Shown here: one piece after another, positions 1-64,000 of the stretch
How positions within the stretch are numbered: the first letter of the stretch is position 1
Layout: each line of letters starts with the position of its first letter
Assembly: GCA_002718035.1 (NCBI GenBank)
Contig: PBCX01000011.1
Location: 1 to 64,000, forward strand
Origin: Flavobacteriales bacterium
Lineage (GTDB): Bacteria > Bacteroidota > Bacteroidia > Flavobacteriales > TMED113
DNA: 64,000 nucleotides
Reading direction: 5' to 3'
Translations under genes and position numbers: made by a program
Notes under the pieces: generated by a model
Told to the model about the DNA's origin: nothing
Database searches by the model: none
Seen by the model: the letters and a program-made list of their open reading frames with translations, nothing else

Positions 1-1
1 T

Positions 2-136
2 GAAGAAGCTCTTGCTACTGAAGAAGCTCCTGCCACTGAAGAAGCTCCTGCTACTGAAGAAGCTCCTGCTACTGAAGAAGCTCCCGCTACTGAAAAAACT
101 CCTGGCAAGGATGATGAATCAACTGAAAAAAATTAG
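2..136 (+). CDS. rpsP: C-terminal tail of 30S ribosomal protein S16 (partial, 5' end outside window)
   Basis: Open frame EEALATEEAPATEEAPAT...EKTPGKDDESTEKN* ending 43 bp before rimM; rpsP-rimM adjacency is common and Bacteroidetes S16 often has an A/E-rich tail. Only the tail is visible, so identity is contextual. Confidence 0.6.
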   Translation, partial: EEALATEEAPATEEAPATEEAPATEEAPATEKTPGKDDESTEKN

Positions 137-179
137 ATATAAATAACTAACCGATTATATTATTTAATAAGTATATAAT

Positions 180-698
180 ATGAACAATAAATCATATGTA
201 TATATAGGTTTTGTTTCTAAAAAAATAGGATTTAAAGGTAAAATTTCTATTAAAATTGATTTTGGAATTTCTAATGATTATTTAAATTTAGATTTCATCC
301 ATATTGACATAGATAAAAAACTTACACCATTTAAAATATTGTCCTTAAACTCAAAAAAAAATATATTTTTAGAAGCAAAATTAGATCAAATTAATTGTGA
401 AAAAGGAACAATGGAACTTATGAAAAGAAACGTGTATGTAAGAAGAGAAAAAATAACATCAAACAATCACGATAAATTAAATTTGATTGAATATTTAAAT
501 TTTGAAGTAACTAATCCAAATCATGAAAATATTGGTTTTGTAAATGATGTATTTAAAAATAAATTCCAAAACTTAATTGAATTAAAAAATAAAAAAGGTA
601 AAACTTTGATTCCTTTTGTAAAAAACTACATTGTTAAAATTGATAAAAAAAATAAAATATTAATTTTAGACCTTCCAGAGGGAATATTCGATTTATAA
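180..698 (+). CDS. rimM: 16S rRNA processing protein RimM
   Basis: 172 aa; N-terminal IGFVSKKIGFKGKISIKID pattern and C-terminal PRC-barrel-like IPFVKNYIVKIDKKNKILILDLPEGIFDL typical of RimM. Confidence 0.85.
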   Translation: MNNKSYVYIGFVSKKIGFKGKISIKIDFGISNDYLNLDFIHIDIDKKLTPFKILSLNSKKNIFLEAKLDQINCEKGTMELMKRNVYVRREKITSNNHDKLNLIEYLNFEVTNPNHENIGFVNDVFKNKFQNLIELKNKKGKTLIPFVKNYIVKIDKKNKILILDLPEGIFDL

Positions 699-701
699 TA
701 A

Positions 702-2906
702 TCAATCTTTTCTGAAAGGATAATAATTCAAACTTATAAAAGATGTTCTTCCCCAAGAAATAATTGACTCAGAACCATCATGAACACCCCCTTGTATGTC
801 TGAGTTAATAGTCTTAACATCAAATATATTTTTAAATCCAATTTTTAAAATTGAATTAATTTGCTTAAAGTTTCTTTGGAGAGATGCATTAAGTAGCTGA
901 TAAGAATCTTGTTCATAAGTAACAAGTTCACCTAAATCATTAAATCTTTCAAATTCACTTTTTGATTTTAGTTTCCAATTAATATTAAATCCAAAATTAA
1001 ATTCATCATTTAAATAAGAATAAAAGGCACTAAAATTTTGTTTAGGTAATTTATATTTTAATGTATTGGTTTTAATTCTATATCTATTCCATGAAAACTC
1101 AAATTTATTTTTTTTTCCAATTTCAGTTTTTAAAAAAAAATTTAATCCTGTATATGTTGAATTACTTAAATTATAATAAGTATAAGCATTTGAATTTTCA
1201 ATTTGAGCTAAATTAATTTTATTAGTCATTTCATTTAAAAAGAATTCTATATCAAGAGAAATTAAATTCATATTATTTTTGTATGGTATATAATTTATAG
1301 ATGACTGAAAAGCATGAGATTTTTCCGCTTCTAAATTTATGTTGCCAACAATATTATGATTTGAATCAATAAATTCTAAAAAAAGCTCTTTAACAGAGGG
1401 AGCTCTAAATCCTGTAGCATACGATTGTCTAAAAATTAACCTTGGATGAAAATCGTATTTAATATTAAATGAGGGAATGAGAGGAGCAGAATAAATTGAG
1501 TGATTAGGGATTCTAATTCCTATTTTAGTATTTAATTTTGAAAATAAAATTAGGTTACTTTGTAAAAAAATTGATTGCTCAAAAATAGTAGCTTCTTCAT
1601 CAATTATTTTTGAACCTCCAACTAACTCATAATTAAAATCTAAACCAAGTTGAAACTTGAAATTATCTGATTTGGATCTGTTATACTCAGTTCTAGCATA
1701 TGCTGATTTAAAAAAATCTTTAGTATTAAATTCTGAATCAATTATAAGTTCAGAATTATCTGAGTTAATGTCAACAAAAAATTGATTTTTGTCGAACTTA
1801 GTTACAGAGTATGAAATAAGAGAATTTATATCATAAAAGTCTGAAAAATTACTAAATTTTAAATAATTTGATTTTCTTGAAGATGTATAATACATATCAT
1901 AAGCTATTCCATTTAAAGGAGGATTATTTTCAAGTCCTAATTCAATTATTTCTTCCTCAAAAATTGAAGTTTTAAATTGAATCTTATTATTATTAATTTT
2001 TTTTGACCAAAAAAAATCACCAAACAACTGTTTTTTTGGCTTCCATTCTAAAGATCTTAGTGTATCTTCACTAAATCCAGAAAAATCAGATGAGCCAATA
2101 TTAAGTTGAAAGTTTTGGCCATTAATACTTTTCTTTAAATTTAAATTTATTTGGGACATACCTATATTTTCAAAGTATGAGCTTAAATTAACATAATCCC
2201 CCGAATTGTAATTTGTTATTAAATTAATAACACCACCAGTTGAATTAGTTCCGTAAGATACTGCTGCTGGACCTTTCAAAATCTCGATTCTATCAACATT
2301 AGACAAGTTAATTTGAGAAATGTCAATTTGAGAACCTTTTCTTCCAATAACTGGTATACCGTCTATCAATATTTTTACATTATTACCTTGTAGGCCTTGA
2401 ATAGATAAGCCTGAACCTAAAAAAGAATCATAACTAATATCAAATAAAGCTTGAGTGCTGAGTAAATCAACTAAATTATTAGATGAACTATTTTCAATAT
2501 TATTTTTTGATAGTATCAAAAAATTATTAACTGAATTAGAAACTAGCTCTTCTCCAATTTGTGCTGTAACTACTACTTCTTTTAAAGGATTTTTATTTTT
2601 TTTTATATAAAATACAATGTCATTTGAAATTTCATTAATGATTGTATCAAATGTAGTATAAGTGATATGCGATATATTTAATCTAGTTGGTCTTACAAGA
2701 TCACAAGAAATAAAACCTAAGTTATTTGTGTATTTCCTTAAATATAATTTTGAATCTAAAGAATAGAGTTTAACTAAAGCCCCCTGAACTGGTTTTTTAC
2801 TTTCAAAATCAAATATTTTTATATTCTGGGATGTTAATTTAAAACTTAAAAAACTACAAAAAATAACTAATAATAATAATTTATAATATTTAAATCGACT
2901 AATCAA
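702..2906 (-). CDS. TonB-dependent outer membrane receptor (probable heme receptor, HmuR-like)
   Basis: 734 aa; signal peptide, carboxypeptidase-like N-domain, plug motif (VDRIEILKGPAAVSYGTNSTGGVINLIT), beta-barrel; adjacent to HmuY-like and HmuTUV genes. Confidence 0.9.
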   Translation of the reverse strand: MISRFKYYKLLLLVIFCSFLSFKLTSQNIKIFDFESKKPVQGALVKLYSLDSKLYLRKYTNNLGFISCDLVRPTRLNISHITYTTFDTIINEISNDIVFYIKKNKNPLKEVVVTAQIGEELVSNSVNNFLILSKNNIENSSSNNLVDLLSTQALFDISYDSFLGSGLSIQGLQGNNVKILIDGIPVIGRKGSQIDISQINLSNVDRIEILKGPAAVSYGTNSTGGVINLITNYNSGDYVNLSSYFENIGMSQINLNLKKSINGQNFQLNIGSSDFSGFSEDTLRSLEWKPKKQLFGDFFWSKKINNNKIQFKTSIFEEEIIELGLENNPPLNGIAYDMYYTSSRKSNYLKFSNFSDFYDINSLISYSVTKFDKNQFFVDINSDNSELIIDSEFNTKDFFKSAYARTEYNRSKSDNFKFQLGLDFNYELVGGSKIIDEEATIFEQSIFLQSNLILFSKLNTKIGIRIPNHSIYSAPLIPSFNIKYDFHPRLIFRQSYATGFRAPSVKELFLEFIDSNHNIVGNINLEAEKSHAFQSSINYIPYKNNMNLISLDIEFFLNEMTNKINLAQIENSNAYTYYNLSNSTYTGLNFFLKTEIGKKNKFEFSWNRYRIKTNTLKYKLPKQNFSAFYSYLNDEFNFGFNINWKLKSKSEFERFNDLGELVTYEQDSYQLLNASLQRNFKQINSILKIGFKNIFDVKTINSDIQGGVHDGSESIISWGRTSFISLNYYPFRKD

Positions 2907-4089
2907 TTATAATTTTTTTTATAATATTAATACTATTTGCTTCAATTTTAAGTAAATAAACCCCTTTTGATTTATTTAAATCAATTTTACATTCACTTTC
3001 ACACTCATATGTACTAATAATTTGACCATTCAAATCATAAATAAAAGCCGAAAAAAATTCATTAGTAATCGAAATATTAAAATTTCCATTATTGGGGTTA
3101 GGATAAATCATCACATCATCAATATTTTCATCTAAATAAGAATAGTTATATTCAATTTCTTCAATAGAAAATTCTAAATTTCCGGTTGATTGACCTGAAA
3201 AACTTTCAAAAACAATTTTATACAAGGTATCCTCATTTTGATTAAAAATAAAATATGATCTATTAGGAACCATGACAAATGAACCACTATATTCTTTCCA
3301 ATCATAACCTATTGTATTGATTTCAGAAATGAAATTTGATATGTCTAGTATTGGATCTACGTCATCAGGGGCATCAAACTGATATGTCAAATTACCATTA
3401 CTTTTCACACCCGATACATAATAATAAAAGTCACTTTGATCATAATACAAATTTTCTTCATACCTAGTAAATAATAAATCCCAATCTTCTTTAGGAGGCT
3501 CTCTATCAATCACTTGATTATTTTCTAGTGAAAAATATATGAATCTTTTACCTTGATATTGTGAAACATCTACTAGTATTGTTTCTTCACTTGAGCCATC
3601 AAGATTGGAAATTGTAAAATCAAAAACACCTGAAAAAAAACTATTAATGCGGATTTTCTTTTGGCCAATAGGAGAATCAATAACATATATTTTGTTTCCT
3701 TCAATAAATCCATTTAACTCATTGTAATTACCCCATCCAAAATCAGAGTTAACAGATGAATTGCTAACAAATGCACCGATATTCCAATCCGTATTACTAT
3801 TTCTAAGTTGTACTGCATTTTGATTTAAACTTTCAATTTGAGACCAACTATCAAAGCTTTGCCCCACTTCATATAAAGAAACAGGAGCTCCACTGTTAAT
3901 TCTAATATTTCCAGATGAAAGATCTGTTGAAAAAGCTAGATGCCAATTATTTCTTTCAGGGTATGCAGTTATTCCACTATCAAATGAATAGAAAATATCA
4001 TATTGGTAGGAAGGCCCCATACCAATTCCAACAATTTGTTGAGAGTTAGCATAATTAAATAAAACAAAAAATATTAAAATTAATTTCAT
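2899..4089 (-). CDS. HmuY-like heme-binding protein with T9SS type A C-terminal sorting domain
   Basis: 396 aa; signal peptide; WDLLFTRY segment characteristic of HmuY family; C-terminal YPNPNNGNFNISI...KGVYLLKIEANSINIIKKIIID sorting domain; overlaps receptor gene by 8 bp. Confidence 0.8.
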   Translation of the reverse strand: MKLILIFFVLFNYANSQQIVGIGMGPSYQYDIFYSFDSGITAYPERNNWHLAFSTDLSSGNIRINSGAPVSLYEVGQSFDSWSQIESLNQNAVQLRNSNTDWNIGAFVSNSSVNSDFGWGNYNELNGFIEGNKIYVIDSPIGQKKIRINSFFSGVFDFTISNLDGSSEETILVDVSQYQGKRFIYFSLENNQVIDREPPKEDWDLLFTRYEENLYYDQSDFYYYVSGVKSNGNLTYQFDAPDDVDPILDISNFISEINTIGYDWKEYSGSFVMVPNRSYFIFNQNEDTLYKIVFESFSGQSTGNLEFSIEEIEYNYSYLDENIDDVMIYPNPNNGNFNISITNEFFSAFIYDLNGQIISTYECESECKIDLNKSKGVYLLKIEANSINIIKKIIID

Positions 4090-4143
4090 GATTTTTTTTG
4101 GTCAAAAATATATATTTTATTTAATAATCTTTAGTAAAGTGTG

Positions 4144-4170
4144 TATTATTTAGAATTATTCTAAATAATA
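4144..4170. promoter_or_regulatory. Perfect 27-bp palindrome in the divergent heme promoter; candidate Fur/PerR-family operator
   Basis: TATTATTTAGAAT-T-ATTCTAAATAATA, 13+1+13 perfect; core TTAGAAT-N-ATTCTAA matches the 7-1-7 architecture of Fur-family boxes. Confidence 0.75.
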
Positions 4171-4187
4171 GTAATATATTTATAAAT

Positions 4188-5069
4188 ATGAATAAAATTA
4201 CAGCACTTAGTTTTTTAATACTTACCACTTTTTTTTCTAAAAGCACTAATGCACAGGCAAATAATTATTGCAAAAAATGCAATAATTCAACTAGAATAGT
4301 TTCTGTAGGCGGCTCAATTACTGAAATTTTATACTTCCTTAGACTAGAAAAAAATATAATTGGAGTTGATGTTACTTCGAATTTTCCTGAAGAAGCTAAA
4401 AAAATAAGTTCAGTAGGTTATGTTCGTAATATATCATCTGAAGGCATATTGTCATTAGAACCATCCATTATTTTGGGGGAAAATGATATGGGGCCAATTG
4501 GAACAATCAAACAATTAAATGAATCAAAAGTTGATTTTAGATTAATAGAGGAAGTAGAAAGTACTCAAGGAATAATTGAAAAGATACAATGTATTGGAAA
4601 CATAATGAATCATAAAGAAGCTACTGAGAAAATTTTAAATGAAAAAATATTTGAACAAGCAAAAGAACTAGAAGATATAAAAACAAAAAAAACATTAGCT
4701 GATAAAAAATTTATGCTTGTTTTAAGCATGCAACCCTCCTCTATTATTGTTGCTGGAAAAAATACTTCGGGAGATAATTTCATAAAACTTATGGGAGGTG
4801 ATAATATTTTTGATTCATTCGAAGGATGGAAGTCGGTTAGTAAAGAAACTATAATTAAGGAAAACCCCGATTATGTATTACTACCTAGTAAAAATTTACA
4901 TAAAAACTCTAAAGTTGAAGATTTTTCAAATGACGAAATGTTTTTAAATACTACTGCAGGGAAAAAAAATAATTTTATTTTTGAAGACGGCATGTCAATG
5001 TTAGGATTTGGACCAAGAACAATTTATTGTGCATTAAAAATTGCTAAAAAAATTAATCAAGAAGAATAA
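4188..5069 (+). CDS. hmuT: Hemin ABC transporter substrate-binding protein (HmuT-like)
   Basis: 293 aa; periplasmic binding-protein fold motifs (RIVSVGGSITEILYFLRLEKNIIGVDVTSNFPEEAKKISSVGY); followed by permease and ATPase. Confidence 0.88.
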   Translation: MNKITALSFLILTTFFSKSTNAQANNYCKKCNNSTRIVSVGGSITEILYFLRLEKNIIGVDVTSNFPEEAKKISSVGYVRNISSEGILSLEPSIILGENDMGPIGTIKQLNESKVDFRLIEEVESTQGIIEKIQCIGNIMNHKEATEKILNEKIFEQAKELEDIKTKKTLADKKFMLVLSMQPSSIIVAGKNTSGDNFIKLMGGDNIFDSFEGWKSVSKETIIKENPDYVLLPSKNLHKNSKVEDFSNDEMFLNTTAGKKNNFIFEDGMSMLGFGPRTIYCALKIAKKINQEE

Positions 5070-5083
5070 GTATTTTTCAAAGG

Positions 5084-6082
5084 ATGAAATCAAGTCAAAA
5101 AAAAATTGTTAAATTATTTGCCACCCTACTTATTATTTCATCTTTTATCGCAATTTACAAGGGAAGTTATAGTATTTCTATTATAGATCTTGCTTTTGGA
5201 AATCTAGAAGAGATTCAAGAATTTGTTATTTTAAATATTCGAATTCCGCGAGTTATTCTAGCTGGTTTTGTTGGTTGCTCTCTAGCTTTATCAGGTGCAT
5301 GTTTACAAGGATTATTTAGAAATCCTCTTGCAGATCCTGGTCTGATAGGAGTCTCCTCTGGTGCCGCATTGGGAGCTGCAACTTCAATCGTTATTGGGGC
5401 TGAAATTGCACCTAATAATTATATCAACTCTTTTTTTTTACCCCTCAGTGCAATATTAGGTTCAATTTTTGTTATTGTTATATTATCAATTATAACTAAA
5501 GGTTTTAAAAAATCTAATATCACTTATTTAATCTTAGCTGGTATTGCAATTAATTCATTTGCAGGAGTTGGAATTGGTATTTTAACATACATAAGTGACG
5601 ATGCCGAACTGAGGGGGTTAACATTTTGGTCTATGGGAAGTTTTGAAGGAATTAGTTGGTCTTTAATTATACCATCTATTTTATTAATTTTTTTAACAAC
5701 TATTTGGACCCTTACCTTTTCCAGAAGATTAGACATAATTCAACTAGGTGAAAATGATGCTCATAGGTTAGGCATAGATGTTAAAAAACTTAAAAAAAAT
5801 ATTATAATTTCTTCAGCGATAATTGTTGGAGTAAGTACATCTCTTGTTGGCATGATAGGTTTTGTTGGGTTAGTAATTCCCCATGTTGCAAGACTATTGG
5901 GCGGAGCTAATCATAATTACTTACTAATTGCCTCAATTTTTTTGGGTTCATCATTAATGATATTTGCCGACTTAATTTCAAGAACTATAATTCAACCAGC
6001 TCAATTGCCAGTAGGATTAATCACAAGCGCAATTGGAGCTCCATTTTTTTTATGGTTAATCTACAATATGAAGAGAAAATGA
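5084..6082 (+). CDS. hmuU: FecCD-family iron/hemin ABC transporter permease (HmuU-like)
   Basis: 332 aa, multi-TM; FRNPLADPGLIGVSSGAALGAA and GFVGLVIPHVARLLGGANH motifs. Confidence 0.92.
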   Translation: MKSSQKKIVKLFATLLIISSFIAIYKGSYSISIIDLAFGNLEEIQEFVILNIRIPRVILAGFVGCSLALSGACLQGLFRNPLADPGLIGVSSGAALGAATSIVIGAEIAPNNYINSFFLPLSAILGSIFVIVILSIITKGFKKSNITYLILAGIAINSFAGVGIGILTYISDDAELRGLTFWSMGSFEGISWSLIIPSILLIFLTTIWTLTFSRRLDIIQLGENDAHRLGIDVKKLKKNIIISSAIIVGVSTSLVGMIGFVGLVIPHVARLLGGANHNYLLIASIFLGSSLMIFADLISRTIIQPAQLPVGLITSAIGAPFFLWLIYNMKRK

Positions 6083-6837
6083 GTATAAAAATTAACAATT
6101 TGTCTTATGAAATTGAAAACAGAAGAATATTAAAAAATATTTCATTTGAAATTAATTCTGGTGAAATAATTGCTGTTCTTGGTCCAAATGGGTCTGGAAA
6201 ATCTACGCTGATTAACATTATTTCTGGAAACTTAAAAAAAACAAGTGGAGAAATTATGTTCAATGGAACAAATCTAGATAAGCTAAGTATAGAAAAGCAA
6301 GCTTTACTTAGAAGTACGATGTCTCAAAATCAAAAAATTTTATATGACTTTAAAAGTGAAGAGATAATTGAGTTAGGGTGGATTCAATTTAATAACTCTA
6401 ATTTTAGAAATGCTTTAAAAGAGGTTAGTAACGAATGTGGGATAGTTAATTTATTAGATAAAAATTTTAGTTCTATTTCCGGCGGAGAACAACAGAGAGT
6501 TCATTTTGCTAGAACTTTGATTCAGCTCTACAATGAATATATTGATGAAAAAAGATATTACTTATTTGATGAACCTACATCTAATTTAGACTTAGCTCAC
6601 GAGATTTCATTAATTAAAATTCTTAAAGAAAAAGTAAAGAAAAATTTTGGTATATTGATAGCATTACATGACCTAAACTTAGCTTATAATTTTGCAGATA
6701 AAATATTATTATTAAAAAACGGAGAATTAGCAAAATACGGAACACCTAATGATGTTTTTATCGAAAAAAATTTAAGCCATGTATATGAAATACCCATTGT
6801 TGTTAATAAAAAAGAAAAAATAATAAAGTACTACTAA
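6079..6837 (+). CDS. hmuV: Hemin ABC transporter ATP-binding protein (HmuV-like)
   Basis: Walker A GPNGSGKST, signature SGGEQQR, Walker B LFDEPTS. ORF track starts at 6052, but the internal ATG at 6079 (MSIKINNLSYEIENRR) is the more likely start. Confidence 0.9.
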   Translation: MSIKINNLSYEIENRRILKNISFEINSGEIIAVLGPNGSGKSTLINIISGNLKKTSGEIMFNGTNLDKLSIEKQALLRSTMSQNQKILYDFKSEEIIELGWIQFNNSNFRNALKEVSNECGIVNLLDKNFSSISGGEQQRVHFARTLIQLYNEYIDEKRYYLFDEPTSNLDLAHEISLIKILKEKVKKNFGILIALHDLNLAYNFADKILLLKNGELAKYGTPNDVFIEKNLSHVYEIPIVVNKKEKIIKYY

Positions 6838-6851
6838 TTTATATTTTAACT

Positions 6852-7574
6852 ATGAAAGATTTTGAAAAAGAAGCTATAAAATTATTAAGATCAAATAACA
6901 CAGGAATTTTATCAACAATCTCCAAAATAAATAAAGATTATCCTTTCGGTAGTTTTGTTACTTATGCTACACTTATAGACAGAAGTATTTTTTTTTATTT
7001 AAGCGATATTGCAGAACATACTAAAAATTTAAACTACAAATCAACAGCTTGTTTAACAATTGTTGGTTCTTCAAGTGAAAAAAATGATAAACAGAGTAGC
7101 AAAAGACTAAGTTTAATGGGTAATCTGGAAAAAGTAGATGAAAAATCAGTTGATAAAACTAAAGAGTTTTTTTTTTCTCTCAGACCTGAAAGTAAAAGTT
7201 ATGCGAATTTTCATGGCTTTAACTTTTATAAATTAAAAATTAATAAAGCAAGATGGATAGGCGGATTTGGAAAAATTGCTTGGTTAGATGAAAATAATTG
7301 GGTGGAAAATACAGTAAAATGGACAGATAAAGAAAAAGATATAATTGATCATATGAACTCAGATCATTCAGACACAATTTCTGCAGCAATTAATTACATC
7401 CATGGAATAAAAGATAAAAATGCTAAAATTAAACATTTAACAATTGATGGTTATTATGCAATTTCAAACTCAAAGTTATTATTTATTCAAACACCAGAAC
7501 CTTGTTTTACAAGTGAACAATACAGAAAAAATCTTATAATTTTATCTAAACAACATCATAAACATAAATTTTAA
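6852..7574 (+). CDS. HugZ/HutZ-like heme oxygenase (pyridoxamine 5'-phosphate oxidase-like fold plus DUF2470-type C-terminus)
   Basis: 240 aa; split-barrel N-half, C-half IIDHMNSDHSDTISAAINY; directly downstream of hmuTUV. Confidence 0.8.
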   Translation: MKDFEKEAIKLLRSNNTGILSTISKINKDYPFGSFVTYATLIDRSIFFYLSDIAEHTKNLNYKSTACLTIVGSSSEKNDKQSSKRLSLMGNLEKVDEKSVDKTKEFFFSLRPESKSYANFHGFNFYKLKINKARWIGGFGKIAWLDENNWVENTVKWTDKEKDIIDHMNSDHSDTISAAINYIHGIKDKNAKIKHLTIDGYYAISNSKLLFIQTPEPCFTSEQYRKNLIILSKQHHKHKF

Positions 7575-7631
7575 CAAGAAAATTTATTAAATAAATACTG
7601 TTTTAATATATTCGTAATTCAAAAAAAAAAT

Positions 7632-8942
7632 ATGGAACCAAAAAAAGAAATTAGAAGTACTATAACCTGCGATATGGAAGGGGTGATTGAAACAATGAAT
7701 ACTGGAGCAGAACAAATATTTGGATATAAAAAAGAAGAATTGGTAGGTAGAAAAAGAGTTTCTATTTTCTCACCCGGTGAAATAGTTTTACAAAATGTTG
7801 CAGGTTGGTTAGATACTGCTGTTAAAAAGGGAGAATACGTAGGCGAAACATACTTTGTTCGTAAAGATGGAAGCAAAATAAACGCAAAAATTCGTATAAC
7901 ACCAACTTTTAAAAACGGTAAAGATAAGCCACAAACTGGATACTGTGGCGTAACAGAAATAATAGATAAAGAAGTTGATGTTCCTATTAAATTTTCAACG
8001 AAAATGATCAAAGGATTAGCAATAACTAGAATGCCATTTACGTCAGCCTCACTATTTCCAATTTTTGTAATTGGTTCATATTTTTACGGACAAGGTATTG
8101 AAAATGTCTCATGGTCTTTGTTAGGACTAACAATCCTTGGAACTCTAACTGCGCACTTAGCTATTAATGTATTTAATGATTATTTTGATTATAAAGATGG
8201 AACTGATGAAGAAAATACAGAATACTTTCAACAAGTTTCAGGTGGAAGTCGATCTATTGAACTTGGTTTAATATCCTTAAATGGAACTAAAAAACTCGCA
8301 ATTATTTTAACTCTAATTGCCTTACTTTTTGGGTTTGCTATTATATATTTTGTGAATTCCGCAAATACATTAGGAGTTATTCAAATGGCTTTAGCCGGAT
8401 TATTTTTAGGTTATTTTTATACAGCTAGGCCTTTAAGGCTAGTTGCAAGAAGAGGGCTAGGTGAAATTGCTATTTTTCTATCATTTGGTCCACTTTTAAC
8501 TCTTGGTGCTGGATTTGCCATGTATGATGGAGCATTTTCTGAAAGCATTCACTTCTTAAACTGTTTATTGCTAGGAATTCCTCTTGGCTTACTAACTACC
8601 AATATATTATTAATTAATGAATTTCCTGATATGAATAGTGATGCTAAAACAGGAAAAAATCATTTAGTTGTAACCTTTGGGAAAAAAGCAAGTAGATGGA
8701 TATATCTATTTATTTTATTATTGGCAATAGCCTCTTCCTTTTATCTTTACTCTAAGTTAGAAAGTATATCCCTGTTAGTGCCAACTGCCTTTTGTTTGTT
8801 ATTTGGATTGCACATTTTCAAGAATATGTATAAAAACTACAATAAGAGAAGTCTAGTTAATTCAAATTGGCAAACTATTGGTCTTCAAGGTCTTTACTCT
8901 ATCATATTATGTATTTGCTTAATTATTATAAAATTTATATAA
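7632..8942 (+). CDS. PAS domain - UbiA-family prenyltransferase fusion protein
   Basis: 436 aa; N-terminal ~115 aa PAS (MEGVIETMNTGAEQIFGYKKEELVGRKRVSIFSPGE...YFVRKDGSKINAKIRITP), C-terminal polytopic UbiA with NDYFDYKDGTD and NEFPDMNSDAKTGKNHLVVTFG. Confidence 0.85.
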   Translation: MEPKKEIRSTITCDMEGVIETMNTGAEQIFGYKKEELVGRKRVSIFSPGEIVLQNVAGWLDTAVKKGEYVGETYFVRKDGSKINAKIRITPTFKNGKDKPQTGYCGVTEIIDKEVDVPIKFSTKMIKGLAITRMPFTSASLFPIFVIGSYFYGQGIENVSWSLLGLTILGTLTAHLAINVFNDYFDYKDGTDEENTEYFQQVSGGSRSIELGLISLNGTKKLAIILTLIALLFGFAIIYFVNSANTLGVIQMALAGLFLGYFYTARPLRLVARRGLGEIAIFLSFGPLLTLGAGFAMYDGAFSESIHFLNCLLLGIPLGLLTTNILLINEFPDMNSDAKTGKNHLVVTFGKKASRWIYLFILLLAIASSFYLYSKLESISLLVPTAFCLLFGLHIFKNMYKNYNKRSLVNSNWQTIGLQGLYSIILCICLIIIKFI

Positions 8943-8946
8943 TAAT

Positions 8947-9591
8947 TTAATCCTTTGAATTATATCCTATAATAAGAAAGATAAATGTCATGGCAATCAA
9001 TAAACCACCAATTGGTGTGATTGCACCAATCCATTTTAAATTTGTGATGCTCATAAAATAAAGGGATCCTGAAAAGAGAAAAAGACCTAAAAGAGCTGAG
9101 ATAAATGAAATTTTTAAATACTTTTTGCTTATAAATTCATAGGCTAAACCAATAAAAAGAATTAAAAAAACAACTAAAAAGTGATATTGGGAAGCTGTTT
9201 TATAAATATGATTATTTTCAACTAAAATATCTTTTAATGCATGGGCACCAAATGCACCTAAAATAACTGCTATAAAGCCTAAAAAAGAACCAATTCTTAA
9301 TATCTTTAATTTAAGATTCTTATTGAAAGAGTGAATAAAGAAAATAATTAACATAATAATTATAAGTAAAAAAATACCGTAAATAGAAATCTTAGAAAAT
9401 CCATAATTTGATAAAAAATCAAAGAAAAAAATAGGAACTATTACATATAAAATAACATCTCTTATCAAATAATATAAAAATATAATTAAAAAAATTTTCC
9501 AACCTAACTTTTTAAACAAAGCCTTTAATCCTTCCTCTTTATATATATTTTTATATTCTTTAAAAGATTTTTTTGAAAAAAAATTTTTCAT
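8947..9591 (-). CDS. DUF423 family membrane protein with extra N-terminal membrane segment
   Basis: 214 aa; C-half GSFLGFIAVILGAFGAHALKDIL...TASQYHFLV...PIGGLLIAM matches DUF423; N-terminal YKEEGLKALFKKLGWKIFLIIFLYYLIRD segment. Confidence 0.75.
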   Translation of the reverse strand: MKNFFSKKSFKEYKNIYKEEGLKALFKKLGWKIFLIIFLYYLIRDVILYVIVPIFFFDFLSNYGFSKISIYGIFLLIIIMLIIFFIHSFNKNLKLKILRIGSFLGFIAVILGAFGAHALKDILVENNHIYKTASQYHFLVVFLILFIGLAYEFISKKYLKISFISALLGLFLFSGSLYFMSITNLKWIGAITPIGGLLIAMTFIFLIIGYNSKD

Positions 9592-9624
9592 AAAATAAAA
9601 TTAAAATATTGTAATGTAAAAAAC

Positions 9625-9654
9625 AAAAAGCCCCCAAATATCGGAGGCTTTTTT
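9625..9654 (-). terminator. Rho-independent terminator downstream of tRNA-Asp
   Basis: AAAAAGCCCCC-aaatat-CGGAGGCTTTTT hairpin with one G-T wobble and T tract on the minus strand. Confidence 0.7.
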
Positions 9655-9665
9655 CTTTTTAATTG

Positions 9666-9740
9666 CGGTCTGGACGGGACTCGAACCCGCGACCCCCTGC
9701 GTGACAGGCAGGTATTCTAAACCAACTGAACTACCAGACC
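9666..9740 (-). tRNA. tRNA-Asp (anticodon GTC)
   Basis: Minus strand GGTCTGG...CCTGC-CTGTCAC-GCAGG...GGGTTCGAGTCCC...CCAGACC-G: cloverleaf with 7-bp acceptor, anticodon loop CTGTCAC, canonical T-arm. Confidence 0.97.
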
Positions 9741-9756
9741 GTGTTCAAAAGCAATA

Positions 9757-9764
9757 CAAATATA
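9757..9764 (-). promoter_or_regulatory. Bacteroidetes-type -7 box (TAnnTTTG) upstream of tRNA-Asp
   Basis: Minus strand TATATTTG 16 bp before the tRNA 5' end; no clear -33 TTTG found. Confidence 0.4.
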
Positions 9765-9803
9765 TATGAAAAATATTTATATGATGAAAATAATTATAGA
9801 AAA

Positions 9804-10220
9804 TTATATCATTAAACTCTTAATTGCTAGTTCATAAGATTTTAATCCAAAGCCACAAATAACGGAATCACAGGCGGAAGATAAAATAGATTTAGATCTA
9901 AATTCTTCTCTTGAATATATATTTGAAATATGTACTTCAATTTTTTTAATTTTAGAGGATTTAAGCGCATCTAGTATAGCAACTGAATAATGACTATATC
10001 CACCAGCATTAATTAAAATAGCATCAAAATTACTATTAGATTCGTGGATTTTATTTATTATTTCTCCTTCAATATTAGATTGAAAATAGTTGATCTGAAA
10101 ATTCTCATACTTTGATATAATAAATTTTAAATAATCATTAAAATCTATTTTACCATAAATTTCAAACTCTCTTTTTCCAATTAAATTTAGATTTGGACCA
10201 TTAATTATTGTTATTTTCAC
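9804..10220 (-). CDS. aroQ: 3-dehydroquinate dehydratase, type II
   Basis: 138 aa; INGPNLNLIGKRE, ILINAGGYSHYSVAILDAL, EVHISNIYSREEFR. Confidence 0.95.
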   Translation of the reverse strand: MKITIINGPNLNLIGKREFEIYGKIDFNDYLKFIISKYENFQINYFQSNIEGEIINKIHESNSNFDAILINAGGYSHYSVAILDALKSSKIKKIEVHISNIYSREEFRSKSILSSACDSVICGFGLKSYELAIKSLMI

Positions 10221-10254
10221 AATATGTTTGTTATATAATCATTAAAGATAAAAA

Positions 10255-11142
10255 ATGGATTGGAACAAAGCTATTGAAGAATTTAAAATATACTTGTCTA
10301 TTGAAAGAAACTTATCAAATAATACAGTAGAAGCCTACATTAGAGATATAAAATTAGTATCTGTTTTTTTAAAAAATAAAAAACCTGTCAATGTAATTAG
10401 AAAAGATATCATAAATTTTATTAATCATATAAATAAAGAAAATAAGTCCTCTAGAACACAAGCTAGAATTTTATCTAGTATAAAAAGTTTTTACAATTAT
10501 CTAATTTTTGATGACAAAATAAATGATAATCCAAGTATTCAAATATACTCACCAAAACTTGAAAAAAAATTTCCAATTGTTTTAACTACTCAAGAAATTG
10601 ACAAAATCATTAGCTCAATTGATTTAAGTGTAGAAAACGGAGAAAGAAATAGAACAATAATTGAATGTCTATATTCATGTGGACTAAGAGTTTCTGAAAT
10701 AATAAACTTAAAAATATCAGAAATTAATTTCACTGAAGAATATATAAGAATAATTGGAAAAGGAAATAAGCAAAGAATAACACCAATTAATAACAATCTT
10801 ATTAAATATTTCAATAATTACATTAATCATATAAGATCAAAAATTAAAATAAATAAAAGATGTATAGATTATTTATTTCTCAACAGAAGAGGGACTAAAA
10901 TAAGTAGAGTTTTAGTTTTTAATATTGTTAAAGAAGCTTGTAAAAAGGCAGGAGTTAAAAAAAATATTAGCCCTCATACATTTAGACATTCTTTTGCAAC
11001 CCACTTAGTTGAAGGAGGAGCAGATCTTAGAGCAGTTCAAGAAATGCTTGGACATTCAAATATTACAACAACTGAAATATACACACATCTTGACACAAAG
11101 TATTTGAAAGAGGAAATGGCTAATTTTCACCCTAGGTCGTAG
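10255..11142 (+). CDS. xerD: Tyrosine recombinase XerC/XerD
   Basis: 295 aa; catalytic pattern CGLRVSE...GKGNKQRITPI...HTFRHSFATHLVEGGADLRAVQEMLGHSNITTTEIYTH. Confidence 0.92.
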   Translation: MDWNKAIEEFKIYLSIERNLSNNTVEAYIRDIKLVSVFLKNKKPVNVIRKDIINFINHINKENKSSRTQARILSSIKSFYNYLIFDDKINDNPSIQIYSPKLEKKFPIVLTTQEIDKIISSIDLSVENGERNRTIIECLYSCGLRVSEIINLKISEINFTEEYIRIIGKGNKQRITPINNNLIKYFNNYINHIRSKIKINKRCIDYLFLNRRGTKISRVLVFNIVKEACKKAGVKKNISPHTFRHSFATHLVEGGADLRAVQEMLGHSNITTTEIYTHLDTKYLKEEMANFHPRS

Positions 11143-12103
11143 AATAATCTTTTGTAAGATCAGAAACAACTTGTGAAACAGAGCGAATAGATTTAACTCC
11201 TTCAAGGGATGGGCCAGCACACCAAACTGTTTTATAAGTAGCAGCAAAAGCGGAATTTTTAAACATTTGTGTTCCTTTAGCCCACCTAAACATTTTAAAG
11301 TATTTCTTTAACCATTTATTTTTAAATAAAAATCTTTCAAAACTATTTGCTTTTAATGGTAAACTTTGGACATATGGAGTATTAATTATTGTACATTTTG
11401 AACCACTTATTCTATCGGTTACAACTATATCCTCAGCACCATAGTCAACTATAGCTTGCTTATATTCCTGAGAAACATCTGCTTCATTAGTTGCTATAAA
11501 TGGTGTACCTATTGAAACCCCAGATGCACCAAGCTCTAGGATGGCCTTTAAATCACTACTAGTTGAAACACCCCCAGCTGAAATTATTGGTATACCACAA
11601 TTTTTTACTAAAATTGGAATCAATTCTTCTGGTGGCATAGGACCTAGGTGCCCCCCTGCCCTATTATTAACAGCAATTATTGCATCAGCACCTAAAGCCT
11701 CAACTTTTTTTGCATATTTTAAATCAACAACATCACAAAAAACTTTAATTCCTTTTGGTTTACAAACATTTATTACTGGGTTAGGATTACCTAAAGAAGT
11801 AATAATATAATCAACATTCAAATCGACACAAACTTTAAGTTGATCTAACATTTTTGTATTAAACTTATTTACTATTAAATTAACTCCCATGGGCCCATTA
11901 GTATGTGTTTTCACATCTTGAATAGCTAATTTTAATTCACTTAAATTCTTATAGTTTAATGCAGGCACACAACCTGTAATACCTGATTTTCCAGCTTCAA
12001 TTAGCATTTTAGAATTTGAAACTAAAAACATTGGTGCAACTATGATAGGGAAATCAATATTTAACATTTTAGTTAATTCATTTTTAAATATTTTGTTTTT
12101 CAT
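11132..12103 (-). CDS. Nitronate monooxygenase (2-nitropropane dioxygenase family)
   Basis: 323 aa; FPIIVAPMFLVSN, NNRAGGHLG, ISAGGVSTSSDLKAILELGASGVSIGTPF. Confidence 0.88.
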   Translation of the reverse strand: MKNKIFKNELTKMLNIDFPIIVAPMFLVSNSKMLIEAGKSGITGCVPALNYKNLSELKLAIQDVKTHTNGPMGVNLIVNKFNTKMLDQLKVCVDLNVDYIITSLGNPNPVINVCKPKGIKVFCDVVDLKYAKKVEALGADAIIAVNNRAGGHLGPMPPEELIPILVKNCGIPIISAGGVSTSSDLKAILELGASGVSIGTPFIATNEADVSQEYKQAIVDYGAEDIVVTDRISGSKCTIINTPYVQSLPLKANSFERFLFKNKWLKKYFKMFRWAKGTQMFKNSAFAATYKTVWCAGPSLEGVKSIRSVSQVVSDLTKDYSTT

Positions 12104-12304
12104 TTTTTATGTTTTAAATAGTTTTTTGTGACCCAATATTTAAAACCTAATATCAAAAATTGAAACTTATTAAAATTTTCCATCTTATGTTTATATAATT
12201 TTGGAAGAAAAATTTTACTAAATAAGGATAAAATATAGAAAAAGTAATACATTAATAATGTGCATTTTTTATATTTACAAAATTAGTAAAACAAAAATTA
12301 TTTA

Positions 12305-13216
12305 ATGGAAAGTATTGTAGATAATTACTTAATTGATTTTTTTAAATCTATTAAAGAATTAGGTGGAGAAAAATGGGGTGTAGTTTTAATGGCTCTAACT
12401 GGCGGTCTTTTCACATGGATACTAACTGCATTAGGAGCATCACTAGTCTTTTTTTTTAAATCAACTAACAGAAAGGTTTTAGATATGTGCTTAGGCTTCA
12501 CTGGGGGCGTTATGATTGCAGCAAGTTTTTGGTCATTATTATCACCGGCTATTGCTGTGGCGGAAGTGCAAAATTTTGAAGGAATTTCATCACTCCCAAA
12601 ATGGTTTCCTCCGGCAATTGGTTTTTTTTTAGGTGCATTATTTATATTTATTCTTGATAAAAAAATACCTCATTTACATTTATTTGATGATATTAAAAAA
12701 GCCGAAGGTCCAAAAACAGATCTTAAAAAAACTGAATTACTAATTTTAGCAATAGCATTACACAATATACCAGAGGGATTAGCAGTAGGTGTAGCATTTG
12801 GCGCATTTGCCCATCCTGAACTAATGAAATTGACGGAGCCTGGAACTACTGAAGCTTTATTTACTCTGGGGCCTGCCATTGCTCTTGCAATTGGAATGGG
12901 GATACAAAACGCACCAGAAGGGTTTGCGGTTTCAATGCCTTTAAGAAGACACGGAATGAGTAGATTAAAATCATGGCAATGGGGACAACTATCGGCAATT
13001 GTAGAACCTATTTTTGCTATAATTGGAGCTCTATTGGTTGTTAACATGTTTTTTATTCTTCCATATGCTTTAGCTTTTGCAGCTGGAGCTATGATTTTTA
13101 TTGTAGTTGAAGAAGTCGTTCCTGAGAGTCAAAGTGGTGGTAATACTGATTTAGCAACAATGGGTTTAATTCTAGGTTTTATTGTAATGATGATTCTAGA
13201 TGTATCACTAGGATAG
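12305..13216 (+). CDS. ZIP family metal transporter
   Basis: 303 aa; TM4 HNIPEGLAVGVAFGAF, TM5 NAPEGFAVSMPLR. Confidence 0.9.
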   Translation: MESIVDNYLIDFFKSIKELGGEKWGVVLMALTGGLFTWILTALGASLVFFFKSTNRKVLDMCLGFTGGVMIAASFWSLLSPAIAVAEVQNFEGISSLPKWFPPAIGFFLGALFIFILDKKIPHLHLFDDIKKAEGPKTDLKKTELLILAIALHNIPEGLAVGVAFGAFAHPELMKLTEPGTTEALFTLGPAIALAIGMGIQNAPEGFAVSMPLRRHGMSRLKSWQWGQLSAIVEPIFAIIGALLVVNMFFILPYALAFAAGAMIFIVVEEVVPESQSGGNTDLATMGLILGFIVMMILDVSLG

Positions 13217-13219
13217 TCT

Positions 13220-13672
13220 ATGAAAAAAATTGAAATACTAAACAAAAAAGCATCGTTTTCTTATAAACTAACAGAGTTCTATACTGCAGGCATTCTATTA
13301 AAAGGAAGTGAAATTAAATCTATAAGAAATAAAGAAATAATCATAAAAGATTCTTATTGTATTTTAATAAATGGAGAAATATGGTCTAAAAATATTCACA
13401 TAAGTAAATATAAATATGACACATCTCAAGAATATAACCCAAATAGGGACAAAAAATTATTACTTAATAAAAATGAAATTAAAAAAATTATAAAATCAAT
13501 TGATGAGAAGGGAATGTCTTTGATTCCTATTAAATTATTTGTAAACGAAAAAGGAATGGCTAAAGTTGAACTTGGTTTAGGGAAAGGAAAGAAACTATTT
13601 GATAAAAGAGAAGACTTAAAGAAAAAAGATATTGACAAACAAATTCAAAGAATAAAAAAAAGGGGAAACTAG
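13220..13672 (+). CDS. smpB: SsrA-binding protein SmpB
   Basis: 150 aa; NKKASFSYKLTEFYTAGILLKGSEIKSIR ... LGLGKGKKLFDKREDLKKKD. Confidence 0.95.
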   Translation: MKKIEILNKKASFSYKLTEFYTAGILLKGSEIKSIRNKEIIIKDSYCILINGEIWSKNIHISKYKYDTSQEYNPNRDKKLLLNKNEIKKIIKSIDEKGMSLIPIKLFVNEKGMAKVELGLGKGKKLFDKREDLKKKDIDKQIQRIKKRGN

Positions 13673-13679
13673 TTCCCCT
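13661..13679 (+). terminator. Hairpin overlapping the smpB stop codon, probable terminator
   Basis: AGGGGAA-ACTAG-TTCCCCT, 7-bp stem; the smpB TAG stop lies in the loop; followed by TAATTTTATT. Confidence 0.6.
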
Positions 13680-13704
13680 AATTTTATTGAGTAGCGATTA
13701 TACC

Positions 13705-14280
13705 TTAAAAATAAAAATTCATTCTTATATAGCCAGTTCCACCTTCTAATAGAAAATTGATTTGTTCTGTAATTGATACAGTTGGTCCGTATGCATATTC
13801 TGCCCCAATAGCAATTTTTGATGCTATGAAATACTCACATCCAATAAAAATATGAGTTGAGAGAGAAGTAATGAAATCTTTTTCTTCCCCAATATCAACA
13901 TAATTCATCCCAACAAAACCTTCATATCCATAAAAACCTTGTAATCTTGTTTTACCTTTCCTTTTTTCAAGACCATAGCCAATACCAAATTCTAATTCCT
14001 CTGTTTGAGAATTAAAAAAAGCTCCAATTTTATATCGGTTTACAAAATTATCTTCAACCATTTTTTTTGCATATAAAAAAGTTCCATTATGAAAATTTAC
14101 GTCTATAGACTCACTATTTCCTGAAAAAATATTACCAAAAAAAGAAATAAAAGTACTAGCATCAGTACCAATTGACCAATCACCTTTCTCAGGTAAAATT
14201 GAGAAACCGTTTTTATTTACAATATTTTGAGAAATTGAAAAAGATGTAATTAGTAGAAATAAAGGGATTATTTTTTTCAT
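13705..14280 (-). CDS. Secreted/outer membrane beta-barrel-like hypothetical protein
   Basis: 191 aa; signal peptide LFLLITSFSISQ, amphipathic strands, C-terminal aromatic residues (IRMNFYF). Confidence 0.6.
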   Translation of the reverse strand: MKKIIPLFLLITSFSISQNIVNKNGFSILPEKGDWSIGTDASTFISFFGNIFSGNSESIDVNFHNGTFLYAKKMVEDNFVNRYKIGAFFNSQTEELEFGIGYGLEKRKGKTRLQGFYGYEGFVGMNYVDIGEEKDFITSLSTHIFIGCEYFIASKIAIGAEYAYGPTVSITEQINFLLEGGTGYIRMNFYF

Positions 14281-14364
14281 AATTAATTTTAAATAAAGAT
14301 CTATATTAAAAAGTTTGTAATTTAAAAATAGACCTAATAAATACCAACAAGAGAATGTTAATAC

Positions 14365-14394
14365 AAAAAAAGGAGGCCAAAGCCTCCTTTTTTT
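14365..14394 (-). terminator. Terminator of the OMP gene at 14412-14894
   Basis: AAAAAAAGGAGGC-caaa-GCCTCCTTTTTTT perfect hairpin. Confidence 0.85.
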
Positions 14395-14411
14395 GTAGTA
14401 TTGGAAAAAGG

Positions 14412-14894
14412 TTAGAATGTATATCTAAATGACCATCCTAAGCCTAAACTATTTTGACTTTCCATATTATAATCTGCACCTGGCATGTTAAATACTAACA
14501 TAGGCTCAAACCATAATCTATCTTCAAAACCTAGTTTTAAAGAAACACCAGCTTGTATATCAATATCCGGCCCTTCGTCACCAGTTTCAGCACTCATATT
14601 TGCTCCTAAAAATACATTATCCATAGCATAGTATCTCATACCAACAGCCCAATTAAAAGAACCATCTTCTTTTTCGGCATTTACAAGACCATCAGAATTT
14701 GTGGTTTCATACTCCATTAGCATGTTGAAAGATGCATTTAGCATTAAACCATCCATAATAAAATAACCAACATTTGCATCAACATTTGGAGCAGTAAAAT
14801 CAGTACCAACACCGAATGACCATTGTCCAGAGTCTTGAGCAAATGTAAATGTTGCTATCATTAACGTAGCAACTAGTAATGTTAACTTTTTCAT
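14412..14894 (-). CDS. Small outer membrane beta-barrel protein, OMP cluster member 1
   Basis: 160 aa; MKKLTLLVATLMIATFTFAQ signal peptide, barrel-like strands, C-terminal SFRYTF. Confidence 0.75.
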   Translation of the reverse strand: MKKLTLLVATLMIATFTFAQDSGQWSFGVGTDFTAPNVDANVGYFIMDGLMLNASFNMLMEYETTNSDGLVNAEKEDGSFNWAVGMRYYAMDNVFLGANMSAETGDEGPDIDIQAGVSLKLGFEDRLWFEPMLVFNMPGADYNMESQNSLGLGWSFRYTF

Positions 14895-14969
14895 AATTAT
14901 AATTTTATTTGTTAAACAGGGCGAAAATAATTTATTTTAAAAGCGAAGTGAAAAAAAAATATTTGTTTT

Positions 14970-14991
14970 TTTAAACAACTATTTGTTTAAA
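14970..14991. promoter_or_regulatory. 22-bp dyad upstream of OMP member 1
   Basis: TTTAAACA-ACTATT-TGTTTAAA; 75 nt from the start codon; matches dyads at 15548 and 16174. Confidence 0.7.
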
Positions 14992-15007
14992 AGAAGAATA
15001 TAAAAAA

Positions 15008-15036
15008 AAAAAAGGAGGCAAATAGCCTCCTTTTTT
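15008..15036 (-). terminator. Terminator of the OMP gene at 15055-15471
   Basis: AAAAAAGGAGGC-aaata-GCCTCCTTTTTT perfect hairpin. Confidence 0.85.
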
Positions 15037-15054
15037 ATCAATCTTACTATAAGA

Positions 15055-15471
15055 TTATAGAGTAAATCTCAACGCCCAAGCTAACCTTGGAGTGAAATCT
15101 TGAATGTCATCTAACACAATCATAGGTTCGAATTGGAATTTCCAAAATCCCGTATCTAATGTCCATCCAGCAGCAGCTCCGATATTATAGTCAGATTCTG
15201 TCATTGAATCTGTTTTTGAAGCTGTAGTCATGGCTTGAATAAACATGCCGTCGCAAATACCGTAGTATCTAGCGCCAACTTGAAAATTATCCCAATCAGA
15301 CATACTAAGTGAAACCATAATATCATCAGTCATGTAATAACCAATGTTAGCTTCAGTATCTAAAGGCTTCGTGATATCTAAACTATTTGCGGCAAAAGAC
15401 ATTGAACCTTGCTGAGCAAAAGTAAATGTTGCAATCATTAAAAAAGCAACTAATGATGTTAACTTGTTCAT
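15055..15471 (-). CDS. Small outer membrane beta-barrel protein, OMP cluster member 2
   Basis: 138 aa; signal peptide MNKLTSLVAFLMIATFTFAQ; strongly similar to the 15679-16095 product (shared C-terminus FWKFQFEPMIVLDDIQDFTPRLAWALRFTL). Confidence 0.78.
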   Translation of the reverse strand: MNKLTSLVAFLMIATFTFAQQGSMSFAANSLDITKPLDTEANIGYYMTDDIMVSLSMSDWDNFQVGARYYGICDGMFIQAMTTASKTDSMTESDYNIGAAAGWTLDTGFWKFQFEPMIVLDDIQDFTPRLAWALRFTL

Positions 15472-15547
15472 AATTAAAGTTTTTTATAGTTAATTGCCCG
15501 CAAGTAAGTTATAATTGACTTTTTTTTTTTAAAAAAAAGATCAAATT

Positions 15548-15569
15548 TTTTAACAAGTTAATGTTAAAA
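15548..15569. promoter_or_regulatory. 22-bp dyad upstream of OMP member 2
   Basis: TTTTAACA-AGTTAA-TGTTAAAA; 76 nt from the start codon. Confidence 0.7.
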
Positions 15570-15627
15570 CAATGCGTAAAATATTCTTGATTTTTAATTT
15601 TACCAGATTTGTTTAAAGTCCTAATAA

Positions 15628-15660
15628 AAAAAAAGAGGATCTAAATGATCCTCTTTTTTT
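15628..15660 (-). terminator. Terminator of the OMP gene at 15679-16095
   Basis: AAAAAAAGAGGATC-taaat-GATCCTCTTTTTTT hairpin. Confidence 0.85.
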
Positions 15661-15678
15661 ATTTGATATTGTTAAAAA

Positions 15679-16095
15679 TTATAGAGTAAATCTTAACGCC
15701 CAAGCTAATCTTGGAGTAAAATCTTGAATATCATCTAAAACAATCATTGGCTCAAATTGAAACTTCCAAACACCAGTGTCTAGAGTCCAACCAGCTGCAG
15801 CTCCGATATTATATTCAGATTCTGACATAGCATCTGTTTTAACAGCTGTAGTAGTAGCCTGAATAAACATGTCATCAAAAATACCATAATATCTAGCTCC
15901 TACTGTAAAATTGTCCCAATCAGACATTCCTAAAGAAACCATAATATCATCTGTCATAAAAACACCGATATTAGCTTCAGTATTTAATGGTTGAGTAATA
16001 TCTAAACTGTTTGCAGCAAATGTCAATGATCCTTGCTGAGCAAAAGTAAATGTTGCAATCATTAAAGAAGCAACTAGTAATGTTAACTTTTTCAT
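15679..16095 (-). CDS. Small outer membrane beta-barrel protein, OMP cluster member 3
   Basis: ORF track starts at 16182, but internal Met30 at 16095 begins MKKLTLLVASLMIATFTFAQ, aligning with the paralogs; near-duplicate of member 2. Confidence 0.8.
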   Translation of the reverse strand: MKKLTLLVASLMIATFTFAQQGSLTFAANSLDITQPLNTEANIGVFMTDDIMVSLGMSDWDNFTVGARYYGIFDDMFIQATTTAVKTDAMSESEYNIGAAAGWTLDTGVWKFQFEPMIVLDDIQDFTPRLAWALRFTL

Positions 16096-16173
16096 AATAA
16101 ATTTAATTTTAATAGTTAATTGGTTGCAAGAAAATACTATTAATGATTTTTTTAAAGTAAAAAAAGTCGTTTT

Positions 16174-16195
16174 TTTAAACATCTTCTTGTTTAAA
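16174..16195. promoter_or_regulatory. 22-bp dyad upstream of OMP member 3
   Basis: TTTAAACA-TCTTCT-TGTTTAAA; 78 nt from the corrected start codon, 2 bp from the pcm stop. Confidence 0.7.
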
Positions 16196-16197
16196 AT

Positions 16198-16845
16198 TCA
16201 TTGCTTTTTTCTTAGGAAGGGAACAAATTTAAAATTTTTGTACTCTGAAATTAACTCATAATCATTTAATCCTGTCTTCAAAATCACCATCATATTTTGA
16301 GTATCTATACCAACAGGAATAACCAATATCCCTCCAATAATTAATTGTTTTTTAAGTTGATCAGGAACCTTAGGAGTCCCAGCAGTTACGATTATTTTAT
16401 CAAAAGGGGAATGGTCAGGTATCCCTAAATAACCATCTCCGTAAAATAATTTCACGTTAAGATTTAAGTTCAATAAATTTTTTTTTGCTGTTAAATAAAG
16501 ATCTTTATGCCTTTCGATTGAATAAACTCTACAACCAATTTTAGATAAAATAGCAGCTTGGTATCCAGAGCCAGTTCCAATTTCCAATACTTTATCACCC
16601 TCTTTAGGAGAAAGAAGCTCAGATTGAAAGGCAACAGTATAGGGGTTTGATATAGTTTGATCACACCCTATTGGAAATGCATTATCTTTATAAGCAAATT
16701 CAATGAAAGCAGAATCTAAAAAAAAATGCCTTGGAACTTTCTTCATTGCATCTAAAACTCTGACATCTCTAATATCTCTATCTATTAACCTATCAACCAT
16801 TTTAGCTCTCAAGCCTTTGTCTCTAAAAGAATCTATTTTTTTCAA
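16198..16845 (-). CDS. pcm: Protein-L-isoaspartate O-methyltransferase
   Basis: 215 aa; VLEIGTGSGYQAAILSKIG, QTISNPYTVAFQSELL. Confidence 0.92.
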   Translation of the reverse strand: MKKIDSFRDKGLRAKMVDRLIDRDIRDVRVLDAMKKVPRHFFLDSAFIEFAYKDNAFPIGCDQTISNPYTVAFQSELLSPKEGDKVLEIGTGSGYQAAILSKIGCRVYSIERHKDLYLTAKKNLLNLNLNVKLFYGDGYLGIPDHSPFDKIIVTAGTPKVPDQLKKQLIIGGILVIPVGIDTQNMMVILKTGLNDYELISEYKNFKFVPFLRKKQ

Positions 16846-16908
16846 TTTTTGTCAATAATTTTAAAATGATTAAACAAATAAATTTATTTTTGATGAAAGA
16901 TAAAAAAA

Positions 16909-17790
16909 ATGTTAAAAATTGGCATTGTAGGAACCGGATACTTTGGGGAAATTCACTTAAAAGTACTTTTAGAATTAAAGAACAAATTTAAGTTAATAGG
17001 ATTTAACGATGTCGATAAAAAAAGATCTCAATTTATTACCAAAACTTATAACTTACCTTTTTTTTCTTTAAATGAGCTGTTAGAAAAAAGTGATGTAATA
17101 AGTATTTGCTCTAAAACTAGCTCTCATTTTAATATACTAAAAACTGTCATAGCAAATAACAAGCACGCACTGGTTGAAAAACCAATTTGTGAAAATATAA
17201 ATGAAATTTATGAACTAAAGAGACTATTGAAAAATTCCAAAAGCACTTTACAAGTTGGCTTTATTGAGAGATTCAATCCTGCATATTTAAATTTAAAAAC
17301 TATCAATTTTGTCCCTAAGTCAATACAATGTATAAGAGAAACTTCATTATTAGATAGGAATAAAAACAATTCCATTATCCATGATTTAATGATTCATGAC
17401 ATTGATTTAATAAATACAATTATAAATAGCCCCCCCAAGTCTGTTAAAGTGATTGAAAAAAGAAAAAATAAAGTTAATTGTATCATTAACTTTCAAAATG
17501 ATTGTAAAGTGGAATTAACTTCTCAGAGAACTAACGAAAAAAATAAAAATCACTCAAGAATAATGAATATCAAAACAGTTGATAATAATGAAATAAATTT
17601 AGATTTATCTAATCATAAAATAACAATTAATGGCAAAAATAAAGCCTCAAATAATATTAGAAGTATAAATCAGTTAAAAGAAGAGTATAATTATTTATAC
17701 AAATCTATTATTGAGAAAAAAGAAAATATGATATCTTTAGAAGCTGCTGAAAAATGTAGTATTATCACTGAATTAATTGAATTAAAATGA
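16909..17790 (+). CDS. Gfo/Idh/MocA family oxidoreductase
   Basis: 293 aa; IGIVGTGYFGEIHLKVL Rossmann motif, ALVEKPICENINE. Confidence 0.88.
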   Translation: MLKIGIVGTGYFGEIHLKVLLELKNKFKLIGFNDVDKKRSQFITKTYNLPFFSLNELLEKSDVISICSKTSSHFNILKTVIANNKHALVEKPICENINEIYELKRLLKNSKSTLQVGFIERFNPAYLNLKTINFVPKSIQCIRETSLLDRNKNNSIIHDLMIHDIDLINTIINSPPKSVKVIEKRKNKVNCIINFQNDCKVELTSQRTNEKNKNHSRIMNIKTVDNNEINLDLSNHKITINGKNKASNNIRSINQLKEEYNYLYKSIIEKKENMISLEAAEKCSIITELIELK

Positions 17791-18653
17791 TGAATAAAAT
17801 ATTATTTGCAATAATTATAATTTTAATTTGCTCATGCGAAAAAGAGGCCGAAAAGGCAATAATTTTAAATATAGAACCTTTCTCATTCATAGATAATTCA
17901 ACGTGCTCAAATAACACAGAGTCAATAAATATTACTGACAGCTGGGTTACTGTAAATGGTAATTTCATGGGAGCATTTGAAATACCATCAAGTGTTCCAT
18001 TAATTGGTCTTAATGAAATTACTAACTTAAGAATATCACCAGGGATAAAAGAGAATGGAATTTCAGCAACTAGAATAATTTACCCATTTTATGAAATCTT
18101 TGAACAATTTGATACAGATTTTGATGAAAATATAACTATATATCCTACAACAAAATTTAATGAGACAGTTAATTGCAAATTTTCTACTACTGGAAGCTTT
18201 GAAGGATTAGGAGATGGGCTTTTAGTAGGAGCAAAAAATAACACGAGCGTTATTTCAAATACAACTAACCCAAATGAAGTTTTTCAAGGTGAAAAATCAT
18301 GTAAAATATCACTTAATTCATTCTCAAATATACTTTACGCTTCATCAAAAGAATTTTCATTCTTTGACGATTTTCCAATTTTACCTAGTAACGTATTTTT
18401 GGAATTAAATTTCAAATCCTCTATTAGCTTTGAATACGGACTAATAAACTACATTTTAAATGACTCAATAGAAGTTGAGTGCGGTGGAATAAATAAATCA
18501 GATGAATGGAAAAAAATATATCTGAATCTGAGTGAAAAAATTGTACCGTACATGAATAGTTCAGTTTTCAAAATATATTTCAAAGGAGATTTCTCAGGTG
18601 AAAATTTTGAAGATTATATACTATTAGATAATATAAAAGTTATTTATCAATGA
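17787..18653 (+). CDS. Predicted lipoprotein of unknown function
   Basis: 288 aa; N-terminal lipobox-like ILICSC; coupled by overlap to both neighbours. Confidence 0.65.
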   Translation: MMNKILFAIIIILICSCEKEAEKAIILNIEPFSFIDNSTCSNNTESINITDSWVTVNGNFMGAFEIPSSVPLIGLNEITNLRISPGIKENGISATRIIYPFYEIFEQFDTDFDENITIYPTTKFNETVNCKFSTTGSFEGLGDGLLVGAKNNTSVISNTTNPNEVFQGEKSCKISLNSFSNILYASSKEFSFFDDFPILPSNVFLELNFKSSISFEYGLINYILNDSIEVECGGINKSDEWKKIYLNLSEKIVPYMNSSVFKIYFKGDFSGENFEDYILLDNIKVIYQ

Positions 18654-20050
18654 AAAAAAGAGAAACTCTAAAATTTATCTTTTTTGATATTATCTCCTCT
18701 TCATCCAGTTGGGTATTGTTTTTTATGTTCCGAAAAAAACTTGAAAATCAAAATTTTGAAATATTTAACTTTTCATTAATCATTGGTGCTATTTTTGTTT
18801 GTTTGTTTTGGATTTCTCTTTACACGCTACTTGGAAAATACAAAAATGTATTACGTGCTTCAAGATTACATGAATTTTTTAACACAATATATCAATCTCT
18901 TTTAGGATGCATTATTATATTTTTCATTTTAATTATAGATGACATTCAATATCAAAAAAACTATACTTATTATTATAAATCTGTTGTTTTTTTATTCTCT
19001 TCTCATTTTTTTCTGACATTTTCTTTTAGATATATAATTTCTAGTAAAATCGTTAAAAAAATAAAAAATGGAGAAATTGGCTTTAATACTATTATAATTG
19101 GATCCTCTAAAAAAGCTCTTAATATTTTTAATGAATTAAATAAACTACCTAAATCATCTGGTAATAAAATAATTGGATTTATTAAAGAGACTGATAGAAG
19201 CGAAGTTTTATTTCCAAATTCAATTAAAAATCTTGGAAATTTATCCAATCTATCACAGATACTAAAGAAAATAAAAGTAGATGAAGCTATTTTAGCTATT
19301 GAAAAAGAAAGCAATTCATTTGAACAAATATTATATGAGTTAGATTATTATAATATAATTACTAAAATTATCCCAAAAAAAATTGACCTACTTTCAGGAA
19401 ATGTAAAAATGTCTTCAATTCATGCTTTTCCTTTTACTGAAATTCTACCATCCTCAATGTCACAATTAGAATCATTTTTAAAAAGACTATTTGATATAAT
19501 AATTTCTGTATTTTCTTTAGCTTCTTTGGTCCCTGTTTTTGTCATTACTTCTTTGTTAATTAAATTAACCTCAAAAGGACCTATTTTTTATTTTCAAACA
19601 AGAGCCGGGAAAAATAGAAAACCATTTAAGATGATTAAATTTAGATCAATGCATATTAATGCTGAGATAGAAGGTAAACCTAAATTAACTCAAGAAAATG
19701 ACACTAGAGTAACAAAATGGGGGAAGTTTATGAGAAAATACAGAATTGATGAACTGCCTCAGTTCTATAATGTTTTAATTGGAGAAATGTCATTAGTTGG
19801 ACCTAGACCAGAAAGAGAATTTTTTATTGAAAAAATTTTGAATAGTGCCCCACACTATAAATTAGTATTTAAAGTTAAGCCTGGGATTACATCTTGGGGA
19901 ATGGTTAAATATGGATATGCTGATAATGTTAGTAAAATGATAGAAAGATTAAAGTTTGATATAATTTATATTGAAAATCTATCTATATTTAGTGATATAA
20001 AGGTTCTCGCTTATACTTTAATTATTGTATTACAAGGGAGAGGAAAATAA
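18650..20050 (+). CDS. Polyprenyl-phosphate sugar phosphotransferase (exopolysaccharide biosynthesis)
   Basis: 466 aa; C-terminal KRLFDIIISVFSL...KMIKFRSMHINAE...YRIDELPQFYNVLIGEMSLVGPRPERE. Confidence 0.92.
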   Translation: MKKRETLKFIFFDIISSSSSWVLFFMFRKKLENQNFEIFNFSLIIGAIFVCLFWISLYTLLGKYKNVLRASRLHEFFNTIYQSLLGCIIIFFILIIDDIQYQKNYTYYYKSVVFLFSSHFFLTFSFRYIISSKIVKKIKNGEIGFNTIIIGSSKKALNIFNELNKLPKSSGNKIIGFIKETDRSEVLFPNSIKNLGNLSNLSQILKKIKVDEAILAIEKESNSFEQILYELDYYNIITKIIPKKIDLLSGNVKMSSIHAFPFTEILPSSMSQLESFLKRLFDIIISVFSLASLVPVFVITSLLIKLTSKGPIFYFQTRAGKNRKPFKMIKFRSMHINAEIEGKPKLTQENDTRVTKWGKFMRKYRIDELPQFYNVLIGEMSLVGPRPEREFFIEKILNSAPHYKLVFKVKPGITSWGMVKYGYADNVSKMIERLKFDIIYIENLSIFSDIKVLAYTLIIVLQGRGK

Positions 20051-20056
20051 AATACC

Positions 20057-20947
20057 ATGAAAAAAGTTTCTATAATCGGATCAGGGACAATGGGAAATGG
20101 AATCGCTCATTGCTTCGCTCAAAAAGGATTTAACGTTTCAATTTTTGATATTTCAAAAGAAAACTTAATCAAAGCTGAAAGCAATATTTCTAAGAATTTA
20201 GATAGGATGATTAAAAAAGAAAAAATATCTGAGTTAGAAAAAAAAAATATACTTTCTAGAATTTCTTTTTTAAATGAGTTAGAGAAAAATATTGAAGATA
20301 GCGACTTAGTAGTTGAAGCTGCAACTGAGAGAAAAGATGTAAAATTCAATATTTTTCAAAAACTAGATAAATTATGTAAACCTGAAACAATTTTAGCTAC
20401 TAATACCTCATCAATTTCAATAACAGAAATTGGATCAAAAACTCAAAGAGAAGAAAAAGTAATTGGAATGCATTTTATGAATCCTGTACCTATTATGAAG
20501 TTAGTAGAAGTTATTAAAGGCAAGAAAACCTCAGACGAAACTTTTGAAACTATCATGGATTTATCGAAACTACTTGATAAAAAACCTGTTTTCGTTAATG
20601 ATGCCCCTGGATTTGTTGCAAATAGAATTTTAATGCCAATGATAAATGAAGCTATTTTAACATTAGAACAAAATGTCTCCGGTGTTGAAGAGATTGATAC
20701 TGTAATGATTCTAGGAATGTCTCATCCTATGGGACCATTATTTTTAGCAGACTTTATAGGACTTGATGTCTGTTTGTCTATATTAAATGTAATGCACGAA
20801 GGCTTCCAAGACGATAAGTATGCTGCTTGCAACTTACTTAAGCAAATGGTTAACAACAATGAATTAGGAGTTAAAACTGGGAAAGGTTTCTATATTTACT
20901 CAGAAGGGTTAAAAAATAAAAAAGTTTCTCCAAATTTTTTAAAATAG
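20057..20947 (+). CDS. 3-hydroxybutyryl-CoA dehydrogenase
   Basis: 296 aa; VSIIGSGTMGNGIAHCFAQKGF, ATNTSSISITEI, HFMNPVPIMKLVEVI, GVKTGKGFYIY. Confidence 0.93.
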   Translation: MKKVSIIGSGTMGNGIAHCFAQKGFNVSIFDISKENLIKAESNISKNLDRMIKKEKISELEKKNILSRISFLNELEKNIEDSDLVVEAATERKDVKFNIFQKLDKLCKPETILATNTSSISITEIGSKTQREEKVIGMHFMNPVPIMKLVEVIKGKKTSDETFETIMDLSKLLDKKPVFVNDAPGFVANRILMPMINEAILTLEQNVSGVEEIDTVMILGMSHPMGPLFLADFIGLDVCLSILNVMHEGFQDDKYAACNLLKQMVNNNELGVKTGKGFYIYSEGLKNKKVSPNFLK

Positions 20948-21496
20948 AAAATTATTTTCAATAACTTTTTCAATTAAAAAATCTTCTTTATTTTTTTTAG
21001 GATAAAAAGTAGATTTTAAATTTCCCTCATAAATCTTTGAAAGTCTTTGCCACCAAAAAGCATTCCAACTTCCTCTGTATTTTCTAATTAATGAAAAAAC
21101 TGTAATATTATTTTTTCTATAAATTAATTTACATAAAATAACACCTTCTTTCCTAGTTAATGACTTTATTTGATTTAAAAATCTATTCATTAATTCATTT
21201 CTATATTTTTTAATTATTTTTTTTTTGAATCTTTTTTTTTTCTCAAACTTTAACTTTGTATCTAGTTTTGAAATAATTGAGTTTAGAGTATCAACATAAC
21301 GATAAACTTTTAAAACTTTTTTTTCATAAAAATAGTACTCATTAAAAGAATAAGACATCTTTGTCTTTAAGTCAACTTCATCTAATTGTATTACACTGGT
21401 TGAATCTTGAGAAAACGAAATATTTAAATTGAAAATAATAGTTAATAAACTATTTATTAAAAAAAGGTTATTATATTGAAAAAAATAGAAAGACAT
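20939..21496 (-). CDS. DUF4294 domain-containing protein
   Basis: 185 aa; RYVDTLNSI...GVILCKLIYRKNNITVFSLIRKYRGSWNAFWWQRLSKIYEGNLKSTFYP resembles DUF4294. Confidence 0.7.
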   Translation of the reverse strand: MSFYFFQYNNLFLINSLLTIIFNLNISFSQDSTSVIQLDEVDLKTKMSYSFNEYYFYEKKVLKVYRYVDTLNSIISKLDTKLKFEKKKRFKKKIIKKYRNELMNRFLNQIKSLTRKEGVILCKLIYRKNNITVFSLIRKYRGSWNAFWWQRLSKIYEGNLKSTFYPKKNKEDFLIEKVIENNFLF

Positions 21497-22231
21497 ATGA
21501 TTGACAAAGTTCTAAGTAAAAGTAAGTTAATTTCTTTAGATGAGGAAAGTCATACTTATTCTCTTTCTGACTCTGAAATAAAATTTCAAAGTGTTACTGA
21601 ATTTATTCATACATTTTTTAATCCTTTTGATGAAAAAAAGATCGCAAAAAAATTAACAGAGTCAAATATTAAATACAAAGGAATGACTGTTGAAGAATTA
21701 ATTGCAAGTTGGAATAAAAGAAGAGATCGTGGCACAATTGTACATAAAGAAATTGAAGAATATATTAATTCAAACTTTAAAATTAAGTATGAGTCAAGTT
21801 TGGATTCAAAGTCTATTCAAGGAATTAATTTTTTAAATCAAAAATGTATTAAGGAAAGTAATATATTAGCTTCTGAAGTAATTGTCTTCTCTGAAAAACT
21901 AAAACTCGCAGGAACTATTGATTTATTAATTTACAATAAAAAAAAGAATCATATTTCAATTGTTGATTGGAAAACAAATAAAAAAATCAACAAAAATTCT
22001 TTTAATAACTCAAGAAAAGGAATAAAATTTCCATTAAAAAATTTAGATGATTGTAATTTCAACCAATATAATTTACAATTATCAATGTATCAATATATTT
22101 TAGAGGAGTTTTATGAAACTAAAGTCAATGGACTTTTTATTGTTCATTTAAATGAAAACTACTTTAATTATAAAAACTATAAGTGCGAGTATAAAAAAAG
22201 ACTAATCGAAAGCATGCTTACTAATATTTAA
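21497..22231 (+). CDS. PD-(D/E)XK nuclease-superfamily-like protein
   Basis: ORF track starts at 21476; ATG at 21497 is an alternative. RGTIVHKEIEEYI ... LAGTIDLLIYNKKKNHISIVDWKTNK = H, D, D-x-K nuclease-like pattern. Confidence 0.7.
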   Translation: MIDKVLSKSKLISLDEESHTYSLSDSEIKFQSVTEFIHTFFNPFDEKKIAKKLTESNIKYKGMTVEELIASWNKRRDRGTIVHKEIEEYINSNFKIKYESSLDSKSIQGINFLNQKCIKESNILASEVIVFSEKLKLAGTIDLLIYNKKKNHISIVDWKTNKKINKNSFNNSRKGIKFPLKNLDDCNFNQYNLQLSMYQYILEEFYETKVNGLFIVHLNENYFNYKNYKCEYKKRLIESMLTNI

Positions 22232-22254
22232 AAAATTATTACAATAAACCTCCC

Positions 22255-25023
22255 ATGAAAAAAGATTTAATATTTATTGAAAGGTTAATTAAAGAAGTTG
22301 AAATATTAGAAAAACTTATAGAAAATGAACAACTTGAAGATTATGGAAGAATTGGGGCTGAACAAGAATTTTGCATTTTAGATAATAACTATAGAGCCAA
22401 CCCTATTAATTCGAAGATTTTAAAAAAAGTATCTAAAGAAGGTTTTGTTAATGAAATAGCTAAATTTAATATGGAGCTAAATACAGAACCAATTGACATA
22501 AGTAAAAATTGCCTTAAAAAACTTGAAAACACATTAACAAAAAAAATGAATATTGTTAAAAAATGTGCAGCAGATTTTGATTCTTCTGTAATTTTAACTG
22601 GTATTCTTCCAACAGTGAGAAAATATGATCTTAGATATGAAAATATCACTCAAAACCCAAGGTATTTTGAGTTATGTGAATCTATTAATAGAATAAGAGG
22701 GAAGAATTTCAATTTAAGAATTAGAGGAATTGATGAGTTAGTTTTTGAACACGACACTCCACTTGTTGAGGGTTGTAATACTGGATTTCAATTCCATCTT
22801 CAAATTGGGCCTAAAGATTTCACTAAAATGTATAATATTTCTCAACTCATCGCTGGACCTGTATTATCTGTTAGTGTTAACTCACCTATATTATTTGGAA
22901 AAAGATTGTGGCATGAATCTAGAATTGCTGTTTTTCAACAATCAACAGATACAAGAATTATTAGCGGTTATCACCCTGGAACATTACCAAGAGTTACATT
23001 TGGAAATGACTGGATTAAAAAATCAATTATTGAAATTTTCAAAGAGGATATTATTAGATATAAAATTTTGTTAAAATCATTAAAAAAATTTAAAAACTTA
23101 AATACTAAAAATCCAAAACTAGAGGCACTTTCACTACACAATTCTACGGTTTACAGATGGAATAGACCCTGTTATGGAATATATAAGAATAAACCAAGTC
23201 TAAGAATTGAGTCAAGAATGTTTCCATCAGGACCTACAATTTTAGATGAAATAGCAAATTCAGCTTTTTGGTTAGGACTAATGATGTTTTTCAAAAAAAG
23301 TGAAATATTTAATTTTTCTGAAACTATGGAGTTTGACGATGCTAGATCGAACTTTTATTCTGCTGCACAACAAGGGATAGATTGTACATTTAAATGGTTA
23401 AATGGTAAAAGAATTGATGCAAGAAAGTTAATCCTTAATGATTTAATACCCAAAGCTGCAGTAGGATTATCTAGTATAAATATAGACCCAATAGATATTG
23501 AAAAATATTTAAATATAATTAAAGAAAGAACTTCGCTTAGGAAAACTGGGTCAAGATGGATAATTGACTCTTTTGATTTATTATCAAAAAAAGTTTCAAA
23601 TCAGAATGCGTTAACTACAATTACATCTAAAATAATACAAAACCAAAAAGAAAATATACCAATTCACAAATGGGATTTAGCTAAAAATAGTGTTTTAATT
23701 AATAATCCCTCTAAACTACTTGTAGAAGAATGTATGGATAGATATATTTATTCAGTATATGAACATGAATCTTTTTCATTAGCGATAAAAATAAATGATT
23801 GGAAAAAACATAATTATATAGTTGTAATTAATATCAAAGGGAAAATAACAGGTGAATTAACAAAAGATATTTTAACTAATAATGAATTTTTAAAACAAAA
23901 AAATAAAATTATCATTAAGGATATAATGAAAAAAAACCCTGTAACCATAAAGCCAGATGAAAATATTTTAACAGCAGTCAAACTAATAAAAAGAAAAAAA
24001 TTAGAAATGCTCCCTGTAGTTGAAAATAAATTGTTTATTGGGATTTTACAAAAGAAATTTTTAACTCAATATGAATATGCATCACCATCATTATTATCCA
24101 AAAAAGAAATTCTAAAAAATGAGGAAAGAATATTGGGAAACTATCATTCGGGAGAAAAAGGGAAAACAATAATATTTATGTGTGGTATTCATGGTAACGA
24201 ACTTTCTGGTAAAAAAGCATTAAAAAATGTATTTAATTATTTAGAAAAAGAATCTATTGAGGTTTTGGGAAATATTATTGGAATTCAAGGTAACTTGAAA
24301 GCTATAGAGAAAAAAGAGCGGTACATAGATGTTGATTTAAATAGGATTTGGAAACAAAAAAATATAAATCTTTTGAAAAAAGGAAAGCTAAGTGACAAGC
24401 ATGAGTATAAGGAATTGAAAAATATTTATGATCTAATTAATATTATTATTGAAAAAAAGAAAAAGAAAGATATAATAATTATAGACCTACACAACACATC
24501 ATCGGCTAACGGACTTTTTTCAATAATAAATAGCAAAAACGATTATCAAATTGCCTCATCTCTTAAAATTCCAATAATTTCAAACCTATTTAAAAAATTG
24601 AAGGGTTCTTTTTCAGAGTTCTATAGTTCAAAAAATATTTCTTCTATTGTATTTGAAGGAGGTACAATTGGAGACCCAGCATCAATACATAATCACGAAA
24701 CAGGAATTTATAAAATTTTAAAAAAATGTAAAATTCTAAGTAAAAAAGATATCCCTATTTCAAAACTTGAACAAGTATCCGAAAATTATAATAATAAAAG
24801 TCTTAGTTATAAAGTCAAATATATTCACCAAATAACTAAAAAAGATAAATTTTTTATGAAACCAAACGTTATAAATTTTCAAAAAATTAAAAAAGGTGAG
24901 TTAATAGGATACGATGATAATGGAAAAGTGTTTTCTGCTATAAATGGTAAGATTTTAATGCCTCTATATCAAGAACAAGGAAAAGAGGGATTTTATATAA
25001 TCCAAAATGAAAAAATAAAGTAA
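22255..25023 (+). CDS. Fusion: glutamate-cysteine ligase family 2 (carboxylate-amine ligase) - CBS-like - succinylglutamate desuccinylase/aspartoacylase-like
   Basis: 922 aa; N-terminal GRIGAEQEFCIL..ENITQNPRYFELCESI; middle IIIKDIMKKNPVTIKPDENILTAVKLIKRKKLEMLPVVENKLFIGILQ; C-terminal IIFMCGIHGNELSGKKAL..IDVDLNRIW..IIDLHNT..VFEGG. Confidence 0.85.
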   Translation: MKKDLIFIERLIKEVEILEKLIENEQLEDYGRIGAEQEFCILDNNYRANPINSKILKKVSKEGFVNEIAKFNMELNTEPIDISKNCLKKLENTLTKKMNIVKKCAADFDSSVILTGILPTVRKYDLRYENITQNPRYFELCESINRIRGKNFNLRIRGIDELVFEHDTPLVEGCNTGFQFHLQIGPKDFTKMYNISQLIAGPVLSVSVNSPILFGKRLWHESRIAVFQQSTDTRIISGYHPGTLPRVTFGNDWIKKSIIEIFKEDIIRYKILLKSLKKFKNLNTKNPKLEALSLHNSTVYRWNRPCYGIYKNKPSLRIESRMFPSGPTILDEIANSAFWLGLMMFFKKSEIFNFSETMEFDDARSNFYSAAQQGIDCTFKWLNGKRIDARKLILNDLIPKAAVGLSSINIDPIDIEKYLNIIKERTSLRKTGSRWIIDSFDLLSKKVSNQNALTTITSKIIQNQKENIPIHKWDLAKNSVLINNPSKLLVEECMDRYIYSVYEHESFSLAIKINDWKKHNYIVVINIKGKITGELTKDILTNNEFLKQKNKIIIKDIMKKNPVTIKPDENILTAVKLIKRKKLEMLPVVENKLFIGILQKKFLTQYEYASPSLLSKKEILKNEERILGNYHSGEKGKTIIFMCGIHGNELSGKKALKNVFNYLEKESIEVLGNIIGIQGNLKAIEKKERYIDVDLNRIWKQKNINLLKKGKLSDKHEYKELKNIYDLINIIIEKKKKKDIIIIDLHNTSSANGLFSIINSKNDYQIASSLKIPIISNLFKKLKGSFSEFYSSKNISSIVFEGGTIGDPASIHNHETGIYKILKKCKILSKKDIPISKLEQVSENYNNKSLSYKVKYIHQITKKDKFFMKPNVINFQKIKKGELIGYDDNGKVFSAINGKILMPLYQEQGKEGFYIIQNEKIK

Positions 25024-25029
25024 TTAAGT

Positions 25030-26019
25030 TTATCTTTTAAAGATAATATTAATTAAATCTACTAACCTACTTGAGTAACCATATTCATTATCATACCATC
25101 CAACAATCTTAATCATATTACCAAGACAATAGGTTAGTTTGGAATCAAAAATACAAGAATAAGGAGACGATATAATATCTACTGAAACTAAGGGATCCTC
25201 TGAATAATATAATATTCCAGATAAATATGAATTAGAAGCATTTTTAAATATTTGATTTAATTCATTCACATTTGTGTCACCCTTAACAATACAAGTAATA
25301 TCAGTGAGAGAGCCATTTGCAACAGGAACCCTTATTCCACAACCTCCAATACTAATATCAGGAAAAATATTAGATAAAGCTTTAGCTGCCCCGGTGGTTG
25401 TTGGTATAATTGAATTGGGTGCAGAACGAGCTCTTCTTAAATCATGATGATTTGAATCATGTAAATTCTGATCGGTTGTATAAGAATGAATTGTTGTAAC
25501 ATAAGCCTTTTCAATTTCAAAATTATCATTCAAAGTTTTTATCATTGGAGCAGCGCAATTAGTAGTACACGATGCGTTAGATAAAATAATATCAGAATTG
25601 TCAATTTCATTATCATTTACACCAAGTACAACTGTTTTTATACCTTTTTCCTTTGGAGGGGCGGTTAATATAACTCTTTTTGCACCTGAAAGTATATGGT
25701 TATAAGCAAGTTTTTTTGTTAAACATTTTCCTGTGGACTCGATGACTAAATCAATTGAAAAATTATTCCAAGGGTAATTATTTTTTTTATAATTATTTAT
25801 TATGGTAATTCGTTGATCACCAACAATCAAATTATTACCACTGTATGAAACCTGGTGTGAAAATTTACCATGAATTGAGTCATATTTCAGTAAATGAGCG
25901 AGAAGTTCAATTTTAGACAAATCATTAATTACTACTATTCTATAGTTTGGATTGTTAAAAAAAACTCTAAAAAAAGTTCTACCTATCCTCCCAAAACCAT
26001 TTATGGCAATATTTATCAT
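25030..26019 (-). CDS. gap: Glyceraldehyde-3-phosphate dehydrogenase
   Basis: 329 aa; INGFGRIGRTFFR, SNASCTTNCAAP, VGWYDNEYGYS. Confidence 0.96.
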   Translation of the reverse strand: MINIAINGFGRIGRTFFRVFFNNPNYRIVVINDLSKIELLAHLLKYDSIHGKFSHQVSYSGNNLIVGDQRITIINNYKKNNYPWNNFSIDLVIESTGKCLTKKLAYNHILSGAKRVILTAPPKEKGIKTVVLGVNDNEIDNSDIILSNASCTTNCAAPMIKTLNDNFEIEKAYVTTIHSYTTDQNLHDSNHHDLRRARSAPNSIIPTTTGAAKALSNIFPDISIGGCGIRVPVANGSLTDITCIVKGDTNVNELNQIFKNASNSYLSGILYYSEDPLVSVDIISSPYSCIFDSKLTYCLGNMIKIVGWYDNEYGYSSRLVDLINIIFKR

Positions 26020-26023
26020 TTTA

Positions 26024-27031
26024 CTAAAATAAATGTTTTTCAGCGTGATAAGAAGATCTAACTAAAGGACCACTTTCAACATACCTAAAACCCATTTCAA
26101 GACCCTTTTTTTTATAATAATTGAATTTTTCAGGGGTAATATAATTTTCAACTGGTAAATGTTTCTTTGTAGGTTGGAGATACTGACCAAGAGTTAAAAT
26201 ATCAACTCCAACTGCTAGTAAGTCATTCATAGTTTTAATTACTTCTTTTTCACTCTCGCCGAGTCCTAGCATTAGTCCAGATTTTGTTCTTTTTAGTCCA
26301 GATTTTTTTAAATAATCCAAAACAAACAAACTTCTAGAATATAAAGCTTGAGCTCGAACACTTCTAGTTAACCTTTCAACGGTTTCTAAGTTGTGAGATA
26401 CAACTTCGGGGGCAACTTTAATTATTCGATCTAAATTTTGAGTATTTCCTTTAAAATCAGGAATTAGAGTTTCTATAGTGGTATTTGGTGAAAGTCTTCT
26501 AATGGCATTTATAGTCTGAGTCCAAAGAATTGAGCCGCCATCTTCTAAATCATCTCTATCAACAGACGTCAAAACACAATGCTTAATTTTCATTAAAGTA
26601 ACAGAGTTTGCAACTTTTTCTGACTCTGACCAATCTATATTTTTAGGTCTTCCTGTTAAAACAGAACAAAAACCACAAGATCTTGTACATATATTTCCCA
26701 ATATCATAAAAGTTGCTGTTCCAGCACCCCAACATTCTCCCATATTTGGACAATGTCCACTTTCACAAATGGTATGTAAATTATGAGTATTTACAATTGA
26801 TCTTAATTTTGTGAACTTTTCTCCTATTGGTAACTTAACCCTAAGCCATTTAGGTTTTTTATTAACGACAGACTTGGAATTTGAAGGTTTTTTTTTCAAA
26901 TCTAATGCATGCAAATCATTAGATAAATTTTTTTGTAATCTAGGTTTTTTCTTGACAAAGGACTTTAAGTTTGAAGGTCTTTTTTTCAAATCAACTACGT
27001 GCCAATCATCAGAAAAATTTTCTTGATTCAT
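26024..27031 (-). CDS. lipA: Lipoyl synthase with duplicated N-terminal extension
   Basis: 335 aa; [42 protein letters not shown]-terminal 30-aa unit present twice. Confidence 0.95.
26834..27013 (-). repeat. Two diverged tandem 90-bp units in the lipA 5' coding region
   Basis: Residues 7-36 ([30 protein letters not shown]) and 37-66 ([30 protein letters not shown]) align without gaps; DNA also visibly similar. Confidence 0.85.
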
Positions 27032-27082
27032 ATTTAATTTACAGTTAAAAGGTAAAAATTACGAATAACTTTTAAGTTTAAA

Positions 27083-27208
27083 TTAAGAGTTAACATTCTC
27101 TTTCTCAATCTCTTTTCCATCAGAAAGACCTGGGCAATTTGCTGTGATACAGCAAGATTGAATAAAAATTATAAAAAGTAGAAAGAAAAAGAAGAGAGAT
27201 TTTTTCAT
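27083..27208 (-). CDS. Small predicted lipoprotein (41 aa), absent from the ORF track
   Basis: MKKSLFFFFLLFIIFIQSCCITANCPGLSDGKEIEKENVNS: charged N-terminus, hydrophobic core, Cys at lipobox position. Confidence 0.55.
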   Translation of the reverse strand: MKKSLFFFFLLFIIFIQSCCITANCPGLSDGKEIEKENVNS

Positions 27209-27288
27209 TATTATTAATTTTATAAACTAATTTAATAATTTCTAGTTAAAAATTATTCTAAAATTGTAAATAAAATATAAAATATAAA

Positions 27289-28719
27289 ATGTTTAAAAAA
27301 AATATATTTTTACTGATATTTTTCATTTCATTTTCTTGTAAATCTAAAAATACCTTACTCAATTTAGACTCAATCATAAATATTGAAAATTATAGATGGG
27401 TTATCACAAATAATAACCCATACACAGACGAAATAAATATACCATTAAAAAAATATCAAGTTGATTCAATATGTATTTCAACCGCAAGGAATTTTGAAAA
27501 AATTGGTTTTCCTTTTTCAATAATTGAATTTAAATTTGATTCAATTAAAAATAATTTTTTTCATGGTCATTTAACAGTTGAAAAAGGTAGGTTAACAAAA
27601 ATTGATAGTATCGCAATCAAAGGATATAATAAATTTCCAAAATACTTATTAAAAAGATTTTTAAATATAAAAATCGGAGAAAAATATAATCAAAAAAAAA
27701 TCGACCAAATAAATCATAAACTAGAAGAGAATTTCAATATAGAACAGTATAAAGAAAGCAGTGTTTTATTTAATAAATCAAAAACCATATTATTTTTTTA
27801 TTTAAATAAAAAATATAATAATTCATTTGAGGGCTTTATTGGGTTGAATAACAATAATGATGAAACCAATATATACGGTAAAATTAATTTAAACATTAGT
27901 AACTCTCTGAACCTATGGGAATCAATTAATTTTAAATGGAATAAAATAAATGATGACTCTCAAGAACTATCATTATATCTAAAATTTCCTTTCTTTCTTA
28001 ATTCAAATTTATCATTAATAACTAACTTTAATTTGCTACAGTTTGAGAACACCTACATAAATAGAAAACTTGTATCAAGTTTAGAGTTAGTAAAAAAAAT
28101 ATATAGCGTAGAACTTGGATATATTGATGAAAGATCTAACATAATAAATAATTTTGGTAATAATTTTATCAAAGACTATAAAAAAAAATCAATCCTTTTT
28201 AATTCAAAAATTTTTAAAGAAAATATTTTTGAACTAATGAATTTTGTTTTTACAAATAAGTATAATTTTGGAATAAAAAAAATCGAAGACAATAACGAAT
28301 TTTGTCAAAAATTAAGTCAAAATTTATTTTTAAGTATCCCGGTTTTTAGCAAAATATATCTTGACATTAATTATTTAAATGATTTTATAATTGGAGAAAA
28401 TATTTTAGACAATGAAAAGATAGGTATTGGAGGAACTGACCAAATGAGAGGTTTCTTAGAAAATAGTTTTTTTAGTAAACATATTAACATATTAAATTTA
28501 GAAAATAAATATTACTTTAATAATAAATCATACGTTTCGTTTTTTTTTGATCACAGTAAACTATTTGATTTAAATCTTTCTCTTCAATCATTTGGATTTG
28601 GAATTGGTTTGGACATGAAAAATGATATATTTATAATTAATTATGCTATTCCAAAATATGAAAAAAGAATAGAATTCAACAACTCAAAAATTCACTTTAA
28701 ATATATATTAAAGTTTTAA
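27289..28719 (+). CDS. BamA/TamA-like outer membrane protein, predicted lipoprotein
   Basis: 476 aa; lipobox-like FISFSC; POTRA-like LTKIDSIAIKGYNKFPKYLLKRFLNIKIGEKYNQKKIDQINHKLEE; C-terminal barrel with GGTDQMRGFLEN. Confidence 0.65.
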   Translation: MFKKNIFLLIFFISFSCKSKNTLLNLDSIINIENYRWVITNNNPYTDEINIPLKKYQVDSICISTARNFEKIGFPFSIIEFKFDSIKNNFFHGHLTVEKGRLTKIDSIAIKGYNKFPKYLLKRFLNIKIGEKYNQKKIDQINHKLEENFNIEQYKESSVLFNKSKTILFFYLNKKYNNSFEGFIGLNNNNDETNIYGKINLNISNSLNLWESINFKWNKINDDSQELSLYLKFPFFLNSNLSLITNFNLLQFENTYINRKLVSSLELVKKIYSVELGYIDERSNIINNFGNNFIKDYKKKSILFNSKIFKENIFELMNFVFTNKYNFGIKKIEDNNEFCQKLSQNLFLSIPVFSKIYLDINYLNDFIIGENILDNEKIGIGGTDQMRGFLENSFFSKHINILNLENKYYFNNKSYVSFFFDHSKLFDLNLSLQSFGFGIGLDMKNDIFIINYAIPKYEKRIEFNNSKIHFKYILKF

Positions 28720-28721
28720 TT

Positions 28722-29465
28722 ATGAATAAAGAAAATACTAAACTTAGAATATACGGTATAAGACCAGTTTTAGAACTAATAAGTAGTGGTAAAGAAATTC
28801 AAAAAATTTATATTCAGAAAAATATAAATAATGAAGCAATTTTAGATATTGAACAAAAAGCTAAAGAAAAAAAAATTGAAATAAAGAAAGTTCCAATTTA
28901 TAAACTAAATAAACTCACCAGAAAAAATCACCAAGGTGTTTTTGCATTTTGCTCACCAATTTCATTTGTATCATTTGAAAATTTTTTACCAAATATTTAT
29001 GAAAAAGGAGAAGTGCCTTTATTTCTTGCCCTAGATAGAATAACTGATGTAAGAAATTTTGGTTCAATATGTAGATCCGCTAAAGTTTTTGGAGTTCATG
29101 GAATTATTATACCTAAAAAAAAATCTGCTGAAATAAATGAAATTTCAATAAAAACATCTTCTGGAGCATTAACTAAAATACCAATATGTCGAACAGAAAA
29201 TTTTAATAAAACAATTTTATTTGCAAAAAATAGTGGTTTGAAAATTTGCTCACTTTCTGAACATGCAGAAAAAAATATTTATGAAGTTAATTTAAAAGAA
29301 CCCATATTAATAATATTAGGATCCGAAAAAGAGGGAATTTCCTATATGGTAACTAAAAATAGTGATGAATTAATTAGAATACCTTCAAAGGAAGATCTTA
29401 TTTCATTAAATGTGTCTGTAGCTACAGGAATAATACTATCAGAAATTAAAAGACAACGAAATTAA
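28722..29465 (+). CDS. rlmB: 23S rRNA (guanosine-2'-O-)-methyltransferase, SpoU/TrmH family
   Basis: 247 aa; ALDRITDVRNFGSICRSAKVFGVHGIIIPKK, IILGSEKEGIS, SLNVSVATGIILSEI. Confidence 0.9.
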   Translation: MNKENTKLRIYGIRPVLELISSGKEIQKIYIQKNINNEAILDIEQKAKEKKIEIKKVPIYKLNKLTRKNHQGVFAFCSPISFVSFENFLPNIYEKGEVPLFLALDRITDVRNFGSICRSAKVFGVHGIIIPKKKSAEINEISIKTSSGALTKIPICRTENFNKTILFAKNSGLKICSLSEHAEKNIYEVNLKEPILIILGSEKEGISYMVTKNSDELIRIPSKEDLISLNVSVATGIILSEIKRQRN

Positions 29466-30766
29466 ATTAATTTCTTTTTAATAATATCTGTGGGCATGGA
29501 AACTGGCCTCTCTATTGGACTACCTAAAGCTCTATTCCAAATTAACTGAGATAAAATACCTAATGATCTTGAAACACCAAATAAAACAGTAAAAAAATCA
29601 TATTCCTTCATTCCATATTTCAATAATAAAACACCAGAGTGAGCATCAACATTTGGCCATGGATTTTTAACCTTTCCTGTTGCTTTTAGAATTTGAGGAA
29701 CTACTTCATAAACTTTACTAACTAAATCAAATAAATCATAATCTTTCAAATATTCCAAAGCGAAATTTCTTTGAGCTATATATCTTGGATCTGTTTTTCT
29801 TAAAACAGCGTGACCAAAACCAGGTATGACTCTCCCATCAGATAAAGTTTTTTTTACATATTCTGACACTTGATCTTTTGTTAAAATTTCTTGATTATAA
29901 TGTTCCTTCATTTTTAACAACCACTTTATAACTTCTTGATTTGCCAAGCCGTGCAAAGGACCCGCTAAACCATTCATACCAGCTGAAAAAGATAGATAAG
30001 CATCACTTAATGCTGAACTAACAAGGTGAGATGTATGAGCAGAAACATTTCCACCTTCATGATCAGCATGTATAGTTAAATACAATCTCATTAACTCATG
30101 AAAATCATTACTATTAAAACCTAACATGTGAGCAAAATTCCCAGACCAATCTAAGGTAAGATCAGGCTCTATATGATCATCATTTTTATATACTCTTCTA
30201 TATATATACGCAGCTATTCTTGGTAAAGTTGCAATTAAATTCATAGAGTCTTCAAAGGAAGAGTCCCAATATTCTGTTTTTCTTACCCCATCATTATAAG
30301 CCTTCATAAAGCAACTTTCTCCTCTTAAAGCTAAAATTGCAGCTGAAAATTGTGTCATTGGATGAGCATTTTTGGGAAAAGAGTCAAGAATTGAAAAAAC
30401 AAAATTTGGAACATTTGACCTTTTTTTCCATTCCTGAGTAATTAGTTCAACGTCCTGTTGAGTTGGTAATTCACCCATTAACATTAGATAAAATATTCCC
30501 TCAGGCATTGGTTGTTTTCCATTAGCATATGTTGGTAGTAACTCAATTAATTCATCTAGAGAATATCCTCTAAATTTAATCCCATCTTCAGGGTCTAATT
30601 TAGAAGTTTCAGTTACCATACTAATCATTCCTCTCATTCCGGAATATATTTGTTTTATAGTAATATCTCCAATTACTTTTTCACCATGATCAATAATTAA
30701 TTTCTTTCTTTCATCTCTAGCAGGCTGTATTTTTTCCTGAAATTTTTGTTTTAAAGTATTTTCCAT
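29462..30766 (-). CDS. gltA: Citrate synthase, resembling the eukaryotic/mitochondrial type
   Basis: 434 aa; LTIHADHEGGNVSAHTSHLVSSALSDAYLSFSAGMNGLAGPLHGLANQEV, PGFGHAVLRKTDPR. Confidence 0.93.
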   Translation of the reverse strand: MENTLKQKFQEKIQPARDERKKLIIDHGEKVIGDITIKQIYSGMRGMISMVTETSKLDPEDGIKFRGYSLDELIELLPTYANGKQPMPEGIFYLMLMGELPTQQDVELITQEWKKRSNVPNFVFSILDSFPKNAHPMTQFSAAILALRGESCFMKAYNDGVRKTEYWDSSFEDSMNLIATLPRIAAYIYRRVYKNDDHIEPDLTLDWSGNFAHMLGFNSNDFHELMRLYLTIHADHEGGNVSAHTSHLVSSALSDAYLSFSAGMNGLAGPLHGLANQEVIKWLLKMKEHYNQEILTKDQVSEYVKKTLSDGRVIPGFGHAVLRKTDPRYIAQRNFALEYLKDYDLFDLVSKVYEVVPQILKATGKVKNPWPNVDAHSGVLLLKYGMKEYDFFTVLFGVSRSLGILSQLIWNRALGSPIERPVSMPTDIIKKKLI

Positions 30767-30768
30767 TT

Positions 30769-32055
30769 TTATTTACAGTATTTTAATTTTTCTACAGAAA
30801 AAAAAGTATTTTTTACTAATTTCTCCTCTATTCTTAATAATTGATTATATTTTGCAACTCTATCTGTTCTTGAACATGAACCAGTTTTAATTTGTGAGCA
30901 TCTAAATGCAACAGCCAAATCAGAAATAAAAGTATCTTCTGTTTCTCCAGATCTATGACTCATGATAGTAGTAAAATTATTTTCTTTAGCAAAAGTCATT
31001 GTATTAAATGTCTCAGATAAAGTTCCTATTTGATTTGGTTTAATTAGAATTGAATTTGAAGCCTTATTCGAAACACCTTTTTTTAATCTTTTAATATTTG
31101 TAACGAATAAATCATCTCCAACTAATTGAACTTTTTCCCCTATTTGTTCTGTTAAATTTATCCAACCATCCCAATCATCTTCATGTAAGCCATCTTCAAT
31201 TGAAAAAATGGGATACTTGTTAGTCCAATTTTTCCAAAAGCCAACCATTTCACTTGAACTCAAAATATCACCATTATTAAAACAATAATTATTGTTTTTA
31301 TAAAACTCAGATGATGCAGCATCAATAGCTAAATAAATATCTTCACCGGCCTTGTATCCGGATTTTTCAATAGCAAGTAGAATTAAATCTAACGCTTCTT
31401 CATTGGTCTTTAAATTAGGAGCAAAGCCACCCTCATCTCCAACGTTGGTTGAAAACCCTTTAGATTTTAAAACACCTTTAAGATTATGAAAAACCTCTAC
31501 TCCCATAATTAACGCTTCCTTAAATGTTCTCGCGCTTGTTGGAGCTATCATAAACTCTTGTACATCAACTAAATTATCAGCATGACTTCCTCCGTTTAAA
31601 ATATTCATTAATGGAATTGGTGTTGTAACTGATTGATTACTTTTACAAAAAGTTGATAAATATTCAAATAATTCAATTTCTTTAATTTGAGAAGCAAGTC
31701 GTGCAACCGCTAATGATATAGGAAGGATTGAATTTGCTCCAAATAAAGATTTATTGTCAGTTCCATCTAATTGACACATTTTAAAATCTATCTCTTCTTG
31801 ATCAAAAACACTCATTCCAATGATTTGATTTTTTAATTTATTTTCTATAATATCAATCACTTTACTTACTCCTTTACCCATTAAAGAATTACCACCATCC
31901 CTTAATTCAATAGCTTCATACTTTCCAGTTGAAGCTCCAGATGGGATAGATGCTCTTGCAAAATTATTTTTAGAAAAAATATCAACTTCAATTGTTGGAT
32001 TTCCTCTAGAGTCAAAGATTTGTCTAGCTTTAATATTTTCAATTTTATTAGTCAT
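30769..32055 (-). CDS. eno: Enolase
   Basis: 428 aa; ARQIFDSRGNPTIEVD, PSGASTGKYEAIELRDG, SHRSGETEDTFISDLAVA. Confidence 0.98.
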   Translation of the reverse strand: MTNKIENIKARQIFDSRGNPTIEVDIFSKNNFARASIPSGASTGKYEAIELRDGGNSLMGKGVSKVIDIIENKLKNQIIGMSVFDQEEIDFKMCQLDGTDNKSLFGANSILPISLAVARLASQIKEIELFEYLSTFCKSNQSVTTPIPLMNILNGGSHADNLVDVQEFMIAPTSARTFKEALIMGVEVFHNLKGVLKSKGFSTNVGDEGGFAPNLKTNEEALDLILLAIEKSGYKAGEDIYLAIDAASSEFYKNNNYCFNNGDILSSSEMVGFWKNWTNKYPIFSIEDGLHEDDWDGWINLTEQIGEKVQLVGDDLFVTNIKRLKKGVSNKASNSILIKPNQIGTLSETFNTMTFAKENNFTTIMSHRSGETEDTFISDLAVAFRCSQIKTGSCSRTDRVAKYNQLLRIEEKLVKNTFFSVEKLKYCK

Positions 32056-33160
32056 TTCCTAAGAATATTTTCATGTTTTGAATAAATTGATCAAACAAAT
32101 ACCTTGAGTCGTGAGGACCTGGAGAAGATTCTGGATGATATTGAACAGAAAAAAAAGGTTTGTTTATAAATTTTATCCCCTCAATAGTATTATCATTTAA
32201 ATTTCTGTGAGTAATTTCTATATTATTTTTTCCAAATAAAGAATCTTCATCAATAGAAAAACCATGATTTTGGGATGTTACTTCACATCTTTTTGTCTTT
32301 AAATTAATAACAGGGTGATTTACTCCTCTATGACCATTATGCATCTTATATGTCCTTAAACCACTGGCTAATGCAATTAACTGATGACCTAAACATATAC
32401 CAAAAATCGGTATATTTTTTTCTATAATGTCTTTAATATTACTAATAATATTTTTCATGGAAGATGGGTCACCAGGCCCGTTTGAAAAAAAAATACCAGA
32501 TGGTTTCCAATCAAAAACTTCACTTGGATTAGTGTTATATGGGAAAACTTTAATGAAGACATCTCTTTCTTCTAAAGAATTAAGAATGTTTTTTTTAACA
32601 CCGAAATCATATACCGCAACTCTATATTTTGACTTTTCATTACCTAAAAAATAAGATTGATCAACCGAAACAAATGAGGACAAATCTAAACCTTTCATTG
32701 AAGGTGTTTTTAATAATTCTTCTTTTAAAGAATCTAACTTATCAACTTCTGATGAAATTAAAACATTCATTACTCCTTTATCTCTTATATAATTAACAAG
32801 TGATCTTGTGTCAACCTCAGAAATCACAAAAATATTTTCTTTTTCAAAGTAATCTTTTATATTTCCGTTTGAATTAGCCCTTGAGTTATCTAAATTAAAA
32901 TCTTTGCAAATTAAACCCGATATTTTCATAGAGTTTGATTCAACTTCGTTTAAATTATAACCATAATTTCCTATGTGAACATTTGTTGTGATTACAATTT
33001 GGCCATAATAAGATGGATCAGTAAAAACCTCTTGATAACCTGTCATTCCAGTGTTAAAACAAATCTCACCAACTGATGTTCCTTTTTTACCGGCACATTT
33101 ACCATAAAAAATTGTTCCATCTTCTAATAGTAACACAGCTTTTGATAATTTTTTTTTCAT
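32048..33160 (-). CDS. carA: Carbamoyl-phosphate synthase small subunit
   Basis: 370 aa; GICLGHQLIALASG, QYHPESSPGPHDSRYLFDQF. Confidence 0.97.
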   Translation of the reverse strand: MKKKLSKAVLLLEDGTIFYGKCAGKKGTSVGEICFNTGMTGYQEVFTDPSYYGQIVITTNVHIGNYGYNLNEVESNSMKISGLICKDFNLDNSRANSNGNIKDYFEKENIFVISEVDTRSLVNYIRDKGVMNVLISSEVDKLDSLKEELLKTPSMKGLDLSSFVSVDQSYFLGNEKSKYRVAVYDFGVKKNILNSLEERDVFIKVFPYNTNPSEVFDWKPSGIFFSNGPGDPSSMKNIISNIKDIIEKNIPIFGICLGHQLIALASGLRTYKMHNGHRGVNHPVINLKTKRCEVTSQNHGFSIDEDSLFGKNNIEITHRNLNDNTIEGIKFINKPFFSVQYHPESSPGPHDSRYLFDQFIQNMKIFLGND

Positions 33161-33172
33161 TTATATTTTTTT

Positions 33173-33208
33173 ATAAAAAAAGGACAAAACCAAGAGGCTT
33201 TGTCCTTT
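33173..33208 (-). terminator. Intrinsic terminator between rplQ and carA
   Basis: AAAGGACAAA...TTTGTCCTTT 10-bp perfect stem; on the minus strand followed by TTTT. Confidence 0.8.
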
Positions 33209-33240
33209 AAATAATTGTAATTAATATTTATTTATAACTA

Positions 33241-33933
33241 CTATTTGTCTTCAGCCTTGTCTTTTTTTTCTTCAGCAGGAGTTTCCTCAGCAGGAGTTTC
33301 CTCAGCAGGAGTTTCCTCAGCAGGAGTTTCCTCAGCAGGAGTTTCCTCAGCAGATACCTCTTCAGCAGGAGCTTCCTCAGTAGATGCCTCTTCAGCAGGA
33401 GATTCCTCAACAGGATTTTCCTCAGCAGATACCTCTTTAGCAGAAGCTTCTTCAGATTTAGTATCTAAATTAGATTTTGTTTTATCAGAAACATTATCTT
33501 GTTTATTAGCTGTAGACTTTGATCTTCTTGACCTTCTTGTTTTCTTTTTATCATCAGTGTTATTTTGATATGTATCATTAAAATCAACTAATTCAATAAA
33601 ACACATTTCAGCAGAATCACCTAATCTTTTTCCTAACTTAATTATTCTTGTATAACCTCCGGGTCTACTTGATACTTTTTCAGAAATATTTGAAAAAAGC
33701 TCAGTGATAGCTTCCTTGTTCTTTAATTTAGAAAAAACAACTCTTCTAGAATGAGTTGAATCAATTTTTGATTTCGTAATAATAGGCTCAACAAAAGATC
33801 TAAGTACTTTTGCTTTAGCTACTGTTGTTTTAATTCGTTTATGTAATATTATTGAACACGCCATATTTGAGAGCATAGCTCTTCTATGGCTTGAAGTTCT
33901 ACTTAATGATTTCTTTTTATTTCTGTGCCTCAT
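33241..33933 (-). CDS. rplQ: 50S ribosomal protein L17 with long A/E-rich repetitive C-terminal extension
   Basis: 230 aa; N-terminal L17 ([42 protein letters not shown]); tail with PAEET repeats. Confidence 0.96.
33272..33346. repeat. Five exact 15-bp tandem repeats inside rplQ, degenerate copies continuing to ~33440
   Basis: Unit TCAGCAGGAGTTTCC repeated five times exactly; encodes PAEET units on the minus strand. Confidence 0.95.
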
Positions 33934-33937
33934 TTTA

Positions 33938-34930
33938 CTATTCTTTTTCTAATTTATATTTTTCTAAATCCATACCAAAGGTTAAGTTTTTTTCTTCAAC
34001 TAAAGCATCAAGCTCAGTTAGTGACTTTTTACCAAAATTTCTAAATTTCATTAAGTCATTTCTGTTATATGAAACTAAGTCACCTAAAGTATCAACTTCT
34101 GCAGCTTTCAAACAATTTAAGGCTCTGACAGACAAATCCATATCAACTAATCTTGTCTTTAATAATTGTCGCATGTGAAGTGACTCTTCATCATATTCAT
34201 CTTCTTTTGAAGAGCCATCAGTTTCAATTGAAATCCTTTCATCAGAAAATAACATAAAGTGATGAATTAAAATTTTTGCTGCTTCAGTTAATGCATCCTT
34301 TGGAAGAATTGAACCGTCTGTAAAAATTTGAAAAACTAGCTTTTCGTAATCTGTTTTTTGTTCAACTCGGTAATCTTCAATGGAATACTTTACATTTTTA
34401 ATTGGAGTAAATATAGAATCCATCGGAATAGTTCCAACAGGAACATCGGATTTTTTATTTTCCTCAGAAGATACATAACCTCTTCCTTTATCAATACATA
34501 TTTCAAAATCTAACTTAACACCTTTATCCTTAGTACAAATATGTAAATCAGGGTTCAAAACTTGAAAACCTGAAATGAACTTACCTATGTCACCAGCATT
34601 AATCACTTCCTGATTAGAAATAGATACTTTAACGACCTCAGAATCAAATTCCTCTACTTGCTTTTTAAGTCTGATTTGCTTTAAACTTAAAATAATTTGA
34701 ACAACATCTTCAACAACACCATCAATGACTGAAAACTCATGATCAACACCATTGATTCTAATGGAAGTTATAGCATAGCCTTCTAATGAAGAAAGTAATA
34801 CTCTTCTCAAAGCATTTCCAATAGTTAGTCCGTATCCGGGTTCCAGTGGTCTAAACTCAAAATCTCCTTGAGATTCTGTAGACTTAACCATTATAACTTT
34901 TTCAGGTTTAATAAAATTTAGTATTGACAT
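33938..34930 (-). CDS. rpoA: DNA-directed RNA polymerase subunit alpha
   Basis: 330 aa; [30 protein letters not shown]-terminal alpha-CTD. Confidence 0.98.
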
Positions 34931-34965
34931 AATATTTATTTTTTTAAAGTTTTTATTAAAAATTA

Positions 34966-35571
34966 TTACTTTGAATATAATTCAACAATTAATTGTTCTT
35001 GTATATTTTCAGGAATTTGATTCCTTTCTGGATAATTTAAATATTTTCCAGACATCTTATCAGGATTCCATTCTAACCAGTCAACCATTTCCCTATTTAT
35101 AGATAAAGAGTTGGTTATACATTCTAAAGACTTAGATTTCTCTCTAACTGAAACAATATCACCAGGCTTCAATGAATAAGAAGGTATATTAACAACATAT
35201 CCATTTACAGTTATATGTTTGTGTGAAACCAATTGTCTAGCTCCGCTTCTAGTATTTGAAAGACCAAACCTAAAAACAGTGTTATCTAATCTTGATTCAC
35301 AAAAAACTAATAACGCCTCCCCAGTTACCATTTTACTTTTAGATGCTTTTTTAAAAAGATTAGAAAATTGTTTTTCTAAAATTCCATAAGTATACTTAGC
35401 TTTTTGCTTCTCTGAAAGCTGAATTGCATACTCAGATTTCTTACCTCTTCTCTTTGAAACACCATGTTGTCCAGGGGGATAATTCTTTTTTTGAAGATAC
35501 TTATCAGGTCCAAAAATTGGATCACCGAATTTTCTTGCTATTTTTGTTTTAGGTCCTATATATCTAGCCAT
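34966..35571 (-). CDS. rpsD: 30S ribosomal protein S4
   Basis: 201 aa; [16 protein letters not shown]4 domain [17 protein letters not shown]. Confidence 0.98.
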
Positions 35572-35585
35572 AATTTATTATATTT

Positions 35586-35972
35586 TTATACTCTTCTTCT
35601 TTTAGGTGGTCTACAACCGTTATGAGGAGCGGGAGTAACATCAATAATTTCTGTTACTGAAATACCACATCCATCTATAGCTCTTACAGCAGACTCTCTA
35701 CCGTTACCAGGTCCTTTTAAATAAACCTTAACCGATCTTAAACCAGCTTCAAAGGCTACTTTCGCACAATCTTCAGCGGCAACTTGTCCAGCATAAGGGG
35801 TGTTTTTTTTAGAACCCCTAAAACCTTGTTTTCCGGCAGATGACCAGCTAATAACCTCTCCCGAGCCATTAGTCATAGATATTATTATATTATTAAAGGT
35901 AGAACTTATGTATGCAAAACCATTAGAATCTACCCTAACTTTTCTTTTCTTTTTATTTTTTGTATTAGCCAT
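35586..35972 (-). CDS. rpsK: 30S ribosomal protein S11
   Basis: 128 aa; [34 protein letters not shown]. Confidence 0.98.
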
Positions 35973-35979
35973 TTAATAT

Positions 35980-36357
35980 TTATTTAGTTGCTTTCTTTTT
36001 ATTTGCAATTGTTTTTTTCTTGCCCTTTCTTGTTCTTGAATTATTTTTTGTTTTCTGACCTCTTAGAGGAAGACCTAACCTATGTCTTATACCTCTTTGA
36101 GATCCAATATCCATAAGTCTTTTAATACTTAATTGTATTTCTGACCTTAATTCTCCTTCAATTACATAATCATCTGTAACAATTTTTCTGATTTTTGTTA
36201 ACTCATCATCAGTCCAATCCTGAACTTTTTTATTTAAATCTACTTTTGCTTTTAACAAAATCTCTTTAGACCTACTTGGTCCTATTCCGAATATATAAGT
36301 TAAACTTATAACTCCTCTTTTATTTTTTGGTATATCAACACTTGCTATTCTAGCCAT
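35980..36357 (-). CDS. rpsM: 30S ribosomal protein S13
   Basis: 125 aa; [42 protein letters not shown]. Confidence 0.98.
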
Positions 36358-36375
36358 TACTAAAAATTTAAATTA

Positions 36376-36492
36376 TTAACCTTGTCTTTGTTTAAACCTT
36401 GGATTAAGTTTATTTATAACATATAATCGTCCTTTTCGACGCACTAATTTACAATCTGAACTTCTTTTTTTTACTGAAACTCTTTTTTTCAT
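36376..36492 (-). CDS. rpmJ: 50S ribosomal protein L36 (38 aa, absent from the ORF track)
   Basis: [38 protein letters not shown], between infA and rpsM. Confidence 0.95.
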
Positions 36493-36496
36493 AGTT

Positions 36497-36712
36497 TTAA
36501 TATCTAAATGTTATACGCCCCTTTGATAAATCATAAGGTGACATTTCTAATTTTACTTTATCCCCAGGTAATAATCTTATATAATGCATTCTCATTTTAC
36601 CAGAAATATGAGCTGTAATAACATGCCCATTTTCTAACTCAACTCTAAACATTGCATTAGATAATGATTCTTTAATTATTCCATCTTGTTCAATTGAAGC
36701 TTGTCTTGCCAT
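36497..36712 (-). CDS. infA: Translation initiation factor IF-1
   Basis: 71 aa; S1-like fold, [42 protein letters not shown]. Confidence 0.98.
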
Positions 36713-36715
36713 AAT

Positions 36716-37489
36716 TTATTTACTTAAAGATTCATCAATTAAATTAAAAGGAGTCAAAACTTCTACTCCATCATCAGTTATCGCTACTGTATATTCAAAA
36801 TGTGCAGAAGGCTTTCCATCTTTGGTCTTAATAGTCCAACCATCTTCATCTGTAATAATATCTTTTAAACCAAGATTTATCATGGGTTCAATCGCCAAAA
36901 CAAAACCAGATTTAATTAACATACCACTATTTTTTTTTCCATAATTTGGAACCTCAGGTGGCTCATGTAAAGCTTTCCCAACACCATGACCTACTAATTC
37001 CCTAACAACACCGTATCCAAAAAATTCAGCATAGTTTTGAATAGCATAACCAATATCTCCAAGATAGTTCCCAACTTTTGCAACAGAAGTAGCTTTATCA
37101 AGACATTCTCTTGTAATTTCTAAAAGCTTTTTGTTTTCATTCGACACATCTCCTATTTCATAGGTGAAGGCACAATCGCTAAAATAACCTTCTAAAATAA
37201 CTCCACAATCAATGGACAAAATAGTACCTGAGATTACATTTTTTTTATTTGGGAGTCCATGCACGACCTCACAATCCGGAGAAACACATAAAGTATTTGG
37301 AAATCCATTATATCCTTTAAAGGCTGGCACTCCACCATTGTCTCTGATAAACTCCTCAGCTAAATTATCTAAAAATAAAGAACTAACACCTGGCTTAGTA
37401 TATTTAGCCAATTCAGCATGAGTCCTAACTAATAAAGAAGAACTTTTTCTTATAAAATCTATATCTTTTTTTGTTTTTAACATAATCAT
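36716..37489 (-). CDS. map: Methionine aminopeptidase, type I
   Basis: 257 aa; GHGVGKALHEPPEVPNYG, IEPMINLG. Confidence 0.97.
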   Translation of the reverse strand: MIMLKTKKDIDFIRKSSSLLVRTHAELAKYTKPGVSSLFLDNLAEEFIRDNGGVPAFKGYNGFPNTLCVSPDCEVVHGLPNKKNVISGTILSIDCGVILEGYFSDCAFTYEIGDVSNENKKLLEITRECLDKATSVAKVGNYLGDIGYAIQNYAEFFGYGVVRELVGHGVGKALHEPPEVPNYGKKNSGMLIKSGFVLAIEPMINLGLKDIITDEDGWTIKTKDGKPSAHFEYTVAITDDGVEVLTPFNLIDESLSK

Positions 37490-37491
37490 CT

Positions 37492-38835
37492 TTACATCAT
37501 TGATTTACCCTTTATTCTTCCTCCCTTCATTAAACCATCATAATGTCTATTTAATAAATAACTTTCAATTTGCTGTAACGTATCTAAAACTACTCCAACC
37601 ATAATCAAAAGAGAAGTTCCACCATAAAATAAGGCAAACTGAGGACTAACACCTAACATTCCAGCAAAAGCCGGTAAGATTGCTACAAAAGCTAAAAATA
37701 AGGATCCCGGTAACACAATTCTAGACATAACAGAATCAAGATATTCTGCTGTTTGCCTACCTGGCTTTACACCCGGAATAAAACCACCATTTCTTTTCAT
37801 ATCATCAGCCATTTGTGAAGAATTAACGGTAACAGCTGTATAAAAATATGTAAACGCAACAACCATCCAGAAATAAATAAAATTATACCAAAAACCAAAC
37901 ATAGAATCAGGAGATGCAAATGTAGTGTACAGCCACATTGAAAAACCTCCAGTAGTATTAGGGTCTGGAGCACCACCAAATCCAGAAAATGTCATGGGTA
38001 AAAACATCAAAGCTTGTGCAAAAATTATAGGCATAACACCAGCGGCATTCACCTTGAGAGGAATATATTGTCTAACTCCCCCAAATTGACGATTACCGAC
38101 AACTCGTTTAGCAAATTGAACTGGTATTTTCCTTGTTCCCTGAACCAATAAAATTGATATTAAAATAACTAGCAATAAAAATAAAACTTCAATTAACATT
38201 AATATTAATACTCCACCAGTATCAGCAAGTTTGGTCGTAAATTCTTGTACAAAAGAAATAGGTAATGCAGCAATAATACCAATCATAATTAAAAGCGAAA
38301 TACCATTTCCAATCCCTCTTTCAGTAATTCTTTCACCAATCCACATTGCAAATAGGGTTCCTGTAATTAAAACAATATATGATGTCCACCATGCTGAGGA
38401 GGAAATTTGAATACCATATGCAGATAGAGCGGTTAAATAACCTGGGGCTTGAACTGCACAAATTGCAATAGTTAAATATCTAGTTAACTGATTAATTGTA
38501 TTTCTACCACTTTCACCTTCTTTTTGTAATTTTTGAATGTATGGCAAACCTATTCCTAATAATTGAATTACAATTGAAGCAGAGATGTAAGGCATAATTC
38601 CAAGAGCCATAATTGATGACTGAGAAAAAGCACCACCCGTAAATAAGTCTAAAATACCTAATAATCCTTCCTGACTTTGTTCAGTAAATTTTTGCAGAGC
38701 ACCCCTATCAACCCCTGGTAAAGTAACAAAAGCACATATTCTATAAATTAAAACAAAACCCAGAGTAACATAAATCCTAGATCTTAATTCTTCGATCTTA
38801 AAAATATTCTTTATTGTTTGTAATAAACCTTTCAT
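37492..38835 (-). CDS. secY: Preprotein translocase subunit SecY
   Basis: 447 aa; polytopic; LGIMPYISASIVIQLL, GIGNGISLLIMIGI. Confidence 0.98.
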   Translation of the reverse strand: MKGLLQTIKNIFKIEELRSRIYVTLGFVLIYRICAFVTLPGVDRGALQKFTEQSQEGLLGILDLFTGGAFSQSSIMALGIMPYISASIVIQLLGIGLPYIQKLQKEGESGRNTINQLTRYLTIAICAVQAPGYLTALSAYGIQISSSAWWTSYIVLITGTLFAMWIGERITERGIGNGISLLIMIGIIAALPISFVQEFTTKLADTGGVLILMLIEVLFLLLVILISILLVQGTRKIPVQFAKRVVGNRQFGGVRQYIPLKVNAAGVMPIIFAQALMFLPMTFSGFGGAPDPNTTGGFSMWLYTTFASPDSMFGFWYNFIYFWMVVAFTYFYTAVTVNSSQMADDMKRNGGFIPGVKPGRQTAEYLDSVMSRIVLPGSLFLAFVAILPAFAGMLGVSPQFALFYGGTSLLIMVGVVLDTLQQIESYLLNRHYDGLMKGGRIKGKSMM

Positions 38836-39284
38836 TAACTGATTATATTAATTTTTCCACCTTTTTCTTCAATTATTCTAACTGATGTTTTAGAGAACTT
38901 ATGAGCAAAGATTTCAATTTTTGAGTCGAAATTACCATCACTTAAAATTTTTACTTTCTCATTCTTTTTTATTAAACCTAAATTAATCATAGTATCAAAG
39001 TCTAACTTACCTTTTATTTTCTTTTCCTCAACTAATTTTTGAATTCTTCCTAAGTTAAGAGGTGAGAAAACTTTTCTATTTGGACTAAAAAATCCAAATT
39101 TTGGAACTCTTCTTTGAAGAGGCATTTGCCCACCCTCAAATCCTATTTTTTTTGAGTAACCTGATCGAGATTTTTGTCCTTTATGCCCACGTCCAGCGGT
39201 CGTTCCTCCTGATGCCTGTCCTCTAGCAATTCTCTTTCTGTTTTTAACAGAACCAATACTTGGTTTTAAATTTGATAAATCCAT
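38835..39284 (-). CDS. rplO: 50S ribosomal protein L15
   Basis: 149 aa; RKRIARGQASGGTTAGRGHKGQKSRSG, FEGGQMPLQRRVPKFGF. Confidence 0.98.
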   Translation of the reverse strand: MDLSNLKPSIGSVKNRKRIARGQASGGTTAGRGHKGQKSRSGYSKKIGFEGGQMPLQRRVPKFGFFSPNRKVFSPLNLGRIQKLVEEKKIKGKLDFDTMINLGLIKKNEKVKILSDGNFDSKIEIFAHKFSKTSVRIIEEKGGKINIIS

Positions 39285-39293
39285 AATAAAAAA

Positions 39294-39473
39294 TTATAAT
39301 TCTTTTGTTTGAACTAAATGTGAAACGGTGTTAACCATTCCTAAAATTTGTGGCGAGGCCTCAACTTCAACAAAACTATTAATTTTACCAAGACCTAGGG
39401 CAACTAATGTTCTTTTCTGATTCTCAGGCCTTCCTATTTTACTCTTTAATTGTTTAATTCTTATTTTTTTCAT
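39294..39473 (-). CDS. rpmD: 50S ribosomal protein L30 (59 aa, absent from the ORF track)
   Basis: MKKIRIKQLKSKIGRPENQKRTLVALGLGKINSFVEVEASPQILGMVNTVSHLVQTKEL, between rpsE and rplO. Confidence 0.95.
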   Translation of the reverse strand: MKKIRIKQLKSKIGRPENQKRTLVALGLGKINSFVEVEASPQILGMVNTVSHLVQTKEL

Positions 39474-39478
39474 TTTCT

Positions 39479-40003
39479 CTAACCATTAAATACTTTTTCT
39501 AAACTAATTCCTCTAGCAGACGCGATTTTTGCAGCACTTCTTAAATTAATTAATGCAAGAAAAGTAGCTTTTACAACATTATGAGGATTAGAAGAACCCT
39601 TGGACTTAGATAAAATATCTTTTATTCCTACACAATCCATAATTGCACGCATCGCTCCACCTGCAATAACACCTGTACCACTGGAAGCTGGTCTCATAAA
39701 AACAGTTGCGCCTCCAAATTTTCCATATTCTTCATGAGGAATTGATCCGTTAATAATAGGGATTCTCATTAAATTTTTCTTAGCGTTCTCTAATCCTTTG
39801 GCAATAGCTGAAGTAACTTCACCAGCTTTACCAAGACCATATCCAACAACACCATTTTTATCACCTACTACAACTATTGCAGAAAAAGTAAAGGTTCTCC
39901 CCCCTTTTGTTACTTTAGTTACACGTTGGATACCAACAACTTTTTCTTCAAGCTCTAAACCACTTGGCTTTACATATTCAATTATATCTTTGTATTTCTT
40001 CAT
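39479..40003 (-). CDS. rpsE: 30S ribosomal protein S5
   Basis: 174 aa; [44 protein letters not shown]. Confidence 0.98.
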
Positions 40004-40012
40004 AAAAAATTA

Positions 40013-40360
40013 TTAAAATTTTAAACCCTCTTTTCTTGCACTTTCTGCTAATGACTTTACTCTACCATGGTATAAATATCCATTTCTATCAAAACAACAT
40101 TGTTTGACTCCTTTTGATAAAGCCATCTTTGCAATATTTTTACCAACTTCCTCAGATTGCTTGACTTTGTTACCTTTAAATGACTTAGATAACGAAGATG
40201 TTGAACAAATTGTTTGATTTAATTCATCATTAATTATTGATGCATATATTTCTTTATTACTTCTAAAAACTGTAAGACGCGGAATGTCAGAAGTTCCAAA
40301 TAAAATCTTCCTGATTCTTTTCTTAATTCTTACTCTTCTGTACTGTTTTGTTAATTTCAT
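40013..40360 (-). CDS. rplR: 50S ribosomal protein L18
   Basis: 115 aa; PRLTVFRSNKEIYASIIND, CCFDRNGYLYHGRVKSLAESARKEGLKF. Confidence 0.97.
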   Translation of the reverse strand: MKLTKQYRRVRIKKRIRKILFGTSDIPRLTVFRSNKEIYASIINDELNQTICSTSSLSKSFKGNKVKQSEEVGKNIAKMALSKGVKQCCFDRNGYLYHGRVKSLAESARKEGLKF

Positions 40361-40370
40361 TTATATAATT

Positions 40371-40919
40371 TTATGCTGTTGTTTTACCTGCTTTTCTTCT
40401 AACTCTTTCACCAACAAACCTAATACCTTTTCCTTTGTATGGGTCATGTTTTCTAAATGATCTAATCTTAGCGCACACTTGACCTAATAAGTGCTTATCA
40501 TGAGATGTTAAAATAATTTTTGGGTTAGATCCCTTTTCAGTTTGGGTCTCAACCTTCACTTCAGGGCATACCTCAAAAACAATATTATGAGAAAATCCTA
40601 ATGAGATGTCTAATTTTTGACCTTGATTGGAAGCTCTAAAACCTACGCCGTGAAGTTCAAGTTCTTTTTTAAATCCTTTTGAAAGACCTTCAACCATATT
40701 AAAAATAAGAGATCTGTATAAACCATGTTTTGATTTCACTTCCTTATCCTCAGATAATCTTTTGATCTCCAAAATTGAATCATTTTTCACAAATTCAAAG
40801 TTTGAATCAACATCAATAGACATAGATTTGTCCCCACATGAAACCACAACTTTCTGATCTTCAAACGAAAAATTAATTTTTTCAGGTATCTCAATAATTT
40901 TTTTTCCTATTCTAGACAT
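40371..40919 (-). CDS. rplF: 50S ribosomal protein L6
   Basis: 182 aa; MSRIGKKIIEIPEKI, DPYKGKGIRFVGERVRRKAGKT. Confidence 0.98.
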   Translation of the reverse strand: MSRIGKKIIEIPEKINFSFEDQKVVVSCGDKSMSIDVDSNFEFVKNDSILEIKRLSEDKEVKSKHGLYRSLIFNMVEGLSKGFKKELELHGVGFRASNQGQKLDISLGFSHNIVFEVCPEVKVETQTEKGSNPKIILTSHDKHLLGQVCAKIRSFRKHDPYKGKGIRFVGERVRRKAGKTTA

Positions 40920-40931
40920 TTTACTTTTTAT

Positions 40932-41330
40932 TTAATATACTAAACATAAAACTTCACCTCCTACATTAATTTTTCTAGCATGTTTATCTGTCATCACTCC
41001 TCTAGAAGTTGAAATAATAGCAATACCTAATCCATTCAAAACTCTTGGTAAACCATCTTTTGGAGAGTAATTTCTTAGTCCAGGCCTACTAACTCTTTTT
41101 ATTTTTTTGATAGCAGGTATTTTTGTTACCAGGTCATACTTTAGAGCAATTCTAATTACACCTTGATTACCATTATCAATAAATTTATAATTTAAAATAT
41201 AACCTTGATCTTTCAATATCTTTGTTATATCCTTTTTTAAATTAGAACACGGTACATCAACAACCTTGTGTTTAGCCATGTAAGCATTTCTAATTTTCGT
41301 TAAATAATTTCCTATAGAATCTGTTATCAT
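40932..41330 (-). CDS. rpsH: 30S ribosomal protein S8
   Basis: 132 aa; DSIGNYLTKIRNAYMAKH, GLGIAIISTSRGVMTDKHARKINVGGEVLC. Confidence 0.98.
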   Translation of the reverse strand: MITDSIGNYLTKIRNAYMAKHKVVDVPCSNLKKDITKILKDQGYILNYKFIDNGNQGVIRIALKYDLVTKIPAIKKIKRVSRPGLRNYSPKDGLPRVLNGLGIAIISTSRGVMTDKHARKINVGGEVLCLVY

Positions 41331-41342
41331 TTTAATACAATT

Positions 41343-41612
41343 TTACCAACTTGATTTTTTTACACCAGGAATTAGTCCTGAATTAGCCATTTTTCTAAAC
41401 ATAACACGAGAAATACCAAATGTTCTCATATAACCCTTAGGCCGACCTGTTATTTTACATCTGTTATGTAATCTGACAGGGGAAGCATTCTTGGGTATAC
41501 TTTGAAGCCCTATGTAATCACCTGCTTCTTTTAACGACTTACGTTTTTCAGCATACTTTGCAACTAAACGTTGACGTTTTATTTCTCTAGCTTTCATTGA
41601 TTCTTTTGCCAT
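41343..41612 (-). CDS. rpsN: 30S ribosomal protein S14
   Basis: 89 aa; [46 protein letters not shown]. Confidence 0.98.
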
Positions 41613-41615
41613 AAT

Positions 41616-42164
41616 CTATTTTCTTTTTTTAAATGGTAATCCAAAACACTCAAGTAAACTTTTAGCATCTTCATCAGATTTTGCTGAAGTGACAAAAGTT
41701 ATATCCATTCCTGTAATTTTTTTAACTTCATCAACCTTGATTTCAGGAAAAATTATTTGCTCTTTTATTCCAACAGTATAGTTACCCCTACCATCAAATC
41801 CTTTCGGATTAATTCCTTGAAAATCTCTGATTCCAGGCATTGAAATTGAAATTAATCTGTCTAGAAATTCATACATACGATTTCTTCTTAAAGTAACTTT
41901 AACACCAATTGGCATTCCTTTTCTGAGCTTAAAGTTAGCTATATCCTTCTTTGACTTTGTTATGATAGATTTCTGTCCAGAAATTTTTGTCATTTCTAAG
42001 CTAGCTTGCTCAATCATTTTTTTATCAGAGACTGCAGAGCCAATTCCTTGACTTAAACAAATTTTTTCAATTTTTGGAACCTCCATTATATTCGCTAAAG
42101 TCAAATCCTTCATTAACTTTGGAACAATCTCTTTTACATATTTTTCTTTTAATCTAGATTTCAT
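41616..42164 (-). CDS. rplE: 50S ribosomal protein L5
   Basis: 182 aa; [42 protein letters not shown]. Confidence 0.98.
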
Positions 42165-42169
42165 TTTAA

Positions 42170-42496
42170 TTATTTTACTAAATCACCTGTTGTTTTAAAG
42201 AATCTTTCTTTTTTTCCAGTTTTTTTATTAATTCTCTTACCTATCTTTGAAGGTTTACCTTTTGAGTCAACCAATAACAGGTTAGAAATATTAATGGATG
42301 CTTCTTTCTTGATAACGCCACCCTTTGGATTATCTTGATTTGGCTTAGTGTGTTTCGACACTAGGTTAGCTCCCTCAACTATTGCAGTATATTTTAATCT
42401 GTTAATTGATATAATTCTACCCTTTTTCCCCTTATCACGACCTGTCATTATCTGAACGTTGTCATCTTTTTTTAAATATGTTTTTTTTATTTTCAT
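42170..42496 (-). CDS. rplX: 50S ribosomal protein L24
   Basis: 108 aa; [26 protein letters not shown] motif. Confidence 0.97.
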
Positions 42497-42498
42497 TT

Positions 42499-42867
42499 TT
42501 ATAATACTTCAGGTGCTAATGAAATTATTTTCATATATTTTTTTTCTCTTAATTCTCTTGCTACAGGACCAAAAACTCTAGTTCCCCTCATTTCATTATT
42601 AGTATCTAACAATACACATGCATTGTCATCAAATCTTATATATGATCCATCTTTTCTCCTAACTTCTTTTTTAGCTCGGACAACAACAGCAGTGCTAACC
42701 TGACCCTTTTTTACAGTCCCATTAGGAGTAGCAGATTTTACAGTAACAACTATTTTATCTCCCAAAGAAGCATATCTTCTTTTAGTTCCACCAAGCACAC
42801 GAATACAAAGAGCCTCTTTTGCTCCTGTATTATCTGCAATTGTTAATCTTGATTCTTGTTGTAACAT
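42499..42867 (-). CDS. rplN: 50S ribosomal protein L14
   Basis: 122 aa; [27 protein letters not shown]. Confidence 0.98.
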
Positions 42868-42869
42868 AA

Positions 42870-43133
42870 TTATTTAGCTTTTTCAATAATTTTTAATAAT
42901 CTCCAACACTTGTTCTTACTAATAGGTCTTGTTTCCATTATTGATATTTTATCACCAATATTACATTCATTTTTCTCGTCGTGAACAAAAAATTTAGATG
43001 TCTTTTTAATATACTTACCATAAATTCTGTGTTTTACTCTTCTTTCTACAGAAACTACTGCAGATTTATCCATAGCATTACTAGTTACAATTCCTATTCT
43101 TTCCTTTCTTAAATTTCTATTTTTTATTTCCAT
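42870..43133 (-). CDS. rpsQ: 30S ribosomal protein S17
   Basis: 87 aa; [34 protein letters not shown]. Confidence 0.97.
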
Positions 43134-43136
43134 TGT

Positions 43137-43325
43137 TTAAATATCTCTTTTCTTTAATTCAGTGACCATTCTTGCAATATTCCTCCTCGTAAATTTGATT
43201 TGTGACGGGTTTTCAATTTGAGAAACTGAATGTTGCAATTTCATTTTTTGATAATCTACTTTTGTATCAAAAAGTTTCTTTTTCAACTCATCATTTGTCA
43301 TTTCTTTATAAATTTTATTACTCAT
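43137..43325 (-). CDS. rpmC: 50S ribosomal protein L29
   Basis: 62 aa; YKEMTNDELKKKLFDTKVDYQKMKLQHSVSQIENPSQIKFTRRNIARMVTELKKR. Confidence 0.96.
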   Translation of the reverse strand: MSNKIYKEMTNDELKKKLFDTKVDYQKMKLQHSVSQIENPSQIKFTRRNIARMVTELKKRDI

Positions 43326-43334
43326 AACAATATA

Positions 43335-43757
43335 TTAGTTTCGTATATAATCTCTTCTTACAACAAATTTAGTCTTAATAGGAAGTTTTTGTGAAGCTAG
43401 TCTTAATGCTTCCTGTGCAACTTCAAAAGATACACCATCTAACTCAAACATTACTCTACCAGGCTTAACAACTGCCACAAAATGTTCAGGCGCACCTTTT
43501 CCTTTTCCCATTCTTACCTCAGCAGGTTTTTTGGTGATGGGCTTATCAGGAAAAACTCTTATCCATAATTGACCCTCTCTTTTCATATAACGAGTTGCAG
43601 CAATACGAGCAGCTTCTATTTGTCTTGATGTCATCCAACACTCTTCCAATGCCTTTATTCCAAATGATCCAAAATCAAGATTACTACCTCTTTGAGCAAG
43701 ACCTTTCATTCTACCCTTTTGCATTTTTCTATATTTTGTTCTCTTAGGTTGTAACAT
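43335..43757 (-). CDS. rplP: 50S ribosomal protein L16
   Basis: 140 aa; [39 protein letters not shown]. Confidence 0.98.
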
Positions 43758-43761
43758 ATTT

Positions 43762-44448
43762 CTACTTTTTTCTATTAGTTTTTTTTCTACCTAAATTTAA
43801 AGTTTCAATGGGGGTGAGGTCTCTTTTTCCATAAACTTCGCCTTTAAAAATCCAAACCTTAATACCAATCAATCCATAAGTTGTCAGAGCTTCTTCACAG
43901 GCGTAATCAATATCAGCTCTAAATGTATGTAATGGAATTCTACCCTCCTTCCAACTTTCAGTACGAGCCATCTCAACTCCGTTAAGCCTTCCGGCTACTT
44001 GAATTTTAATACCTAGAGCCCCCATTCGTACAGAGGAAGAAATAGACATTTTTACAGCTTTTCTGTAATTTATTCTACCTTCAATTTGGCGAGCAACGTT
44101 CATTGCAACAAGATAAGCATCAAGCTCTTGTCTTTTAATTTCGAAAATATTCAGTTGAATATCCTTTTTTGTTAACTTTTTTAACTCCTCTTTTAACTTA
44201 TCAACTTCTTGACCTCCTTTTCCTATGATTATACCAGGCCGAGCTGTACTGATCGTTATAGTAATATTTTTTAACCTTTCTATAACTATTTTAGAGACAC
44301 TTGCTTTTGAAAGACGAGCTTTAATATATTTTCTGATTTTATAGTCTTCTGAAAGCCTATCTCCAAAATCTACACCACCATACCAAACTGAATCCCAGCC
44401 TCTTATAAAACCTAATCTATTACCTATTGGATTTGTCTTTTGTCCCAT
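43762..44448 (-). CDS. rpsC: 30S ribosomal protein S3
   Basis: 228 aa; [22 protein letters not shown] motif [12 protein letters not shown]. Confidence 0.98.
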
Positions 44449-44453
44449 ATTAT

Positions 44454-44879
44454 TTAATTTATTTTAGCTGTTTTTTTTTCAGATTTTTTTTCTTCATCAA
44501 TAATCATAGTAATATGATTAGATCTTTTTCTTATCCTGTGAGCTCTTCCTTGTGGAGCTGGTTGAACTCTCTTTAACATTCTAGCAGAATCAACATATAC
44601 TTCCTTAATAAAAAGATCTGTGTTTTCAATATTTTTATCTTTATTTTTTTGTTTCCAATTAGCCATACATGATAAAAGTAATTTTTCCATCTTACTTGAA
44701 GATTCTTTTCTATCTGTCTTTAAAATGTTTAAAGCTATATTAATATCCAAACCTCTAATTTGATCAGCGATCAATCTCATCTTCCTTGGTGAGGTTGGGC
44801 ATTTCATTAATTTAGCAAAAGCAATTTTTTTGTTTGCTTCCTTAATTACTTTAGATCTATTTTTTTTTCTTACTCCCAT
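44454..44879 (-). CDS. rplV: 50S ribosomal protein L22
   Basis: 141 aa; [40 protein letters not shown]. Confidence 0.97.
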
Positions 44880-44892
44880 ATTAATTTATCTT

Positions 44893-45159
44893 TTATCTCT
44901 TGTTACCTGAGTGCCCTCTAAAGTTTCTAGTCGGAGAAAACTCACCTAGCTTATGACCAACCATATTTTCAGTAATAAAAACTGGTATAAATTGCTTTCC
45001 ATTGTGAACCGCAATAGTTTGTCCTACGAAATCAGGTATAATCATTGAAGCTCTACTCCATGTCTTTATTACAGATTTCTTATTAGATTCAACTGCTGTT
45101 GTAATTTTTTTTACCAGCTTAACTGAAACAAATGGTCCTTTTTTTAGAGATCTAGCCAT
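44893..45159 (-). CDS. rpsS: 30S ribosomal protein S19
   Basis: 88 aa; [39 protein letters not shown]. Confidence 0.98.
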
Positions 45160-45162
45160 ATT

Positions 45163-45984
45163 TTATTTTTTTCTTCGTTCTACAATAAATTTATTTGACG
45201 CTTTTTTCTTTTTTCTTGTTTTAAATCCTTTAGCAGGAATACCGTTTCTTGATCTTGGATGTCCCCCTGAGGATTTTCCTTCACCTCCTCCCATTGGATG
45301 GTCAACAGGGTTCATAGCAACTCCTCTTGTTCTAGGTCTTCTGCCTAACCAACGACTTCTTCCGGCCTTTCCTGATTTTTGTAAATTATTTTCTGAGTTA
45401 GAAAGTGATCCAATTGTTGCAAAGCATGAAGATAATACCATTCTAATTTCTCCGCTGGGTAACTTTAAAGTTACATACTTTCCCTCTCTTGCAACAAGAG
45501 TAGCAAAAGATCCCGCGCTTCTTGCTAGTTCACCTCCCTTTCCGGGTGTTAATTCAATATTATGAACAGCTGTACCAAGTGGAATATCAGAAAGATATAA
45601 AGCATTTCCAGTGTCTGGAGACGCTTTTTTTCCGGATAAGACTTGATCATTAATATTCATACCTTTGGGACAAAGAATATATCTTTTTTCACCATCAGCA
45701 TAGTATAATAGTGCTATTCTTGAACTTCGGTTTGGATCATACTCGATTGTTTTGACTGTAGCAGGAATATCTACTTTCTGTCTTTTAAAATCTATCACTC
45801 TATATTTCTTCTTGTGACCCCCACCAATGTATCTCATTGTCATCTTTCCATCTTTATTCCTACCCCCACTTCTTTTATTTACAGCTAATAAGCTTTTTTC
45901 TGGCTTTGAAGATGTTAGATCAAATGAAGTAACGACTTTAAAACGTTGTCCTGGTGTAGTAGGTTTTAATTTTCTTGTTGCCAT
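45163..45984 (-). CDS. rplB: 50S ribosomal protein L2
   Basis: 273 aa; [42 protein letters not shown]. Confidence 0.98.
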
Positions 45985-45985
45985 T

Positions 45986-46273
45986 TTAATTATTATAAAA
46001 ATCTATACTATTATCCTTTTTCAATCTAACTATTGCTTTCTTAAGTGAATTTGTTTTACCCTTAATAACCCCTGTTTTAGTAAATCTACTTTTCTCTTTA
46101 CCTCTATAGACCATGGTCCTAACAGATAAAACTTTAACGCCGTAATTATTTTCAACTGCTTTTTTTATTTCGATTTTATTTGCTTTCCTATTAACAATAA
46201 AACCGTAATCATTCAGCGACTCTGTTTTTTGAGTCATTTTTTCTGTTACAATTGGCTTAATAATTACATTCAT
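45986..46273 (-). CDS. rplW: 50S ribosomal protein L23
   Basis: 95 aa; [34 protein letters not shown]. Confidence 0.96.
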
Positions 46274-46280
46274 TTTAAAA

Positions 46281-46907
46281 TTACTTTAATATGTTCTCTA
46301 TTTTCTTAATTGCCGCCTCTGAAATAACTATTTTATTCGCATTCATGAGAGAATAAATATTTAATTCATCCGAATTCAACACACTTACTTTTTCAACATT
46401 TTTTGAAGAAAGTAAAAGGTTGTTATTTTTTGTTTCTGAAATTAACAATGATTTCGCAGAATTTATACCCAAATCTGTTAACATTTTTATACATTTTTTT
46501 GAGCTAGGTTTATCAAAAGAAAACTGATCTAAAACTAAGATACTTTTACTTGCAATCTTTGAAGAAAAAACAGATTTCTTTGCCAATTTTCTAACCTTTT
46601 TATTAAGCTTAAATGAGTAGTCTCTTGGTAATGGCCCAAAAGTTCTACCCCCTCCTCTAAATAACGGAGACTTTATACTACCAGCTCTAGCGGTACCTGT
46701 TCCCTTTTGTTTCTTTATCTTTCTTGTACTTCCAGTGATTTCAGATCTAGGCTTTGCTTTATGAGTACCTTGACGGTTATTTGCCATAAATTGCTTAACA
46801 GCTAGATAAACAACATGATCATTAGGTTCAATTTTGAACACCTTATCGCTAAGAGATATCTCTTTCCCAGTTTCTTTACCCTCTATATTTAATACTTTTA
46901 ATTTCAT
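46281..46907 (-). CDS. rplD: 50S ribosomal protein L4
   Basis: 208 aa; RQGTHKAKPRSEITGSTRKIKKQKGTGTARAGSIKSPLFRGGGRTFGP. Confidence 0.98.
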   Translation of the reverse strand: MKLKVLNIEGKETGKEISLSDKVFKIEPNDHVVYLAVKQFMANNRQGTHKAKPRSEITGSTRKIKKQKGTGTARAGSIKSPLFRGGGRTFGPLPRDYSFKLNKKVRKLAKKSVFSSKIASKSILVLDQFSFDKPSSKKCIKMLTDLGINSAKSLLISETKNNNLLLSSKNVEKVSVLNSDELNIYSLMNANKIVISEAAIKKIENILK

Positions 46908-46913
46908 AATATT

Positions 46914-47570
46914 CTAATTAGTTATTTCAACATAACTATTTTTAGGACCTGGTATAGCACCTTTAACCAACATTATATTTTTATCAGTAATTATTTTCAT
47001 AATTTTTAAATTTTGGTACGTAAATCTTTTTCCTCCCATTCTACCTGCCATTCTCATACCTTTAAAGACTCTTGCAGGATATGAAGCAGCACCAATAGAA
47101 CCAGGCGCTCTCATTCTATTATGTTGCCCGTGAGTAGCATCACCAACTCCTCTAAAACCATGTCTTTTTACCACACCTTGAAAACCTCTACCTTTACTTT
47201 TACCACTAACATCTACAAATTCACCTTCCTTAAAAACACTATTAATAGTAAAAACATCACCTACTTTTAACTCTTCTCTAGAGTTATTTCCATCTTGGTC
47301 AGAAATTTCAACATCAAATATTGAAAACTCCTTATAAACCTTTTTAGGTGTTGCCTTTGAGTTTTTTAAATGACCAATTTCTGTCTTTAAAGCTTTTCTT
47401 AAATGCTTGTCATCATAACCGACCTGTATAGAGTTATAACCTTCTGTTTCCAACTTTTTGATCTGAGTAACCACACACGGACCTGCTTGAATAATTGTAC
47501 ATGCAGTATTAAGTCCATCAGCATCAAAAATGCTAGTCATTCCTATTTTTTTTCCTAATATCCCAGCCAT
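46914..47570 (-). CDS. rplC: 50S ribosomal protein L3
   Basis: 218 aa; GILGKKIGMTSIF, SKGRGFQGVVKRHGFRGVGDATHGQHNRMRAPGSIGA. Confidence 0.98.
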   Translation of the reverse strand: MAGILGKKIGMTSIFDADGLNTACTIIQAGPCVVTQIKKLETEGYNSIQVGYDDKHLRKALKTEIGHLKNSKATPKKVYKEFSIFDVEISDQDGNNSREELKVGDVFTINSVFKEGEFVDVSGKSKGRGFQGVVKRHGFRGVGDATHGQHNRMRAPGSIGAASYPARVFKGMRMAGRMGGKRFTYQNLKIMKIITDKNIMLVKGAIPGPKNSYVEITN

Positions 47571-47579
47571 AATTTTTAA

Positions 47580-47891
47580 TTAAACTTTAATTTCTACTTC
47601 AACACCACTAGGTAACTCTAACTTCATAAGCGCATCCACAGTTTTGTTAGCGTTAGTTGCACAAAAAATATCTAATAATCTTTTGAATGAACTTAACTCA
47701 AATTGCTCTCTTGCTTTTTTATTTACATGAGGGGATTTTAAAACTGTAAAATGTTTTTTATGGGTCGGTAATGGGATAGGCCCACTTACAACAGCACCAG
47801 TTGGTTTAACAGTTTTAACAATTTTTTCAGCAGTTCTATCTACTAAATTGTGATCGTATGATTTTAATTTTATTCTAATTTTTTGACTCAT
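47580..47891 (-). CDS. rpsJ: 30S ribosomal protein S10
   Basis: 103 aa; [40 protein letters not shown]. Confidence 0.98.
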
Positions 47892-47895
47892 AACT

Positions 47896-50001
47896 TTAAG
47901 CCTCTATTTTTTTTACTTTGTTAATTACTTCTTGTGCAATATTTTTTGGAGCTTCTTGAAAATTAAAAAACTCCATAGTTGATGTTGCTCTACCAGATGT
48001 TATTGTTCTTAAATCAGTAACATATCCAAACATTTCTGATAAAGGAACCTTAGCATTTATAATTGTAGCTCCACTTCTTTCATTAGTACCTTCAATTAAA
48101 CCTCTCCTTTTATTTAAATCTCCTATTACATCTCCCATATTTTCTTCAGGTGTAACAACTTCTAGTTTCATAATAGGTTCTAATAAGATGGGGCTACACT
48201 TTGGTAAAGCTTCTTTAAATGCAAGCTTAGCACAAATTTCAAATGATAAAGAATCCGAGTCAACAGCATGATACGAACCATCAGTTAAAGTTACTTGCAT
48301 AGAATCTATTTCAAAACCAGCTAAAACTCCATTACCCATTGCCTGTTTAAAACCCTTTTCAACAGAGGGAATATACTCTCTTGGAATATTTCCACCCTTG
48401 ATTTTATTTATAAAATTAAATCCTGGATTTTCAGGGTCATTATTTGGCTCTATTGTAAACACAATATCGGCAAATTTACCTCTTCCTCCTGTTTGTTTTT
48501 TGTATATTTCTCTGTGTTCAGTAGAGCCTGAAATTGCTTCTTTATAATTAACTTGAGGAGCTCCTTGAGTACATTCAACCGAAAACTCTCTCTTGAGCCT
48601 ATCTATTAAAACCTCAAGATGTAGTTCGCCCATACCAGAAATAATAGTTTGACCAGAGTCATCATCAGTTTTAACTTGAAATGTTGGATCTTCTTCAGAA
48701 AGTTTTGCTAATCCGTTCCCTAATTTATCTAGATCAGCCTTAGTTTTTGGCTCAACCGCAATACCAATTACTGGTTCTGGAAATTCCATTGATTCTAAGG
48801 AGACCGGAGCATTCTCAGTACATAATGTGTCACCTGTTTTAATATTTTTAAATCCTACAGCAGCACCGATATCACCTGCCTCAATGACATCAAGAGAATT
48901 TCTATTGTTTGAGTGCATTTGGAAAATCCTACTAATTCTTTCTTTAGCACCAGATCTTGTATTCAACACATAAGAACCTGCATTAAGCTTCCCTGAATAA
49001 ACTCTAAAAAAACAAAGTCTACCAACAAAAGGGTCAGTTGCAATCTTAAATGCTAAAGCACTAAATGGCTGTTCATTTGAAGGACCTCTTTTTACTAACT
49101 CATCGTTAGAAGGGTCTATGCCTTCAACTTCACCAACATCTAAAGGACTAGGTAAATACAACATTACATTATCAAGTGCCGTTTGAACTCCTTTATTTTT
49201 AAAAGCAGAACCACACATTAAAGGAGTAACCGACATGTTTAGTGTTGCTGTTCTTAATGCTCTTTCAATTTCTTCAGGAGTGATTGTCTCAGGGTTATCA
49301 AAATATTTTTCCATTAAAACCTCATCTGATTCGGCAACAGCCTCTAATAATTTCTCTCTCCACGTCTCGGCCTCAATCTTTAAGTCCTCTGGTATATCTA
49401 GTTCCTCATATGTCATACCTAAATCTTCTTCATTCCAAATGATTGCTTTCATTTTAATTAAATCAACAACACCTTTAAAATCATCCTCAGCACCTATTGG
49501 TATCTGAATTGGAACAGGGTTTCCATTTAACCTATCTTTAATTTGGTCTACACATCTAAAAAAATCAGCACCAATCCTATCCATTTTATTAACAAAGCCT
49601 ATTCTAGGTACTTTATAACGATCTGCTTGCCTCCAAACAGTTTCTGACTGTGGCTCAACACCACCAGAGGCGCAAAAAAGTGCAATCGCACCATCTAAAA
49701 CTCTCAAAGATCTTTCAACTTCAACTGTAAAATCAACGTGACCTGGTGTGTCAATTATATTCATTTTAAACTCATCACCTCTAAACTTCCAGTTTGTTGT
49801 TGTCGCAGCAGATGTAATTGTAATTCCTCTCTCCTGCTCTTGCTCCATCCAATCCATAGTAGCTGCCCCATCATGAACCTCTCCAATTTTATGACTTAAC
49901 CCTGTATAATATAGTATACGTTCAGTCGTGGTAGTTTTACCAGCATCTATGTGTGCCATAATACCAATGTTTCTCGTATATTTTAGGTCTCTTTTTGACA
50001 T
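47896..50001 (-). CDS. fusA: Elongation factor G
   Basis: 701 aa; [56 protein letters not shown]. Confidence 0.98.
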
Positions 50002-50006
50002 TTTAT

Positions 50007-50480
50007 TTATATTTTAAAGTGAGAAAAGGCTTTATTAGATTCAGCCATTTTATGAACTTCTGTTTTCTTCTTAAAAGCACCTCCTTCCTCATTGGACGCA
50101 GCAATTATTTCAGCAGCTAATTTTTCTGACATAGTTTTTCCATTTCTTTTTCTTGAAAAATTAATTAACCATGACATACCCATGGATATTTTTCTTTCTG
50201 GCCTTATAGGCATTGGAATTTGAAAAGTAGCACCACCTACTCTTCTACTTCTAACCTCAACTTCTGGCATAATATTGGAAAGTGATTTTTTCCAAACTAC
50301 CAAAGGATCCTCATCTATGCTTTCGTGCTTTTTTACTATATCTAAAGCATTATAAAATATTTTAAACGCTTTTTGTTTGTTTCCACTAATCATAAGACAA
50401 TTAACAAACCTTGTCACAAGCTTGTCTCCAAATTTTGGATCAGGTAATAAAATTCTTTTTTTAGCCCTTGATTTTCTCAT
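50007..50480 (-). CDS. rpsG: 30S ribosomal protein S7
   Basis: 157 aa; [47 protein letters not shown]. Confidence 0.98.
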
Positions 50481-50486
50481 TTCTAA

Positions 50487-50864
50487 TTACTTTTTTTTAG
50501 GTTTTTTCGAACCATATTTTGACCTTCTTTGATTTCTTCCTTCAACTCCTGCCGTATCTAATGCCCCTCTTACAATATGATATCTAACACCAGGTAAGTC
50601 TTTTACTCTTCCTCCTCTTACCAGAACAATGGAGTGCTCTTGTAAATTATGACCTTCTCCTGGAATATATGCATTAACCTCATTACCATTAGTTAGCCTT
50701 ACTCTGGCTACTTTTCTCATAGCAGAGTTTGGTTTTTTTGGAGTTGTTGTATAAACCCTAGTACAAACCCCTCTTCTTTGCGGGCAAGTATCAAGCGCAC
50801 CCGATTTACTCTTGCTTTTAAAGACTTTTCTCCCCTTTCTTATCAATTGTTGTATAGTTGGCAT
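50487..50864 (-). CDS. rpsL: 30S ribosomal protein S12
   Basis: 125 aa; [44 protein letters not shown]. Confidence 0.98.
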
Positions 50865-50925
50865 ATTTAAAAATTATTAATTTATAATCCCTCTAAAAAA
50901 AGCATAGCCTTCCCTAAAAGGTGTG

Positions 50926-50956
50926 CAAATCTATAATTTTTAATTTTTATATCAAA
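50926..50956 (-). promoter_or_regulatory. Bacteroidetes-type promoter for the rpsL-rpsG-fusA... operon
   Basis: Minus strand TTTG (50956-50953) - 19 bp - TAGATTTG (50933-50926) matches the TTTG/TAnnTTTG consensus, 62 bp upstream of the rpsL start. Confidence 0.75.
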
Positions 50957-51098
50957 CCATATTATTTTTTTTTTTTTAAAATAATTTAAATAAAAGATTC
51001 AAAGCTCTGTTATTTAGATAGTTACAGTTTTAATAAAAACTTAACCAAATCATTGCAACAGATTTATTAAAAAAATATATATTTATGAATTAAAAAAA

Positions 51099-53321
51099 AT
51101 GAAATACTTAGACAGTCTTAGCGATATCCAAAGAAAATGCGTTGAACAAACAGAAGGGTCAATCATAATTATTTCTGGCCCTGGATCAGGAAAAACTAGA
51201 GTAATTACATCAAAAATTGCCCATTTAATTAATCTAGGAGTCAATCCTAATAATATTCTTGCCCTTACTTTTACAAACAAATCTGCTAAAGAAATGGTAA
51301 GTAGAATTAATAACTTAATTCCGGAAAAACCAATATGGAACTTATGGGCAGGAACATTTCATTCTGTCTTCGCAAAAATATTAAGAAAAGAAGCAAATAA
51401 AATTGGATTTAATAATCAATTTACAATTCTTGACAATGAAGATTCAAAAACAATGATAAAAAGAATAATTCAAGACCATAGGCTTGATAAAGAAATATAT
51501 AAACCAAGTTCTATCTTTTCTAAAATCTCCCTTCTAAAAAATAACTTGATTGATCCAAAATCATATTCAGAAAAATTTGAAATGTTGAAAAATGATGAAA
51601 ATAAAAATCAACCTAAATTTTCATTTATTTACAAAGAATATGTGAAAAAATGCAAACAAAATGACAATATGGATTTTGATGATCTTCTTTTAAACACATT
51701 GAATTTATTAAGAAATGATGGAAAAACTTTAGAAAAATATCAAAGCATTTTTAAATATATATTAATTGATGAGTTTCAAGATACTAATATACTTCAGCTT
51801 GAAATTATAAAAATGTTAGAAAAAAAACATAACAACCTGTGTGTAGTTGGAGATGATTCACAAAGTATTTACTCTTTTAGAGGAGCAAACATAAATAATA
51901 TTTTAAATTTCACTAGTTTCTATCCGAAATCAAACATTTTTAAATTAGAAGAAAATTTTAGATCAACCAAAAATATACTAAACGCTGCTAACAGTTTAAT
52001 TTCAAATAATAATCAAAAACTTGATAAAAACATTTGGACAAAAAAAGATCAAGGTGAAAAAATAAAAATAACTAAAACTGATTCTGATAAATCCGAGGGA
52101 AATTTTATCGCAAAATTTATCAAAGATAATTCCGCTATTTATAATCACTCTGATTACTTAGTTTTATACAGAATGAACAGTCAATCAAGAAGTATTGAAG
52201 AGGGGTTAAGAAAACTAAATATTAATTATAAAGTTTTTGGATTATCTTTTTACAACAGAAGAGAAATAAAAGATATTTTAGCATATTTAAAACTAATTGT
52301 TAACAATCAAGATGAAGAGTCTTTATTTAGAATAATTAACACACCACCAAGGGGGATTGGTAAAACAACAATTGAGAAAATAAGATATTTCGCTAATAAT
52401 AATAATGTTAGTATTTGGGAACTGATAAACTCAATTGAAGAAATAGATCTAAATATTAATTCTGGAACAAAAAAAAGAATAAACAACTTTTGTGAATTGA
52501 TTAATTATTTTTCTGAAAATTCTTCAACATCTGCATTTGACCTTACTAGTAATTTAATAAATAAAATTGACTACTTTGATTATTTAGCCAAGGAAGAAAC
52601 AGTAGAAAGTATTTCAAAAATTGAAAACGTAAAAGAATTAATTAATGCAATAAAATTATTTTGTGATGAAAATAAAAATGATAAAATTGGAGAATTTTTA
52701 GATCAATCAGTTCTTGTAAATGAAAATGAACAAAAAAAAATGGACCAGGAAGAAAATTTTGTTTCTCTGATGACTATTCATCAGTCAAAAGGATTAGAAT
52801 TTAAAAATGTATTTATAATTGGTTTAGAAGAAAATATTTTCCCATCCCAACAAGCTATGTTTTCCAAGAAAGATATTGAAGAAGAAAGAAGATTATTATA
52901 TGTAGCCATAACTAGAGCCAAAGAACAAGTTAACTTATCATACTGCAATACAAGATTTAGATTCAACAACTTTGTCTCAAACGAACCTAGTAGATTTTTA
53001 AATGAAATTGATGAAAGCTGTATATCAAAATCAGTTTTTAATTTAAAAATTCAATCTAAAATCAACCAATCAAAGAATAGTAACAGATATTCATTTAAAT
53101 TTAAAACACCAAAAAAATTAATCAAAATCAAAAATTTAAATAAAACTGAAAACAAATTATCGCATGGTTTAAAAATCGGAAAAAAAATTAAACACAATAT
53201 ATTTGGACAAGGAATAATTACTGATTTATTAGACTCAAATGAAAAAATAGTTGTAAGATTTGGCAGAGATAATATTAAAACAATTTTAGTTAGATATGCT
53301 AAATTTGATTTAATTGATTAA
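51099..53321 (+). CDS. ATP-dependent DNA helicase, UvrD/PcrA family
   Basis: 740 aa; ISGPGSGKTRVITSKIAHLI, DEFQDTN, VVGDDSQSIYSFRGA, TIHQSKGLEFKNVFIIGLEE, RRLLYVAITRAKE. Confidence 0.95.
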   Translation: MKYLDSLSDIQRKCVEQTEGSIIIISGPGSGKTRVITSKIAHLINLGVNPNNILALTFTNKSAKEMVSRINNLIPEKPIWNLWAGTFHSVFAKILRKEANKIGFNNQFTILDNEDSKTMIKRIIQDHRLDKEIYKPSSIFSKISLLKNNLIDPKSYSEKFEMLKNDENKNQPKFSFIYKEYVKKCKQNDNMDFDDLLLNTLNLLRNDGKTLEKYQSIFKYILIDEFQDTNILQLEIIKMLEKKHNNLCVVGDDSQSIYSFRGANINNILNFTSFYPKSNIFKLEENFRSTKNILNAANSLISNNNQKLDKNIWTKKDQGEKIKITKTDSDKSEGNFIAKFIKDNSAIYNHSDYLVLYRMNSQSRSIEEGLRKLNINYKVFGLSFYNRREIKDILAYLKLIVNNQDEESLFRIINTPPRGIGKTTIEKIRYFANNNNVSIWELINSIEEIDLNINSGTKKRINNFCELINYFSENSSTSAFDLTSNLINKIDYFDYLAKEETVESISKIENVKELINAIKLFCDENKNDKIGEFLDQSVLVNENEQKKMDQEENFVSLMTIHQSKGLEFKNVFIIGLEENIFPSQQAMFSKKDIEEERRLLYVAITRAKEQVNLSYCNTRFRFNNFVSNEPSRFLNEIDESCISKSVFNLKIQSKINQSKNSNRYSFKFKTPKKLIKIKNLNKTENKLSHGLKIGKKIKHNIFGQGIITDLLDSNEKIVVRFGRDNIKTILVRYAKFDLID

Positions 53322-53379
53322 AAAAAATTATATTTACCCGAAAATATCATCTCTTAAAAATAATTACATTCTAAACATT

Positions 53380-54006
53380 ATGAAATATAATACTGAACTT
53401 TCTAAACTTATTATTCCTGAATATGGACGTCATATCCATCAAATAATCGATAGCCTTTCTCTAATTAAAGATAGAAAAAAAAGAAATCAACAAGCAGAGG
53501 TCGTTATACAAATAATGGGAAATCTTAATCCACATTTAAGAGATGTTAATGATTTTAAACACAAGTTATGGGACCACCTTTTCATAATGTCTAATTACAA
53601 ACTTGATGTTGACTCCCCCTACTCAATTCCCAAAAAAAAGGATATTGACACAAAACCTAAAAAAATAGATTACACCCAAGGAAGTGTGAAGCAAAGACAC
53701 TACGGAAAATATGTTATAAATATATTAAAGGAAGTTAGCAAATTAACTGATTCTGAAAAAAAAGATAAACTAATTATTTCAATTGCTAATCAAATGAAAA
53801 GATCATATATAAATTGGAATAAATCAAACGTTTTGGATAATGTTATTTTTAGTGAAATCGAAAATATCTCAAATGGAAAAATAAAGATTCCTGAAAACAC
53901 CACATTAGAAAATGTTAACATATACCAAAAAACATTTTCTCAATACAAGAATATTGGTAGAAAAAAAAATAATCACAGAATAAAAAAAAATAACCATAAA
54001 AAATGA
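53380..54006 (+). CDS. DUF4290 domain-containing protein
   Basis: ORF track starts at 53314; internal ATG at 53380 (MKYNTELSKLIIPEYGRHIHQIIDSLSLIKDRKKRNQQAEVVIQIMGNLNPHLRDVNDFKHKLWDHLFIMS) matches the DUF4290 N-terminus. Confidence 0.88.
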   Translation: MKYNTELSKLIIPEYGRHIHQIIDSLSLIKDRKKRNQQAEVVIQIMGNLNPHLRDVNDFKHKLWDHLFIMSNYKLDVDSPYSIPKKKDIDTKPKKIDYTQGSVKQRHYGKYVINILKEVSKLTDSEKKDKLIISIANQMKRSYINWNKSNVLDNVIFSEIENISNGKIKIPENTTLENVNIYQKTFSQYKNIGRKKNNHRIKKNNHKK

Positions 54007-55316
54007 GTAGTTTTGAAATCATAGGTGGTAAGAGTTTATCAGGAACAATAATACCACAAGGATCTAAAAATGAAGCACTTCAAGTAATATCTGCATGCCT
54101 GTTAACTAATAAGAAAGTTGAAATAAAAAATGTTCCTGAAATCTCTGATGTCCTTCACCTTATTAAATTGATGGAAACTTTAGGTGTAAATGTTACTAAA
54201 GTTAAAAATAACCACTTTATTTTCGAAGCAAAAAAAATTAAAAGTAATTACTTTGAAGACAAAAATTTTATTGAATACAGCTCTAAAATAAGAGGATCAA
54301 TAATGATTATGGGGCCATTAGCTTCAAGAGAAGGTCAAGTTGATATAATTACTCCAGGTGGAGATAAAATTGGACGAAGACCTCTTGATACTCATTTTAA
54401 ATCTCTAGAAATGCTTGGAGCAAAAGTGAAATTAAAATCAAAAAATATTTACAGAGTTTATGGGAAAAAATTATTTGGAACTAAAATTCTATTAGATGAA
54501 GCATCTGTAACAGGTACAGCTAATATTGTTATGGCAGCATCGTTGTCTCAGGGTTTAACAGAAATATATAATGCTGCATGCGAACCATACATACAACAAT
54601 TATGTATAATGTTAAATTCTATGGGGGCAAAAATTACAGGATATGGAACAAATCTTATTAAGATTAAAGGAGTCAAAAAATTAAACGGTACAAAACATAA
54701 AATTTTGCCTGATATGATAGAAATAGGTAGCTGGATTGGTTTAGCGATTATGACTCAATCTAACATAAGGATAAAAAACTGTTCTATTAAAAATTTAGGT
54801 ATAATTCCTAGAATTTTTAGAAAATTAGGTGTTAAAATAAATATTGAAAAAGATGATATTATTCTTAAAAAACAAAAAAATCACGAGATAGAAACATTTA
54901 TGAATGGTTCTATTCTCACTATTTCTGATGCTCCATGGCCTGGACTTACACCTGATTTAATCAGTATTATATTAGTACTTGCAACACAAGCTAAAGGAAG
55001 TGTTTTGATTCATCAAAAAATGTTTGAAAGTAGATTATTTTTTGTTGACAAATTAATTGATATGGGGGCAAAAATCATTTTATGTGACCCACACAGGGCT
55101 ACAATAATTGGCATTAATAGACAATATGAACTTAAAGGAACAACTATGAGCTCCCCTGATATCAGAGCAGGTATTGCTCTGTTAATTGCTGCACTCTCAG
55201 CAAAAGGAAAAAGTATAATCTATAACATTAATCAAATTGATCGCGGTTATGAAAATATTGTTGAAAGATTGCAAAAAATAGGAGCAAATATTAAGAGATG
55301 TGACAAATTGTCATAA
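54003..55316 (+). CDS. murA: UDP-N-acetylglucosamine 1-carboxyvinyltransferase
   Basis: 437 aa; GGKSLSGTIIPQGSKNEALQVISACLL, TPGGDKIGRRPLDTHFKSLEMLGA. Confidence 0.95.
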   Translation: MSSFEIIGGKSLSGTIIPQGSKNEALQVISACLLTNKKVEIKNVPEISDVLHLIKLMETLGVNVTKVKNNHFIFEAKKIKSNYFEDKNFIEYSSKIRGSIMIMGPLASREGQVDIITPGGDKIGRRPLDTHFKSLEMLGAKVKLKSKNIYRVYGKKLFGTKILLDEASVTGTANIVMAASLSQGLTEIYNAACEPYIQQLCIMLNSMGAKITGYGTNLIKIKGVKKLNGTKHKILPDMIEIGSWIGLAIMTQSNIRIKNCSIKNLGIIPRIFRKLGVKINIEKDDIILKKQKNHEIETFMNGSILTISDAPWPGLTPDLISIILVLATQAKGSVLIHQKMFESRLFFVDKLIDMGAKIILCDPHRATIIGINRQYELKGTTMSSPDIRAGIALLIAALSAKGKSIIYNINQIDRGYENIVERLQKIGANIKRCDKLS

Positions 55317-55324
55317 AAATTAAT

Positions 55325-55341
55325 TTGGCAGAGTTTTTGCC
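55325..55341 (+). promoter_or_regulatory. Candidate sigma-54 (-24/-12) promoter of grpE-dnaJ
   Basis: TTGGCAGAGTTTTTGCC: GG (55327-8) and GC (55339-40) spaced 12 bp start-to-start; ATG 33 bp beyond the GC element. Confidence 0.55.
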
Positions 55342-55373
55342 ATATTCAAATTAAAAAAAATATTTATTAAATA

Positions 55374-55855
55374 ATGACAAAAAAAAAAGAACTGTAAAAA
55401 AGAAAATTGATAATAAAAAAATCGAGGAACTTGAGAAAGAAATTAGCAACAGTAAAGAGCAATACATAAGATTATTAGCTGAATGGGAAAATTATAGAAA
55501 AAGAACTACCAAAGAAAAATCCATTTCAATTGAATATGGAAAAGAAGTTGTTATTTCAAAAATCTTACCTGTTTTAGATGATTTTGAAAGAGCAAAAAAA
55601 AATAATAAATCAAACAATCCTGATGAAGGCTACCTACTTATTTATCAAAAATTAATTGATGCTTTAGAAAAAGAAGGTCTAACTAAAATCACCAACTCAA
55701 AAGGATCAGAGTTTGACGTCAATCAGCATGAAGCTATTAGTCAAATATCTATTAATGACAAAGGACTGAAAGGTAAAATAGTTGAAGAAATTGAACCAGG
55801 TTATGAGTTAAATGGTAAAATAATAAGATTTGCAAAAGTTGTAATTGGAAAATAA
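55374..55855 (+). CDS. grpE: Nucleotide exchange factor GrpE; start codon out of frame with the body (A10-tract frameshift)
   Basis: Body KKKIDNKKIEELEKEISNSKEQYIRLLAEWENYRKRTTKEK...KILPVLDDFERAKK...VNQHEAISQI...GYELNGKIIRFAKVVIGK* is GrpE; no ATG/GTG/TTG start in that frame; ATG ACA + A-tract lies in another frame and hits TAA at 55395. Confidence 0.88.
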
Positions 55856-56965
55856 ATGAATAAAAGAGATTATTACGAAATTCTTGGACTGCAAAAAAAT
55901 GCAAATGCTCAAGAAATAAAAAAAGCGTACAGAAAGTTAGCTGTCAAATATCATCCAGATAAAAACCCTGACAATAAAGAAGCAGAAGAAAAGTTTAAAG
56001 AAGCTGCCGAAGCATATAGTGTCTTGAGTAATGAAGAAAAAAGAAATAGATATGACCAATTTGGACACCAAGGAGTTGGAGCTGGAAGTGGTTTCGGGGG
56101 AGGAATGAATATGGAGGATATTTTCGATAGTTTTGGTGATATTTTCGGCGGTTTTTCGGGATTTAGTGGAAGATCCTCCGGAAGAAGTAGGATTTTAAAG
56201 GGTTCTAATTTAAGAATTAGAATAAAATTAGATTTAAAAGACATTTGTGAAGGAACTGTTAAAAAAATAAAAGTTAAAAAACTAGTACAGTCTGACAATG
56301 TAAGTTTTTCCAATTGTAGTTCATGTAATGGATCTGGTCAAGTTACAAGGGTTACAAATACGATATTAGGACAAATGCAAACAAGCTCAACTTGCCCACA
56401 GTGCTCAGGGAAAGGAAAAATCATAACTAAGAAACCAATTGAGTCTGATGAAAATGGAATGATTCAAAAAGATACATTAACTGAAATTGATATTCCAGCT
56501 GGGGTGTCAGAGGGGATGCAGCTAAAAATACCAAATGAAGGAAATGAAGCTCCTTTTGGCGGAGTTAATGGAGACCTTTTGGTTTTAATTGAAGAAATTA
56601 AACACGACAAGCTTATAAGAGATGGAATAAATATACACCATGATTTATATATTAATATTTCTGAGGCTATCTTAGGAACAAAAAAAGAAATACCAACAAT
56701 TGAAGGTAAAGTTCAAATTAATATTCCCTCAGGAATACAAAATGGTAAAATTTTAAGACTGCAATCTAAAGGAATCCCAAATATTAATGAATATTCAAGA
56801 AATAGAGGAGACTTATTAGTACATGTAAATGTATGGACTCCAAAAAAAGTTAATTCTAAACAAAAAATATTTTTTGAAGAAAATATAAATTCAGATGAAT
56901 TCAAACCTAAAATTGATAAATCTGAAAAATCTTTTCTTGAAAAAATTAAAGAAATGTTCAACTAA
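55856..56965 (+). CDS. dnaJ: Molecular chaperone DnaJ with reduced zinc-binding region
   Basis: 369 aa; J domain [37 protein letters not shown]; Gly/Phe-rich; only two CxxCxGxG motifs. Confidence 0.95.
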
Positions 56966-56967
56966 AT

Positions 56968-57891
56968 ATGTCAAAAATTGGAATTATTGATATTGGAAGT
57001 AATACATTTAATCTGTTAGTTTTTTGCACCAAAAGAAAAAAAAAATTATACAACACAGAAGTATTTGTTGGTATTAGAAAGGGTACAAAAAAAAATATTA
57101 TTAATAAAATCACAATTAAAAAATCAATTTCAACCCTGAATGATTTTAAAAATATTTGTAAAAAATTTAACTGCACTAAAATATATGGTATTGCCACAGC
57201 TTCATTGAGAAACGCCATAAATAAAAAAGAATTTATAGAGGAATGTAAAAAAAAAACAAATCTTTTAATTTCAGTTATTTCAGGTGAAAAAGAAGCAAAT
57301 TTAATTTATGAGGGTGTTACAAGTAATGTAAAAAGAATTAAAAATTTTGTAATTATTGATATAGGAGGGGCTAGTACTGAGTTTATTATTGTTAAGGACA
57401 AAAAGCCTGTTTTTAAAAAGAGTTACTCATTTGGCAGTCAATCCATGGTACAAAAATTTAAACCTTCGGATCCCATTAATGAAAAGGAAATTCAAATAAT
57501 TAAATCATACTTTAAAAACAATTTAACCGATCTTATTAACTCTTTAAGAAAGCATAGTATACAAAATATTTTAGGATCATCTGGCTCATTCAATTGTATT
57601 TCTAATATTCTTAATAATAATTCTAAAACTAAAAATTATCAAAAAATTGATAATAGCTTATATAAAAAAAATGTATCAGAAAAAATCTTAAAAAGCACAA
57701 TAATTAAAAGAGAGAAAATAAAAGGATTATCAAAAATGAGATCCGAAAATATAATTATTACAATTATTTTAATAAATTTCTTATTTGAAAATAAAATTAA
57801 AAGAATTTATACTACAAAATTCTCACTTAAAGAAGGAGTTTTGTTTAACATTTTAAAAAAAAATAAAAAATGGCAAGAATCATTATTATAG
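56968..57891 (+). CDS. Ppx/GppA family exopolyphosphatase
   Basis: 307 aa; IGIIDIGSNTFNLLVF, VIIDIGGASTEFIIV, SFGSQSMVQKF. Confidence 0.9.
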   Translation: MSKIGIIDIGSNTFNLLVFCTKRKKKLYNTEVFVGIRKGTKKNIINKITIKKSISTLNDFKNICKKFNCTKIYGIATASLRNAINKKEFIEECKKKTNLLISVISGEKEANLIYEGVTSNVKRIKNFVIIDIGGASTEFIIVKDKKPVFKKSYSFGSQSMVQKFKPSDPINEKEIQIIKSYFKNNLTDLINSLRKHSIQNILGSSGSFNCISNILNNNSKTKNYQKIDNSLYKKNVSEKILKSTIIKREKIKGLSKMRSENIIITIILINFLFENKIKRIYTTKFSLKEGVLFNILKKNKKWQESLL

Positions 57892-59027
57892 AAGATGAAC
57901 AGTCTATAAGAAATGTTTTAAAAAATATTCTTAAAGATGAAAATAAAAATTATATCGTAGATGAAGCATCTAACGGCCTTGAAGCCATTGAAAAAATTTC
58001 ATCTAATCAATATGACCTTGCCCTTTGTGATATCAAGATGCCAAAAGCTGATGGCCTTGAAGTTTTAATTAAATCTAAAGAACTTGAATATAATTTACCT
58101 TTTATTATGATATCTGGTCACGGTGATTTAGAAACAGCTGTTGAATGTATAAAAAATGGCGCTTATGATTACATCAGCAAACCACCAGACCTTAATAGAC
58201 TGTTAACCACAATTAGAAATGGCCTCAACAAGAAAGACCTTGAACATCAAAATAAAATATTAAAAAATAAAGTTCAAAAAAAATATAATATGATTGGCGG
58301 GTCAAATGAATTGCTAAAAATCGAAGAAATAATATCAAAAGTTGCCCCAACTAACAGCAGAGTTTTAATAACAGGAGAAAACGGAACAGGAAAAGAACTT
58401 GTAGCTCATTCTATTCACAATAAAAGTTCAAGAGCAAAAATACCAATAGTTGAGGTAAACTGTGCAGCAATTCCTTCAGAACTAATAGAAAGTGAATTAT
58501 TTGGGCATGAAAAAGGATCATTTACTTCTGCAAATAAACAAAAAAAGGGTAAGTTTGAAATTGCTAGTGGTGGAACAATTTTTTTAGATGAAATTGGAGA
58601 TATGAGTTTATCTGCACAAGCAAAAGTTTTAAGAGCTCTTCAAGAAAATAAAATTACTAGAGTTGGGGGAGAAAAGGACATTAATATCGATGTGAGAATA
58701 ATTGCTGCAACAAATAAAAATCTTGAAAAATTAATTTCAGAAGAAAAATTTAGAGAAGATTTATACCACAGAATTAGCGTTATAAAAATACATGTGCCTC
58801 CGTTAAGGGATCGAAAAGAAGACATACCACTGCTAATTGATTTTTTTTTAAATTCTATTTGTATAGAACAAGGAATAAGAAAAAAAATCATAGAACAAGA
58901 TGCCATAAAATTATTGACTGAGAAGAAATGGACAGGCAACATTCGTCAACTTAGAAATATTGTAGAGAGATTAATTATTTTATCAGAAAATTATATTTCA
59001 AAAAGTGATGTGGAATTATATGTATAA
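57870..59027 (+). CDS. Sigma-54-dependent response regulator (receiver + AAA+), no C-terminal HTH
   Basis: 385 aa; receiver ALCDIKMPKADGLEVL; AAA+ ITGENGTGKELVAHSIHNKSSR, ELFGHEKGSFTSA, GGTIFLDEIGDMSL; ends just after TGNIRQLRNIVERLIILSENYISKSDVELYV. Confidence 0.93.
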   Translation: MARIIIIEDEQSIRNVLKNILKDENKNYIVDEASNGLEAIEKISSNQYDLALCDIKMPKADGLEVLIKSKELEYNLPFIMISGHGDLETAVECIKNGAYDYISKPPDLNRLLTTIRNGLNKKDLEHQNKILKNKVQKKYNMIGGSNELLKIEEIISKVAPTNSRVLITGENGTGKELVAHSIHNKSSRAKIPIVEVNCAAIPSELIESELFGHEKGSFTSANKQKKGKFEIASGGTIFLDEIGDMSLSAQAKVLRALQENKITRVGGEKDINIDVRIIAATNKNLEKLISEEKFREDLYHRISVIKIHVPPLRDRKEDIPLLIDFFLNSICIEQGIRKKIIEQDAIKLLTEKKWTGNIRQLRNIVERLIILSENYISKSDVELYV

Positions 59028-61490
59028 TTATAATTCCCCGTCACGTAATACAGCTGAAAATTTAGAATTCATTTTATTATAAATAGACTTCATCTCTTTA
59101 TCAATTACAGCATCAGTTAAAGTGGAATTACAATCTTGAAAAATAAAACCAAGTGCGTAAGATTTTTTTCCTTCAGGAACATTTTTTCCTCTAAAAACAT
59201 CAAAAATTAAAACATCTTTTAGAAAATTTATAGATGAGTTAAAAGCAATTTTTTTTAAGTCTAAAAAAGAAACTTTTTCATCAATCAGTAGTGCTAAGTC
59301 TCTTCTAATTTTAGGAAATCTAGGAAGACTTCTATATTTTATGTTTTTCTTAGAAAGTACTAAATTTAAAAGAGACCAGTCAATTGAACAAAAGAATACT
59401 TCTTGTTTAATACTAAATGAATCTAAAATATTTTTTGACAAAGAACCTATGGATGAAATTACTTCGTCATTTAATTTATAATTAAAATTTTGACTGTAAA
59501 TATTTTGATAATTATGAGAGTTATTAAATAAACTACCTTCAGTATCAATTTTTAAGTCTAAAGAGCAAAGATCAAATAATTTTTCTAAAACACCTTTGAC
59601 ATAAAAAATATCTATTTTATTTGATTTATTATTCCAATTATCTTCAGATTTTTTTCCAGTAAAAAAAAGGTCAAGTGAAGATTTTTCGATCATTTTATTT
59701 TTTTGAAAATATACATTTCCAAATTCAAAAAATAATAAATTATTATTTTGTCTATTTAAATTGTATTTAAGGGAATCCAGTGCACCAAAAAGAGTTGAGG
59801 TACGTAAAACATTCATATCATTACTAGAAGGATTTAAAATAGGAATTGAATTATTTATACTGAACTTACTTGATAAAGCTGATGAAATCAATGAGTTTGT
59901 TTTTATTTCATAAAATCCCAGGTTTGATAAAAAATTTGATATTGTTTTTTTTAATTGATCCGTATCATTGTGACTACTTTTTAGTACAGGAAAAGAAATT
60001 CTTTTTGCATTATTAATTTTTTCATATCCAAAAATTCTAAGGACTTCTTCAAAAATATCCACATCTCTACTAACATCAACTCTGTAGGATGGAACTTCAA
60101 TGAGAGCTCCTTCAACTAATCTATTTGAATTATCTATTTTAAAATCTAAATCATTTAATATTCTTTCTATTTTTTCTTCATCTACCTTCTGACCAATTAA
60201 TTTTTGAAACTTTTGATAGGACCAGGGAATTACTTTTTTATTTGTTTTTTGCTTATTGACTATACTAATAATTTCTGAACTTATTTTAGCACCAGGAACT
60301 ACAGATTTTATTAACATAGCTGCTCTTTTTAGTGCGTACTCACAATTTCCAAAATCAACTCCTCTTTCAAATCTGTATGATGCATCAGTTTGAATTAAAT
60401 GTTTTTTTGAAGTTCTTCTAACTAAAATTGAATCAAAGCATGCTGACTCTAAAAAAATATTTTTAGTATCATTTGTAACTGAGGATTCTTTTCCGCCAAT
60501 TACTCCAGCAAGACATAAATTTTTAAATTCATCAGAAATAACTAAATCATCAATACTCAACTCTATATCTTCACCATCAATTTTTTTGAAACTTTTAATA
60601 TCACCAGATTTTTTAACTATAATTTTATTTTCTTCAATTTTATCATAATCAAATGCATGTAACGGATTTCCTGTTTCAAATAAAATAAAGTTAGTGATAT
60701 CAACAATATTATTAATTGGCGCTAATCCAATTGAATTTAATTTTTGTTTTAACCAAAATGGAGATTCTTCAACAGTGATGTTTTGAATTGTCAACCCATA
60801 GTAACATAAACAAGATTCTTCATCTTTTATTGAAATTGAAATAGGTAAACTATTATTATCAACCTTAAAATCAATTTCAGGAATTCTTAATTTTAAATTA
60901 TTACCACTAAAATTTAAAAAAGACTTAATATCCCTACAAACTCCAATATGTCCAAAAGCATCTGTTCTATTGGGAGTTAAACCAATTTCAAAAATATAAT
61001 CTTGTTTAATTCCTAAAATATCAGTTAACTTTCTACCAATTTCATTATTTAAATCAGAATCAAAAATCATAATTCCATCATTATTTAAACCCAAGCCAAT
61101 TTCAAATTCTGAGCAAATCATCCCAAAAGAGTACTCGCCTCTAATTTTAGCTTTTTTAATTTTAAATGATTCATTATTGAAGTTTGTTATAACAACACCT
61201 TCTTTAGCAACAACTACATTAATGCTTTTTTTAATATTTGGAGCTCCACAGACAATGCTACGAACTTCATCACCAACATCAACTTTTGCAATTTTTAATT
61301 TATCAGCATTTGGATGTTTTTCACAACTAACGACATGACCAATAACTAATTCACTTAAAGATTCAAAATCTTTAAATCTAGGAAATTCTTTTTCAACTTC
61401 TAAACCTGTATTAGTTAATAAATTAGATAGCTCAGAAGATGTTAAATTAAAATCTAAATAGCTTTTTAACCAGTTATAAGAAACTTTCAT
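59028..61490 (-). CDS. pheT: Phenylalanyl-tRNA synthetase beta subunit
   Basis: 820 aa; MKVSYNWLKSYLDFNLTSSELSNLLTNTGLEVE, CGAPNI, C-terminal FDX-ACB. Confidence 0.97.
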   Translation of the reverse strand: MKVSYNWLKSYLDFNLTSSELSNLLTNTGLEVEKEFPRFKDFESLSELVIGHVVSCEKHPNADKLKIAKVDVGDEVRSIVCGAPNIKKSINVVVAKEGVVITNFNNESFKIKKAKIRGEYSFGMICSEFEIGLGLNNDGIMIFDSDLNNEIGRKLTDILGIKQDYIFEIGLTPNRTDAFGHIGVCRDIKSFLNFSGNNLKLRIPEIDFKVDNNSLPISISIKDEESCLCYYGLTIQNITVEESPFWLKQKLNSIGLAPINNIVDITNFILFETGNPLHAFDYDKIEENKIIVKKSGDIKSFKKIDGEDIELSIDDLVISDEFKNLCLAGVIGGKESSVTNDTKNIFLESACFDSILVRRTSKKHLIQTDASYRFERGVDFGNCEYALKRAAMLIKSVVPGAKISSEIISIVNKQKTNKKVIPWSYQKFQKLIGQKVDEEKIERILNDLDFKIDNSNRLVEGALIEVPSYRVDVSRDVDIFEEVLRIFGYEKINNAKRISFPVLKSSHNDTDQLKKTISNFLSNLGFYEIKTNSLISSALSSKFSINNSIPILNPSSNDMNVLRTSTLFGALDSLKYNLNRQNNNLLFFEFGNVYFQKNKMIEKSSLDLFFTGKKSEDNWNNKSNKIDIFYVKGVLEKLFDLCSLDLKIDTEGSLFNNSHNYQNIYSQNFNYKLNDEVISSIGSLSKNILDSFSIKQEVFFCSIDWSLLNLVLSKKNIKYRSLPRFPKIRRDLALLIDEKVSFLDLKKIAFNSSINFLKDVLIFDVFRGKNVPEGKKSYALGFIFQDCNSTLTDAVIDKEMKSIYNKMNSKFSAVLRDGEL

Positions 61491-61541
61491 TTAAAAAAAT
61501 TTGCAGTAAATGTAAAAAATTAATTATTTAAAAATAGTTTT

Positions 61542-63629
61542 TTAGGAAATTCTTCCCCACTTAATTTTTTCTGAACAATTTGAAATAAAAAATTCTTTAA
61601 TTAGTTTGTTCTCCAAATTATTTAAAATTCTGTCAGATTCAATTAATTGTTCAGCAGTTTTTCTCGCTAAAATTAATATATCAGTATCCTTTACAAGATT
61701 GGAGATTTTTAAATTTAATATACCACTTTGTTTTGTTCCCATTATATTCCCTGGACCTCTCAACTTTAAGTCTGCTTCTGAAATTTCAAATCCATTAGAT
61801 GACTCAACTAAAACATTAATTCTATATTTTGCTTCATGAGATAACTTAAAAGGTGTTTTTAAAATACAATATGATTGAACATTCCCTCTCCCAACCCTTC
61901 CTCTCAATTGATGTAATTGTGCCAAACCAAAACGCTCAGCATTCTCAATCATAATAACGGATGCATTCTTGACATCTAAACCTACTTCAACAACAGTAGT
62001 TGAAACAAGAATTTGACTTTTTTTATTTAAAAAATTATTCATTTGCCTATCCTTATCTTCAGTACTCATTTTTCCATGTAGCATTGAGGTAACAAAACCG
62101 AACTGAGAAAAATATTTATCAATATAATTGAAACCATCAATCAAATTTTTATAATCAAGTTTTTCACTTTCTTCAATTAATGGAAATATTATATAAACTT
62201 GTTCCCCAAGCTCTAATTTTTCTTTAAGAAATAGAAAAACCCCTTCTTTATCACTGTCAAATTTATGAACTGTTTTTATAGGTTTTCTACCTGGTGGAAG
62301 TTCATCAATAACTGAAACATCTAAATCTCCATAAAATGTCATTGCTAAAGTTCTAGGAATTGGAGTTGCTGTTAAAACAATAACGTGAGGAGATAATATT
62401 GATTTTTGAGATAATTTTGCTCTCTGGGCAACACCAAATTTATGCTGTTCATCTATAATTACTAAACCTAAATTTTTAAACAAAATATTATCTTCAATTA
62501 AAGCATGAGTACCTATTATGATGTCAATTTCCCCGGTTGAAAGTTCTTTAATTATTTGTTTCTTTTCTGAACTTTTTGTTGCACCTGTCAAAAGAGAAAC
62601 ATTAAGATTTAAATTCTTACAATATTCTATTATAGAACGATAGTGTTGAAAAGCTAAAACAGAAGTAGGAGCCATTAGTGCTGACTGGAACCCATTATCA
62701 ATACTCATTAAAATTGACATCAAGGCAACAATTGTTTTACCTGAACCAACATCTCCTTGAATTAATCTGTTCATTTTATAGCCACTAAGGACATCTTTTC
62801 TAATTTCCTTAATTACTTTTTTTTGAGCATTAGTTAAAGTAAATGGAAGGCATTCATAAACCGTATTGAAATTATAGTCAATTTTTTTGAAAATATTTGA
62901 TTTTATTTTTTTTAAGGTAATCTTATTTAAAAGAATTGATAATTGTAAAAAAAACAATTCTTCAAATTTCATTCTATAAATTGCTCTATTTAATTTTTCT
63001 TTATTTTCAGGAAAGTGAACATTAATCAGAGCTTCCTTTCTTGAAAAGAAATTATTTTTTTTAATTATATCACTTGATAGATTTTCATGAAAATTATTAT
63101 TAATTTTTAAAAATGCATTTTTAATAATCTTTGCAATTTGTTTACTGTAAATATTATTTTTTTTTAGTTTTTCAGTTGAGTGATATACAGGGTGAAATTT
63201 TACATTTTTTTTAAAATTTACATCATCAACTAATTCCATCTCAGGATGTACTATAGAGTATTGTCCATTAAAAAAAGAAGGTTTGCCAAAAATGATATAT
63301 TTAGCTTGTAACTTAATTATTTTTTTAATCCATATTATCTTTTTAAAAAAAACTAATTCAATTTCATTTTCATGATCAGAAAATAATATTACCAATCTTT
63401 TTTTTCTACCAAAACCATGCTCTTCAATTGTTTTTACAAAGCCTATAATTTGAATATCTAAATTAGTATTATCTATTTCATTTATTTTATGAAATCTGGT
63501 TCTATCAACGTATCTGAATGGAAAAAAATAAATTAAATCATTAACTGTTTTTAGCCCCAGCTCCTCATTCAACAGAGCGGCTCTCATTGGACCAACTCCT
63601 TTTAAATATTCTAAAGAAGAGTTTATCAT
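61542..63629 (-). CDS. recG: ATP-dependent DNA helicase RecG
   Basis: 695 aa; LIQGDVGSGKTIVALMSILMS, VIIDEQHKFGVAQRAKL, TATPIPRTLAMTFYGDLDVSVIDELPPGRKPI. Confidence 0.96.
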   Translation of the reverse strand: MINSSLEYLKGVGPMRAALLNEELGLKTVNDLIYFFPFRYVDRTRFHKINEIDNTNLDIQIIGFVKTIEEHGFGRKKRLVILFSDHENEIELVFFKKIIWIKKIIKLQAKYIIFGKPSFFNGQYSIVHPEMELVDDVNFKKNVKFHPVYHSTEKLKKNNIYSKQIAKIIKNAFLKINNNFHENLSSDIIKKNNFFSRKEALINVHFPENKEKLNRAIYRMKFEELFFLQLSILLNKITLKKIKSNIFKKIDYNFNTVYECLPFTLTNAQKKVIKEIRKDVLSGYKMNRLIQGDVGSGKTIVALMSILMSIDNGFQSALMAPTSVLAFQHYRSIIEYCKNLNLNVSLLTGATKSSEKKQIIKELSTGEIDIIIGTHALIEDNILFKNLGLVIIDEQHKFGVAQRAKLSQKSILSPHVIVLTATPIPRTLAMTFYGDLDVSVIDELPPGRKPIKTVHKFDSDKEGVFLFLKEKLELGEQVYIIFPLIEESEKLDYKNLIDGFNYIDKYFSQFGFVTSMLHGKMSTEDKDRQMNNFLNKKSQILVSTTVVEVGLDVKNASVIMIENAERFGLAQLHQLRGRVGRGNVQSYCILKTPFKLSHEAKYRINVLVESSNGFEISEADLKLRGPGNIMGTKQSGILNLKISNLVKDTDILILARKTAEQLIESDRILNNLENKLIKEFFISNCSEKIKWGRIS

Positions 63630-63644
63630 CTAAGATTTAAAAAA

Positions 63645-64000
63645 TTAATTTATTTTTTTTTCAAGTGCTGTATTATACTTTTCTTTAAGCAAATTAATGT
63701 TTCCAAAATCAATATCGTCAATCAAAACTTTATTATCAGAAACGTAACCCAATTTATAAAAAGGGAATTTAAATTTTTTTAATGTTTTTTTAAATTCCTT
63801 TTCATTTTTTGAGTTAACCGAAACTAAAATTCTACTTTGAGATTCTCCAAATAAATATGCATCCTGTCTAAATAATTGATCAGTATAAATTTCACACCCT
63901 AAACCTCTTGGCATTAAACTCTCAACTAAAGAAGTAAACAAGCCTCCCTCAGAAACATCGTGAGCTGATTCTAAACAATCACTTTTAATTAGCACATTCA
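63645..64000 (-). CDS. purL: Phosphoribosylformylglycinamidine synthase (PurL) C-terminus, partial (5' end outside window)
   Basis: SAHDVSEGGLFTSLVESLMPRGLGCEIYTD...YLFGESQSRILVSV motifs; the frame continues past the window end. Confidence 0.85.
   Translation of the reverse strand, partial: NVLIKSDCLESAHDVSEGGLFTSLVESLMPRGLGCEIYTDQLFRQDAYLFGESQSRILVSVNSKNEKEFKKTLKKFKFPFYKLGYVSDNKVLIDDIDFGNINLLKEKYNTALEKKIN

Follow-up and report, generated by a model that had tools for sequence, protein, structure and literature searches.

A conserved fusion of a PAS domain with a MenA-like UbiA-family prenyltransferase in bacteria mostly lacking known menaquinone pathways

Introduction

Enzymes of the UbiA family have two aspartate-rich motifs on the cytosolic side of the membrane, and in AfUbiA the N-terminus lies on the same side as these motifs (PMC4106721). 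The described members closest to the protein considered here are MenA (1,4-dihydroxy-2-naphthoate polyprenyltransferase; TIGR00751, PRK06080), the vertebrate MK-4 synthase UBIAD1 and the archaeal AfUbiA, all of them without a PAS domain. Kinases, cyclases and transcription factors are the usual effectors of PAS domains. The PAS domains of ArcB and EvgS, which act on kinases, are cytosolic and have two key cysteines responding to the redox state of quinones (PMC8174306), and those of NifL and Aer bind FAD. In menaquinone synthesis, DHNA exerts feedback at MenD (PMC9835592), while DHNA scavenging has been inferred for genomes with menA and ubiE (PMC5738691). Methyl-plastoquinones were found in Nitrospira, although its genomes lack the canonical pathways (PMC12324825).

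In a stretch of 64,000 nucleotides from a Flavobacteriales bacterium (contig PBCX01000011.1; hereafter the window), one gene encodes a UbiA-family variant with a likely regulatory PAS domain. No paper on a PAS–UbiA fusion was found in the open-access literature searched. The architecture is real, widely conserved and undescribed within the literature searched.

Domain organization

An earlier note on this DNA had read the gene as a PAS domain joined in one frame to a full UbiA prenyltransferase, and Pfam, NCBIfam, AF2 and Foldseek all bore this out (Table 1). The N-terminus is a PAS domain by two profiles, PF13426 PAS_9 (residues 11–98, E=2e-9, 38 bits vs a cut-off of 27 bits) and TIGR00229 sensory_box (40.5 bits vs a cut-off of 22.9), and PF01040 UbiA covers residues 144–406 (E=4e-30, 105 bits vs a cut-off of 34.2). 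The AF2 model of the full-length protein (pLDDT 90.4, pTM 0.87) shows PAS topology at residues 8–110, followed by UbiA helices, and in Foldseek searches PAS and UbiA structures were matched by separate portions of the protein. Both PF01040 and PF13426 are present in 55/55 aligned relatives.

Table 1. Features of the PAS–UbiA fusion gene and its upstream neighbours in the window
Feature	Position	Strand	Remarks
Heme/corrinoid-type ABC uptake genes and gene of HugZ-like protein, upstream of the fusion	4188..7574	+	adjacency to the fusion not conserved
PAS–UbiA fusion gene	7632..8942	+	436 aa, single ORF free of internal stops
PAS domain, residues 8–112	7653..7967	+	PF13426, AF2, Foldseek
Cys13, strand A-beta	7668..7670	+	invariant, 55/55
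Cys105, strand I-beta	7944..7946	+	53/55
Linker and start of first helix, residues 113–132	7968..8027	+	length kept in most relatives
UbiA-family membrane prenyltransferase domain, residues 133–436	8028..8939	+	PF01040, Foldseek
First Asp-rich motif, N182-D183-x-x-D186-x5-D192	8175..8207	+	intact
Second Asp-rich motif, D333-xxx-D337	8628..8642	+	both Asp invariant in 55

Prenyltransferase domain

Membership of the UbiA superfamily is evident from the two Asp-rich motifs and the multi-helix fold (alignment, AF2, Foldseek). Residues N179, D183, D186 and D192 are invariant across 55 sequences, N182 is nearly invariant, and the pair Y263-T264 is conserved in the alignment of the fusions. AfUbiA (4tq3/4tq4) and UBIAD1 (8djk) were matched by the structure of the UbiA part; by sequence, the best PDB match is also UBIAD1 (E=1e-19), and the second PDB family matched is chlorophyll synthase. 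In the phylogenetic tree, the PAS–UbiA sequences form one clade (support 93/99), the sister of which is MenA (87/90).

All NCBIfam MenA equivalog models were missed, the best score being 97.9 bits vs 225–264, and for TIGR00751 the score was 67.7 vs a cut-off of 102.15; the protein probably works as MenA does, yet is not filed as MenA. Of the roles named in the earlier note, quinone, heme O or related biosynthesis, the nearest families point to the MenA/UBIAD1 branch and not to heme O synthase. A separate CtaB is present in the window genome.

An acceptor other than a quinone (a carotenoid, a tetrapyrrole or another lipid), with a PAS domain sensing light, oxygen or a metabolite, is a less probable alternative; it is favoured by the match to chlorophyll synthase, but MenA as the sister clade and the wide margin by which UBIAD1 is the best match argue against it.

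In AfUbiA both the N-terminus and the Asp motifs are cytosolic, and by this homology the PAS domain of the fusion probably adjoins the mouth of the active site of the UbiA domain.

PAS domain

The model of the PAS domain alone (AF2, pLDDT 85) matched 3lyx with a TM-score of 0.77–0.83, and its assignment rests on profiles above cut-off together with the PAS fold. Fold matches of the PAS part include 3lyx, 5iu1, NifL and Aer; ANR PAS and CPS_1291 are among the nearest structures, and the heme PAS of EcDOS was also matched. The fold is common to the FAD-PAS domains of NifL and Aer; in the fusion flavin would be a putative ligand, and the effector is a membrane enzyme.

A heme, redox or oxygen ligand had been proposed earlier from the position of the gene after heme genes. 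The PAS domain in the window contains no His, and an alignment of 48 homologues has no column with a conserved His, N55, replaced by His in 7/48, coming nearest; an axial His of the FixL/DOS type is thus absent, and the proposal of a heme ligand finds no backing. The NCRF-type flavin cysteine motif of LOV domains was not found in the PAS alignment either, so that both FixL/DOS-type heme binding and LOV photochemistry appear unsupported by the sequences. Control of the enzyme by a heme- or oxygen-sensing PAS domain, for which the EcDOS match and the heme-uptake genes adjoining the fusion in the window could be cited, is very improbable given the missing His; heme gating is unlikely, and a Cys-ligated heme is possible.

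Two near-invariant cysteines, Cys13 and Cys105, were found in the alignment, as was the conserved motif RVSxFSPGxxV...WL of the F-alpha region. Strands A-beta and I-beta, on which the cysteines lie, are neighbours in PAS folds. The cysteines form a putative redox switch and may sense redox state or quinones, as the cysteines of ArcB and EvgS do. The EvgS pair is located on H-beta and I-beta, whereas that of the fusion is on A-beta and I-beta and belongs to a PAS domain attached to a prenyltransferase instead of a kinase.

The PAS domain might also be a structural, dimerisation or partner-docking module devoid of sensing. Dimerisation is common among PAS domains, ANR PAS and CPS_1291 are among the closest structures, and a recognisable cofactor site (axial His, LOV Cys) is absent; the very strong conservation of the domain, with the two cysteines and the F-alpha motif, nevertheless seems to exceed the usual needs of docking, making such a module rather unlikely.

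Distribution and conservation

A scan of GTDB genomes revealed 80 loci with 41–81% identity, the matches beginning near residues 1–9 unless the contig ends. The fusion recurs in at least five bacterial phyla, its hosts being Flavobacteriales, Flammeovirgaceae/Marinoscillum, Saprospirales/Phaeodactylibacter, Kapabacteria, Ignavibacteria, Neomarinimicrobiota, Chloroflexi and one Myxococcales MAG. Its presence in dozens of independent assemblies from several phyla excludes a chance fusion or misassembly. In the family to which the window belongs, it was found in 9 of 12 genomes, counting that of the window, and the three genomes without it are 80–84% complete.

The fusion gene is present in a single copy per genome, and a profile of its PAS domain gave exactly one match, located on the fusion, in each of 24/24 genomes. 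Pairwise identity averages 65% in the PAS domain vs 50% in the UbiA domain, the former being higher in 98% of 1,485 pairs, which points to stronger constraint on the PAS domain than on the enzyme. By sequence, the PAS–MenA-like prenyltransferases make up a single-copy orthologous family.

Carriage by phages or plasmids was rejected, as there was no viral or phage match and the four plasmid matches were of low identity and covered only the PAS portion; a role in defence was rejected, with no match in PADLOC. At one locus (L063:4969-6258 = G064/G098) a single in-frame TGA splits the ORF into 165 and 224 aa, through decay or a sequencing error. A contig labelled ‘Candidatus Methanomethylicia archaeon’ (L070) carries a Marinoscillum-type locus with CoaX, the fusion and a phosphatase, its archaeal label being a probable result of binning contamination.

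Neighbouring genes

The genes for heme uptake and the HugZ-like protein noted earlier upstream of the fusion are indeed present in the window, but the other genera of this family have genes for an aldehyde dehydrogenase and a Kunitz-domain protein in that place; the absence of this adjacency also speaks against a heme- or oxygen-sensing role. A conserved operon was rejected, as the neighbours are lineage-specific (gyrase/CoaX, DnaK, acyl-CoA dehydrogenase, SDR, pterin-4a-carbinolamine dehydratase), and guilt by association therefore gives no function. No operon partner linking the fusion to quinones was found at the loci examined, which favours a non-quinone acceptor.

At eight Flavobacteriales loci, including L055:7289-7612, the gene of pterin-4a-carbinolamine dehydratase lies directly downstream of the fusion on the same strand, with a gap of less than 60 bases. 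Elsewhere in the window, a gene for an HmuY-like protein that bears a Por secretion tail (2899-4089) adjoins that of a TonB receptor (702-2906), both divergent from the heme/corrinoid ABC genes, and positions 22255-25023 encode a 922-aa protein in which a CBS domain is unusually paired with an AstE/AspA-type catalytic domain at the C-terminus.

Occurrence with menaquinone pathways

Genes of MenB and MqnC are both absent from 39 of the 46 fusion-bearing genomes tested, which are MAGs and SAGs; MenB is present in one (G068) and MqnC in six (G052, G074-G077, G086), while among those tested for MenD it was above cut-off only in G068. Outside Flavobacteriales the genomes had been picked for presence of the fusion, and absence of the pathways there may reflect lineage background. 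Occurrence together with MenB/MenD pathway genes, by which MenA equivalogs are recognized, is not typical of the fusion. The Flavobacteriales panel comprised 298 genomes at least 80% complete, of which 239 contain MenB, 37 MqnC and 22 neither; the fusion is present in 0/239, 5/37 and 10/22 of them, respectively (Fisher p=1e-9, with shared ancestry ignored, the absence of the pathways being phylogenetically clustered). This over-representation where menaquinone synthesis is missing counts against a non-quinone acceptor.

UbiE is kept in many fusion-bearing genomes without menaquinone pathways; it was not found in the window genome, Marinoscillum or Neomarinimicrobiota. A search of about 1.2 Mb of the 1.26 Mb of the window genome, which is 87% complete, with E. 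coli probes did not find MenC, MenD, MenF or complex I, while subunits of Nqr, subunit I of haem-copper oxidase, type-2 dihydroorotate dehydrogenase and an NrfC-like protein are encoded. The bacterium, as far as this 87% of its genome goes, possesses quinone-dependent enzymes without a known quinone pathway. Apart from the fusion, its only UbiA homologues are CtaB and a divergent protein, and the fusion is the sole MenA-like enzyme in the available part of the genome. The divergent protein (L003:1420-2241), of 273 aa and without an NCBIfam match, is encoded next to kynureninase. SdhA was not detected with the E. coli probe despite the presence of Nqr and haem-copper oxidase, and may be encoded in the missing part.

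In Kapabacteria/Ignavibacteria a true MenA (NF004751, 316 bits) is present beside UbiE in addition to the fusion, and in Phaeodactylibacter genes of the futalosine pathway and complete menaquinone prenyltransferases occur in the same genomes. In these lineages the fusion would thus work otherwise than in the basic menaquinone step, or conditionally; it is no universal stand-in for MenA, and its identification as simply MenA is contradicted. The same coexistence lends support to a non-quinone acceptor. The homogentisate/plastoquinone route was also rejected: HPPD does not discriminate, as the window family and most genomes without the fusion have it, while many fusion-bearing genomes do not.

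Proposed function

The best-supported reading, held tentatively, is that of a prenyltransferase of quinone headgroups gated by its PAS domain, which may sense redox state or quinone. The UbiA domain, of the MenA/UBIAD1 branch, would attach a polyprenyl chain to an aromatic headgroup that most probably belongs to a respiratory quinone. Where menaquinone is not made de novo, as in the window genome, this headgroup would probably be imported (DHNA- or menadione-like, as proposed for scavengers with MenA and UbiE) or come from an undescribed route. The N-terminal PAS domain, on the cytosolic side of the active site, would serve as a built-in regulator. Gating is plausible because the fusion is inseparable, the PAS domain is strongly conserved and the N-terminus is cytosolic by homology; redox state or quinone is the leading candidate signal because Cys13/Cys105 are near-invariant and the pocket is conserved. 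The architecture, the intact catalytic motifs, the phylogeny, the constant pairing of PAS domain and enzyme and the genomic co-distribution are observed; substrate, gating, ligand and direction of effect are all inferred here. Alternatively, the fusion may salvage or remodel quinones from outside, as UBIAD1 does, make a second quinone or form a product that is not a quinone.

Nearly all fusion-bearing genomes lack MenD above cut-off, and with it the MenD control point. A more speculative and rather doubtful extension is that in several bacterial lineages without MenB/MenD and MqnC an undescribed route, be it quinone salvage or the formation of a non-canonical quinone, replaces de novo menaquinone synthesis, with the fusion as its committed and redox-gated step; the case would resemble that of Nitrospira.

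If the tentative reading is true, an ancient, inseparable PAS domain on an integral-membrane biosynthetic enzyme would mean direct post-translational control of the synthesis of quinone-type lipids, and the fusion may be a built-in point of control where respiratory quinones are obtained by an unrecognised route. That it is concentrated in respiring bacteria devoid of both known menaquinone pathways raises the question of which quinone is used by these marine and sediment bacteria and from where, and makes the identity and source of the quinone testable.

Canonical MenA was also found adjoining UbiE and a CrtD-like desaturase in a Kapabacteria/Ignavibacteria genome (G081; L126:6092-9140), and adjoining UbiE at L127:6639-8254. 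With none of MenB, MenD and MqnC found in either genome, these bacteria are apparent DHNA scavengers or users of an unknown headgroup route.

Follow-up and report, generated by a model that had tools for sequence, protein, structure and literature searches.

A conserved 22-bp dyad upstream of small outer-membrane protein genes and of a candidate small RNA gene in a family of marine Flavobacteriales

Results

The outer-membrane protein cluster

The window analyzed here, a stretch of 64,000 nucleotides from the genome of a Flavobacteriales bacterium, contains three genes, ompA-like, ompB-like and ompC-like, whose products are small, secreted and related to one another as paralogs (Table 1). A fourth gene of the cluster codes for a further outer-membrane protein (OMP)-like product, and a pcm-like gene is the upstream neighbour. 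The longer reading frame of the ompC-like gene, extending to 16182, begins within the operator described below and does not mark the gene start. The best PDB matches of the AlphaFold model of this protein were the barrels of OmpA and OprF, at E values of about 1e-3 at best, so that the likeness is a statement about the fold only. All 12 family (f1) genomes matched the OMP model, G003 and G007 only weakly. In the loci examined, synteny takes in pcm, the OMP genes, a gene for an OMP-like protein of 186-208 aa, smpB and a ZIP-type transporter gene. No gene for a transcription factor was noticed in the syntenic surroundings of the cluster, nor among the ten window and candidate proteins that were scanned.

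In some relatives (L018, L025 and L070) the ompA-like proteins have segments with many His, Cys and acidic residues; together with the adjoining ZIP-type transporter gene, these make a link to metals possible.

Table 1. Features of the OMP cluster and of the candidate small RNA gene. Coordinates are those of the window except in the last row, which refers to contig C3 of the same genome; operators are given in minus-strand reading, and the scores of the perfect ones are from the profile search.
Feature	Position	Strand	Remarks
OMP-like protein, 191 aa, fourth cluster gene	13705-14280	-	PF13505, E 8.7e-5, below curated cut-off
Fourth operator, imperfect, before the 191-aa gene	14342-14363	-	TATTAACA-TTCTCT-TGTTGGTA; 18.2 bits (OMP-site weight matrix)
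ompA-like gene, small outer-membrane beta-barrel protein, 160 aa	14412-14894	-	signal peptide; weak OprF / OMP_b-brl_2 matches
Predicted -7 box, ompA-like gene	14922-14929	-	TATTTTCG, 51 bp from dyad centre
Operator, ompA-like gene	14970-14991	-	TTTAAACA-AATAGT-TGTTTAAA; orthologous sites in G001 and G002; 35.2 bits
ompB-like gene, small outer-membrane beta-barrel protein, 138 aa	15055-15471	-	
Predicted -7 box, ompB-like gene	15500-15507	-	TTACTTGC, 51 bp from dyad centre; inferred; one mismatch to TAnnTTGY (motif SM5, PMC9723704)
Operator, ompB-like gene	15548-15569	-	TTTTAACA-TTAACT-TGTTAAAA; 37.7 bits
ompC-like gene, small outer-membrane beta-barrel protein, 138 aa	15679-16095	-	AlphaFold model, eight strands
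Predicted -7 box, ompC-like gene	16126-16133	-	TTTCTTGC, 51 bp from dyad centre; inferred
Operator, ompC-like gene	16174-16195	-	TTTAAACA-AGAAGA-TGTTTAAA; 36.9 bits
pcm-like methyltransferase gene, upstream neighbour	16198-16845	-	synteny conserved
Candidate small RNA gene beside fumC	C3:156117-156269	-	dyad at C3:156248-156269 (L116 3013-3034)

Putative operators upstream of the OMP genes

Each of the three genes is preceded by a perfect 8-6-8 inverted repeat of 22 bp. An earlier note on this DNA had described these dyads with correct coordinates, 75, 76 and 78 nt from the respective start codons. All three proved real, and the count has to be extended by a fourth, imperfect copy in the same cluster, which scores 18.2 bits against a best background score of 13.7 bits in the window and is kept in seven of the eight loci checked. 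Perfect 8-6-8 repeats alone are not rare and arise by chance in AT-rich DNA, eight being seen in the window for a mean of 4.6 in Markov simulations; the pattern TTTWAACA-N6-TGTTWAAA had a mean of 0.0 in 40 simulations of the window. The genome scan that the note had proposed found exact copies at these three positions only in the 1.26-Mb genome (87% complete), where a reversed control pattern has no copies. Matches to the dyad with two mismatches in this genome were mostly coding or due to chance.

The genes being paralogs, and two copies in one genus mate (G002) having near-identical upstream DNA, the dyads could be functionless leftovers of a tandem duplication that carried each gene along with its upstream region. 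Between the three genes of the genome under study, however, the arms are identical at 14-16 of 16 positions, the N6 at 2-3 of 6 and the following spacer at 14-20 of 37; because the arms were kept while N6 and spacer diverged, mere duplication is not enough to account for the dyads. This reading is further refuted by the same dyad, at the same spacing, before the unrelated small RNA gene described below, and we give it almost no credence.

Conservation of the dyad in relatives

The exact pattern occurs three times in the genome under study and three and two times in its genus mates G001 and G002, always at orthologous OMP genes; almost all of the order's other genomes lack it. Comparison across relatives, which the earlier note had suggested, showed that the core TTWAACA-N6-TGTT is retained in all relatives having the OMP cluster, including the OMP orthologs of seven further genomes. 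The arms turn over between TTTAAACA and TTTTAACA within the genus, and elsewhere take the forms TTTTAACA-N6-TGTTAGTA or TATTAACA-N6-TGTTTGTA. At the outer pair, ±8, both sides change together more often than in shuffled partners (p = 0.001), and the half-site over 34 sites is TGTTWRWA. The OMP sites were picked by AACA-N6-TGT, so that part of the invariance of seven core positions among them follows from the selection itself; this circularity does not touch the outer positions, the spacing or five small RNA sites found through synteny. The covariation at ±8 and the conservation across several genera support the view that the dyad is a site under selection for binding a dimeric regulator.

Exact dyads in two genomes of another family (f11, G021 and G052) have no -7 box at 51 bp and were left out of the count; in both, TTTTAACA-N6-TGTTTAAA lies some 200 nt ahead of a conserved ORF of 75-78 aa (L016 and L017, position 1501).

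Promoter architecture

Promoters of Flavobacterium carry TAnnTTTG at -12 to -5, and a related TAnnTTGY class is one base shorter (PMC9723704). Most OMP promoters have a recognisable TAnnTTTG-like box, and in these the distance from dyad centre to -7 box is 51-52 bp. The absence of any clear promoter, as first reported, thus holds within the genus, where the boxes are non-canonical, but not in the relatives, where TATATTTG is found at 51-52 bp from the centre of the dyad. Its position there served to place the box of the ompA-like gene in the window, with a predicted transcription start near 14917. No clear -7 box was found at 51 bp in the ompA-like promoter of G004, G009 and G011, or in the ompC-like promoter of G008 and G010. 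The box TAACTTGC of one genus mate (G001_B, L051), and those of the ompB-like and ompC-like genes in the window, resemble TAnnTTGY (SM5) of Flavobacterium psychrophilum (PMC9723704). A relocated ompA-like gene in G005 (contig C1, L059) still has the dyad, together with TATGTTTG as its box at 51 bp, and has a Fur-like protein among its neighbours.

With the -7 box at -12 to -5 (PMC9723704), the dyad centre falls at about -63, where a class-I activator would bind. This upstream, activator-like position is in line with the original suggestion that the promoters may be activator-dependent, and the class-I-like geometry suggests activation.

Two other uses of such a repeat were considered. It could be a repressor operator, whose protein would form a loop from its upstream position or block access to an upstream element, or an architectural site where DNA is bent. 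Dyads are common as repressor sites, and many OMP promoters have T-tracts between dyad and -7 box. The site nevertheless lies at least 40 bp upstream of the -7 box, without overlap, the constant helical phasing of 51-52 bp is typical of direct polymerase contact, and the sequence-specific arms oppose a general bending protein; repression or bending is an unlikely reading, if one that deserves to be kept in mind. It could also act as RNA, in a terminator or attenuator hairpin, being a perfect intergenic inverted repeat that can follow the GC-rich terminator of the preceding gene. Its arms are almost pure A/T, though, a separate GC-rich terminator precedes the dyad at the ompA-like gene, and it keeps a fixed distance to the -7 box that follows it; moreover, lying upstream of the predicted start, the dyad would not be part of the transcript. 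A role as RNA is accordingly highly improbable.

A candidate small RNA beside fumC

An order-wide search for the dyad found two more copies, in an intergenic region of G004 and of G009. Each stands, at OMP-like spacing, ahead of a unit some 100 nt long that contains an intrinsic terminator and an invariant block, TCAAATGAATATATGGGGGTATATTTATTCTGAA, which six genomes from four genera share letter for letter. Through synteny, a diverged homolog with equal dyad and spacing was found next to fumC in the genome under study and in four others. Of the 11 promoters so assembled, six were found by a match to the dyad or the RNA and five by fumC synteny only. They stand at an unrelated locus and therefore test the motif on genes not used to derive it; all 11 have the T of the -7 box exactly 51 bp away from the centre of the dyad. 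In one of them (G011, L107 1424-1459) two dyads overlap, 14 bp apart, as TGTTAACA-N6-TGTTAACA-N6-TGTTTTTT.

The candidate small RNA (sRNA) is about 90-115 nt long, and all 11 sequences have the intrinsic terminator. Six long forms gave folding z values of -4.4 to -7.9. The arms of stem 2 are complementary everywhere and differ in sequence by genus (GATTACC/GGTAATC, AATTACTC/GAGTAATT and GCTAGTT/AACTAGC are examples), and its loops mostly contain TTCT; this complementarity was read by hand, the automatic alignment having left stem 2 unaligned. A covariance model found the sRNA in 11 of the 12 family genomes and in no genome among 186 from the order's other families (198 searched); the twelfth family genome, G006, has no fumC match in its assembly. 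A reading of the invariant block as a peptide was rejected, since a length change between genera, GGGG to GGGGG, shifts the frame. Rfam gave no match above the gathering threshold, and a permissive search of four loci gave two sub-threshold, chance-like matches. Having its own predicted promoter, an intrinsic terminator, a covarying structure and no conserved ORF, the unit beside fumC is a candidate for a new, previously undescribed sRNA family. Pairing of the sRNA with the OMP mRNAs was unsupported, duplex energies putting the three OMP mRNAs 14th, 24th and 40th of 66 window genes.

Extent of the proposed regulon

When the 12 genomes were searched with a profile of dyad, spacer and -7 box, all 28 matches of 30-46 bits were OMP or sRNA promoters, and everything else scored at most 20 bits, including two known weaker sites. 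The number of targets is a lower bound, because the profile missed the sites of the fourth cluster gene. The weight matrix, with which 424 kb of the 1.26-Mb genome were scored (background scoring took in about 360 kb), found six sites of at least 17 bits, the next being at 12.7: four in the OMP cluster, the sRNA and one at C1:8661. The last lies within the tgt coding sequence, has no convincing -7 box and was put down to chance. The regulon would consequently be small, with at least five promoters in the 424 kb scored.

A loose search for AACA-N6-TGTT with TAnnTTTG returned four OMP matches amid chance matches and no new conserved target. A weak dyad at C11:42267-42288 of the same genome (L109 968-989), TATAAACA-N6-TGTAAAAA, has TAAATTTG 52 bp from its centre; lying upstream of a gene for a 192-aa PKD-domain protein, it possibly marks a further member.

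Searches for a possible regulator

The earlier note had likened the site to those of the CRP/FNR superfamily while observing that the half-site is not TGTGA. The likeness holds for the site, in that the 22-bp, 8-6-8 geometry and a position near -62 (about -63, against about -61.5) fit a class-I CRP site. It fails for the protein: the HTH_Crp_2 domain (PF13545) was found in none of eight family genomes tested (52-95% complete) and in all four outgroup genomes, at 4-7 per genome, and the half-site, TGTTWRWA, differs from both TGTGA (CRP) and TTGAT (FNR). That the dyad binds a regulator of this superfamily is very unlikely. Any single draft genome may lack a gene through incompleteness, but that a shared regulator should be missing from all eight is unlikely.

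GerE (PF00196, LuxR/NarL) was absent from all 12 family genomes and present in 12 of 14 controls. Trans_reg_C (PF00486, OmpR/PhoB-type) was found in 5 of 12, and was absent from the genome under study (87% complete) and from the most complete one (G004, 95%), both of which have sites. The first two classes being absent from the genomes searched and the OmpR type patchy, all three were rejected as the regulator. Two HTH_3 matches that were inspected (in the genome under study and in G004) are ParB; the others are mostly of similar length, with one of 77 aa in G005.

Discussion

One dyad stands at one exact distance before both the OMP genes and the sRNA gene, and one regulator probably controls both. 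The reading that we favour, and think likely, is that a dimeric activator bound at about -63 controls a small regulon in a class-I-like manner, co-activating OMPs and sRNA. A homodimeric DNA-binding protein would bind the 22-bp dyad through half-sites TGTTWRWA held 6 bp apart and, centred at about -63, would activate sigma-A-type promoters. In this marine family the regulon would consist of the four-gene OMP cluster beside pcm and the conserved sRNA beside fumC, so that a single switch would turn on membrane proteins and sRNA, in the way of enterobacterial envelope regulons, the sRNA presumably being expressed and regulating mRNAs. The parts of this proposal legible in the DNA itself are the site, its conservation, the spacing to the -7 box, the architecture shared with the sRNA gene and the conserved structure of the predicted RNA.

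Those of the usual classes of global activator that were searched for proved absent or patchy, so that another kind of regulator would do the job. A wider and more tentative proposal, which we would not yet expect to hold in full, is that streamlined marine flavobacteria might have a minimal envelope regulon under a factor outside CRP/FNR, LuxR/NarL and OmpR, from a protein family without earlier ties to envelope control. This factor would activate small beta-barrel OMPs jointly with a new sRNA that is specific to this bacterial family and tunes other mRNAs, and the circuit would be a separately evolved Bacteroidota counterpart of sigma-E/RybB/MicA and OmpR/OmrAB. Regulators are very few in streamlined ocean bacteria, so that a site retained across genera points to a still-needed decision at the cell surface. 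The analysis yields a precisely defined operator, the architecture of its promoters and a short list of targets, among them a new candidate sRNA family.

In the enterobacterial sigma-E regulon, which includes the sRNAs MicA and RybB, OMPs are repressed by sRNA. The circuit proposed here is similar in that a single regulatory input for OMP homeostasis is joined to a small RNA. It differs in that OMP and sRNA genes have in common a dyad upstream of a sigma-A-type -7 box, whereas sigma-E acts through an alternative-sigma promoter, and in that OMPs and sRNA are apparently driven together; pairing of the sRNA with the OMP mRNAs was not detected. OmpR controls porins and the sRNAs OmrA and OmrB, and CRP controls Spot 42; these cases share with the circuit proposed here a transcription factor that works through an upstream site both on an sRNA and on genes for OMPs or metabolism. 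Unlike there, the repeats here are inverted, not direct, CRP/FNR domains are absent from the genomes tested and the OmpR type is found in 5 of 12. The half-site letters are similar to those of the PrfA box, TTAACA-N2-TGTTAA, with a spacing of N2 in place of N6, and to those of the E. coli PhoP box, TGTTTA-N5-TGTTTA, a direct repeat in place of an inverted one; both are resemblances only. Closer in phylogeny is Rfp18, an sRNA of Flavobacterium linked to protease mRNAs (PMC9723704). Like it, the candidate described here would be a structured intergenic sRNA of Flavobacteriales; among the genomes searched it was found in one marine family only, with no match in the other families.
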